Position numbers and translations under genes: made by a program | Notes under the pieces: model-generated | The model's database searches: none | The model's input: the letters and a program-made list of their open reading frames with translations, nothing else | What the model was told of the DNA's origin: nothing | Shown: positions 1 through 64,000 of the stretch, in pieces | Position numbering within the stretch: the first letter of the stretch is position 1 | Layout: each line of letters opens with the position of its first letter | Assembly: GCF_022201045.2 (NCBI RefSeq) | Contig: NC_068561.1 | Span: 22,140,501-22,204,500, forward strand | Direction: 5' to 3' | DNA length: 64,000 nt | From: Citrus sinensis | Taxonomy: Eukaryota > Streptophyta > Magnoliopsida > Sapindales > Rutaceae

Positions 1-672
1 ATAAAATAAAATAAATGAGGTGATGGGAGGAATGTAGGTTGTTTGGAAATGAAAATCGTCATGTCCCCACAGTGCCTCAGTCACCCAGTGCCAGTGCCCA
101 AAACAAAATTATAAATGTCACTTTTTCAGATTCAGATCAGATCCTGCGGCATCTATCTAAGTGAGTAAAAATACCCACTTGTTACTTGTTAGATTTCTTA
201 TTAATTCTGTTGCTTGCATTATATTCTTCCTTTCTCCTTATTTATATATTTGCTTTTCTTACACACACACACAATGCGAATGTGAAAGTAGGTCCATATG
301 TACATTTTCCATTGTCCCATCCCATAGATTCACTCATATGTTTCTTTTCTGTCAGTATGCTTTCTTTCTGTTCCATTTGTTAATGTAATTGCTTGATGGT
401 CTTCTTATATTCTTCTTCTATGTTTATTTCATGGGGTGCATTCATATGATTACTGCGTTTCATTTCTTTTAATTATTTTTTGTTATTTTGTTTGATGGGT
501 AACTTCTAATTTTGCTGTTCAGTTTTGCAAACAATTTTGGTTGTTTCATTCGTGCTTCACACTGTCCTCCAGGTTACGGTTCTGTTTTTAGCTGACAGTT
601 GTTGCCTAAGAAGAATACATTGAGATTTATTTCTGGAATGATAGATACATACATAGGATTTTAGGCTGGTGA
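1..672 (+). promoter_or_regulatory. Leader and upstream region of the bZIP gene, with a likely 5'UTR intron
   Basis: This stretch precedes the bZIP start codon. A good donor (AA|GTGAGTA) at 161 and an acceptor (TTTTAG|GC) at 664 bracket a T-rich segment that looks like a leader intron, leaving only a few bases of leader before the ATG. Short ORFs here are low-complexity and not convincing. The transcription start is not visible. Confidence 0.45.
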
Positions 673-2261
673 ATGGGAACACAGACAATGGGATCTGAAG
701 GTGATGCGGCTGCTCAAGCTAAAAATATGCTTTCATTGACACGGCAAGGCTCGCTGTATAACCTTACTCTTGATGAGATTCAATCCCAGTTGGGGGATAG
801 GGGGAAACCACTAGGGAGCATGAATCTTGATGAGCTTCTCAAGAGCGTCTGGACCGCTGAAAATAATTTCCACTCTGAACCAGCCTTATCTCTACATCGG
901 CAGGGGAGTTTAACATTGGCCCAGGATCTGAGCAACAAGACTGTTGATGAGGTGTGGAAAGATATCCGACAGAAGAAGAGTGACGATAATCAAGAGAACG
1001 AAGCTCAGGCGAGACAGACTAGTCTTGGGGAGATGACACTTGAGGACTTCTTGATAAAAGCTGGTGCGGTTAATGAATCCACTACCCCTGGACAAAATAA
1101 TTCTGGTCCTGGTTTAGAAGTTGATTCAATTGCGACAGTTCAGCAAAATGTTTCACAACATGCTCAATGGATGCAATACCAGCTCCCTTCAGTGCAGCTG
1201 CAGCCGCAGCATCAACATCAACATCAGAATAATCTGATGGCTGTTTATATGCCTACCCACACTATTCAACAATCTCTTCCTATCACTGCTAATCCAGTTT
1301 TAGATGCTCAGTACCCTGACAACCAAATGACCATGTCCCCATCCTCTTTGATGGGTGCACTATCAGATACACAAACACCGGGAAGAAAAAGGGTTGCCTC
1401 TGGAGATGTGGTCGAAAAGACAGTGGAAAGGAGGCAGAAAAGAATGATTAAGAACAGGGAATCTGCAGCCCGGTCACGAGCAAGGAAGCAGGTTAAACTT
1501 AAATGTTGCTTTCTTTTAGCTGATCAATCCTTTTCAGTTGTTCTCTTGTTTTGTTTCTCTGTGGACTTTTAAGAGCAGTCAATGTCGATGGTCAGGCTTA
1601 TACACAAGAGTTGGAGAACAAGGTCTCACGCCTAGAGGAGGAGAATGAAAGACTTAGAAGACAAAGGGTATGGTTTATCTTCTTTTTTTTTTTCCAAAAC
1701 AATTATGTAATCATTTTTTCTTGCCAAGTGATCTCCTTGTGGTATCATTTTTTCTTGCTATCCTTCTGGTTTTGGAGAATATTTCAATGGGGTAAATGCA
1801 ATGCCTTTCATATTAAAGGCAGATGAAATTACTATGTTAATATTTGCCCTTCACTTTGCCTTTTATGGGTTTTTATTAAAGACATAGTTTTAATGTGTTG
1901 TGATGGTCTAGCTGGTAACCTCTTATTAATGCAGATGTTTCTTTTCGATTTTGCTTGCCATTGATCCTAATATGGCTGTTCTCAGCTTTGATATATTATC
2001 ATGGGACTTTTTTTGTGCTTATTGTGCTCTGTTATTTGATTAAATACCTAAATTTCTTCCATTAATAATGGGATTGCCGTGCCGAGTCTTTTTTTTTTTC
2101 TTTTCTTTTTCAGCTGTTGTCTTAAAAACTGGCATATAGATGCCCATCTTAGATGTTAAATAACACCTTGACTTTGTTTGTAGGCGGAGGTGATCCTACC
2201 ATGTGCACCACCTCCAGAGCCCAAGTATCAGCTTCGCAGAACAGGCTCAGCACCCTTCTGA
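673..2261 (+). CDS. AREB3: ABI5-like group A bZIP transcription factor (AREB3/DPBF3 type)
   Basis: Three coding exons, 673-1491, 1596-1667 and 2184-2261, encode 322 residues in frame. The protein has the conserved blocks of group A bZIP factors that act in abscisic acid signalling: RQGSLYNLTLDEIQ near residue 25, RQGSLTLAQDL near 76, RQTSLGEMTLEDF near 114 and the C-terminal RRTGSAPF. Each holds an R-x-x-S/T site of the kind SnRK2 kinases use in this family. The basic region (KNRESAARSRARKQ) ends exactly at the first intron, and exon 2 carries the start of the leucine zipper. The ending PPPEPKYQLRRTGSAPF is typical of AREB3/EEL members. A His/Gln run lies in the linker. The first ATG is used; a second in-frame ATG is five codons later. 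Family members bind ACGT-core ABRE elements in the nucleus. Confidence 0.93.
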
Positions 2262-3074
2262 CATCTAATTTACACATAATGTTGAATTGCTGCTGTTGTA
2301 CTTCCTTACTGGCTAACCATACTTCTGTAGTTTCCCAAACTAGTGAAGCACTCTATTGCCCAGGTGCTTGCATTGTTTTTTCTTGCAAAGCTGATGATTC
2401 TTCTTGGCTTTACCACACATGAATAGCTTGTATGTACATTTTTGAACTTCAGTATGGAACTTTTATGCAGTGCTAAGATTCCCCCGCACAAACACCAGAA
2501 TATTTCCTTGGGATGCCGTTCATTCTGTTGGAACTTATGAGTTTCGTGTAAGCTTGTGAAGAAGAATGACTCAGGCCTTGTAAATTGATGTCAAATACCT
2601 TGTTTGGCAGTAGTTCAGTTCACTCCCTTTGCGACTTATATGAATTACTTCCTTTGGTGTTTGTGTTGTGAAATTTTGAATTGTTATTGTAGGATAATTA
2701 TAATATCATCGCAAATGATGCATATGAAACAGATTTATCTATATGTTGTGAACAATAGAAAAACATTTTCAGGCAACATTTTCATCCTTCACACAGCATA
2801 GTTCCAAATCAAGATGCTACCAAAAAAAAAAAGTTTTAAGGTCATTCTACCACATGTATGCGCATATACGTCAGGTATCAGTTGCACACATCATATACAT
2901 ACATTACATATTTAAGTATCTATAGCAGCATATACATAGTGCATATTAAAAAGACTACAGCTTAGGGCAGGACTTAAAATTACATTCAGTTAGTCCAAAT
3001 TTTGCCTGCCAATACTCATCTAACCTGATGTAACTTCGGCAAATGTATATGCATGCCTAGGAGTATCACTATTT
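2262..3074. other. Convergent spacer between the bZIP gene and the Argonaute pseudogene
   Basis: Presumed 3'UTR of the bZIP gene plus the 3' side of the Argonaute remnant. It is AT-rich with a short poly(A) run near 2821. No additional gene is visible. Confidence 0.6.
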
Positions 3075-6000
3075 TCAGCAGAAAAACATAGAACTTCTCA
3101 CATTTTCGTGTAACTTCGGCAATGCTGGTACATGGGCATGTCCAGAAGAAGTCTGACCTCCGGGGCTTGAAGATATCTCTGACAAGTCATCGAACTTCAT
3201 GAACTGTGAAAACTGAGCTGCTGCTAAGTGAGCATAGCGAACAGGAGCAACTGCAGAAGTAGTTGTAGAGGCTTCAACATTCACAAGTGAAATGTTAAAA
3301 AATTATAATTTCTGTCGAGTAGTTCACTAACTCCTAACTCATAACCAAGATCAGAAGGGAGAGGCCAATAAGCAGTGATGCCATTGTTTAACTTTGCTGT
3401 ATCATATGTTCATTGAACAATTGCTTTCCGAGAACTCAGGAATGACAAAAAAGGCAAAAAAGTTCCCAAAACTTAATAACAAACAGAAAAGATGATGTGC
3501 AGTGAGTTCTGATTCTAGAACCTCCGACCTCTCGCTTGGAAGCAAGTGCCAGAGAGCTCCACCCTTACCGCAGAAAGCATCAATTTTGTAACGTTTCTGT
3601 TTACATCTAAATTCAAGCATTTTAAAGGTAAGAGAGACGGGTCTTACCTACAGATACTGCAGTCGTGCTTCTCTGATATCTGCAAAATTCAAACGAGTAA
3701 GAACAACGGATTGCAGTCCTAAACACCTTTAGATAAGGAAAGTACGTCCAATATTAACTTACACATAGCAAAGGGAATGAACCAACTCCTGTAGATAGAT
3801 CATCAACTGAAAAGCCAATCTGATCTAACAGAACATGGTAGTGAGTCGGCCTTGTTGTTCCCTGACAAGTTACATCCAAAGGCAGTCAGATCTAGCATAC
3901 GGCGGCAATCCTATAGATACTTGGGCAAAGATGCTCATAAGGTTCAAAGAACTGTTATGGTAGTAATTGAACGTCTTCACTGTCTCAGGCAAACTGTTAT
4001 GATGGTAACTGAATGTCTTCGCTGTCTCAGGCAATCTTATATATCCCAGGAGCAGTCAATAAGGGGATCAGAAATCCACAAAGCAGTAGAAAAGGAATAT
4101 GAACACTGACTCCATCCCTTGTTTAAACCCAAAAAAAAAAAAGGCAATGCCAAAAAAATCCAGCCAGAATATAAGACAAGATGGCACTCTAAAAGATAAG
4201 AGCAGTATATTCGAATAAGCTCACAATCAAGTTATTAGGTTTGTTCAGATTGAAACTGGGAGGTATAAACAGCCGCAAATTATAACTTCATCCAAATTCC
4301 TGATGAAAGAGGGATGTTTCCGGTTCCAGTTACAAGTAAACTGTGATCAGCAAAAGCTCCGTATTAAAAAATTGTAATGCAGGCATCCCAATATAAACTT
4401 AGTATGATTTGACATGTCAGGGCTGACTACTCACCAGATACCACAATCTTTAATCCCAAGTGTCATGCTATTTCTTGAAACTGCTCTAGGTCAAAATCAC
4501 AAAAGAAAAAGGGAATATACAGGTTTGCCATGGCTGGTTCACATTAGGCCTACACTTCCGGCCTTCCAAATCTTCGAACCAATCCAAGATAAATGGTAGC
4601 ACCGTTCTTGAATATTAGAAAACAAAAAAGTACCAAATGCAATAATGGCATAAAATATAAAAAGAAAAAAAAATTATCTCCAAGTTAAAGTAGACCTGAA
4701 TATGATTATCTGGGATGGCTTTGTTTGTCCCGAACTCTTATAGAAGTCCACCAAAAGCTCTCTGAAAATGAAAGCATAACATATGCCTTCAATATACATG
4801 GTTATGAAGAAAAGGAAAGAAATTAAAAAGAGACAGTTATGATATCTTTACCTGACTATGCCAGCATCATCCTTGTTTGGAAGTGGCTTAAACAAGGAAT
4901 CTATCATCTCAAGCTTTGTTGACTGGCTGCGTACAGAAGCTCTGTAACGGGAAAGTATTGGCCAATTTCTAGAGCTAACAACCTAAGAATCAAATTAAAA
5001 ATAAGAAAAGAAACAAAAATATCCGATATTATGAATTCTTGCTTGATAAACTGCCAATGGGTGGTACTATCACATTCTGCAAGCTAAACAAGCTATTACA
5101 TCTTACCGCAGCTACGGATGGCACGTTAGAGTGTCCAGGGGAGCCATGTGACACATCCATCCCAAAAATTATCGTAGGAACCTTTGAGACCAAAGGGAGA
5201 TTTTTTGACTGCTCAATAGCCAACAAAGAATTCAAACCACCAAGCTGCATAAAAGCACCAACAATGAGAAGGATAACAAAAACAGCAACGCAAACCATGA
5301 CAAAATTAAAGAGGAAAAGAGATAAAGGTGCAAGCTAAAAACACATGACAATTAAGGGAAAACAACTGAACAAGTATAAGCGGATCAGTTAGCTCACTTT
5401 GGCATTTATCTTCAAAAGGACATTCATAAGATATTGTTCATTGACCTTAGTTGGTGCAAGGCATTGATTGAAAATTCCAAATTCTGAAAGAGTCTTTCTT
5501 TTCCATGAACCTTGGAGATTAAATTATCAGGGACATGAGTAATAGACATCTCTGCATGGATTAGATAAAAATGAGTTAATAATAAAATGCCTAACCGTAT
5601 AGGTCAGAGTCCTTTCTGTCGGGTAGGAGACAGAGAAGGAAGCAAGGACGTTTTTCAAACTTTTGCTTCATTTGTTCAAACATCCTGTCCACTCGAACAG
5701 GAGCTGGTGCCCGTCGAAACTGAGGATTCTCTTCAAAAACATTCAGTGGGGGACTTGTGGACTACAAAACGAAAATTGCTTATTCCCCGTAATAAGATTT
5801 TACGTAATGCAGCACACATGTATGCATGGAACTTACAATTCTCTTCATTTCTCCAAATCTAATCAAATCTCTGCACAGGCTACGTATATCACAACCACCA
5901 GAAAAATTTGCCACTGCCCAGTGATCAATTTTCGCTGCTGGAACAAATATCTATGAAGAAGATAAATAAAAAAATTGCAACAACATTAAGAGTTATCCAT

Positions 6001-8809
6001 GTAAGCACGGCAGAAACTAGAAGCACCACCTTGTTGTGGAAGCTCCACCGCCCATTTTTGGGGAAGATAACCTCCCTGTTTCCTGCCATCAACTACTTTT
6101 CAAGAAATAGAACAGCTTCAGTAATGCACAGCCAGAATAAGGCTAATAAAGATTTTCAGAGAGTGGCCAACAAAACATAAAAGTAACCGAGATAGATACT
6201 TTACCCTTGGGGCAGATAAAATGCGGCCTTCAACTTGAGCAAAACGGCTGTTGATTGAAATGCCACAAGAACGCAACATTGGCTCAGAGTCATTTTTGTT
6301 GCTTCTCATTACCTGCGCATAATGCTCCATTGAATCCTAAATAAGCAACCGTTTGAGGAGGGGACAGAAATGCTAACGTAAACAAATGGGAAAAGAAACC
6401 TACGTCAGTTATGATCTTCATCTTCTCCTGTGGCTTCTGTTGTGATTTTTCCACTAGTGCAGACCTTTGGAAAACAGTCAATGCTTTTGTATAGCGTTGT
6501 AAGGAAAGCAGGGAACAGAGCTACAGTGGAGGAAGAGAAGAAAAGATGCAAGCTTATTGCTATATTAACCAACAAGAAAGTTCTTGGACAATCTAAGCTG
6601 CAAAATCAATTTTTTTTCAATAAGAATAGATCAGGTCACCTCAATGGGAATGTAGGTAGGTTTTCTTGGCTTGCCAACATCAATACATGGAAAGTCTCCG
6701 GAAAAGCATAAATTGATGCGGCGATGGTTAACAAAATAATCGAAAACGGTTACATCAACACATTTCACATCATCATTTCTATCTTTAACTCCTGATTTCC
6801 ACGAGAACCTACAAAAAGAGGAGCAAAAAGCAAATCTTGCAGCATAATGCTTTAAGTAAAATGCCATATTAACAAATTATAGGCATAGCAAATAAGATTG
6901 GAAATCAATCAGAGCAGTGATGACTTACATCTGCCGTTTGCATGTGCTATCACTCAATCCAGTGATTCTATATTCTCGATTAAAGGGATGGACTCTTATC
7001 CTCAAAATTTTGAGTGTACGTTTAGCCTGTTAATGAAAATATGCGGCATGTTTTAAAAAACGCCTTGCCCGCACAAAAATAAAGCTTGGGCAAAAAATCT
7101 GTACCTTTGCCCAGTCAAGCTGATAACAATCACGCACATTTTGGTTGGCAATGAGAAAATCAATGATTGGTCCAGGCTTTATAATTGTTGTAGTCTATTC
7201 ATCTGTCATTAACACAAAGGATAAGCAAATATAAACAGACCAAATCCTGAAAATTACAAAGGAAAGAACAATTTGCTAAAACCTTGAAAAGCGTTGAGGG
7301 AAAATGTTAACTTACCAATATTCAGAGACAGTCCTCCTTGTGTGGCTTGAAAACTTGAGTGGAAGCCCCAGCAACCAAGAACACCACCTCCAAGGTCAAA
7401 GAAACTCCTAGGTTCATTCTGAAAGAACGATTGACGTACAAGGAAGCAGCCCCTGTAGGAAGTGGCTAAGAATATTGAGATACTACGATGATCAATCATG
7501 CTAAAAAGGGAAGGAATTACATCAAGACTCACTGTTTGGCAGCATGCTGCCTTAAAATGATGTCTAATACTCTAAAGGCCTCTCGAGAATTCTGTGATTC
7601 CTGACCATGTAGAGCAGCAGCAATAGCCTGCAAAGGAATTTTGGCGGCAACGCTGATCTCTACTTTAAATGTTTTAGATTGGGATACCCGCCTTCTCTTT
7701 CTATCTCTCTCATTATTGCTACCATGGCCATCAGGGCTGTCATTACTAGTAGTTCTGGACAAAATAATCTCACCAAGTTAATATACGATGACATACTGTG
7801 AGATATCTAGTGTAAATCTTGACAAGAAGTAAATTCATGCTAGTTACCTATATGATGAGGGATTATCAAGCAAAACAAGGAACTCCATTTTTTTGTGGGG
7901 GAGGGCACTGATTGTAAATAAGCTCTTTTCTCCCGTGGGGCCTAGTTTACTTGTTCTCTTTGATTCCTCTGGACCAATGAAGACAGACGAGCCCATTGGC
8001 TTTATTAGATACAGAATCAATGTAGATCCAGAATGACTCCTGGAATGTAGATAGACTAAAAGAGGGAATAAAGGGATAGGAATAGGAATTATAGTACCAT
8101 TAGAAGAAGGGGCCCCTGTGGGAACATCTCTACTGACGAACCATTTCAATAGTACGAACACCTTAAAATGGGAACCTGCAAAGCCGTTCCATTACTCATT
8201 GATCGTTAACCAGGCTGACTAACTGCCGGATTTTACATTACAAGCCATCAGAATCTGAATTGTGTTCAGCATCAGATTTTGATTGGAAGTCAGAGAATTG
8301 GATTGGACAAAAAGGAGGAAATGAGGTCACCATGGAAGTGAGCTCATTTCCGGAACCTGAAAGTATAGCTTCCGTGTAAGGGGGACGGGGGGATGTGCCC
8401 CCCGGGGAGCATAGCATCTCAGCAAGATCAGCACTATAAGTCTCACAAACTTTATCAATTATCTTTCTTCGGATTCCCTTTGTTTCAATGGGACAGCCAT
8501 CGTCATAGAACAAGGCAACCTTTTTCAGTGAAGAAGAAAGTGTTCAGCATCCCGAATCTAAAGGGAGCCATTGAAACAAGGACAGAGGAAACTTACACTA
8601 TAATGAAAAATGTGGCCACTAGCACCGGTGATGCTGACTTTGAAATGATTAGAGAGAAGAGATGTTATTTCTCCTTTTGAACCAGAAGGCTTTCATATTT
8701 TTTTAGTCACCTCAGGACCAGTTACCGATTTAATCTGTGAAGATTCTACATTTGGTGGGATTTCAGAGGGAGATGGACCGTGAGCTTCTGAATCTTTAGG
8801 AAATTTCAT
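3075..8809 (-). pseudogene. Decayed Argonaute of the AGO4/AGO6 clade
   Basis: Many exon remnants in the right order match an AGO4/6-clade Argonaute, the class that guides RNA-directed DNA methylation in the nucleus. They run from an N-terminal piece (ATG 8809) through the N domain (about 8400-8660), a linker with LRQHAAKQ and GGGVLGCWGFHSSF (7300-7760), PAZ (5850-7190), MID (5400-5780) and PIWI pieces (VPTIIFGMDVSHGSPG near 5160; IIIFR near 4700; GTTRPTHYHVL at 3763-3861), to the usual C-terminus SMFFC at 3075. Splice sites are mostly preserved. Lesions: in-frame TGA at 8695-8693 (codon 39), a roughly 485-bp insertion at 7934-8418, in-frame TAG at 7197-7195, a 4-bp TAGA duplication at 3792-3799 that shifts frame, and no recognisable sequence for about 90 PIWI residues including the second catalytic Asp. 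A functional product is very unlikely, though the locus may still be transcribed. Confidence 0.9.
7934..8418 (-). other. Insertion in the Argonaute remnant, containing a mitochondrial ccmFC fragment (NUMT)
   Basis: The Argonaute reading breaks after ...ETYSADLA (near 8419) and resumes at GEKSLFTISALP (near 7933), where family members are continuous apart from a few residues. Within the gap, about 8038-8158 on the minus strand, the translation includes LLKWFVSRDVPTGAP and NGTIIPIPIPLFPLL, which I recognise as the N-terminal part of plant mitochondrial CcmFC, a cytochrome c maturation protein. The rest (8160-8418 and 7934-8037) is unassigned; it may be further organelle DNA or filler from end joining. 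The flanks do not look like splice sites, so a simple intron is unlikely. Confidence 0.75.
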
Positions 8810-11800
8810 TATAATACCTAACACGAAAACGATGAATTATATTGGGACATGAAACATAAATAATGTCATTGTATAAATTGCCACTGTACAAATTGAGGTC
8901 AAAATACAATTAAGCTAAGAAAGCAACAATCTTAAGACATGACTTACACCAGAAATCAAATTAAAAGTTGTAAGGTGGGTAAGGCATTATATTGGTCAAA
9001 GAAAAATAAATCCAGTATTGTAAACCATTTCCAGAATCAAGCTTCATATTGCCAATTGAAAAAGACAACCGCAAGGCATGTAGCTGGCTTCAGTATGAAA
9101 AATGTCCAACACATGAAGCATCTGCAGTAAATTTGATATACATGTACATGGGAGAGTAAAATGGTGTAACAGGTACCATTTAGAGACACAGTGTTTACAA
9201 TCCGAGCTCATTATACAGCTGGGCAATGCCTGATAGAAAGTTCTGTAAACTATCGTGGAATTGAACACGCACTACAATAACAAAATCAAATCTAACCGCT
9301 TGATGAGAGGAAGGACATTATAGAAAGTGTCATTTCGAGGCTCTTTCCGCACCGGAACACTTAAAAATGACCAATTACCGTAGCAATTGAAATAGTAGGA
9401 TTGTCAAAATGACACAGTTTTTATCCAAAATGGTTATATCAATACCACAATAGATAACAAAAACAACTCTAGTCAATGGGATGTAACACTGGAACAGAGC
9501 ATGAAACTGTTGCAGAAATCGACATAGCAGCTACATTTAACTTAAGAAACATAACTCAAGAAACAGATCACACATCAAAAGAGGCCTTAATTTCTTGAAT
9601 TATTCTTAGGATGTATAAAACAATTGGGTTGAAAGCTAATTGAATAACTGAGAAGTAGAACAAGGTTAGTTATGATGCACAGAATGCGTGTTCTTTGTGA
9701 CAAATAAACAATTAACACACCAGAGATGCTTCCCTTTTGTACTTTCTTCAAGATTTTGTACGTTCAGATAAATCAAAACTGAAACACTAGCGTTCAAGTT
9801 TGAAATAAACAAAACAAATGGACGAAAACGTCCCTCGTTTCACAATAAATATAAGGGTATTCGAGTAGCTTAAAAGTTCTGCCTCTGTGAAGAAATGACA
9901 GAGATGCTGCAGCACTTTCACTTTCACTTTATTAAAAAAAAAAAATGAAGAAAAAGAGGCGCTATGCTGGTCATAAGACATGCAAAGTACACCAAAAATG
10001 AAAAGCAATACATTATGCATGGGAACAAAAAAAAACGTACAGAAATGAAGAACAGAAACGCAGAACAGTGAAGAAGCAGCTAAATTATTTTATGCTGAGA
10101 TGAGTAAGCAGAAGGACCAATATGTAAAATGGACAAAGCGAATTGAACAAACCTAGCTAAAAGATGAAGAAAGGAAACCTAATACTTTGCAGATGCTCTG
10201 AGTGATGAGGCTTTGGCCATTTTCATTGAATATAAAGAGAAAGAGACACACAGAGCGTCACAGTCAGAATGTAACAATCATTTTTTGGAAATACAAAAAG
10301 CTGATAATTGAAGTATGCTGGTGTAGGCTACTATAGGTGGCGTTTTGTGGTAGAAAAAACGAAAAAGCTTATGGTATTGTTTCAAAATATTAAACCATAA
10401 GTAAATTAACATATCAAGCATAGAAAATAATCAAATAGACTGTGGATCTTCTAATCTACTCCTTGAATCTTGATAGCTTTACTCATGTAAATATATAGGC
10501 AAAATTCTTAATGCTATTCTTGGACCTATTATTTAATGGACTTATCACTTCCTTCCATTAAGAAAGTGAATAAATTCCTTTTTATCTTAATCTTTTAAAT
10601 TTGTGAACACTAATTATATCATTATGGAATCCTTCAGAAACATGTGAGTATTTATAATTAGCTTAGCTATGAATTAAAACTTAATACATATATGCGAGCT
10701 CTAGTTAAATCTTGAAACATGTAGGTGAGCTACATCTGAAAAAGAGGGTTCCAACATTTAGTGCTTCTCTGGGTTCTTATTCTTAATGCTAGTTTCACGG
10801 AATGGTTAAATTCCTACAACAAAGGTGGCATTAACTTGGGTCCTTTTAAGGGTTGGACTCTGTAAATGTGTAGAGATGGGTAACCTTCCCACCTATATTA
10901 TATGAATTGCGAGGTTGGTTTTTATTAATATAGCTTATTATATAGGAGTGAAGCTAGACATTCTAACACTTAAATCTTAATTTGAGTCTCACCTAATCTG
11001 TCATTCAACTATTGAATAGTGAATAATAATTTTATAAGTTATGAAATTCATAATCTCATATAAAAGTGTCATAAAACATAGGACTCAAATTGAGACTCAA
11101 ATGTTAGAATAATAAAAAAAAATGTGTATAAATTAAAATTTTATTTTCAAAATATATGGATGGGTTTGTTGAATAATTGAGTGTAGAGAAGAAAAATACA
11201 GATTTAAATAATTCTATCTTTGAGAAAATTTTTGTGGGATCAACACTGCTGCAGTGGCATGTAATATGGTCTCATTATAGGATCTATTAATTTTTAATAT
11301 TAAATTTAAAAATAATAGTATTTGACCCCCTCAACTTATTTCTTTAACCCACATTATTTTTATTTTAACTTGAAATATCTAAAATATTCTTCTCTCTCAA
11401 TCTCCTTCACCCTCCATTTTTATCCTTGCCAAACATTCATTACAAGTTCACAACAATAGATATTTTAGAATAAAGTTTAGTTCACTTTTGTTTATTTTAT
11501 ATTTTATTGCTTGCTAGGACCACACCAACACCAACAATTGGCAATCCTCCTCCAAGGTCTCTAATATTTTATTTCTTTTTTAAGGATTTGATTAAATTAG
11601 GTTGAACATATTTATTTAATTGGGTTGAATTGATTTTATTTAAACTCATTCAATAATTGGTTGGGTTGCATTTTCAAAAATCTTGTTCAACCCAACCCAT
11701 CTCCGGCCCGAACCGACAGGGTTATGAAGGGAATAGTTTTAAAAGGTTTGGACATCAGTTGATGTTTTCCAAAATAGTGTGGTGGTAATTTGAAATTATC

Positions 11801-11976
11801 CAGGAAAAACCTCACCACTTCCACTTGACCTTTCTCGGCCCTTAAACCCGTAATCAAAACACAAAGCCGAACGAAAGCTCGACAGCACAGCCCAAGCTCC
11901 TCACGCCGCCGAAATCCCGACGCAACGCTCGTCGCTCTCCACAAGAACGCCGCAAGCTCGCCGCTCACCTCCGACT
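8810..11976. other. Spacer between the Argonaute pseudogene and UTP11
   Basis: The right-hand part to about 10,250 probably held the former Argonaute leader and promoter; an acceptor-like TTAG at 8820 precedes its ATG. From 10,350 to 11,690 the sequence is very AT-rich with one inverted repeat. The last 150 bases before 11,976 become GC-richer and end in a donor-like CT|GTGAGT, consistent with a UTP11 5'UTR exon. No other gene is visible. Confidence 0.5.
10960..11110. repeat. Imperfect inverted repeat, possible MITE remnant
   Basis: The ends read ATTCTAACAcTTAAATCTTA and, on the other strand, ATTCTAACATTTGAGTCTCA, giving arms of about 30 bp with several mismatches around an AT-rich centre. 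No convincing target-site duplication was found, so a transposon origin is plausible but unproven. Confidence 0.45.
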
Positions 11977-12529
11977 GTGAGTTCGTAATACATTTTTAGG
12001 CATTATTTTGGCTTGAATTAAAATTATCGAAAAAGAAAACTCACGTGGCTGTGTTTGTTCATTTAGTAGTACAATAATGTTTTTTTTAATAGTCTAATTT
12101 TGTTTCTAGAATTTATTAGCTCTTTTCAATTTTAATATCACAGAGTTAATAACTGAAAGTCGGCTGATATAAATTTACTGTTTCAAATTGTTTATCAAAA
12201 ATATGAAAGTTTGATGTTAAAAGACAAAGACAATACAGTGAAGAAAATTATCTCAGTAGTAAATAATTGATTCTTTTAGGAGAAAAATAACCAAAAAAAC
12301 TTATAAGATGTTTATAAAAGATATGGATTTTAATTTGGTAAATTACTATATCTGTATCTTTACGATTGATTTAATATTTATCATAATGAACCTAAACCTG
12401 TACTCTCTTATTTACAATCTTATGTTTTTGTTGTGCTGGTTTCAATTTTGCAGCAACTAAGATACCAAAATTTTGTACGGTTGTTAGTGAAGCATCAATT
12501 TTGGAATACATTGACAGCGTGATCTCAAA

Positions 12530-14277
12530 ATGTCTTCTCTTAGGAATGCACTTCCTAGAAGGGCTCATAAGGAGCGAGCTCAACCGTAAGTGACACTATT
12601 TCCTTTTCAAAATCTTTCGTTTCGGGAAGTTATTTGGAAACCCTTTTGAGATGAAATATCTTTGGTCCATGTTAGGCAATCGAGGAAGAAATTTGGGCTT
12701 CTTGAAAAGCACAAGGACTATGTTATTCGTGCAAAAGCATATCACAAGAAGGAGGAGTCTATCCGGGTAACATTCCTACTGCCACAATTATGTCTTAATT
12801 CCTGCATTGTCATTCTTCTTTGCTTCTATTTACCTGTTAGATATTGTCCGTGCTTGCACATGGCTGTGTTTTATTCTGTGTGGTTGCTTACAGAGACTCA
12901 AAGAGAAGGCAGCATTTAGGAACCCGGATGAATTTTACTTTAAAATGATCAAAACGAAAACTGTTGATGGAGTACATAGACTAGAGTAAGTTTACCATCG
13001 CATTGCTTTTCTTCATAATAATTTCTTCTTCTTGTTTACAAATTGTGATTGACTGCCTGGTCTTATTCTTTTAGGGGCGAGGCAAACAAGTACACACAAG
13101 AAGAACTAATGCTGATGAAGACCCAGGACATAGGATATGTCCTTCAGAAACTGCAGAGCGAAAGAAATGTTAGTGATTGCTTCTACATTGTGTTTATGGT
13201 GCATATAAGGATTGCTTTTTCAATTACATTTGCCATAGTTATTTAAAAAACTATCTTTTGGTGCAGAAAATCGAAAAGTTAACTACTATGTTGCATTCTC
13301 TTGATAATAATCCATCAAGCAGACATGTTTACTTTGCTGAAGACAGGTTTGTGTTATCAAAACTCTCGTTTTTATGTGAAGATGATAATATTCTTGACTT
13401 GTGTTGATCTTTTATATGGAGAATATATAGATTCTTAATAAAGATAAGAGTGCTTGAATGATTTTTACTTTAACTTCTGAATTATTATGTGGTGATCCTC
13501 TCCCCCCTTTGTTTTTAATTTTAATACTGAGTTGGAATACCTGAGTCATGGAATATTTTTCAATGAAAATATTGTTACACTGTGTTTGTTGTAAAGTCTG
13601 GAGTATTTTTCGATGTTTTGAGTTGTCTGGTACAATTAGTGGTCCCATTTTAGCTTGAATTTGCTACAATATGTTAAACAATCTGTAGATCCTTGCAATA
13701 TATTATTTGAAGTTGCAATGAATATTTGGATTGCTTTTACCCTGTACTTATTGTATTTTGTGCAGGGAAGAGGCAAAAGAAATAAAATCTCAATCTGGAC
13801 GAAAAGATGCATTGCCTGATTTTGACGACATTCCTGATCACATTAAGAGGTAGGTGCTGAATGTTTAATGCATTGTGTTGGACAAAAGTACTTTCCACAA
13901 CCTGAGCTTATTCTTGTCTGATGATGCTCAACCAGAGTTGTTTTCAAGTTCTTCACAGACTATGTTGCATATTTTCCGTTTGCAGGAAGACTGCAGCTTC
14001 CTACAGAGAACTAGAAGGGAGGAAAAAGAGAGTACAGGAGTTGGAAAAACTGTATATGGATATGTCATTGCATAAGGAATTACAGGTATCAAATGATCTC
14101 TTACTCCCTTTCTCTATCCGTCTATTGTGTTGGACTTGGACATAGACACTGCTGAGAATATTTCTCCTTTTCTTTAATGATTAGAAAAAGGGCCGGAAAC
14201 GCAAACTACGTGAAGAGGAGATTGTTTGCCCAACCTCCAAGGCTGTATATAAGTGGCGGTCTGAGCGGAAGCGGTAA
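12530..14277 (+). CDS. UTP11: UTP11-like U3 snoRNA-associated protein
   Basis: Eight coding exons (12530-12585, 12676-12766, 12894-12985, 13075-13168, 13267-13346, 13766-13849, 13986-14085, 14185-14277) join in frame to 229 residues, the usual length of plant UTP11. The protein starts MSSLRNALPRRAHKERAQP and continues with KKFGLLEKHKDYVIRAKAYH, hallmarks of the family, and is rich in Lys/Arg with coiled-coil-like segments (YRELEGRKKRVQELEKLY). UTP11 belongs to the nucleolar small-subunit processome and is needed for early 18S rRNA processing. A non-coding leader exon probably ends near 11,977, with an acceptor (TTTTGCAG) near 12,453. It converges with the dehydrogenase gene downstream. Confidence 0.95.
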
Positions 14278-15131
14278 AGAGGGTACATTTTGAGGGAATT
14301 TTGTCAAATTAGCCCCGTCCACTTGTTTTGTTATGAGAGGGATTTGTTCTGTAGACTGGTAGCCATGTGCTGGAGGCTGAATTAGGACCAAGCAGTTTGC
14401 ATGAGGATTCGAGCTGATGAATGATGATGATGGGTGTGGAAACTGGAAGGGAGTACTGAATAATTTCAAAAATGTAATTCTAATAATTTCCGAGCGTAGA
14501 CTGACAAAATAATGAAATTTTTGAGTGATGTGTCGGTTGTAGTTTTTGTCGTATCGTTTGACTTCAATGAATTTTATCTTGAAATTAATACAGGATTTTT
14601 TCGTTAGCGCTGTATTTTAATTGAATTTGGATTGCACTTATGCGTGATGTGTACGTATTGAACTTATTTTAACGTGGAGGTAGCTGCTGATTATTCACGG
14701 TTTGGATACTTCTTCGCGCGCAACACGCTGTTTCATTCACAATTCATCACGTTATGTCCATTTCATTTACAACACCTGACACATGAAATGCCGGTGGCAG
14801 CAAGACACGTGGTTAAAGATACAGCGGTGAAATAAGATCTCTTTTGTTATACGAACGCCAATAGAAATTTTAAAATACAAGGAAATAGAAATGAAGCAGC
14901 GGCCAGCGAGTTGCATCATATCAAGCTGTATTAAATATAACAATCATCATGATGGTACCTAGCTATTGTTATATATCACTACAAATTTTTCATCGAAAGC
15001 AGGCGCAGAGTCTTCAAGTATGATATTGTTTTGAGTCGTATCATATGTCCTCACAAACAAAGGAAATATGAAGACCTTCTTATGTTTTTAACCCAACTTG
15101 AAGAATACCTAGTATAAAGTGTGGTTCTATA
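14278..15131. other. Spacer between two convergent genes (UTP11 and L2HGDH)
   Basis: Contains the 3'UTRs of both flanking genes. No further coding signal, repeat or RNA gene was recognised. Confidence 0.6.
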
Positions 15132-17362
15132 TCATCTCAAGAATTTGGCAGCTACATATTCTGCAATTGCCATGCTTGAAGTTAGACCCGGTGACTCAAT
15201 ACCGAAAAGGTTTACAAGACCAGGTACCCCATGAGTGTCGTCTCCCTGTAAAATGCAAAGTAATTGTTTCGTTGTTACTAGTTAAAAAACAAATACAATA
15301 AATGCAACTTGCTTAATAAAAATGAATCATATATATATGCGCGGGTCATTTTATGTACTTAATTCAATAGTTCACATATAAGGTAATATGCAAGAAATAA
15401 CCTGGATTACAAAATCGATGGGAGACTGTCTAGGTCCTGAAAGTTTTGGTCGAATCCCTGCATAACTGGGTTGTAAAGATCCATCTCGCAGGTCGGGGTA
15501 GTACTTTCTTATCTCTGGATAAAATCTTTCAGCACGATTTGCGTTTACAGAGTAGTCAAACCTGGAATAAAGACTTTAACGAGTTAGATTATAAGCAAGC
15601 AAACCATCATTGAATTATATGAACACGCCACAAAAAAGAACAGCATTCTGAGATCCTCTGTAACAGTTGAATCCAATTCTATTACATGGTAAAGTATAAG
15701 GATTACATCTTTTGTAGATGGTTAAATTTGTTTATTGTCTCCAATTTGATAAGAAACATATAAATCAGCAGACAGATAAACGAAATGCCTCTTGCATACT
15801 CAAAAAGTTATAAACTTAGCCACTTATTAATCACCACGCCTTCTCCAATTTCAACACATCAGCACAATTGCATATGAACTACATGAGACCCTCCAAATAG
15901 GTAATCACAAGTGTATTTCAAGCATTTACTAAAGAGGCAAAACAAAAGTGCTTGTTCCACATGGACCTCACTACACATAAGATCCATACATGAGGCTGAT
16001 GAAAAAATGGGCAAACAATCCGTTGAGCACTTCAAAGAATTGTTGCTTATTCAAAGTCCAAACCAGAAGATATCTGCAGCCAATTCTCTCCCATATAACA
16101 TTGCAAGAGAACTTAATCATGCTACAAGCAATAAATGATGGAGAGAAGGAATAAGAGACTATAAAGTAAGAGTACCTATTCAAGAAGCTTAATGTATCAT
16201 CTATGCCATCGATCCACTCAACATCTGGGCCAAACTTGATCTGGCCATCCAAATCCAGAGTAACATGTACGCCAAGGCCACCGTCCTCAGGTATAGGATA
16301 TATCAAATGTTTGAAAGGAGCAACTTTAGTATTTGCAAGGGAAAAGTAGCAACCACGAGCATAATAAGCAGGCGGAATAAAAACATTATCTAGACCAATA
16401 AATCTCTTTGCAAGAGCTGGGGCACTTAAGCCTGCAGAGTTCACTACAAGCTTAGGAATAAGTGTAAGCTCCGGCTGCAACGGAGATACACCATCCCAGT
16501 TTCGAAGATTTTTGCTTTCAGATATATAAACATTCATACAATTTCCTTCAAGATGGCCACCAATGACTGATGTATTATTAGAAAAAGTTGTTCCATGATT
16601 TTCGGCTTCCCCCTGGACCCACATTGGGTTGTTATCCCTGTCAATTCGCAGTCATAACTTATACAGAAAATGTACCTCAAAATTGTATTCAAGCATGTAT
16701 GTAATTAAGCAACTTCTAACTATCATGGGAAAACGCATACCACTAGGGATAGCATTAGGGAATGACTATCAACAATCCCAGACGCAGGTGACAGTAAGGC
16801 CTTCACACATTGCAATTCAGGTTCCATTTTCATGGCTTCGAAACCCTCCAACATCCTGAGGCCGTGAACACCGTTTGCAGTTCCGCGCTTCATCAGATCA
16901 TTCAACTTTGGAATCTCTAATGGTCTAGTAGCAACTATTAGTTTACCAATCTGTTTATGAGGGACCTCATGTTCAGAGCAATACTTGTACAGTAATTCTC
17001 TTCCTCTCACGCAGAAAATTGCCTGCAATACACACTATCTGAAAGCTAAGCTGCTAACAACCCAAAAGAAAATGAGGCTAAAATTCAAAGTAGCGAGCAA
17101 AAACCTTGACCTTGAGGGAATTGAGAGGATAGTAGATGCCGGCGTGAATGACTTCGCTGTTGCGAGAGCTAGTGCCGGTGCCGAAGGTGGGACCCGAATC
17201 GAGGACCAGCACCTCTCTGCCCTTCAACGCCAGCTCTCTTGCAACCGCGAGGCCCACAACGCCGGCTCCAATCACTACACACTCAACTTTCTCTTTCGCG
17301 GCCGGGGCAGCGGCGGTGGTTGTTGACATCCTCCTCAGGCTTTTCAACGTGTGTTTCAGCAT
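15132..17362 (-). CDS. L2HGDH: L-2-hydroxyglutarate dehydrogenase, mitochondrial
   Basis: Five exons on the minus strand (17362-17105, 17022-16741, 16612-16176, 15561-15402, 15245-15132) join in frame to 416 residues. The N-terminus ([16 protein letters not shown]) is basic and hydroxylated, like a mitochondrial presequence; a second Met is residue 12. It is followed by the FAD-binding dinucleotide fold [19 protein letters not shown] (residues 30-48), [14 protein letters not shown] near 66, and the C-terminal [20 protein letters not shown], all characteristic of the DAO-fold L2HGDH family. The enzyme oxidises L-2-hydroxyglutarate to 2-oxoglutarate with FAD, a metabolite-repair reaction. Nothing is broken. 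D-amino-acid or glycerol-3-phosphate oxidases share the fold but not these blocks. Confidence 0.93.
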
Positions 17363-18519
17363 TTTCTTCTGATTACCAGTACAAGCCTCAGTTGGGATTA
17401 TGATTTATGATTTGTGATTTGAGTTAAAACTTATGTCATCCGCTCTTTCGGTTATTCAGTTCAGCTGGAGCTTTTATTTGCACATCACAAAACACTATAA
17501 AATTTTGCATCAGATACGACCGGTCGTATAAAAGTTAAAGACATTTCATTCAATAGTTATGACAATTTCCGACATTACGTCTAACTAAATTTTATATAAC
17601 CGACAGGCGTAAAAACTTTGCCCGTCGGATATTATAGATGACGCGTCGTTTATATATTTTCTAAATTGACATGTCAATTATTTATTTAGCATAAAACCGA
17701 TCTGTCATAAAATAGTTTACCAGACAAACGACTTAACCACTATCATCCACCGTTACATTTGGCGCCAACAGAAGCGAATGTCTAAATCCTTCTCCTTCAT
17801 TTACAATTGACACACATTTACATACGCAAGCTCTCCGAAATGAAGCCAATTTAAAAACTGGGCTTGGGTGTTTCAAACAGCTTCTAATTCCTTGTTTGGA
17901 TTTGATTAAGTGGAAGGGATGTGTCAGCTAATTATGAATGGGTATATTAAGAACCAAGCTGATCACAATTTGGGCAAGACAACCTGCCAGTGTTTCATTT
18001 AATTGTCAAAATATTCTGGTTACATTATAACAGATGCTAATCATGGCAGAGCTTTAGTTATTCTATTACTTTGTTGAAGCTCAATAAGCTGATCATAATT
18101 CATAAGGTTCTGCAATTTTCTCTTACGTATCGTGTAAACATTATGGTATAAAGTTTGATTTACGCTAGAAATCTTAGCACTTGCCAGGAGAAAATGAAAA
18201 CATTTATGTTTTACATCGAGTCACTAACTGGCGCTGGATTTTGATACTCGTAATACAGGCTCGAATTACATTTTATGGGATGACACCAATACTGGTAGGC
18301 ATTTGCTTGTAGATAATTAACAAAGATTCTATGTTAATTTAGCCAATGAATGGGTTTCGACAATGGAGTCTTGATTTGGGATATTGCAGCTGAGTTTCAT
18401 TTGAGATTCATTGTAAACTGGTGAAAGCTATGCAGGTAATAATTAATGAAGAAGTTTTTTATTCATCCAACTGTTGCGTCTTTGATGGAGAGGTACTTGT
18501 TAGATTATTCTTTTCAGGT

Positions 18520-18739
18520 AACAACAAAGTGTTGGCTCCACTGGCAATAGAGTCCCCTTAAGTGGCTTGATTGGGTTTGCTTCCCAGTTCGAGTCGCAGG
18601 GAAGTCGTCTTTGTTGAGAGAACTTGTGCCTCTCGATTCGAGCGATGACTTCTAGTTTGGGTTGTGGTACATACTTAAAGGTGCCTCTCACAATTGGAGC
18701 CCTCCTCAAGATACCTCGTGGCCAAAACAAAAAAAAAAT
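18520..18739 (+). mobile_element. tRNA-derived SINE, copy 1, with 16-bp target-site duplication
   Basis: A 220-bp unit is flanked by the perfect direct repeat ATTATTCTTTTCAGGT (18504-18519 and 18740-18755). Near its left end are a box A-like TGGCTCCACTGG and, 40-50 bp later, a box B-like CAGTTCGAGTC, the split pol III promoter of tRNA-derived SINEs. It ends in an A-rich tail. The last 50 bp before the tail (AAAGGTGCCTCTCACAATTG ... ACCTCGTGG) match a second copy at 26.1 kb. Confidence 0.88.
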
Positions 18740-19679
18740 ATTATTCTTTTCAGGTCACTGAGTTCCACAGCTTGCAATACCAGCTAATTGATAATGGTGT
18801 ACAACAAGCAGCCTAATACTAAACCCATCAAGCTCAAATCAACTGCTGTAATGACTAATCGATCACTAGTTATGCAATTTTCATACTGAACGATGAAAAA
18901 ACAGGTCTATGAACTAGATGATTCTATAGCGGCAGTGGCTTGCGGGCTTGGTGGAGGTTCACTTAGTCAATGCTGGAGTGAATGTGATGCTGCGGGCTGT
19001 AACTATCCTCTTGAAAAGATTGTTTGCTCTCTTTCAAACTTGTGACAGTATAAGGATGCAAATTGCTGCTGCTCTGTAGCTTCACTTGTTCTAGAACCTG
19101 CATTGCGGTACACTGCTTATTGGTGCATTTGAAGTGTTCTATGAAATAAATTAGCTAAATATTCTCGATTTAGATGTACTAGAATCAAACTTTTGGCAGC
19201 ATATGAAGGCCTTGATATATTTTTCCGAAAAAATCTTTATGGTGTCGATTTAATTTCCTGAAGTAGGTCCTATATGGAGATGATACTACAATATTGATGT
19301 ATGCGTACTTCATCTTACATGCGTGCATGCCATGATTTAATGCTTAAATGATATTCTCTTAAGTTACAGAATATGGTGAAGCATGATTCCCTTCTATATA
19401 GCTCAATTGTAGAGAATTTTTTTTTTTTTTCACGTAATCCTATGGCCATGGGTAGTCATATTTCTCGCGAATTTAGCTAACATAGGCAAAGCTGCACAAA
19501 ATTTTGAGGAATCTTTAATTTGAAGTGAAATTTGCTTAAAAGTGCCGCACCTTGAACAGCACTAACCCCATTCTTGATATTTTGGCTTAGACATTAATGT
19601 TCCATACATATTTGACGTCGAAGAGAAAAGTGAAACATGTAAATTTATGGAGGATGGAGCATGAAAAGTAATTAAATAA

Positions 19680-19890
19680 AAAAGAATTAGGAATCAAGAA
19701 AAGTAAAAAGTAAAAAGTAAGAAGTATGATAAGACAAAAGTTATCGGAGACTAAGGATTAAAAATCAAGAAAAGTCAAAAGTGAAAAGTGGGAAGTATGA
19801 AAAGACAAAAATCACTCGGAACCATAAACCAAGAAAAGTCAAAAATAAAAAGTGAGAATGATGAAAAGACAAAAGTTACACGTAACCAGA
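19680..19890 (+). repeat. Degenerate tandem repeat, about 60-75 bp period, A-rich
   Basis: Three diverged units share AATCAAGAAAAGTCAAAAGT followed by AAAAGTGRGAAGTATGAAAA and GACAAAAGTTA, beginning near 19,690, 19,765 and 19,828. It may be the left part of a retrotransposon LTR or a minisatellite; spacing was judged by eye. Confidence 0.55.
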
Positions 19891-20084
19891 AACTAGTAAA
19901 TCAAAAAATAAAAGAAAACATGGTATGCAGTACACAATGGAAGCAAAGTGTAATAAAAATTCTAATTAATCTAGAAGCTTGGGAACCTACTTTAGGAATG
20001 AGACAAAAATAGACTCTAAGTAAAATTCTAGTTAAGTAGGAAAAGTCGACGAAGTAAGGAATTAGTGAAGATTTAGGATACTCA

Positions 20085-20330
20085 AAAAATGTATTATAAA
20101 TAGAGAGCTCTAGAAGTATAGAGGACAAGCCAAAAAAAAAAAATTAAATCAAAAGGCGAGTAGCAAGAAAGAAAAACTCGACGATAATCATGATTCAATA
20201 GTGAAATTTGCTCTCTTAACTCTTGAGAACATAAGCCAAGCGCTGAATTACATAAATCCTTAGTGTTTTGCTCTTTATATTGTCCCATTTATTCAATTTT
20301 TTCGGTTGACCAAAAATTAGCGTCAACAAT
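20085..20330 (+). mobile_element. Possible solo-LTR fragment
   Basis: A TATA-like ATTATAAATAGAGAGC at 20092 is followed by a leader-like segment, CTCTTGAGAACATAAGCC, and near 20,320 by AAAAATTAGCGTCAACAA, which resembles the sequence just past the 3' end of some Ty3/gypsy LTRs. No matching second LTR or target duplication was found, so this is tentative. Confidence 0.3.
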
Positions 20331-21091
20331 ATTAATTATAGATAATCTCAGGTATTATTTCAGCAATAGTTTCCTAATCATTAATCTGCATCGTATAATG
20401 AAAAAAAAAAAATTCTTTTTTGGAATAAGAAGTTATTGCATTTGAAGTTTATTGATGAAATTTCTATTGATCTCGAACTTCATCCTTAAATTTTTAAAAT
20501 GGCACTTGGCCCCTGCCCGTCAAGTTTACAAATATCAAAGGGGGGGGGGGGGGGTTTGAAAATTTATTAAGAAAACTGATTAAAAAAAGAATACTACAAT
20601 CTTTAGGAACAAGAATAATAATACTGAACACATTCGTCTGATATATTAGATGGTATGAAAGTTAAATAACTAAAGTTTTTAAATAACAAGAATTTACCAT
20701 AAAAAAGTCTAATATTAGATAATGCATAACCAGATATGGTTTCAACAAAAAATGATTGAGTTGGTGCAACATGAGAGTCTAAACGCATACATGTCGAGCT
20801 AACCGGGAATGCGGACCCAATAAAAACAGGAAAAAAAATAAAAAATCGATATTATGTATAAACATTAAATTGAGATATATTTTAATAATTAATAAAAAAT
20901 AGTAATAAACTAATGGGCCATGTTGACTGTTCTTTTAGAAATTGGGCAAAATCAGGCCCAGTCGAAATGGGCCCAAATTGCAGCCCTGCAACTGACAAAG
21001 TAAAATTAGTAAAGAACCAAAACGGAAAGGAGGAAGACACGGAGACAGACACAGATTGGATTAGACCTACCTGCAGTGACAGTGAGTGAGA

Positions 21092-22930
21092 ATGAGAATT
21101 CCAAACCCTAGAAGAGGTTCCTTCTCAAACACACAACAAAACCCAGATAATCCATTCAATGTTCAAAATTTGTCTACAGTTTCAATTCTTTTGAACTTTT
21201 TGAAGAGACCCCAAGCGTTCCCCTTTTTGCTCTCAATCTTTGTTTTGTTGACATGGCTCTCTCTCAGATTACAACACTCTTCTTCCCATTTTGAATTGAA
21301 CAAAAATAACCATGAGAAATGGAGCAGCACCAAGGATGATGATGTGAAGGCTAATTTAGTCAGATTTAAATCTGACCATCTACCTTCTTTGATTCTCAAA
21401 GACAGGCGCGGTTGGTTACTGAATCCTATCTCTCTGGCCATTGATGCTGGCGTTAAAGGTATTATCCTGTTTTTATTCATTGTAGTTATTATCTATCCGG
21501 GATTTTTCTCTGTTAATGCAGTGATTGATGGATTTGCTAATTTTGGAGTAAAATGGAAGTTTGAGCTAGATTTGTAATGTAATGAGCTTGCATTGTTTTG
21601 TTTCCTTTTAGGGGGAGCGGTGTCTTGCGTTTCTTTACATGTTGGCGAAATTCAACCGGGTGCGTTGAGGGGGAATCACAGGCATTATACTCTAAATGAG
21701 ACGTTTGTTATTTGGGGAGCTAAAACAAAATTCAGGGTATGCTTCTCTTTGTTAGAGGGGTAAACATTTCTATTTGAATAAGGATTTCTAGAAAAATGTT
21801 TAGTGTCTACCAAATGCTTTTAGCACCCTAAAAAATATGCTGAAGCACAACAGTTATAAACAGGCTGTAAAGTTGTATAAAGTGTTTGTTTATTGAATTT
21901 TGAAGTCAATATTGGGTGATATTATTCTTCACTGACTTATTTACAATTTCTTTATATCCCATCATTATGGTGATTGACTTGACTTTACCATCTGAGTTGC
22001 TATGGTTCATCAACCACTCAATAATTTCAAGTTAATTGCTATATCATTGGGATACAGAAGTTGTAATAAGTTGAAACACTAGTGAATATCTGATCTTAAC
22101 ATGGTATTTCAATGAAACCAAATCCCTTTTAAATAAATACAGTTTGCTGGTCTTACAAGTTAACTTTTTGGTGATATTGAGGTTCGGGGGATGTTATGTA
22201 ACATGTTAATGCACGTAAACATTTTAAAAATATCTGTTGGAAGTTTTTTCTATGAACCTTTTTCCAATATTTAAGTTCACTTTATACTTGTTACTCCTGG
22301 GATGAACAGCTTTAGTATCAATTGCTTTTCTTTCACCAAAGAAAGAAAGAGAACTCAGTGCCTCTGCAAGACTAAAATTCAAATTTTTGTGATGGTTTGC
22401 TGTTGTATCTTAATTGGCAATCTTTCATTTGTGCATCTCTGAACATGCTTGCCACATGAGTTTACAGTTTTATCTGGTGGAGTAACATGACCTGAAATTG
22501 GAAAACAGATGCGGGTCTTCTGTAATTTTCTTATAACGACAGGCTTTATTTATCTTTTATGTTTTGTTTGGTTCTTTTTCACCCAAATAATACTAGGAGA
22601 AAATGAAACTTTCTGGTAAAAATTAGCATATAAATGTATGAATTTAGGTGTTTCACATAAAAATGATATTATATTATATTATGATATATGTCCTAGTTTC
22701 ATATTTTTCTCACGGTTCTGCAGCTGGAGAATAATCAGATAGATGATAAAGGTTATGCTGAAGTGATAGTTGGTGCAGATGAGGTTGCTATTGCAGCTAG
22801 CCCACAGGGAACAGCCCATGCTTTAGTGAATGCTGATTTGATTCATAGTACATTCTTTATTGGGTGCCAAGACGGTGTGATAAACAATAACGCCTCAACT
22901 TCTGATTTTAATGTTTGGAAAGATCTCTAA
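21092..22930 (+). CDS. Membrane-anchored cupin-like protein of unknown function
   Basis: Three exons (21092-21458, 21612-21736, 22724-22930) give 232 residues in frame. An N-terminal basic tail is followed by one hydrophobic segment, FPFLLSIFVLLTWLSLRL (about residues 45-62), suggesting a type II membrane protein of the secretory pathway. The rest reads as a small beta-rich domain with a cupin-like signature: GEIQPGALRGNHRH, then ETFVIWG, and later IAASPQGTAHALVN. Cupins bind metals or sugars with such His residues, but no enzyme activity can be assigned. The start chosen is the first ATG; an in-frame GTG two codons upstream is not a credible plant start. A related single-copy gene of unknown function lies beside L2HGDH in other plants, as far as I recall. 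Confidence 0.8.
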
Positions 22931-23791
22931 TTGTTGCTTTTTGTCATTAATACCTGTCTCTTCCCTAGTTCATGATTTGTAAATAATATGTTAAGTTAAT
23001 TTGTTCAGTATGAAACCACAATCTAGGCTATTTTGAGATGAAGATAATATGATGAGGTGAGTTAATGTAGCATATATGGACACAAGTTACTGTTGTTGTT
23101 GCCCAAAATAATTCTTTTAGTTGCCATCATTTTTGCACAGCACTTGCCGACTTGATCCGTTACTGGCTGAGTCTTGATCCCCTTGGCGCTCGAGTCTTTT
23201 CAATGTTTCAGGCATTTCAGTTATGCACTGCTCGTGCTGTGCATCCGTGGTTAAAAGCGAAATCTCATTGCTCATGTGGATAATCTTTGACGACAGTTTC
23301 TTGGAAGCGATACAGCAAGCTTCCTAGATCGTACACGCAATGTTGTTGTTATAGGGCCCTGGAAAGTTGGAACTATAGCTCATTTTCTTCCTTTGTTATT
23401 TAGTTTATAGTATTATACTATATGGCTAGCTTGTGCGTAGAAGTATTGAATTTCTTTGAACCATACGAAAGCAGAGTTTCCCACAAACAATCTTGTTAAT
23501 ATATAAAAAGAAACCTAAAAACAGTTGGGTTATATAACTTTGAATTCGTAAATTACATTAATTAAACATTGTCTCAAAAAAATAAAATAGAATAAAAATA
23601 TGCAACCTTCGATTCCGAAGCTTAAAAGCCAATTAACGTAATACAGAGGATTGCTTGACCCAACATGCAAGTGAAATAAGGCAGGCACCTGATTTCAGCG
23701 ACTATAAACTCTACATGAAACCAAGCAATGAGAGATATCCCACTTTGTAAATTAAGAGGTAACAAATTGTGTTCGTATTAACTTGCAAACA
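22931..23791. other. Spacer before the metacaspase gene
   Basis: Probably 3'UTR of the cupin-like gene followed by the metacaspase promoter. A TATA-like TATAAA lies at 23703, about 90 bp before the metacaspase ATG. A GC-richer stretch at 23,140-23,360 has no open frame. Confidence 0.5.
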
Positions 23792-24928
23792 ATGGAGACC
23801 AAGGGAAGCAAGAGAATCGCTGTTCTAGTTGGATGCAATTACCCCAACACCAAGAATGAGTTGCATGGGTGCATAAACGACGTGCTGGCGATGAGGGATG
23901 TGATAATCAACAGGTTCGGCTTTGATCCGAACCATATCGAGCTTTTGACCGATGCGCCGGGGTCGTCAGTGATGCCTACGGGGGCTAATATTAAGGCAGC
24001 TCTTGATCGGATGGTGAGTAAGGCCGAAGCAGGTGATGTGCTGTTATTCCATTATAGTGGACATGGTACAAGGATTCCTTCTTTGAGGCCTATTTGGCCT
24101 TTTAGGCAGCAGGATGAAGCTATTGTGCCTTGTGATTTCAATCTCATCACTGGTATGTCTTTATATGTACGTGTTTCTTCATATGTTCAAAAATTTATCA
24201 CATATAGATTTTTTTTTTTTAAATTTTTTTGACGGAGCTAGGTTTTGGGGAGTACTGGATAATAACCAAAAAAATAATAATAATAACCAATGCTCATGCA
24301 TGTATGTACACTGTGTTATGCAGATTTGGACTTCAGGCAACTAGTGAATCGGCTGCCAAAGGGGGCGAGCTTCACAGTCTTTTCGGATTCGTGCCACAGC
24401 GGGGGTCTTATTGACAAGGCAAAGGAGCAAATTGGACCTTCTTCTAATATTGATCAGCTGAGAACCAAACAATCACCGGCCTTTAGGCCCAAGACAATTC
24501 CTTTCCAATCAATACTCGAACATCTCTCATCTGTGACAAAAATAAACACATCTGACATTGGCACCCACTTGTTAGAATTCTTTGGAGTTGATGCCAGCCT
24601 CCGATTTCGGCTGGCACCAAATGAAGTGATGGACTTATTTGAGTCGTGGTCGTTGAAGCCAGATGATGGAATTCTACTAAGTGGGTGCCAAGCTAATGAA
24701 ACTTCTGCTGACATGAGCCCCATGGAGAGCGGGGGCAAGGCGTATGGGGCATTTAGCAATGCGGTGCAAAGAGTGCTGAAGGAGAATTCTGGTCCATTGA
24801 GCAATAAAGAAGTTGTGTTAATGGCTAGGAAGATTTTGAAAGAGCAGCGATTTGAGCAACATCCTTGTTTGTATTGCAGTGATGAGAATGCCGCGGCTAC
24901 TTTCTTGTTGCAGCCGGCTGAAAGCTGA
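23792..24928 (+). CDS. MC9: Type II metacaspase, MC9-like cysteine protease
   Basis: Two exons (23792-24152 and 24324-24928) encode 321 residues. The caspase fold begins at once (RIAVLVGCNYPNTKNELHGC), with no N-terminal zinc finger or Pro-rich prodomain, which places it in type II. The catalytic His is residue 91 in HYSGHG and the catalytic Cys is 144 in SDSCHSGG. The linker between p20 and p10 is short, as in Arabidopsis MC9, and contains basic residues (FRPKTIPF, 174-181) where MC9-type enzymes self-cleave. The p10 part ends PCLYCSDENAAATFLLQP. Family enzymes cut after Arg or Lys and act in cell clearance during xylem death and in wound peptide release. Reading frame and catalytic residues are intact. 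Confidence 0.93.
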
Positions 24929-25251
24929 TCACATCCGGACTGAGATGCTATTGAGTGTTGTGTTTACTGTTTTACTGCTCTACCAGCGAAACAGATAAAA
25001 TTTGTTGTATATTTTCTATATGTAATAAAAGGGAAAACTAAGTGGTGTGCTATAATAATGTGCGAAAGATAATTCTTCAGCAAATGGCTATGAGAAAAAA
25101 CCGACCTACCAAAGTCAAACTACAAGTGCTTATCAAATATTTTGATATGATAGATAGCTCGAAAGCTAAGACAAACGGAGCTAAAATCATTTTTCCAAGC
25201 TCTTTGACTCTTGCTCTTTTATCTTCTCTTCAATCATTAGCCTGCCATCAG

Positions 25252-25444
25252 CAGGGGCGGAACTAGGGGAAAAATTCTACAGAAATGTTAATTTTTATGT
25301 TATTATATATGTAAAATTATAATTATACAGGGGCCACTATAGATATTTTACACTAATTTTTCACATTTTCTTTAAAAATTCTAAAATTTTTTAAAATTCT
25401 ACAGGGCCATGGCACCCTCTAGCCTCATACTAGCTCCGCCCCTG
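25252..25444. mobile_element. hAT-type MITE, 193 bp, with 8-bp target-site duplication
   Basis: The element starts CAGGGGCGGAACTAG and ends CTAGCTCCGCCCCTG, inverted repeats of about 15 bp with one mismatch. It is flanked on both sides by GCCATCAG (25244-25251 and 25445-25452). An 8-bp duplication with CAGGGGCGG-type ends is characteristic of non-autonomous hAT elements in plants. It has no coding capacity. Confidence 0.92.
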
Positions 25445-26076
25445 GCCATCAGCAGCCATAGCTTTACATCATCCTTCTTCACCAATACGCCGACATTCTC
25501 TAAAAGCGGCCATGTAATCATGGCCACTCCAGCGCTGAGGATGTGATGGTATTAGTTACTAATTGCGGAGCACAACCGCGAATCAAAAGACCTCTTCTTT
25601 CTTCATGCTCTAAGAAAATCCATTTCTCTAGCGTTTCTAGTCTATTTTCTCCTTCTCTTACAACCCAGTAGGTCTTTCAATCCATTTCAACGTAGGAATT
25701 ACATTATATAGGCCTCCAAGATAAGCATAAATTACAGAGCTTGTCTCTCCTGTGAAACAAACCATTTCAAGCATTCATATCCATCAATTGATGACTTGAT
25801 GGAAAAGTTTTTCTGTAAAGGTTTTAGTTATTATCGAAGGATTAATTTAAGTAAATGAAATTATTTGTAAGTGTAATTAAAGAGGAAAAATAACTAAAAC
25901 TCCTCTTGTTCGACAAAGAAAAATTAACATGTTTATTTTAAAATAAAAAAGGTAGAGCGGTGGGCAAATTCCACCTTTTTGAAGTAAAATGAAATGAGTG
26001 AATTTTATGCTAATTTTGATGGAATATTATTATGGTTATGAGAATTATTGTTTGATTTAAAACATGATCTATTTAA

Positions 26077-26308
26077 CCAAATTTGGTTGGTGTGAGTGTT
26101 TCAATACTTTCACTTCTTAAGAGAGGTCAGGGGTTCAAATCTCGTTTTCGTATGAAGTCACCACTTTGACCAGCACTTTACCCCTTACTGACCGACCTGG
26201 TGCAAGCGGGGATTAATCTGAATTGTGATACGGGATTAAAGGTGCCTCTTATAATTGAGATCCGCTCAGGACCACCTCGTGGTTCAGATAATAAATAAAT
26301 AAATAAAT
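26077..26308 (+). mobile_element. tRNA-derived SINE, copy 2, with 18-bp target-site duplication
   Basis: A 232-bp unit lies between perfect 18-bp direct repeats AAAACATGATCTATTTAA (26059-26076 and 26309-26326). It has a box A-like GGTTGGTGTGAGTG near the start and a box B-like GGGGTTCAAATCTC at about +50, and ends in (TAAA)n. Its 3' segment, AAAGGTGCCTCTTATAATTG ... CCACCTCGTGG, matches the SINE at 18.5 kb. Confidence 0.9.
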
Positions 26309-28904
26309 AAAACATGATCTATTTAAAATGGTTAATTTTGTTAAACAAAAAGGTTGGGGGAACGTCCAAGGATCCAATTCGCCTTTGGAGTAGCAGTGAG
26401 CAATTAAGGGCCCCGTTGGGAGAGTTGGGCTGCCACAGCCCACTTCCACTCTCTCCCTCAACTCAAATCTATTTAAAATGCGTTTGAAAATTGCGATTGT
26501 GCTAGCCTACCTTGTTTGGGAAAAATCTCAAATTGCCCCCAAGTTATATATACATATATAGCGCTTCTCTATTGAAGAGTATAAAAACAAAGATTTTGTG
26601 TGTTAGTGAAAACTGTATTTTTTTTATTTATTAGTGTATTAAAATATGTGTTTTTTATTTTTTATTAGCATCCTCATTTTATTAGAGAATATATATAAGA
26701 AAATTCTTTTGAAACATTCTTTAGTTTCCTGTTCATTTTCTTTTATTCCTAAGAAAATAATTAACAGAAATAGTGCAGAGGATTCTAGATCCTTCAATGA
26801 TGTAAATGATAAGATTGCTAGAATGTAACGTGTCTTGAGTTCCATCCAACAAGATGTAACAATGTCTTATATACATGTACAAACTGTAGAGCAAGTTGAC
26901 GATCGAGAACAAGAGAATTGATTAATTAAGACAGTTTAATTTGGAAATGAAGAAAATTAGACAAAAGCGATAGCTAGTAAGCCAAGTGATGTGCTAGAGC
27001 AATAACACTTGGTGATGAAATTGTCTCTTCTGACTTGTCTATCAGGATTACGTAGTGTGTTGAAACCAGGAACTGTATATAAGATATTATCTGAAGAGCC
27101 AATTACCTGCATATATACATAATAGGATTAGGGGCAAAAGGATGTAACGTTTCTTAATTCTTTTTTTTTTTTCACACGCTTTTGTTTGCTAGAGCAGAAG
27201 ATCATCATATTCCTACATATTTTATTTATTTGGTGGTGGAATGAACTTTTTGAAGGGGCAGTGACATGAGCTCCTTAAAGCGAAGGTAGTGCCCTGAAAA
27301 GCTGAGGTATATGCAGTTTTGCACCATGCATGCTCGATCATGAGATCGATACAGTTGCATCAGCTCAGTCATATTGACATTGCACGAGTATTGACTAATG
27401 CACAGTTTGGTATCCCAAGAAAAAAAAGATTAATACGCACTAAAAATCTTGTGGATAACGGACATGCACAATTGCATCACCTGCTGAGTTATCTTTTCAA
27501 GAATATTATTGGTCCCAACAAGATTGGCCACCTCAGCATCTTGAATATATGAAGAGCACATGTATTGTTTAAAGTCGAGCAAATATTTTTACAGATAGCA
27601 GCTACAGCTGCTTCAAATTTAAAGCTATAGCTGTCTTACTTTGTATGAACAATGAAGCATGCAGCCCAAAGTTGGAGCTCACCACAGTAAATTACAGTGG
27701 CATCTAATGATAATAAAGGTACGTACACACGGAATAATGTTTTTTGGTACTGAGGCAGGGCCCGGCCCCCTCTAGAGCCATGGCTAGCTTTGCCTCTGCC
27801 TAGCTATTTGCTGGAGCTTCGGTAGCCGAACAAATGCAGATAGAGTGGGGGAAAATTTCTACCACATATGGATTGTTGATTAATACATGGTATGGATCCA
27901 CATACGCACCGAAACCCTCTTTTCTATTTTTATTATTTAGCTTAATGATATAATCTGAGTTCCTCTCCAGTCTCCACCACCCATGTGAGTAGGATTTAAA
28001 TCTGTTATATTCAACATAATAACTTTTAAAATCTCAAGGAGATGGCACCCCACCAACAATCCTCTCTTTAATTATATATAGTACAAGTTAGAATCAATTA
28101 TGAAAGATTTTCAAGTATTGGATATGAAACAATATTATCTTGACAGGGAGCGAATAAATCACCGTGAGGCTTGAATTGAACAAAAATTTAGTAAAGAGAA
28201 ATGTTCTAATTTTAAATTTAGCTCACGTTTATGTAATTTTGTATTTGAACCCCCTCAAAATCATAATTATTGCGTTATGACCTACCAATTTTACAATTTA
28301 TCCATAGTAACTCCATCGTGGAACCAAAATCCTAAATAAAACATTTAAGCGGGAAGGAAGGAAACAGTTATATAATAAGATCACTGAGATCTCGTGCCAT
28401 CTTTTATTATCAAAAACAAAAATACTCAAATTTGATAATTGATTAAAGCCCCCTCACTGTCCATCCAATCCAACGACCCACCCCCATGTCAATGTAAAAA
28501 GCATCCGTTGCAAAAACAAAACTCACGTGCATAGTGCGTTGCTGATGCTTTAAGTTTTTTTTTTTTTTTAAATCACCCGATTTCCGGTGACCGCATTGGA
28601 CCCCGACTAATTCAAATTCAAGATGTAGTCACAGTTAAACCTTTTTACCCCTCCCAAATAGTGTGCTTTAAGTTTTTTAAAACGTCTCTCTCTTTTTTTT
28701 TTGGCTCAAATGTTTTCCTTTACTTGTGTCTGTCTTTGAGACAGTACAACACACAAGTAGTCCTAGTCCTAATCCTAGTCCTAGACACCGCATTGTCTCT
28801 TTCTGCTTTCGATTTTACTGCCGTTTTACCTCACTCACTCTTCCCCAGCCCATTCACATTCCCCAAATATTCTCCGCGCACACACTCCGTAAACTAAGAT
28901 TAAG

Positions 28905-31528
28905 ATGAAGAAACAAGATGGATCATCACTTCGATCATCATCTTACCGCCAAGAAAATTCTCCAAAAAACCTCCAAGCCAAGAGCATCGGTTGCATGTCC
29001 GGCATTTTCCACCTAATTTACAGACACAACAATCGCCGTGGCAAATTCATCACTTCCGGTCAGTTTCTTTCTGTGTCTCATGCACGTCATTTCTCCCCAA
29101 ATTAATTCATTTGTAGTCATTAATTAATGTTGCTCATGATGCGTTAATAATTAGGGAAAAAGCAGGAAAAGAACACGGTATCTCCGTCATCAAAGCAGCG
29201 GCAAGAAAGCGATAATGATGATCATGAATTCGTCAACAATAATAATAACAACAACAACGACGGCAACAACTTCATCACGAGACTCACGTCGTGCGATGTG
29301 CAGAGAAGTCCGACGCTGCCGGCGGAGATCCGTCTCCGGGGGAACAACGTGAAGACGGTGGAGATTTGTTTGGAGGAGGCCGCGGAGAAGAGGAGGAAGT
29401 TGATTGAAGAGTTGGAGAAATGCGATGAGGACTTGAAAGAGCTCAAGAAAATTATTGATGTCGTCAGGAGTAACAGCGTTACCGTTACCGTTGATCGCGA
29501 AGACAATGATAATAATAATAATAAGATCAACGGTGATCTGCAACCGAGTCCAGTGTCCGTGCTTGATGATTTCACTCCTTTGTCGTCGACTCTCAGCAGC
29601 AGCAGCTACCCCAGACGTTACGCAAATGGTGAGTTTCAGACTTTCACTTGAACTCTTTTTGTTTTATTATAAAATTTATTAATTTTCTTTGTCTTTTGTT
29701 TTGTTTTATCTATTGCATGCATGAAAATGAAAGTATGTTTTTTTTTTAGTCTTTATATGTTAGTACCAACTATAAAATAACACAAACTAACATTTAAGAA
29801 ATTAAAAGAGAATACCAATGTGGTATATTTTGAATATTATACAACTTAAATAGAATAGTATTATATATATTGTCACATATTTATCTAATTACAGTAGTTT
29901 TTCATTTTTACGTTATTCTTATGATTATTGTTTTCAGTCAATTCACTTGCTCACGTAGAATGAAGGTGGTTTAGAGATTTTATAAATTTTATAAACACTT
30001 TGTTTCGGGAATTTAGGGATTTCATGCCCTTTAAGAAGAAGAGACTCAATGCTTTTCCACGTAAACCGGCAGCAACACATGCCAAAGGTTTAGGATTCCA
30101 AGTTTGTAAATGATTTCACCTTGTGTGCAGATCATTATGACAAATTGTGTAGTGGGAGACAAAAAATAATGGCAATTACCCAATTCATAAAATGTTAATC
30201 ATGAGTGACAGCTGTTTCAATTAGTTAACAACTCTTCTCTTTTGTTTTACATACTCAAGAAAATTAATGTCTTAATAATAAATATTAACATCCTTGAATT
30301 CATGCATAGTTTCTTGAGGATCCAATTAAAAATCAAAGTCGAGGACAAATTAGATTGAAAAGTACCTATATAGATGAAAACTTAGGCTCTACTTCATTAG
30401 TGTGGCCCATATAAGCAATTCTTTGCAAGCAAACTCTTCAATGATGCAGTCAAAGATGACATTAAGAAAAAGAAAAAAGGAGACAAACAGAAAGAAAAGA
30501 AGCACCAACTTTAGGTTTAGGTCCCCCAGACGAGAGCAATCGAATAGGTCCAACAACAACGCACTTGAACAAGTGTCGTCGCTACTACTTACTACAGATG
30601 ACACAAAAGTGATTTTCTGATGAAAATGTTTTACCCATTCATCCAAACAAAAATAATTTTCCAGCTTCATATTTGCTTTCCCCTTTTCCTTTTCATTTTG
30701 ACTTTAATTAGTATGAATGATCGATACTTATCTCATTAGCATGATTGTTTGTGATGATGTGACTGGTTCATGGAATAATTAAAAATCAAATCATATTGGA
30801 TAGATCTACAATTAAATATGTGGAAAAAAGAAAAACCTCAAGTTTTTAAATGTTTTTTTCTTAGTCTCTCAAATTTTCGTTGCCAATATTCCTAAACTTA
30901 TTATATCATTTGACACCTCAAGTTTCCATTATGCTCCAAATTTTTATTGCCGACACTCCAAATTTTACCTTTTACACATAATAAACTACGAGGGAAAAAA
31001 GTCACAGAGACACAATATTAGAGCTAAAATCTAAAAAGAGTATTTAAAATATATTTAATAATAAAAACTGCGTTATAGTAATTGTATTCATTCTCAATGC
31101 AAAGAGTACATTATGTTAACTAACTTGTTTATATTGTACACTGTGTTGCAGGACGAGCAGCGGCAATACACCAACAGAAGCAGAAACAAAAGAGAAAACC
31201 AGGAGAGGAGGACACTGCTGTGAGCAACATATGTTTGGTGGAAAAGATGAGAAGTGAAACGGCAGTAAAGAGCTGCAGCGAGAACGTGGCAGGAGTACAA
31301 GTAATATCGCCCGTGTGGGGAAGCAAGGCCATGATAGATAGTTTAAACGAAGTGTGTAGAGATATCGCATGGGGTGAGAGAAGAGAGGTTGGGAGAATTG
31401 GATTGGCTTTACAAGATTATATCTGCAGTGATTTGATTGAGGAGTTCGTTAAGGACCTACTTGGATCCTTTTGCATGTTTAAGTATTCATTTCCATTTGA
31501 AGCGTGCAGGAGAAGTCTCCGTTTTTAG
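28905..31528 (+). CDS. DUF4378 / TRM-like protein
   Basis: Three exons (28905-29058, 29155-29628, 31152-31528) join in frame to 334 residues. The N-terminus contains KSIGCMSGIFHLIYRHNNRR, a block I associate with plant DUF3741/DUF4378 proteins related to the TON1-recruiting-motif family. The middle is low-complexity with runs of eight and four Asn (codon AAT/AAC repeats) and a predicted coiled coil (EEAAEKRRKLIEELEKCDED). The C-terminal 80 residues (VWGSKAMIDSLNEVCRDIAW ... LIEEFVKDLLGS) fit the DUF4378 domain. TRM proteins act at microtubule arrays and in cell shape; that role is inferred here. Intron 2 is 1.5 kb with no other gene in it. Confidence 0.7.
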
Positions 31529-33708
31529 TCATTTAACTATTAACGAATGTGCGTGTCACCTATGTTAATTACACAGGAGGAACCATCCGCCTTCATTTTT
31601 CTTTTTACATTTTCTTTTTTTAAATTTCCAACCTTCCATTTGAAGTTAAAATGAAATAGTTCTGATATGAGTTGGCGGAAGGAGAGGCAAGAATTAACCA
31701 TAGAGAGGAGGTTCTTGATCTTGAGTTGCAGAGTTATTTTGCATATTCACTTAGTAGAAGGTAAGAGACATAAACATATTGGAAATCTGTAGTTTACTCT
31801 TATATATTAAAATAATATAGAAATTCTAATACTGGGGCTAAACTATGTTATATATAATGTACATATTCATAAGTTGTCATCTATCCTAATTCAATTATTT
31901 CACATGCTACAATTTCTTTTTTTTTTTTTTTTTTTTTTACTTTTAGGCGACAACTTAAGGGTTATTGTATGCTCCATATGATCCTAGTATTGGCAATATT
32001 AATTGAAAGGATTATGTTAACATGTGATGCAAGAACACGCCTAAAGAAATTAAAAATTACGTAAAAAATTATCTTTATTTGAAAAATATCAATGGTATTT
32101 ACTTTTAAAATAATTTTTCTCTTAGCCAACGGACTCATACCTCATTGACAACTCATGCACCCAATAACCTTGGGCGTATGACCCTTCTAATAGAGATTTG
32201 TTTGACTCTTTGTTTTGATAATAGAATAGATTTTTCTCCAATATTAAGTGATGCTTGTTGTTCGGACTGTATCATACTAAAATTATGAAGGAGAGTCCTG
32301 ATTACTATCTAATTATAAATATCAATAGAGTTTTGATTTAATACATCAATATTTCAAAAAACAAAATTAATTTTCCTCTCAGATGTTGCTTTTGAATTGG
32401 GCTTTAAATCTGATCATATGAAAGCCCAATTCGAGTCATAACGATAAGATTTCAATGTTTCAATGTATGCTTAGCCATAACAAGGGACGGTTGTTTCGAT
32501 AAGGTCGCCTGGGAATAGTGCGAGAGCGACGGACCCATGACGTGGCAGTCAACGTGAGATTCTGATCTCACTCACCGCGTAGAAACCGCGTAAACGCGTT
32601 CTCCTGATTTTTATTATATTCCATTTATTTGTTTTTCTTTTTTCCCTCGATACTTTTACGACAGACTCTTTCAAAAGATAATAAAGGCAAAAAGAAAAAG
32701 AATATAAGATCAAAGAGAATTACTATCCACCGATTATTAAAAAAATCAAAATTTCAAGAGGGAAAAAAAAAAAAAAAAAAAAGGCTCAGAGAGATATTCA
32801 TAACAAATCAAACAACTACGCGTAAAGTAAATAAATCTCCGCAGAATTCAACACGGTATACAGCTAAGGTACATAAGCCGTTATAGAGCCGATGATAATG
32901 GTCCTGCCACGTTGTAGAATCTTTCTTCTTCTGTCACGTGTAATCATGAATGATGATCTTTTCGAAAAACGTCACCTGCTAACTATGTTCCCTCGGGCAG
33001 TTTAGCCAAGCTCTTTCTTTTTCTATTCTATGCTTCCACATGTGTGCTTACCGTTATACCCCTAAGAAGTGAGACTTCTTGTGGGTGTGCGTGTGTGCAT
33101 GTCTCTAATCTGGAGGAATTTTAAATTTTTTGATGACTTAAATACCCTTTTAGACAGTCTCTGGCAGCTTTATTAATTAGACCAAAAAAATTAGAAATAA
33201 GTATTGTAATCTCGAAATACATGGGTAATATTTTTCTTTTAGCTTTTACTTCGTTTTATTTAATGGTGCAATTAATATACAATTTTGAAACTTATATTCT
33301 ATAGTTATATTCATCAGCACTGGTAACAAACTAATATAAAAAATCATAAAGAATAATACAAAGTAAAAATTCTTTATAATCTTTAAAACAAATTCATTAT
33401 AAAAATTTTATGTAAAATTTGATGTGACATAATCACAAAAACATATTCCTTTATTAAAAATTTAATTATTTAAAATAATTATGTGAACTATGTGATAATT
33501 TTATGCAAATAATACGTTCAATTGACATAGTTTTTATGTAATAGTGATTAAAAAATTTCACACCTATAACATTAATTATAGTTATTATGAAAATGTTGAT
33601 TGATTCAACTAATAAAATTTTTTGTGGTGTTATAAAAATTTCAAAAATTAAATTGGTTCCACCTAGATTAAAAAAAAGAGTAAATAACATCTTAATCATT
33701 TAAACAAA

Positions 33709-33910
33709 GAGTAATGATACAACCACAAACTCTTGTACAAATTTATTTTGTACAAATTGATGTGGCATGATAAGATTGGTTGAATTAAATATCACTTGAC
33801 CCACATAATTTGTTTTTATTAATTTATATTTTCATTCAACCAATCTTATCGTGCCACGTCAGTTTGTACAAAATAAGTTTGTACAATAGTTTGTGGCTGT
33901 ATCGTTACTC
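33709..33910. mobile_element. MITE, 202 bp, near-complete hairpin, 9-bp target-site duplication
   Basis: The element begins GAGTAATGATACAACCACAA and ends with its complement (GTATCGTTACTC), and the inverted match continues inward for about 75 bp on each side, so the single strand would fold on itself. Direct repeats TTAAACAAA flank it (33700-33708 and 33911-33919). A 9-bp duplication suggests a Mutator-like source of transposase. Confidence 0.88.
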
Positions 33911-34111
33911 TTAAACAAAAGTTATAAAAACTTAACAAAATTCATGTGAGAGGGCATTACGGTCATGATAACTATTATTTTAATATATATTTTAATGATT
34001 TCTTTGAATATTTCATGCTATTATTAAAATGTATGGAGTTAATCGAGTGAGCGATGTAGCGAAATAAAAGAAAATATCCAAATGGTAAAATGGGAAATTA
34101 AAAGTTAGGCA

Positions 34112-34168
34112 GATTTGATAATTCAGTTACGTCCGGACGGAAGTAAAATGATGTTGGATCGTATAAAT
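34112..34168 (+). promoter_or_regulatory. Conserved promoter block and TATA box of calmodulin gene 1
   Basis: GATTTGATAATTCAGTTACG followed by TCCGGA (34112-34137) is shared, with two changes, with the promoter of the second calmodulin gene. A TATA box (TATAAAT, 34162-34168) follows about 25 bp later, 112 bp before the ATG, and then CGACCATCG and a CT-rich leader, also shared in part. Confidence 0.65.
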
Positions 34169-34280
34169 GCGACCATCGTTTTCTCTCTCTCTCAAGTTGT
34201 GGGTAGCTCTTGGATTTTTGTAAGGAAAAAAATAAATAAATACCTATTTCTGAGTTGAAAAAACAAACGGAAGAAGAAAA

Positions 34281-36341
<2,061 letters not shown>

Positions 36342-38483
36342 TGACCCCAACCCACCAATACTTATAAAATGGGTTGACTAAATTATAAAGGGATTCCTAG
36401 TTTTCTCTTTTACAATTTTTAATTTGATAGTCATGAGGGTCAGGCTAAAGGAAGCAATGGTCTTTTAATGGTGATGGGCCTGATGGTGTAGGAAGAATGT
36501 TGTCTCCCTCGTCAATATGTCTTGTGACTCGCAAAACTTTTCGGTTTTTATTATTTTAGTTGTTCTGCTGTTCTATGAATGTTGTTGTCTGTTTAATGTG
36601 TTTCATTAATTTCTGCCCTTGCGATGTTTATTTTTCTTTTGGTCGAAATATGTATCCTATTTTATGTATCAGGCTATCAGCTTAGGTTTCTTGGCCTATA
36701 ATTTTATTTCTTTGGTTATGATGAATGAATTTGCTCTGGGCTTTTGCTGCAGTGGTCGGTTTTGGTTTTGTGATAGAAATTACCCCGGGGACTGAACGGT
36801 CTATATGGCATTATTAACAAACTCGAATTTTCTTTTCAATGGAATGAATCTGGATTACCAAACACGGCAATGCCCGTGTTTCTCGTTGAGAAAGAAGAAA
36901 ATACAGAAGTAAATTGAACGTCTGTAAATCCTCTGCTAGATCCGTTTTGACTTTTATGCAAGGGGCTTTGTGTTAGTGCTGTCTGGTTCGTTTCAACAAT
37001 CCAAAACAATTTCAAGATCTAATCTATTTTCAAAACTAATTTTAATGAATGAACGAACATTTCCAAAATTTCATCTCACAGGGAACGTGCATTTCTAAAA
37101 ATTCCATTTCTTTGGGGACGTTAAACACGATGCTTCAATATTTGAGTTCTCATGATGTGGCATCTATTTATTGTAAGAAAGAATGGAGTAATAATAATAT
37201 TTTATGAGTACACATTAATTATATATGTTATTATATAAATTATAATATTTCTTCTTACTTAAATCCCGTTGGATTTAAGCGTCTTCTTTGATATATATAA
37301 ATCTATATTAGTCATCAACCGCGGAACTATGTTTGGGCCTCAAGGGCCTAGCTCCAGTTCGGAAATAATTGGAGAAAAATAAGGTTGAACTTTTATAATC
37401 TAGTCTATTCTAACGTATAATTTACACTTTGGTTTTCTTATTTTTATATATATTATGACCCCATAAAATCAAAATTATAGTTGTACCACTGGTAACATTT
37501 GTGATGTTCTATCTTATGAAGTAGTGAGATTTTTTAAAATTATTTTATTAAAATAGTACAACACTTCAAAATATATTGTTTTTATACCTCAAGTTTCTAA
37601 AGATACAAATTTTATACTGTCTTTTTGAATCTTCATGAAATACATTCTTCAGCAAGGGCGAGATAAGGTAAATAATGTTAGGCTTGGGTATTATTTCGAA
37701 GTTCTTGACGAGAAGAATAAAAGTCATAGTAAATGTTTTACAAATTTTTGTTGTTCAAAATTTGGCACTAAATTGCAGAATTTTCCAAAATATCTGCCAT
37801 GAGTTTTTTTATTTCGAAGGTCGAAAGCTTTAAAATGATATTATATACAAAACTTGATATTATTTACACTATTTAGTAGTTGTAAAAAAAAAAAAAAAAT
37901 TGTCTTGCATCTAGCATAAATTATATTACAAGGGCAAAATAATATTTTAGTATACATTCATTAACATATTCTACAACAAGATGTAAAATGGTATTTTAAA
38001 AATCATTGAATATAAGAATGGTAGATTTTAAAATGTTTTAATAATTCTGGCTTTTTTTTTTCGTTTACACGAAGGAAAATAGTTCTCTATTTTATTTTAC
38101 CAACAAGGAAATCAGGTGAAAAAATTTAGAATACATAAATAAATAAATAAATAATATTATATTATATCATGTATTATTACAGGTCACGCATGTAATAATT
38201 ATTTGTATCACCTCAAATGTCGCAAGGAACTTTAGGAATGGAAAGCAGGAAGTGATAAATGACCGGCAAATTAAAAATGAAGGGTAAAAAGGGAAAATCA
38301 AAGATTATGGAGATTTGATGATTCATTTACGTCCGGAAGCAAGGAATTTGACGCGAGAAGATTGGGCCATATAAAAGGCAACCATCGTGTTGTCTGGAGT
38401 AACAAGGCCATTTCTCTCTCTCGTTATTTGATTTTGCGGAAAAAAAAAAAACCTAGTTTTCAGTTGAAAAAAAAAAGAAGAAA
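36342..38483. other. Spacer between the calmodulin genes
   Basis: 3'UTR of gene 1, then AT-rich sequence with an (AAAT)n run near 38,135-38,150 and the promoter of gene 2. Near 37,320-37,370 GCGGAACTATG and CCTAGCTCC recall a decayed end of the hAT-type MITE seen at 25.3 kb. No gene is visible. Confidence 0.5.
38311..38376 (+). promoter_or_regulatory. Conserved promoter block and TATA box of calmodulin gene 2
   Basis: GATTTGATGATTCATTTACG followed by TCCGGA (38312-38337) repeats the block upstream of gene 1. TATAAAA lies at 38370-38376, 108 bp before the ATG, followed by GCAACCATCG. Confidence 0.65.
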
Positions 38484-39807
<1,324 letters not shown>

Positions 39808-41425
39808 GTGACTCCACCCAACCAAAACTTCCTGGGAAAAGAAGAAATTGGTTGATTAATATAATTGGTTCCCTAGTTTCCTTTTTTATAAATTTTAATT
39901 TGATAACTCTGAGGTCAAGCTAAAGGAAGCATGTTGTCTCCTGCTTCAATTTGTCTTGTGACTGGAGCAACTTTTCAGTTTTTTAATGTTTTAGTTTTTT
40001 TCCGCTCTTCTGTGAACATTGTTTCTGTTAAATGAGTGACTCGTTGATCTGCCCTATTTCTTATTTCGAGATTTTGTGGATAAGAAATTGATATGTGATG
40101 ACTTAATGTTGTTTCCTCTACCTCTTGGGTTTGTTGTGGTCAAATTATATATCGGTTTTCCAATTGATCAGCGTATGTGCACTTGATCTAGTGCGTGCCG
40201 TCTTGCATGTTATGATGTGCTATGGCAGCCTGAGGAGCCCAGCGCCTCCCTATGTGAGTACGGCTGTACGGCTATTAAGATTTATGTATTTAACAAGCGA
40301 AGCTGATGACATTGGGAAAGAGATTTCAGACATTTTAATGCTAATTAAACATGCCAACGGTGTGTTTGGCTGGACGAAATGGAGTCTACTCTGTATCACA
40401 AGCCTTCAAATTTCAATATTACCCTAGGACATCATTGTTATTTGTTAAGAAAATAATAATATAATAAATTAATTAATTAATTAATACTTCATTTTAGAAA
40501 ATGGTTTGGTTGTCAAAAAAAAAATTAATAGGTAAGTTTTTTAAAGTAATATTATAAAATGAATGAAATAAGATTGTTAAATAAATAAATAATATTTTAT
40601 ATATTTTTACATTTAAAAAAAAATCAACTTTTATTTCTAAAAGTTTAAAATTTAAGTTTTTGTTAAATCATTTAATCTTTAAAATTCTACTAAAAAACAA
40701 TTAAACATCATAAAAAAAAATGTAAAGAACTTATAGTATTAAATAAATATTTATGATCTTTTAAGTAAATTATATCAAACACACTTTTAATATTTTAAAA
40801 TTTTCTTTCATTTAAATTATAAGATAACACGGTGTATGCATAAACTGAAATACAAACAATTTAAAGAAGCATGGTCTTTAAAAACTACGATTGCTGCAGT
40901 TTTTTGTCTCTAATTTTTTGTTCGGTTCTTTACAATTGGAATCAAATCAGACTAAATTTTAAAACCAAATCAAATTTGACATATTTTAAGTTATGTTTGA
41001 GATTAAAGTGCAATCATATAAACATAACTTTTAAGATATAACAACTAATATTTATTAAACGATTTAGTACTATATAACTTTTAAGCTGTAAAATACAATT
41101 GTACTTTCTCAATCTCAATCGCACACTTACTTTTGGGTCAGACTTGCATTTATTTCCATTTCTTGATTATCCTGTTCTTATTTATTTATTTGAAATCCCA
41201 CATCAAAGATTGGATCACTAAGTACCAAGGTGCGCCACCCCAAGCCCCCTTCCTTTTTTGTAGTATTCATAAAACAAAGGCTAAAAAGGATGTTAATGAA
41301 ATCAAAGAGAACAGCCCAACTGAACTTTTCCCAACATAATCGCATTACACCAGGCACGACCAATCCTTTTCAGACCGTCACTTTCAACAATTTAAACCAA
41401 AAAAAACAAAAAAAATCCCCCATAA
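39808..41425. other. Convergent spacer between calmodulin gene 2 and UBC22
   Basis: 3'UTR sequences on both sides and a very AT-rich centre (40,430-41,100). An open frame at 40,125-40,427 has no recognisable domain and is probably chance. Confidence 0.5.
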
Positions 41426-43347
41426 CTATAATCTCTTCAAACTCTTCTTCCTAGCATCTATTTTCTTCCTGTCAGCCTGGACTTTTGCCAGCCCAACTTC
41501 TTTCTTTTGTGTAGTGGCGGAAGCGGGTGTTGTAGCAGACCCGCCGATTCCTATCTCCACTGTTGGAACAGCAGCGGATGGCTGATCCTGATTATTTCCT
41601 CCTCTAGTGGCTGTTGCGGAAGGAGCTAGTGGTTGCGCCAATGGCAATGGTATTGCGCCACCAGATGGTGTGTTGTTCTTCTGGTCCATGTTGGTGATAG
41701 TCTGGTCAACATTCAGTGCCGTTGTTGATTCAGAAATAGCTCCTGACTTGAATTTTGGTTTTGGCTTTGCATGAATCCCAGTGTAAATCCTGCAGAAAAC
41801 TTACAATCTTCAGTGAACCGCGTAAAACGAGACTTACTTGATAAGAGGCATGTAAAATGCTTTTTAATTTTATCATCCCATTTCCTTTGCATAAGGTAGC
41901 ACAGCAACAGTTAGCTTATTAAGAGGGGACATTTACAACAGAGGGCACATGAATTAAACCAACAATCCAGAGCACTAAAGGAGTTTGTTCCCTATCAGCT
42001 CTTAAAAGAACTTGACATCTCAGAAGTTTGTTCCCTATCAGCTCTTAAAGAACTTGACATCTCAGAAGTACTCTCAAAAGGTACTGCAGGACCCACAACA
42101 CGTGCAGCATGTAGGCAAATGACAGTGTAGGACATGGATGTGTGCTAACACCTAGATATTCACATGTAACGTTCCAGAGTTGCCAAGAACCACCACATAA
42201 AAAAGCAGATTACATAATGACTAGACATACCTGGCATGTCTGGCATACTCCTCATAATTTTCAAGCAGCATCTTACCAGCCTGTTCATTCAATGCTGATT
42301 CCGGAAATGGTTCAATCAATAAACACCGGACTACCTGTTATCACAAATCTCAGAACAATGAAAAAAAAAATTCTCAAAGTAAAGTTCTCATCAAACAAAC
42401 AGGGAAGAACAGATAGCTAAAGGAAACATTAACAAAAATTGCCATCAGAACTTACGATGAGAACATGTCTCAATCCAAGACTTGGATTCCAATCTTTTTT
42501 TAGTGTATTCACACAAATTTCACCATTTGTTGCAATATTTGGATGGAATATCTTCGTCAGGAAGTAACCTACAACATCCACATTGTGAATAATCCCAAGT
42601 TGCGTAAGCAATTAACAGATTTTAGGAGAAAATAATAATATCCATACAATATAACCAACCAACCTTTTGGAGGGGAGTGCGGGAAGTCATGAGATAATAA
42701 CAACTTCATGCGGAAAACACCATTCTCATAAGGAGTTCCAGCTGCATGGAGAGGAAATCTTATTCCACTATTGCAATATGTCTCAAAAGACATAAAATTT
42801 TGACGGACAGAAAATTGCATACCTGGGCCTTCAATATCAGCAAATATGGTTGAAAAATCATCATCATTTACGCCTACTTTAATGCCCTCAGGAGGAGATT
42901 CATCAAGACTCTTCAATTCCTTAGCAAGTTGCTTTATTACATTTGGTGGAAGATTTTCATTAGTAGCCTAAACCAACACAACAACAAAAACCAAAATAAG
43001 TCAAACTATTCACAAGTGATAAAAAGAAATTACAATACGAGCTTAATGCACAAACTTGATGCATCTCCATCTTCTAAAAACAAAAAAGACAACGTGCTTA
43101 ATGGTGAAATAAAGCTACAAATTACCGTTTATGAACTAACCATGCATATAAAATGAACAAATCATGAAATTTTTAACTTTATTTTCCATCAGCAACTGCT
43201 GAAAGTTTGCATCGCACACCATAATTCTCATTCTGTTTATCTGTATGTTTCTTGGCATATGAATTAAAGTATGCATCCCTGAACTGGTTTTAATATAATG
43301 TAAATTTCCACATTGATGGTGTCATAAAAAGTCTGTAGCTTTACCAT
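41426..43347 (-). CDS. UBC22: Ubiquitin-conjugating enzyme E2, UBC22 type
   Basis: Coding exons on the minus strand: the ATG alone at 43347-43345, then 42967-42823, 42741-42664, 42568-42456, 42334-42231 and 41789-41426, joining in frame to 268 residues. The UBC fold has the HPN motif (84-86) and the catalytic Cys94 in [13 protein letters not shown]. After residue 150 comes a low-complexity tail rich in Pro, Ala and Thr ending KKSLKRL. The overall form matches plant UBC22, the relative of animal UBE2S, which builds Lys11-linked chains with the anaphase-promoting complex. The start codon sits at the very end of a mostly non-coding exon (TTGACATG|GTAAAG), and a CT-rich leader exon lies near 44,475-44,580. 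Without that splice the protein would lack an initiator. Confidence 0.92.
41982..42066 (-). repeat. 43/42-bp tandem duplication in the last UBC22 intron
   Basis: AGTTTGTTCCCTATCAGCTC plus the next 23 bases (41982-42024) is repeated at once at 42025-42066, differing only by one A in a short A run. It is intronic and probably neutral, and could be length-polymorphic. Confidence 0.95.
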
Positions 43348-44820
43348 GTCAACAAAAGATGACAGGATCCTTGTAATAGCTCTTCTTTTGCGCTGTCACT
43401 GGCAGGAAATTAGAACCTTGGCAAAGAATGTTCCGTTGCTTTTTGAACTTAAAGGCTTAGTGATAAAAAATTTGTAAGCAGAATGCCGAAAGCACCTAAA
43501 AGATAATAAATTGAACTTTCAGATTAGAACTAACAAGGAGGTAACAATATCATTTGATCATTTGTCTTGACTGAACTAGACTAAATATTAACAACCACCA
43601 TCATTTTTTCTCAGGAATCAAAGAAAATTAGCTAACATTGGAAGGGTACTTGCAACTCATAAAACAGAGAGATGCACCACAATAGAGTAGCCAAAACAAA
43701 AGCAAACAAACTCGCTAAAAAGTTGACAAACTTGATTAAATGCAAACTGAAAATAACATTGAGAGCATATCATACGGTCTGATTGTTAAAAAGACTGCTA
43801 AATACTTGTTTTCTGTAGAAACCAAACAGAATGTAAGCTATCATCAATCACAGGTGGACACCCTTATAATTATCATACAAAACTAATAATTTATCAAAAT
43901 ATCAGAACCAGCATTTTCACCTACCTACAACTGAGTTGAGTTGGTAAAATTCCTCAAAAAGTTACTATCCCGTGAAACCTCCTATCTTCAGTATAATGAA
44001 TCTATCAAAGTTTGAGATGCAGGAGTCCCATTATTCCAAAAGGGCAACAATATTCATTATCCTTAATTTTGGGACAAATAATTCATCCAAGTACATCACT
44101 TCATTAATACATAAAGCAGAAACTAAAAACTTACAGTCAAAGGAAAAAGAAACAAATAATTCATCAAATCAAATGAACCCATTTGTCAAAACCCTAATTT
44201 ATACCCAACTAATTGTCCAGGAACGAAGAAAGGAACCTTATTTTCAAAAATACCCACATCAGAATCAACAAGCTGAAGCAAGAAAAGCATATACAATTTC
44301 TATAGTTGCAAGAAAGCAATCTATCATACACAATGATATGTTAAGATGAAAAAAGTGAAGAATCAGCACACAAACAAACATAAAAATCCAAGCTTTACAT
44401 CAAATCAATTGATTTCGACTCAGATTGATCAATAATCGAACAAAAAATTCAAAAACCCAGATGAAAAATTACCTTGTCTGATTCAATTAATCTCTTGAGA
44501 AAGAGAAAGAGAAAGAGAGTGGGAGAGCGAGTGTGAGAGAGAGGAGAGAGATGTAAAAATAAACGTTGAAAATACAGACTGCGAAAGCGATCTCTTCTTG
44601 GAATGATTGATTGGTTGATTATGAGGAGAAAAATTATTTTATTTTATTTTTATTTATTTATGACTAAGCAACGCACACAGTATATTTAAAAATTGAAATA
44701 TTATTTGATTCCACATGACGTGTCGCTGTGTGAGATTGCTCAGGATTTCTAGTCGTTGGATTCTTTATATTTACTTCAGGACACAGTTTCCACGCTCTTT
44801 CGATGAGCGTTTCTCTACAC

Positions 44821-46183
44821 GGGTAATTTTTAAAAACCACCCCTGAGGTTTACCTTTGCTACACCTAAAGAGAATATATGCATATATTGACAACATCCTC
44901 CCTGGTCGTGTATAAGAGTTAGTCATCCGTTAAGCAGTTGAGGGCAACAACGTAAATGGCCTATTTTTTTATTTTTAAATCTTACAAAAGCTTATATAAA
45001 GCAATTGATTAGACAAGAGCAGCTGGAGAATGGACATGACTTTGAAACTAGTGAAACCCGAGGGGGTAAGAACCCATTTTCAAACACACTGACAATGTTT
45101 ATCTTCGTTTCTTCTTCTTCTTTTTTCTGAACATAACTTAACACCCGCTGAATTTAGCAATAGCAGAGACACTTTGTGATACACTTAGCTAACAAGTCTA
45201 TGAGATCAACTATGTTTCTATCTGAATTCTGACGACGACCGGCATCTGAACAGTCGGTGATTGAAGAGCGTAGCAGGTGTGTATTTCTGTGAAAGCTTAA
45301 AACTGAAGTTGGGTTTTATTATATTCTTGAATTTTGTTGAATTGTTGCTAGTTAGATACTTGACTTTTTTATATAGTTAATTAAGATTTTTACAAATTGA
45401 AGCAATGACCGAAAATGAACTGATTTTTAAGTTGATAATCATTGGATATATTATGTAAACTATGAAAACAGATTAATTCTTGATGATTTTGGACCATGAT
45501 CTGTGAATGTTTACTAAAATTTTATAGCCAAAATATATATTTTCAGGTTTAGTGATAATCTTTCTTCATGTATAATCTGCAATGTTAGAGCTCGTGTCAT
45601 TGCTTATCTAATTTTGGATTGCTACATCTAAGATTGTTCGTATAAAAGATGGCATTTATTGAACTGGTTAAGCTAAATATTTATGTTAATGTTTATGCAG
45701 CTTAGTGTACTTTGACATTGAGGCAGTAATTGATGATGAAGTATTTGTAGTTGGTTTAGCTATTCCAGAGCAATATAGTTTGCACAAGATGTGGGTAAAT
45801 ATTAGGAATGTTTGCTAGGTTCACCCTATTAGAGATGCGAATGGGATCAAGCTTAAAGTGATGTTATTACCTAATTGTTACTGTTAAAATACTTGGTTTA
45901 AAGGGCATTTTAGTGTGTAATGTCAAAAAATAAATTTATAAGGGTATAATAGTCTTTCCACTACTCTAAACCATTTGGCGCCAAATGTAAAGATCATCTA
46001 CAGTATCAAATTATCTTGTCATTCCTTGAAATGTGTTGTGAAGGGCATTTTTGAACATTTCCTCAACTGCCTAACGGATGTCTAACTCTTATACACAGCC
46101 AGGGGGGATGTTGTCAATATATGCATATATTCTCTCTAGGTGTAGCAAAGGCAAACCTCAGGGGTGGTTTTTAAAAATTACCC
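44821..46183. mobile_element. Non-autonomous Mutator-like element (MULE), 1,363 bp
   Basis: Terminal inverted repeats of about 120 bp begin GGGTAATTTTTAAAAACCAC at both ends (44821-44943 and 46061-46183) with about 10 differences. The element is flanked by the direct repeat TTCTCTACAC (44811-44820 and 46184-46193). Long inverted repeats with a 9-10 bp duplication are typical of plant MULEs. The interior has no transposase. An acceptor-like GCAG at 45700 is followed by about 39 open codons (LVYFDIEAVIDDEVFVVG ...) that could be captured gene sequence. Confidence 0.92.
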
Positions 46184-46206
46184 TTCTCTACACCGCCTCA
46201 GAAAAT

Positions 46207-47206
46207 TAGGGATGGCAATGGGGAGGGTAGGGGAGGGGACCAATCTTTCTATACTCATCTCTGATATTTTGCGTATGTTCCCGTCCTCTCTCCGTTTTCG
46301 TCAGAATTACTTGAGAGAATCTCAATCTCCTCCCCGAATAATAACAGGAGATCCCCGAGGATTTCCGATCCTCGAATAACTAATACATTTTTTTTTGTTT
46401 TCGATTTTGAGTTAATCATATTAAAATAAAAAATTCAAATAAAAGTAAAGTTCGAAATATATCTTACATTAATATCCATTACAAAAGTCACATACATTAA
46501 ATTAGTAAGTAACGCAGCATGCAAGGAATACAAACTTCTTTTACAAACTATCATGAACAAATTAATAGTCTAATACAAAATTATTACAAATAAAATCGAA
46601 TTTAAATTCAAAATTAACTTTTTCAATGGTGGCGTGAACACTTTATAAATATGGATTATTTCCTTTACAACAAAATAGTTAAATCGGAGCAAATCAAGAG
46701 CAAATATTAGATTATATTAGATTAGATTAGATATTAAAATTGTGATTCGCTGTGGGTAATTATAACATCTAAAAATAAATAAATAAAATAGATTTAAGTT
46801 TAAAATATTTAAAGAATATTAAAATTAAAAATTTTTAGGCTAATAGAATCTACTCGGTCTTTTTAATGTCCTAAATAAAAATTTAGAACTTTAATTAGTT
46901 AATTAGGCCTAAAAGTTTAATAATATAAATATTTTGATATTTTTTATTTTTACCAATATTTATAATTTTATAATTTAAATTTTATTATTTATTTACTAAT
47001 AATTTTAAAAAATTAAAATGGAGAAATGGGTAGGGGATGGGGATTCCACCTCATCCCTGTCCCTTTCCCGAATAAAAAATTGGGTAAAAAAATTTTCCCA
47101 TCCCTTCCATGAATAAGAAATTGTGTATGAAATTATTCTCGTACCCTTCCCGAATGGGAAAAATTCCCAAAGATACCCGTCTCTGTGTGAATTTTTGTCA
47201 TCCCTA
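46207..47206. mobile_element. Non-autonomous hAT-like element, 1,000 bp
   Basis: It begins TAGGGATGGCAATGGGGAGG and ends TTTTTGTCATCCCTA, inverted ends of about 12 bp, with the 8-bp direct repeat CAGAAAAT on both sides (46199-46206 and 47207-47214). Subterminal regions are rich in GGGGA and its complement, as in many hAT elements, while the centre is AT-rich and non-coding. It lies only 13 bp from the end of the MULE's target duplication. Confidence 0.92.
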
Positions 47207-49182
47207 CAGAAAATGAGCATATTCTCGAAGAGTTTATAACTTTTAGACTAGGGTATACCGATCACGCTCTGTAGATGCGCGTGGCATTAATATTTTATTT
47301 AACTGTTTTGAAATCTTTTTAGCATTAATTAAGCAACCAGTTGAAACTCTCAAATGACTCTTTTAGCCCCAAATCCTCAGTCAAATAACTTAGTAAGCCT
47401 TCCACATTTCCACGTGCAAAATAAATAACAATCCTAATACAAATTTATTTTTTATTCAATAGGTAACTTAAATTTGACTTAATTTGCATAGGGTGGCAAT
47501 TTTTTACCCAACCTACAAAGATTTTCAAAATTTACACGGTTATTAGGTTTGAATCACCCATCAAATAGTTATTTTAAGTTTATGACATATGTTTAGTGAA
47601 CTTATTTAGAATGGTATAGTCAAAATTTTGACATAACAAGAGTAAATTATTAAAAATATCTGAGACAAAATATTAGATACATCAATTCTAATATAGATTA
47701 TTAATATATGAAATTATAGACATTACAAGCGAATTTAGACTTAATTCCCTGTGTTTTAGTTGGTTTGGCAAATTAATAAGACATCTATAAAGTAATTATC
47801 CTACATTTAATATCGTAAGACTTTTCTTTTTAATTTTAGTAGGGGTGAATTAACAAATACACTTTGATATAGTATTGAAAGACAAATTCGATGTGTTTTG
47901 AATTGAGCAGTGGTTCATTTATGTCATTATTAAATAGTTGATTAATCATGTTATATTGACATATTTTCTACCTAATACAAAAACTAGGTCATGGTTGTCA
48001 TTAACTATTTGTATCTAAATAAAATTGACTAGAGTTTGTGTAGGTAGTACCACTAATACTCTGCAAATATTTGTATATAAACATGTTAAACGAATAAAAT
48101 TTTTAAATAACATTATTAAAATTGAATTAAACATGTGACACGACTATATACGAGTAATAAAACAGTTTGGTTGGTGTTTGAAACTTTTAATTATTAGGAT
48201 GATATAAATAAATAAAGCTTTGCCTTGGGAGGTAAGGTTAAAAGTGGAATTTGAACAGAGACTGATTGGATTAGCGAGGCGAAATAAGGGGCTTTTGCAA
48301 AGCAAGATTTAAATCAGGGTTGGGTTGGGTGCAATGTGGGGGCGTTGAAGTCCGTAGTTTGTCGGAAGTAGGACAAAAGTCCCTCTTTTTGTACGTAACA
48401 GAATTATATTTTATTAGTTTTAAGAAAATTAAAATTTGAATTAGCCGACGCTCATGCTCCGCTGGTGACCGTTAGAGGGTCAATCCACACTGTCCTTGCC
48501 CAACTAGCCGTTAGCCGGTGCCAGCTGCATGCATGCAAATCAGTAACTTGTAATTACTGCCTGGTACTGGGTTAAGTTTTAGACTTCTATATAGTGGTTG
48601 GTTTGATGAAAATTAAGGAAATGAGAGAAGAGGAGAAAGTGGAAGAAAGGAGGGGAGAGTATATTGAAATTCTTTTTTAATATTTGATTTGTTATAAAAT
48701 TATAGAAAGAAAGGAAATGTCCTAATTTTTATTTGGATAATTTTACCTTTTAGTGTTAAACTTTTAACATTTATCATAAATATAATTCAAAAATTAAAAA
48801 ATAAATTTATTTAACATACTATATAAATAATTAATAAAAAATTATTTTCAGTAATATAATTATATTTATAATTAAGCTCTATTCAAAAAGTTTATTAACA
48901 TAATTTTATTTTAAAATTAGTTTAATTTAATTTATTTCTAAATAAATTATGACGTAATACAAATAATTTCTTAATTAATATATTATAAATTTAAAAATTA
49001 TCAGAACTTGATGATCTGTATATTGAAACAACTCATTTGGCCGAAATACTTGATGTTTGTCCGAATCTGAGATAGTTAGAAAGTTTTTAAATTTCTGTTA
49101 ACCAGATTTGAGGAAGATAAATTCATTTTTTTCTCTTGCGTGATGGTAAAACGACGTTTCTCATTAGCCGGCGACTTCAACA

Positions 49183-49250
49183 GTACAGGCGGTGACGTCT
49201 CACACACAGTTGTCTGGTACAGGCGGTGACGTCTCACACACAGTTGTCTG
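49183..49250 (+). repeat. Perfect 34-bp tandem duplication with a TGACGT core
   Basis: GTACAGGCGGTGACGTCTCA plus CACACAGTTGTCTG occurs twice, 49183-49216 and 49217-49250, without a mismatch. Each unit contains TGACGTC, the core bound by TGA-type bZIP factors. The duplication must be recent. Confidence 0.97.
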
Positions 49251-49831
49251 GCGGCGGAGGCTGTGGTCCAGCGAATGTTAAATTTGTATTTTTATTTTTT
49301 TAAAACTAATAAAATAAATAAAGTGATTTTATTAAATTGTTTAAATCATTGCTTTTACTTTTACTAATACAAAATTAATTATCTATAATATTATATTGAT
49401 AAAATAAAATTATAAATAATAATAATTTGATAATATTAAACAAGTTAATAAAAAATTAAAAGAATAATTTTAGATGTTTTGGCTTCTAATAGAAATCTAA
49501 ATAGTAAATTTACTGTATGTTATATTATGGATAATAATTTAGGCCTGCAGAAGAATATTATAGCCTTGTACGTTCACGTGTGTATCAGAAGAGAAGTTAC
49601 GTTTTCGTGACGTGAGGAACAGAGATAATGTAAGCTAAGCTGCAGCCACTTGTCTTGATTCAACTAACGAAGAGCGTGGAAACAACCGTAGTCTAATCTG
49701 TATGAATAGCAGTTCCCCTTTATAGATGGTCCATAGAAAAAAGACTTGCCTGTAATAAAAGTATTGCAGCCTTGTAGGTTCATGTATAATTAATTGTATA
49801 TGTTATATTACATCAGACGGACAAAACTACG

Positions 49832-49957
49832 TTACAGAATCTGTAAGGTACAGACTGCAGCATCAGCCGTTGGATGTGGTTGGATGTGGAGTGAGAAACT
49901 AAACAAAAGAAAATCGGATGGTGGGATGACGGGAGATGTTTGTTACAGAATCTGTAA
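49832..49957. repeat. Two copies of the near-palindrome TTACAGAATCTGTAA
   Basis: Copies at 49832-49846 and 49943-49957, each two 7-bp arms around a central A; the second extends by one base pair. Spacing is 111 bp. They may be subterminal repeats of a decayed element or chance. Confidence 0.7.
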
Positions 49958-51521
49958 CATAGACAGGTCCTACATCAGACATCACATAGAATAATAATAC
50001 AAAGTCCGGACTTTGCTGAGTATACGTACACAAGAAACTTCATCTTAATTTACGTCGACGGAATTATTAACTTAAGAGAATGATGAAATTTGCTTCCACA
50101 ACACAAGTATAAAATATGTGCACAAGAATTGAAGTTCGCTGAAACTTACCTCAATGTATTGTAATTGATGCCTAATTCATAAACGAAGACTCCAAAGGAC
50201 AAAATTTGTTCCTACAACTTATTCAGAAAAAAAAAAAAACTTAAATGATTTGCAGATGCACTATAACATGGCTAATTGTTATAAAGGGCATAAATCCACC
50301 GATCACGTGATACCTTGTACTTTTATGAAATATTCATTAATTTTTTTTCTTTATAATGTCTATCTGAAATTTATAAAGTATATCACTTTTTTACCTTTTC
50401 ATTAACATCCTTAAAAGATTTAACATAATATTCACAAAATTTTTCTTCTGGATGTAAAAAGGATATTTAATCTTCTTTAAACGATAAAAAAGATTTCATC
50501 TTGCAGTTGTTGGGATTAATAATAATTACAAAACTATCTATAAAAACTCATCAAATTACGTATATAAAATCATAAAATTACCAAAAGAAGCACTGTAACT
50601 AATTTGTAGCTTATTTACAACATAAATCAAGAACTCATGCTCATATAATTCATCTTAAATGACACGTCTTTGTCAACAGTAACAAACTTTAACAGAAATA
50701 AATAAAAATGATCATAGTTATCTAAAATGCATTCGAAATAATCATAAAATCATTTATGAGAAATCTTGAACATTATACTTTACTTCCATAAAAAAAAAAA
50801 TAATAGTATAAAACTAGTTAAGATAATCTTGGAGTTTACAGCTTATTCCCATCAATCCAAAATAATAATACATTCTCGAAGCATTGAAAATAATAATCAA
50901 TGAATACTCTTTTTATATTTAGGGATAAAATAATTATTTTTTAACATGTTGTTAACCCTCTAATGGTGCTAATTAAAAAAATAAAAACTAATAAATTTTA
51001 TAAACTTCACATAAAAAGCTGTAAAATAAAAAATATTTAATATAATTTTATAAAATATAAAGTATTAGATGATAGTATAAAAGCAGTAAATATAATGGAG
51101 TTACTTCACTGTAAATTACAAATTTAATATTTATTTCTATAATTATACAGTCGTTAATAATGCTGCATCGTAAAACAGTTATAACATGATTAGATTCCAG
51201 TATGAAATATCGTCTATGTGGCTCCAATAGAGTAATGACAGCCACCCTTCCGGAGAAAAAGGCAGAGAGCGGACGATTCGAATCTGGACATCTTGTTGGC
51301 GACTGGAGTGGGGAACGTGTAACAATGTCATCAACTCGTCAAACCAAACTTTCATTAAATCAATTAATTACATGGTAGTTTTGATGCCTTAAAGTCTTTG
51401 TGGTAAGTAGGAACTACCTACCAACTCTTCCCCCATATTTTATAAGAAGAATAAGAACAGCATGCGCCAGTGTTGCTCTTCTTACTTCTGCTTAAAATCT
51501 GAAAGAATGAAATAGAAAAAA

Positions 51522-53000
51522 ATGGGAGGCCAAAAGGAAAGCAACAATGGTAATAAGCTGAAATTATTATGCCTCCATGGATTTAGAACCAGCGGGAAAT
51601 TTCTTCAGAAACAAATTAGCAAGTGGGATCCTTCTATTTTTGCTCACTTCGACATGGTATGTAATTCATTGTTAAATAATTATTTCGGCTGGCTAGTATT
51701 AGTGTATTACTATCGTATACAAAAAGGGTTAAAAATTAAGCCGCAGTTACAGAATATTTCAATTACAAAAGTTCAACTGTAATAATAGGAATTTAATTAG
51801 TAAATCAAGAATTTGACTGGCCATGATTTAGATTAACTGAAGAGATTTATTTCAAGTAACAGGAGTTCCCAGATGGGATTTTCCCGGCCGGCGGCAAATC
51901 TGATATAGAAGGCATATTTCCACCACCCTACTTTGAGTGGTTTCAATTCAACAAGGTAAATGAATAAATTATGGTCATTGATTTTGTGAAAATTAATCAA
52001 TTAATGTACCATCATCATCCGTTAACTAATTGATTAATTGTTCAATCAATCAGGAGTTCACAGAGTACACAAACCTGGAAGAATGCGTATCTTATTTAAC
52101 TGAATACATTACAAGCAATGGCCCTTTTGATGGTTTACTCGGCTTCTCCCAGGTACATACTTTTCCACTTCATTATTTGTGGGTTACTGTAGCATATTAG
52201 ACTCTATGATTTTGTGTGTGGGTGCTCTAATTGGACCAAATAACTCATTTCTTTGTAAAGGGTGCAACACTGTCAGCTCTTTTGCTGGGCTACCAAGCAC
52301 AGGTAATCAAAATTCAAAATTTGTATGCTTTTTATCTCTCTCTGTCCCATAAAGTTGAATCATCAAGGTTGCTGACGAAAGGGAAAAAAAAATATTAAAT
52401 TTGGTGAAACAGGGGAAAGTGTTGAAGGAGCATCCACCGATGAAATTATTTGTGTCAATATCAGGTTCAAAGTTTAGGGATCCAAGCATATGCGAAGTTG
52501 CCTACAAAGACACCTTCAATGTGAAATCTGCCCACTTCATTGGAGCCAAGGACTGGTTGAAATTGCCCTCTGAGGAGCTGGCCACTGCCTTCCACAACCC
52601 CCTCATCATAAGGCACCCCCAAGGCCACACTGTTCCTAGACTTGGTATGCATCTATCTTCGTGTTATCATATTATATGCTCATTTATCAACTTTTTTTAA
52701 ACTCAGGACGCTATCAGTTTGTACGTGTAATATTACTCGTTACTAATTGCTGTTACTCGTTACTGACTATTTATATTGATCACTGCAGATGAGGCAGCCA
52801 CCGAGTTGCTTCGCGGTTGGACCGTGGAGATCCTCCGGTGCAATAATCGCGGTCTGAATAACAATTATGATGAGATGGAGAATGGGCTAATCGAAAATGT
52901 GCAGAAGGAGCCAAGAACAGAAAATGACAGCAAAGAAGAGATGATTAATGCTAATGCAGGGAAGACAGAAGTTGAGGTTTTGGATGCTGCCAAAGCCTGA
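51522..53000 (+). CDS. FSH1/OVCA2-type serine hydrolase
   Basis: Six exons (51522-51656, 51863-51955, 52054-52152, 52261-52302, 52413-52644, 52789-53000) join in frame to 270 residues. This is an alpha/beta hydrolase of the FSH1 family: oxyanion region LCLHGFRTSG (16-25), nucleophile Ser108 in LLGFSQG, Asp170 in GAKDWL and His195 in HPQGHTVPRL complete the triad. The C-terminal 50 residues are acidic and probably disordered. Relatives (yeast FSH1, animal OVCA2) are esterases of uncertain natural substrate; plant members are also poorly characterised. All catalytic residues are present. TATAAG lies 81 bp before the ATG. Confidence 0.92.
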
Positions 53001-54130
53001 TAATAATGAACGCAAAATATGCCCAACTTATCCCAATTGAAGGCCTAACTTATAACGGCATTTTGGTTATTGTTACTTTGCGTTGGCGCTAATATGCTTT
53101 CTTTTCTGCATCAATGAGAAAATGAACAATAAATTTGATTATCAAAACTCAAATCCATATGGGGGTGTAGTTGAGACCAAAACTAAACAATCCAAATAGC
53201 CCACAACCACAAAGCCATATGGCCCAAATGCCTGTATAATATTCATAACACTAAATGAAAATATGTTTAGAAGAGCAAATATAATCATATGTGAGAGAAT
53301 AATTAGAACACCGATAACATCTCTTGATTAAAACCGAACAGTGGCTTAAGGTGATTGCTTGATATGAGATAAAGGATGGGAAGTTGCTTTTATTATAGTT
53401 TGTTAATCCTCTTTCAGCAACGGCTATTATGAAGCTGCTCTAAGATAGAATACAAATTACAGTCACACACGTAAAGTGATAAATAATAAAAAATATGTTA
53501 TAATTTTGATCGTGTGGTTATGAAAGCGTGCTTTACTTTAAACCAATTTCAATATAGTTGGAGTCCTTCTCTTTTAATGGAATTCTAATTCTAACATCAT
53601 ACGTTAAACATTTATTAAAAATGAATAGTATGAAATCTTTAGAATACATTAAACTGAAAAAATGTAATTATAAATAGATATAGAGACTAGAAAAAGAGAG
53701 ATTTTTTTTTTTAAATTATGAAAATGAAAGTGAAGTTTATGGGAAGTCCAATAAATTAAATTTGTCTCTTATTATTTGTAATTTGGGATATAAGTGTATG
53801 TAAATTGGGTCAAAGGCAATGGTTAACGCGTATGTCAATGACTTTGCCCTTTAGTTATTTGCATTACCAATTAGGGTCGGCCAAAATTAATGGAATGGGT
53901 GGTTTGAGTTCAAAATTAAACACACTGCTAATCAGTGCGATTATTTCCATGTTTATTATTTTTTATATTCCACATTTGACCTCTGTTTAATTTAACGGAC
54001 GCCGTCAAAATCTACGATGACGACAAACGCGGAAACCCATGATGAGTAATGAGAAGAAACAAAAAGAAAGAGATCGCGTGAAATTAGATTAACGACTGCT
54101 CTCACTCACTAATGCCAAGTAAACTTCCAT

Positions 54131-54168
<38 letters not shown>

Positions 54169-54339
54169 CACGATAATAATTAGAAAAAAGGAGAAAAACA
54201 CGAGTCATTCCACTGGAACGAACAAATAAAACAATCAAACGCAGAGTAGAAACGAGAGACTCTCCCTCAAAAGCAAGCAAATTACATGTGTTGAGCTGAG
54301 ACGACGAAGCAGAAGATCTGACACTTTGATTGCTTATAA
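53001..54339. other. Spacer before the kinase-like gene
   Basis: AT-rich 3' flank of the hydrolase gene, then the promoter and leader of the next gene, including an (AAT)n microsatellite at 54132-54168. No gene was seen. Confidence 0.55.
54132..54168. repeat. (TAA)n microsatellite, about 12 units
   Basis: Uninterrupted TAA triplets roughly 170 bp before the kinase-like gene's start codon. Likely length-polymorphic. Confidence 0.98.
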
Positions 54340-57300
54340 ATGGAAGGTATATTGTTTTTTTTAAACCCTAATTTCTCTCTCTCTCTTTTTCTTAACTGAT
54401 TTGACTCTCTGTTTGACTGGATTTTACTCTGCGAAGAAGCGGATTGACTCCTGTGATTCTCCAGAAGCTTCTGTTTTTGTTATGTTCAATCATGTGGCTG
54501 ATCTTGTCTCATTTAATCGTACTTTTATTTCATCAGTAACTGCTGCTACAGTTGTACTTGGCTTATTAAGGAAAGTGGCTATTTTTGGAAATTAAGGTCT
54601 TGTGTTTTTGAATTATATCCTATGATTTCTGATAATTGCTCGTAATTGGCTTACTGTTGACGGAAATTGAAGTTCTTAAGCTTTGTTTTAGTGTCTGGAA
54701 ATGATATATACTATGTGCATTTTTGCAAATAGAAGAACGCGAGATTTAGTTTTTGGTAGCTATATGAGGTGGTGTGCTAGGTAACTTCTATTACGTGTTG
54801 TGAATTGAATCATTGTGATGCAAATGCGTTATTGCGTGCTCTTCCTTTTGCATTTTTAAATAGTTTGGTGTAAGAAAGTTGCTAGAGGTCTCTCAAATTG
54901 TCTGATTATACTGAAAATTGGTCAAAGGTAAGAAGGAATGAAAATGAATCTCCAGGGACAAGGTTGGCTTTCTTGTTGTGTTTCTGTATAAGGAATGAGA
55001 ATTGCCTTAATGACAGTAGCAAAACAAAAAATAGTATCAAGATACAGTTTTGGTTCACTTGTATTTTTCAAGTTAGGAAGTTTTCGAATATGTTAATTGT
55101 TCATTCTGCACACATGTCATTGAAGTCACCAGCTAAAGTGATAGTTCATTCCAAAGAAATTTATGTGGTTTCCCTCCATGATCCACGCACTGCTAATGAA
55201 TTTGTACCAATTTTGTTATACAAAACCCCATGCCACCAAAAAATAGCTAGACAGGTTACTGTTTCCTCTCTTATATTTTGTGGAAACAGATTCTTTGGGC
55301 TTCAATGAAAGCTTATGATGCAATTGGATGTATCTTTTTGTATTTATAATCTTTCACATTCCCTTCTTCCTCCTGTAGTTCTTTTGGAAACTAATTTCTT
55401 AGTGTTGAATAATCTTTTGATGCAGTTGCTTGTTTGTTTTTGTTTTTTTTTTTTTTAACACATGATTAAATCTGGTGATATTGGATTATATACAGGATTT
55501 ACTTGGCACATTATGTCTAGACATGTTATGGGGATGCACTTTTGGGAAGTATAAATGTTAGGGTTGTGAAGGTTCGTGTGATCTCGATATTCTAAAAAGA
55601 ATAGAGAGTATTGATGGACTGTAGGATCTATGGCTTTGGTAAACTGAATCAATGTTGTTATAATTCAGGATCAGTTTCACACAAGCATGAATGGTATGGG
55701 TCCATTGTATTGTGTATATTCATATTGAAAGTGGTGGGAATGAGTCCAAAGAGAATCAAAATCCCGGTTATTGATTGGTAAGTAAAGAGCGGGTAAATAC
55801 GATTAAACACGTGGGACTGTGACAGAGGGTTGCATGTGTATGTGCATGCACAAAATGAGATCTGCAGCTAATCTACATAACTATTTATACACTTACTTAA
55901 AAGGGGAGAAAGGATATAATTGGGATGCTTCAAAACTAGGGGCGCCAATGTACAGTAATTTTGTTACTAAGAGTTGACTCAGAGAGAATCACAATTTTTT
56001 CTTTTGTTTTTTTAATTATCGTGATGGTATATTGGAAAATACGTGTCATTCTGTGGATTGAAAAGAGATAGATGTATTGAGTTGAGAGAGAGCTTGGCTT
56101 CTTCTTAATCTTCTAAGCCTTTGTACTTTGGCATATGACTTGGATTTGTTGGTCAATGATATCAGACTGTAGAAAAAAAATGGCAGTAATGCGAGGTCAG
56201 ATCCAGTTCCTAACTAAATTTCTTCATTTTTAATATTTTTTATTTTTAATTTCAGCTACTCAATGAAGTAGTTGATTCACTTTTCCGGTGGGTTTGTTGT
56301 GATTATGTAATGTTTGGTTTTTTTAATATGTTGCACAAGTCTCTTGAATTTGATTACTTTCTACTTGGCATTTATTTATGGGTATCACTTAAAAGTCCAT
56401 ATTTATTTTAGTATTGAGGATATTCACCTTGTAATTCGTATAATTGAGCTTTAGTTTGAGGGTTTTCTGTTATTTTCCTTCACACACCCCCCCCCCCCCA
56501 AATTTTTTAATTTATTTTATGGGCTGGCCGTTTTTTGTTGTTGGCTTAATGGGTAATAAATTCAGATTGATGTATGAGGATACATGAGTTTTATGATAGT
56601 TTGCATTGGGTGCCACCTCTTGAGACTATGCAGGAGCCATCTCTCGAGGTCCAATGTGCCACGAAGTGCCACATGTTGGATATGTGTTTGAAAGTGGAGC
56701 CTTTTGATATGTGTGGCTTTTCCTTTGGGATTGTTATATATGATATGTATGGTTAAGTCACTGATTCTGTATCAGTGAGTGAGCTAATTGAGTGAAATTG
56801 CATCTTCAGTAGAAAATAAACCAAGCCTATAACCATTATTCAAAGTCAGTTCCAACTTCTGAGTTTCACTGATTACATACCTTTAATGGAGTTGTTTGGC
56901 TCGGCAAATATCATCTAGGATGTCAATGTGAGAAGGGCAGTTTATTGAGTTGTTTGGCTAAACTGATATATCATCAGAGCGTGTGAGAAAGGTGGTTTCT
57001 AGAGTTGTTTTGTCAAGCTAATATCATATGGGACCTGGTGAAGAAAGGGGATACTAGTTAGGATAAGAGAATAGGGTTATGTGTTTACGTTTGTGAGAGA
57101 GAGAGTGAAAAGTTCAATGTACTATTCAAAAAAATGCAAGGTATTAATTAAGCTTAGTTATTGTGAAACGCTGATGGATATCAAGTCAATGCTACCTTAA
57201 CCTCCAGTGTATTGCCCTTGGAAAAAAGTCAGCGTAGCTATGTTGTGCTGCTGGTTCATGTACTACTGCAGTCTTGTCTCCTTATGGAACAAATTAGAAC

Positions 57301-60300
57301 TTTAACACAAGATATTTGGCAGCAGGGAGTTAAATCAATGACGCCAAGCCTTGGGTTAGATGGTTGTAACTGATTCGGTGTCAGTTATTTCTCTTTATCG
57401 TCAATGAGCACATAGGTGGATTTTGGTTCAACTCTGTGAGTGTGTCCTGACTATCAAAATTTTGAATAAGATTTTTGTTGTTGCTCGTAGTTATTTTTCT
57501 GCCATTTGTCATTCTTATTTTTATTTCATTTCTTTGATTCTGTTATGTCATCTTTACATTTATATGGCAGTTTCTATTTATTCTTTGTGACATTGTTTCT
57601 GGGGGGCTGGGTTAATTTATAATGGTATTGGTTGAATCAACAGTAATAAGGGGATTTGTTCAGTTGGGAAAGGCTGTTATAGATTTTTATGCCAAGTTTT
57701 AGCAGATGATGTGACCATGTTCCATGGATAACCTTGCTGTAGTTTGTATATGTTAAGTGTTGTTCTCTCTCTTTAGCCTTATCTCAAGTGGTAAAGGTGT
57801 GAGATGTAGTTGGACCAAGAATTTTTTTTTTTTTTTCCATCTTACTACCCATGGCTTCTAGCTTAGAAAAATAAAGAGAAGAATGTTAAAAGCATTATCT
57901 TGATTTTGTATTTGAAAGTATGGGCTGATGCTAGTGTCCTTTGTTGCAACCCAATTTTGATTGTGAATGGCTTTTGTGCTCTAAATTGCAATGAACACCT
58001 TTCCTCTTTGCTTGACTCTTCGTTTTTGTTTATTAAAGTCTGAAATTTGATTAGCCATAAGTTTTATTGAAACTCCTTTTGTACTTAAATAAAATAATAA
58101 CAGCTGTATCTGGTAGTGGTATGATGTGCTTGTGGTGTGACCATGGTGATGATAACTGTAGCTGGGAGATGGATGTAGGATAAAGAATTATGGAGCTATG
58201 TTTGCCTTGTTTTGAATTATTTTAGGGTTCTAGGTTAATGGTAGAAATTATGTGGTTAAATTCAGGATTAGAATTGTGTTTGACTCAAATTATAATCACT
58301 CTTGGGCTGCCATCAAGGCTGTAAAGAAAAGTTTGGATTCCTTGGTGGTGGCTACCTTTTAGTAATCTTGGGCTGTTTTTATTGATGTAAAGACTGGAGT
58401 GATGGTCATTGGAGACATCATAGAAATATGGAGCTTTTTTGCTAGGCTTGCTTGAGTTGCTTCTTTTTTAATTGATTTGAAAATTGTATTCCATGCCATC
58501 TGTTTCTGGGTTGTCAATAGGCTGGATGTTTTCTTTTTATATTCTATATATGCTTCATTTGGAATTCCTATATCCGATTATTCCTATGTCCAGATTTTTT
58601 GTCCCTTACATTTTATACTGCAAATTTTTGTTGCTATTGAACTTAAATCATGAATATTCTTACATATGCGTGTATATTTGAAATAAAATTTATTGCAAGA
58701 AAGTTCTTCAAAATTTGTCTTCCATATCTTCATGTACAAATGAAATGGCAGTGGAAGGTTGGGAATCTTTAGCATATGATTATAAGGATCAGATACTCTA
58801 AATAAGATTATGGTTTCCACGCTGACAGGGATTATCAACTTTCTTATATTTTGTTGTGACTGCCCTTTTTTCTTTATTTTGGGTTTGGGGACGGTAGGTG
58901 GGTCTGTGTGAAATTTAGATGTACTTGTGTCAGAGTACACTCCAGTGACCCAACTGATCAATTAACACTAGGGCTTGATGTGTGGCAGGTGGATCCCCAG
59001 ACCAGGAATCAGTAGGGTCTGGGACAAGAAGGTCCAGTGTATCGTCTGGCGGTAGGTCTCGTAATCGGAAGGACTTTCTTTATAGATTTGTGGACTGTGG
59101 AATTCTGACTGCAAAACTTGAAGATTGGTTTATATCAATTTCAGAAAAGTCAGCTCTGAAGAAACCGGCTTTGGATGTCCCTTTTGAGTTGATAGAACTT
59201 CAAAAATTTGATTATGCACTGGAAGGGGTTTCTTTCCAGCAGCTAATTCGGATGCCAAATGCTGTTTATGCCTCAACATCCGACGCTGTGGAAGCAACAG
59301 CATATCTTGCTGTTGAAGATTTTCTGCATGCGAGTGTGAAGGGCTTGTGGGAGGCATTTTGGAGTCATGATGAGCCCATGCCTTTTTCTGTTTCCTGCCT
59401 ATATAATGCGAACTTAAAATTTTATCAGGCTGAGAAGGCAATCGCTAATGGAAAGCTTGAAGGGCTTTGTGGTACTGGTATATTGCTTAAGAACCCTAGA
59501 CATCCACATGGAAAGTGGGACCATATACTTGAATTGGCTCTTCTGAGACCTGATATTAGAAATCTAGCTTCAGATAGTGATCAACAACCATCTTTATCTG
59601 TTCTAGGTGAGGCTCTTTTCTATGCTCTTCGTATACTATTATCAAGAAGCGTAAGCAGATTGAATTTTTGTCTGAGTTCAAACACAGTGTTTGTTCTGCT
59701 TGTTGATTCTCAATATGGTGGAGTAGTAAAAATTGAGGGAGATGTAAATAAATTGGATTTTGATGTGAATAATGTTTATGACTGTGCGGCTGAGTGGATA
59801 CAAAAACATTGTAGAATTGCTGTCTCTCCAATTGATAGGATCTGGAACAAGCTTGGAAATGCCAACTGGGGAGATATTGGTGTTTTACAAATACTTTTTG
59901 CAACCTTCCACTGTATCATACAATATGCAGGATTGCCCAAGCACTCGATTGAAGATTTAGCTGCTGACCACAGTTCTCGCCTCCAAACAAGAAGAGTGGA
60001 AAGACAGTTGGGGGATACTGGAGTAAATGGAAATGGTGTATTTCGGTTTCAGCGCCATGGTGTTTCTACTGAAATTGTTGAAGTTCAGGATGAATCCATC
60101 AACATTGAGTCTGAAGAGTTGATGAAGCTGGAAATAGGGTCTGTGTTATGGTTAGAGGATTCAAATTTTCAAAAGGGTTATCAGATTAATGAAGTCCTCA
60201 GAAATGGTGATCTCACATATTATGTTGCTTCACCAGTTGAAGACCCAGGAAAGTCCCTGTTTCTATATGTCGGTTCCCATCCTTCTCAGCTGGAACCAGC

Positions 60301-61078
60301 ATGGCAAGACATGAATTTATGGTATCAAGTACAGCGACAGACTAAAGTATTGACTATCATGAAACAAAAAGGTTTCTCAAGCAAATATCTGCCACAGTTA
60401 AGTGCATCTGGCAGGATTATTCACCCAGGTCAATGTCGGAGGCCCAGCTCAGGTGGAAACTGTGATCATCCTCTGTGTGGTACCCCAATTCTTGTGACCA
60501 GCCCGGTTGGTGAAACAGTAGCTAATATGGTAAGTGAAGGCCGATTTGGTCTGGATGAGGCTATTAGGTGTTGCCATGATTGCTTATCTGCACTGTCTAC
60601 TGTTTCTTCCGCTGGAATTCGACACGGAGATATCCGGCCGGAGAATGTGATCTGTGTGAGATCTGGTGTGAGGCATCCCTATTTTGTCCTGATTGGCTGG
60701 GGGCATGCTATACTTGAGGATAGGGACCGGCCAGCTATGAATCTTCATTTCTCATCGACTTATGCTCTACAAGAGGGAAAGTTGTGCTCAGCTTCAGATG
60801 CAGAGAGCCTGGTTTACATGCTTTATTTCTCATGTGGTGGGGCTTTGCCTGAATTGGATTCAGTTGAGGGGGCACTGCAGTGGCGGGAAACCTCGTGGTC
60901 TAGGCGAATTATTCAGCAGAAGCTTGGTGATGTTTCTACTGTCTTGAAAGCATTTGCTGATTATGTTGATAGTCTATGTGGAACACCATATCCTATAGAC
61001 TATGATATATGGTTAAGAAGGCTGAGAAAAAATATTCACGAAGAAGATCACGGGAAGGAAATTGACACATCAGGCTAG
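54340..61078 (+). CDS. Large protein with a degenerate C-terminal kinase-like domain
   Basis: The main exon is open from 58989 to 61078 but has no ATG at its 5' end; it begins at an acceptor (GTGGCAG|GTGGATCC). A 7-nt coding exon at 54340-54346 (ATGGAAG|GTATAT) restores frame and gives a 698-residue protein starting MEGGSPDQES, with a 4,642-bp intron between. The first 20 residues are Ser/Gly-rich; the middle lacks a family I can name. Residues from about 500 resemble a protein kinase C-lobe: HGDIRPENV (548-556) keeps the catalytic-loop Asp and Asn, but the DFG position reads LIGWGHA and no Gly-rich loop is evident, so it is probably a pseudokinase. Function is unknown. The exon 1 assignment is inference from frame and splice sites. 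Confidence 0.8.
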
Positions 61079-63070
61079 GACTTGGTTGAAAGGTCAAGTG
61101 GATGCTCAGTGTTCATGTTGATCACTATCACATGCTGACAGCAGTTCATTTTTCAAGTCTCAGAAGACTTGGAATTCTTGGGTGGAGATGTGATCTTCAG
61201 GACGAATTGATGGTCCAGTGTTTCTGAGAATGGCTTTATCATGTGCAGTGAAGCAGTTTGGTAATGGCAATACTGGGGACTGTTAGTTTCTACAATGATT
61301 GACATTGGTACAGAGCCTTTTCAAGATGCTTCATCCTTCCTAGTTGTGTAGTTATTGAATGGGTTTGTAGAAATTATCTGGATATGTTGCAGCCGGGTCC
61401 CCTCCTTTTTAGAGGCTTTGAAAATTCAATTGCTATATGCTGTGGTGGTAAGTTTCTTGTTTGGTGTATCTATTGTTATCATTTGTAAAGATAGGTGCCA
61501 TTAGTTTGCTCGGAAATTTGTGTATTTATGTATGAGATTGACCTACTAGAATTATCCAGCCGAAGGCATCATGGGCCTCTTTTTTTTGCCTTTTTTCTTT
61601 TGAACTGTAAATGTGTTTGTGAGGACCGAGGGCTTTCCGAGTCTATTTCAACCAGCGTTGTCTGGCTCGTTGGGTAAGAATATCATAACATGCGGAAACA
61701 AGCAATAAGTAAATGCAAATATTATCAAATAATTAGATAAATTTTCCAGGAGCTGGTTCTCATTTATGTACGGGTACATTATCAGCATTTTATCCCTAAC
61801 ATGGTATTAGAGATGCATTCTGTGGATTCTTCTTTTCTTAATTTTTTTTGGGAGAACTCATGAACCTGGCTTGATTTTAAATTTTCCAATTTGCAAAATG
61901 TGCTTTTGGACCTCAGGAAGAGATGAAGCCAACGCAGTCACCGTGCCATCCATGGACCATAAACCCCAAGACCATTCAATTAAAATTGATCTCTTTTTTA
62001 ACAACTCTTAATTTGGGGAGCATTTGCACACCGAGAGAGAACCAACGTATGAGGTCAAGATTTCACCATGCAAATGCATTCAAAACAGAGCAACTCGACT
62101 CCAGCATCGCATTTTTTCCACCAGCTAACTGTTAAAACCAGCCTATGAATATAGGGTTTCTTCACGAGATTTGAAGACATGATCTAAGGTTTTGTGGAGA
62201 GAACAGTTGTCTGTAAAAGAGGGTGGATTAAAAAGGTTGATATATTGAGAATTATGGAGAGACAAGATTGAAAAGAAATAACAAAAAGGGGAGAAATTAA
62301 GAGAAAAGTGGGTTGAGATCTTAGAGTGAGAGAGAATTCGGCATTCCTATTCTTTGATCCTTCCCCCCATATACATATAATTCTATTCAGCATGAAATAA
62401 GCAAAATTTGGTGCAAAAATTTTGTTTCATTCGTGCATTTATATCAATACGTGATTACGTTTTATTTATTGAATATGAAAAAAATACCAAAAATTCATGA
62501 ACGTTGAAAAAAAAAAAAAAGGTAAGACAAGGGCCAATTTACCTTATTTTTCAATTAATAAAATAAACCAGCCTGATCTTATCTTGTATTTGTCAAATTT
62601 TTCTGTCGGAATATCAATGCTCATGATTTATACATTGTCATCCAATAATCACCGTCACGAACTTGCAGAATGAGGATGTAATAACACATTATTGTTGAAA
62701 AAATTAACGATCGAGAGACAAGAATTAATGCATGCAATGCTATGCATGTATATGGTTTTTGCTGAAAATCTCAATAGGAAAGCAGAAATCTTCTCCTTAT
62801 TAACATTACAAGTACCACTGCAGATGATACATATGACAAGCATCTGTTGTCCTCTTAATTTGTAGGAAGGACATGCATGCATCATCATGATCACGTCGCT
62901 CTAGAGCAAGCTGGCCTAGATCTAGGTAGAGGAGGTTTAATTTATTAATAACGTAACTAAAGATCGAACTGGAGAAGGCTACGAAGTACGTACGCATAAT
63001 AGATGAGTTACAGATGCATTAAGTAATTAATTAATGCATATGCAAATTAGGGATTCAATAATTAAAGAGC
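61079..63070. other. Spacer between the kinase-like gene and the phylloplanin-like pair
   Basis: Kinase-like gene 3'UTR at the left. Near 61,800 CTAACATGGTATTAGAGATG resembles the primer-binding junction just after a Ty1/copia LTR (TGGTATCAGAGC), so a retrotransposon fragment is possible. No LTR pair or polyprotein was found. The rest is AT-rich with A runs. Confidence 0.45.
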
Positions 63071-63538
63071 CTATGCCAGGCAGGACCAGAGTCCAATATC
63101 GATATTTGCAACCAAACCGAGAGCTGAATCAACAACACCGGCAAGGACTGAAGGAACAGCACGAAGGGTTCCAGTAACCTTGGACAGAAGAGCGCAAACA
63201 ATCTCTTCAAGTAGGAGTTGTACTTGGACGTAGCATGTGAATGGGTCGAGAAGATTGTATGTTTTAGTGTCAACCGGACAAACGAAAGAGCCGTTGGAAT
63301 CCGTGTAGGCAGCGACTGAGGGAATGTTCGGGCAGACTAAGGTCACCTTTAAGTTGGCCAAGGGCGGGCAGGTTTGGCCCGACTCAGGGTTTCCAGTTGA
63401 AGAGCAAAGTACAGTGCCATTGATTTTCACCAGAGATATTTCTTTGCCATCAACGCTGTAGCCATGAGCCACTCTCACTTAGGCAGCTGTGGCAACAATA
63501 GCAAGCAGACCAAGCAGCAGGACTTTGCTGGAAGCCAT
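63071..63538 (-). pseudogene. Phylloplanin-like secreted protein with an early stop codon
   Basis: One exon reads from ATG (63538-63536) to TAG at 63071, 155 codons. Residues 1-19 (MASSKVLLLGLLAIVATAA) form a clear signal peptide, then an in-frame TAA at 63481-63479 (codon 20) interrupts, and the frame continues without further damage: VRVAHGYSVDGKEISLVKIN, a Cys-containing beta-rich domain, and a hydrophobic C-terminus. This layout matches phylloplanin-like/Pollen Ole e 1-like secreted proteins, some of which act on the leaf surface. As read, only the signal peptide would be made. The intact remainder suggests a recent nonsense mutation, an allele, or a base error. Confidence 0.75.
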
Positions 63539-63889
63539 ATCGATAGAGCTAGAGCTGGAGGGAGCTTTAATTAATTTGCTATTAAGCTGATGATGTTGAT
63601 GACATTACTATGAAACCCCGGCCATTTTGAACAATTTAATATCCTGCTCCACGTGGATTTCAGGTGCCCTATCATTTTTTCACATGTACTTTTTAATGAA
63701 GAAAAACTAACAATTCTTTATAGTTTTACATGATTGATTAAAAAGTACACGTAACAGAAGATAATGCATACATCATCAGTGAGTATGCAAAGACTTTCTC
63801 GTATAATTTCCCTAAAAACTGTACGAAACCGCCTATAAATACGGAGTTCCTTTACTGGATTAATTGTGAGATAGCAACTAACATAGTCA
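63539..63889. promoter_or_regulatory. Shared region between divergent phylloplanin-like genes
   Basis: About 350 bp separate the two start codons. TATAAAT at 63834-63840, 50 bp before the right-hand ATG, is a likely TATA box. CCACGTGG near 63,650 is a G-box, the palindromic target of bZIP and bHLH factors, and could serve both genes. Confidence 0.6.
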
Positions 63890-64000
63890 ATGGCTTACCA
63901 ATCTATGCTCCTCCTTGCTCTTCTTTTTCTCACCACAACCTCGCTAGCACATTGCTACATCATCAACGGCACAACTATATCTGCAGTCCAAATCACAGGC
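63890..64000 (+). CDS. Phylloplanin-like secreted protein, cut by the window end
   Basis: Open from ATG at 63890 to the last base (37 codons). The start is a signal peptide (MAYQSMLLLALLFLTTTSLA) followed by HCYIINGTTISAVQITG, which parallels the AHGYSVDGKEISLVKINGT of the left-hand gene, so they are divergent paralogues. The mature protein lies outside the window, so integrity cannot be judged. Confidence 0.75.
   Translation, partial: MAYQSMLLLALLFLTTTSLAHCYIINGTTISAVQITG

Follow-up and report, generated by a model that had tools for sequence, protein, structure and literature searches.

The AGO8 gene of Arabidopsis belongs to the AGO4 clade and, on account of a splicing-linked frameshift, is widely considered a pseudogene; expression in pollen mother cells and a mutant phenotype (excess megaspore mother cells) are reported for it (PMC6627097). 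In sweet orange, a published account describes CsAGO6-like (orange1.1g048669m / Cs6g16080), which lies on the minus strand of chromosome 6, spans 5,732 bp and has, in its updated structure, an ORF of 2,814 nt (937 aa). It is assigned to the AGO4/6/8/9 clade and placed nearer AGO6, carries the catalytic motif D-H/T, is expressed at very low levels in all tissues and is described as likely without slicing activity; CsAGO4a, CsAGO4b and CsAGO6 have P, P and S at the fourth catalytic position (PMC6739940). A different kind of precedent comes from DNA repair. Complex NUMTs and organelle filler DNA are built of several organelle fragments brought together by end joining, blunt or with short microhomology (PMC6215612, PMC7037861).

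The locus we describe here lies in a 64,000-nucleotide stretch of the Citrus sinensis genome (the window), at 8809-3075 on the minus strand, the strand of every feature below, and corresponds to C6:22143575-22149309. Spliced alignment to an intact AGO4 gene of the same genome (L023), with translation and inspection of the sequence, identifies it as an AGO4-side Argonaute pseudogene with introns. The alignment begins only at 8776; the ATG at 8809 was read by eye, and the end is a TGA (3077-3075) directly after ...SMFFC. Nineteen of 22 exons were recovered, in the exon-by-exon order of AGO4 and in blocks 76-83% identical to L023, so that the well-kept exons of the original prediction are indeed there. 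Two of the 19 introns placed by the aligner touch lesions; the other 17 are all GT-AG, which is agreement and not an independent test, the aligner being restricted to GT or GC at the donor and AG at the acceptor. The ancestral intron positions are retained, as in a non-processed pseudogene. A whole-genome search with AtAGO4 as query matched one exon of the locus after another, most strongly at C6:22148017-22148280 (E 1.5e-22), a homology far above chance. Five of nine submitted pieces matched Pfam families (ArgoN, ArgoL1, PAZ in two pieces, one of them below cut-off, ArgoL2 and Piwi); the other four gave no Pfam match, including an exon-12 piece expected in MID, and exons 10, 11 and 13 lay outside the submitted set. 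The PDB was tried as the origin of an AGO4-clade reference and set aside, the best of its 18 matches being plant Argonaute 10. Very probably we are looking at an old AGO4-side duplicate that has become a non-processed pseudogene, with a patch in its second exon and a probable identity with CsAGO6-like, as argued below.

The reading frame expected of a functional AGO4-clade gene is broken by two stops, one frameshifting duplication, one insertion and one deletion, five lesions of different kinds where the original prediction had claimed at least four. Exon 1 (8809-8597) carries an in-frame TGA at 8695-8693; exon 5 carries a TAG at 7197-7195, at the Ser of DVSTT, a residue retained in all three intact paralogues (L023, L024 and L025). 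Both stops stand in the aligned frame of L023, as had been predicted, and the predicted TAGA duplication in exon 20 (3799-3792, a 4-nt tandem repeat read in the sequence) coincides with a frameshift that the aligner called at 3798. Alignment with AGO4/6 genes of the same genome had been proposed as a check, and that to L023 confirms both stops, the frameshift and the exon 2 insertion. The joined exons of the three paralogues translate without a stop, and under stricter alignment penalties these controls show no stops and no frameshifts.

Damage of another kind is found in PIWI. Exon 16 (RELLVDFYKSSGQTKPSQIIIF, 4761-4696, from the spliced alignment) is the last full PIWI exon ahead of a deletion that has removed most of exon 17 together with exons 18-19, about 80 residues. 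What is left of exon 17 is a 14-nt stub after an AG acceptor, GGATGGAGTCAGTG (4117-4104), which occurs once between positions 2500 and 9500; its GAT codon specifies the second catalytic Asp, and the sequence after the stub is gone up to exon 20. The original prediction saw no trace of the PIWI segment with this residue, which is right for most of exon 17 and for exons 18-19 and wrong for the Asp codon itself. The catalytic set Asp, Asp, His is thus broken, its second Asp being left only as a codon in the stub. The first Asp and the His are present, the latter in the last exon (VAPVRYAHLAAAQ...SMFFC, 3250-3078, by spliced alignment and residue columns), and the fourth position is T, against P, P and S in L023, L024 and L025 (the pseudogene's entry in the second-Asp column being masked in this comparison). 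From the end of exon 16 (4696) to the start of exon 20 (3861) the DNA aligns only badly to L023. Inserted DNA, of the kind seen in the N domain, was considered for this gap and rejected: positions 3880-4700 match only themselves in the genome at the sensitivity of the search, which skipped simple repeats and very common words, and this speaks for loss over insertion. Could all this reflect errors of sequencing or assembly, the gene itself being intact? A single assembly is our basis. An artefact would have to produce five lesions of different kinds while leaving three paralogues clean in the same assembly, and an independent account notes a gap at the second Asp in what is probably the sweet orange counterpart (PMC6739940); we regard this explanation as extremely improbable.

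The predicted insertion in the N domain is real, and it is made of four pieces. Exon 2 begins as it should (VALFYDDG...ETYSADL, 8519-8424, the next 6 nt, 8423-8418, falling outside the assigned parts) and resumes at 7932-7848 (GEKSLFTISALP...); between them, as genome matches and the spliced alignment place it, lies a patchwork of 485 nt (8417-7933) in place of about 6-8 codons, an insertion that the paralogues in the same genome lack. Four donors cover it end to end. Piece 1 (8417-8243) is nuclear, 91% identical to C2:22307786-22307959, with a second genomic copy at C2:22315571 (89%; 92% over 136 nt in another comparison). Piece 2 (8242-8155, 88 nt) and piece 3 (8156-8038, 119 nt) are identical throughout to C10:166272-166359 and C10:95151-95269, separate mitochondrial sites that match in minus and plus orientation, respectively. 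We take C10 as the mitochondrial contig because it holds the only full-length COX1 match and, in addition, an ORF that matches CcmF_C weakly; that ORF, which contains the source of piece 3, we take to be ccmFC. Piece 4 (8037-7933) is nuclear again, a copy of C4:11070408-11070515 (5 differences in 105; 94% over 108 nt) with a second copy at C4:11099328 (92%); its last base, 7933, is also the first G of the GGA with which exon 2 resumes. The nuclear pieces were considered as repeats and rejected as such, their core patterns turning up, with at most two mismatches, in two other places each. At the three internal junctions, those at which overlap is measurable, the pieces overlap by 0, 2 and 0 nt, blunt or with microhomology as in filler DNA. 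A double-strand break within exon 2, repaired by end joining with capture of two mitochondrial and two nuclear fragments and with loss of about 6-8 codons, would account for this arrangement. The mitochondrial bases show no differences in 205, whereas in 14 of 259 nuclear columns the patch agrees with neither of the two donor copies (p 0.0004, Fisher test), and this sits uneasily with a single insertion event.

Might the locus still be a gene? Altered splicing could skip the lesions and yield a slicer-dead chimeric Argonaute with a patch peptide, partly from mitochondrial ccmFC; the product would be the published 937-aa CsAGO6-like, whose role, if it had one, would be that of a binder or decoy that does not cleave. 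The published ORF and its D-H/T motif (PMC6739940) are in favour of this. The remaining Argonaute exons total 2,932 nt when the patch is counted and about 2,450 nt when it is not, so that an ORF of 2,814 nt must include non-Argonaute sequence if the published allele shares this structure. Furthermore, a single open frame (8191-7847) runs from the ccmFC piece into exon 2, and in silico a fully open splice path, though not the ancestral one, can be constructed. That path, however, starts downstream of the TGA, needs altered splice sites (at the patch, a GC donor) and bridges the PIWI gap by pseudo-exons that match poorly; some 80 residues stay absent, and expression of the probable sweet orange counterpart is described as very low in all tissues (PMC6739940). 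On balance we consider a working gene, and with it that product, unlikely. Our estimate for an exonised patch, in which a transcribed and spliced slicer-dead chimera with the ccmFC peptide in its N domain is the 937-aa CsAGO6-like and takes part in the AGO4 pathway without cleaving, is that it is very unlikely.

The original prediction also raised the idea that the pseudogene, if transcribed, might give rise to small RNAs directed at its functional paralogue. The identity of the exon blocks to L023 would favour it, as would sense 21-mers with one mismatch, which find 20 placements against L023, 5 against L024 and 2 against L025. Against it, no exact stretch of at least 19 nt is common, on either strand, to the pseudogene and any of L023, L024, L025 or L026, the Argonautes compared; the longest is 17 nt. 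Silencing of the three intact AGO4/6 genes is therefore unlikely; the idea finds no support here, and we hold it to be highly improbable.

As a non-processed pseudogene the locus still has a lineage, and the label AGO4/AGO6-type with which it came can be narrowed. In our trees it falls on the AGO4 side and not with AGO6: the AGO6 of the same genome groups with AtAGO6 at 100/100, apart from the pseudogene. When a distant outgroup of the same genome was included, the tree resolved only the AGO6 pair, and the best codon-model topology pairs the pseudogene with L023, 3.5 log units above the next. In the codon models, omega is 0.158 on the pseudogene branch and 0.084 elsewhere (2dlnL 9.2, p 0.0024), and omega = 1 on that branch is rejected (2dlnL 37 on the best topology). 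The branch is, by these estimates, one of long constraint with modest relaxation, as expected if purifying selection acted on the duplicate through most of its existence, before it died. There is moderate support for a death that came late in this history, and to that extent the fairly recent death of the original prediction stands; when omega is free on every branch, however, intact L024 is also raised (0.126). NG86 Ks is saturated, at least 1.9, so no date in years is drawn from it.

A SINE in the last intron was considered and rejected, positions 3480-3645 matching only themselves in the genome, and across the window ARAGORN reported no genes and Rfam no match that reached the gathering score. 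The dead gene is of an ordinary kind; it is of use for correcting an annotation and as a decay history worked out in detail. The analysis suggests that a published citrus Argonaute, CsAGO6-like, is dead and that counts of citrus AGO4-pathway genes need to be rechecked, and the exon 2 patch shows, resolved to the base, how a break in a plant exon can be repaired with scraps of both mitochondrial and nuclear DNA.

How does the pseudogene compare with its relatives in the literature? It and CsAGO6-like agree in chromosome (6), strand (minus), length (5,732 versus 5,735 bp) and motif (D-H/T versus D, gap, H, T), and the P, P and S of L023, L024 and L025 are the pattern published for CsAGO4a, CsAGO4b and CsAGO6. 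On these likenesses the CsAGO6-like gene model (Cs6g16080) probably describes the pseudogene, although it was published as a 937-aa gene near AGO6, whereas our locus is interrupted by stops and a frameshift and groups apart from AGO6. Like Arabidopsis AGO8, it is an AGO4-clade member considered a pseudogene (PMC6627097); AGO8 has functional data, while the citrus pseudogene is known from sequence alone and has more kinds of damage. The patch, finally, resembles complex NUMTs and filler DNA in joining organelle fragments blunt or by short microhomology, as at a break (PMC6215612, PMC7037861), and differs from them in also carrying low-copy nuclear fragments, one from each of two other chromosomes, and in lying within an exon of a dead gene.

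The locus is a genuine one: a multiply broken AGO4-side pseudogene that carries a repair patch. It lies on the minus strand, from an ATG at 8809 to a TGA at 3077-3075, and the original prediction of 3075..8809 was exact at both edges. The window corresponds to C6:22140501-22204500. We searched the whole genome (299.7 Mb, 11 contigs) with AtAGO4, which turned up further AGO4/6-side loci; L023 to L026 were modeled with a purpose-written spliced aligner restricted to introns that open with GT or GC and close with AG. L023 (C2:4.67 Mb) is an intact AGO4 of 22 exons. L024 (C5:17.65 Mb) and L025 (C2:19.93 Mb) have no stop and no frameshift, and the joined exons of all three translate without a stop. 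L026 (C5:18.42 Mb; C5:18416500-18426400), a partial copy with two frameshifts that aligns from exon 13 to exon 20 only, is a second broken AGO4-side copy and resembles L024. The published sweet orange values (PMC6739940), which point to a Citrus near that species, agree closely for L023 (920 aa, 103,012 Da, pI 8.98 against 920, 102,998 and 8.98) and for L025, the AGO6 (895 aa, 100,530 Da, pI 9.39 against 895, 100,500 and 9.41). L024 fits less well, at 907 or 924 aa depending on the start codon against 898 for CsAGO4b in the same paper. L025 clusters with AtAGO6 at 100/100 support; of the predicted AGO4/AGO6 type, then, the AGO4 side stands, and AGO6 is L025. In the protein tree, L023 pairs with AtAGO4 at 94/93 with the window copy outside, which hints, at support slightly below the usual mark, that the duplication predates the citrus-Arabidopsis split.

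Aligned to L023, the kind of full AGO4 from the same genome that the original prediction had named as comparator, the locus yields 19 of 22 exons and five lesions, where at least four independent ones had been claimed. Both expected stops are there: a TGA at 8695-8693 in the variable N-terminal region of exon 1, and, in exon 5, a TAG (7197-7195) at the Ser position of DVSTT. The N-domain insertion proves to be 485 nt in exon 2 (8417-7933), and the duplication at 3792-3799 doubles 4 nt of exon 20. The remaining lesion took exons 18-19 together with the greater part of exon 17. Here, the claim that no trace of the PIWI segment with the second catalytic Asp survives went too far: 14 nt of exon 17 persist behind an AG (4117-4104, 1/14 unlike L023), and the codon of that Asp lies within them. 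The aligner placed 19 introns, of which the 17 outside lesions are all GT-AG (within its restriction to GT/GC donors and AG acceptors); the two drawn across the exon 2 insertion and the exon 17-19 loss are its detours and are not claimed as real. By eye, 3505-3570 in the last intron looks like a tRNA-derived element; no tRNA was called there and no second genome copy found.

The exon 2 insertion resolves, by genome search, into four abutting pieces, with about 6-8 exon 2 codons missing. Piece 1 (8417-8243) is nuclear, 91% identical to C2:22307786-22307959; another copy lies 8 kb from that donor (89% in one search, 92% over 136 nt in another). Pieces 2 (8242-8155) and 3 (8156-8038) are mitochondrial, each 100% identical to C10 (at 166272-166359 and 95151-95269). 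Piece 4 (8037-7933) is nuclear again, 94% over 108 nt to C4:11070408-11070515, and has a second copy at C4:11099328 inside an 8.4-kb duplication of 95.4%. These four donors are among ten matches to the insert; the other six are the locus itself, the two second copies, C2:15049510, and two short ones on C7 and C3. C10, at 632.5 kb and taken as the mitochondrial contig, holds the sole full-length COX1 match among six. Its ORF containing piece 3 gives a weak CcmF_C match (E 0.0036, under the curated cut-off), and we take it to be ccmFC. A further nuclear copy of that stretch lies at C2:15049510-15049628 (97%). Broken COX1 pieces at C6:12306697-12307330 sit on a nuclear chromosome and so mark a nuclear mitochondrial insertion there. 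The three internal junctions of the patch overlap by 0, 2, and 0 nt. A single event is the simplest account, since the order of the pieces would require any later mitochondrial insertion to hit the C2/C4 join exactly.

There is a tension within this one insertion: its parts differ in apparent age. The mitochondrial bases show 0/205 differences to C10, whereas the insert is unlike both donor copies in 14/259 ungapped nuclear columns (9/154 and 5/105; Fisher p 0.0004), differences that are unpolarised. Under assumed rates (nuclear, 2-7e-9 per site and year), 0/205 sets a limit of about 2-7 million years on the age of the insertion, and the nuclear pieces give about 4-14 million years. By eye, a distant C7 copy matches the insert at two places, which means that some of the nuclear change took place in the donors. 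The excess would equally be explained if the true donor had been lost or lay outside the sample.

When did the gene die? In a codon model over 775 shared codons, omega is 0.158 on the window-copy branch and 0.084 elsewhere (2dlnL 9.2, p 0.0024), and omega=1 is rejected (2dlnL 37). The remaining two topologies put the branch at 0.169 and 0.173 and the rest at 0.083-0.084. When each branch is given its own omega, the values are 0.169 for the window copy, 0.071 for L023, 0.126 for L024, and 0.063 for L025, so the window copy may exceed an intact paralogue by little. For the fairly recent death originally proposed there is moderate support in relative terms: 4-9% of the branch (varying with the background) was neutral, so death came late for the age of the duplicate. 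Ks is saturated, and hence there is no date in years.

The suggestion that the locus feeds small RNAs against a functional paralogue fared badly. Silencing of L023-L026 in trans is unlikely, because no exact stretch of at least 19 nt is shared with any of them on either strand (the longest is 17); allowing one mismatch, sense 21-mers find 20 placements in L023, five in L024, and two in L025. Could splicing rescue a protein? When the aligner is barred from stops and frameshifts, it still yields an open path of 826 residues, but this path starts after the TGA, relies on altered splice sites and bridges the PIWI gap by way of pseudo-exons that match poorly. A chimeric protein thus retains a small probability; the path does not support a working Argonaute.

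Elsewhere in the window, 35953-36252 and 39419-39718 are two 300-nt stretches, 99% identical and offset by 3,466 nt; a 113-aa ORF at 36000 encodes the same protein as one at 39466, presumably calmodulin, and the pair probably arose by tandem duplication of recent date or by gene conversion. Elsewhere in the genome, C2:27078386-27117526 holds three long-ORF Argonaute genes close together, AGO2-type as candidates only; the 2019 sweet orange table places two AGO2 genes as close neighbors on chromosome 2 (PMC6739940).

The pseudogene is very likely in print already, as a gene. CsAGO6-like (orange1.1g048669m / Cs6g16080), so named for its closeness to the AGO6 group, lies on the minus strand of chromosome 6 at 17010270-17016001, encodes 937 aa in an updated structure with motif D-H/T, and is expressed very low in all tissues (PMC6739940). 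It spans 5,732 bp; our locus spans 5,735 bp. The four motif columns here read D, gap, H, T, and the last is P in L023, P in L024, and S in L025, as published for CsAGO4a, CsAGO4b, and CsAGO6. CsAGO5d lies 1.37 Mb from CsAGO6-like on the same strand (PMC6739940), and we find a same-strand Piwi match, a candidate counterpart, about 1.25 Mb from our locus. We take the two loci to be the same. The surviving AGO exons total 2,932 nt when the patch is counted and about 2,450 when it is left out, so, if the published allele shares the structure seen here, its 2,814-nt ORF must hold non-AGO sequence. A literature search for "AGO6-like" with Citrus, or for either identifier, found no paper besides PMC6739940, and the word "pseudogene" was not found in the main text of the citrus papers searched.

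Such a pseudogene is known in kind: Arabidopsis AGO8 is a precedent within the same clade (PMC6627097). The repair patch is the instructive example, its anatomy being that described for organelle filler DNA captured through end joining (PMC7037861, PMC6215612).
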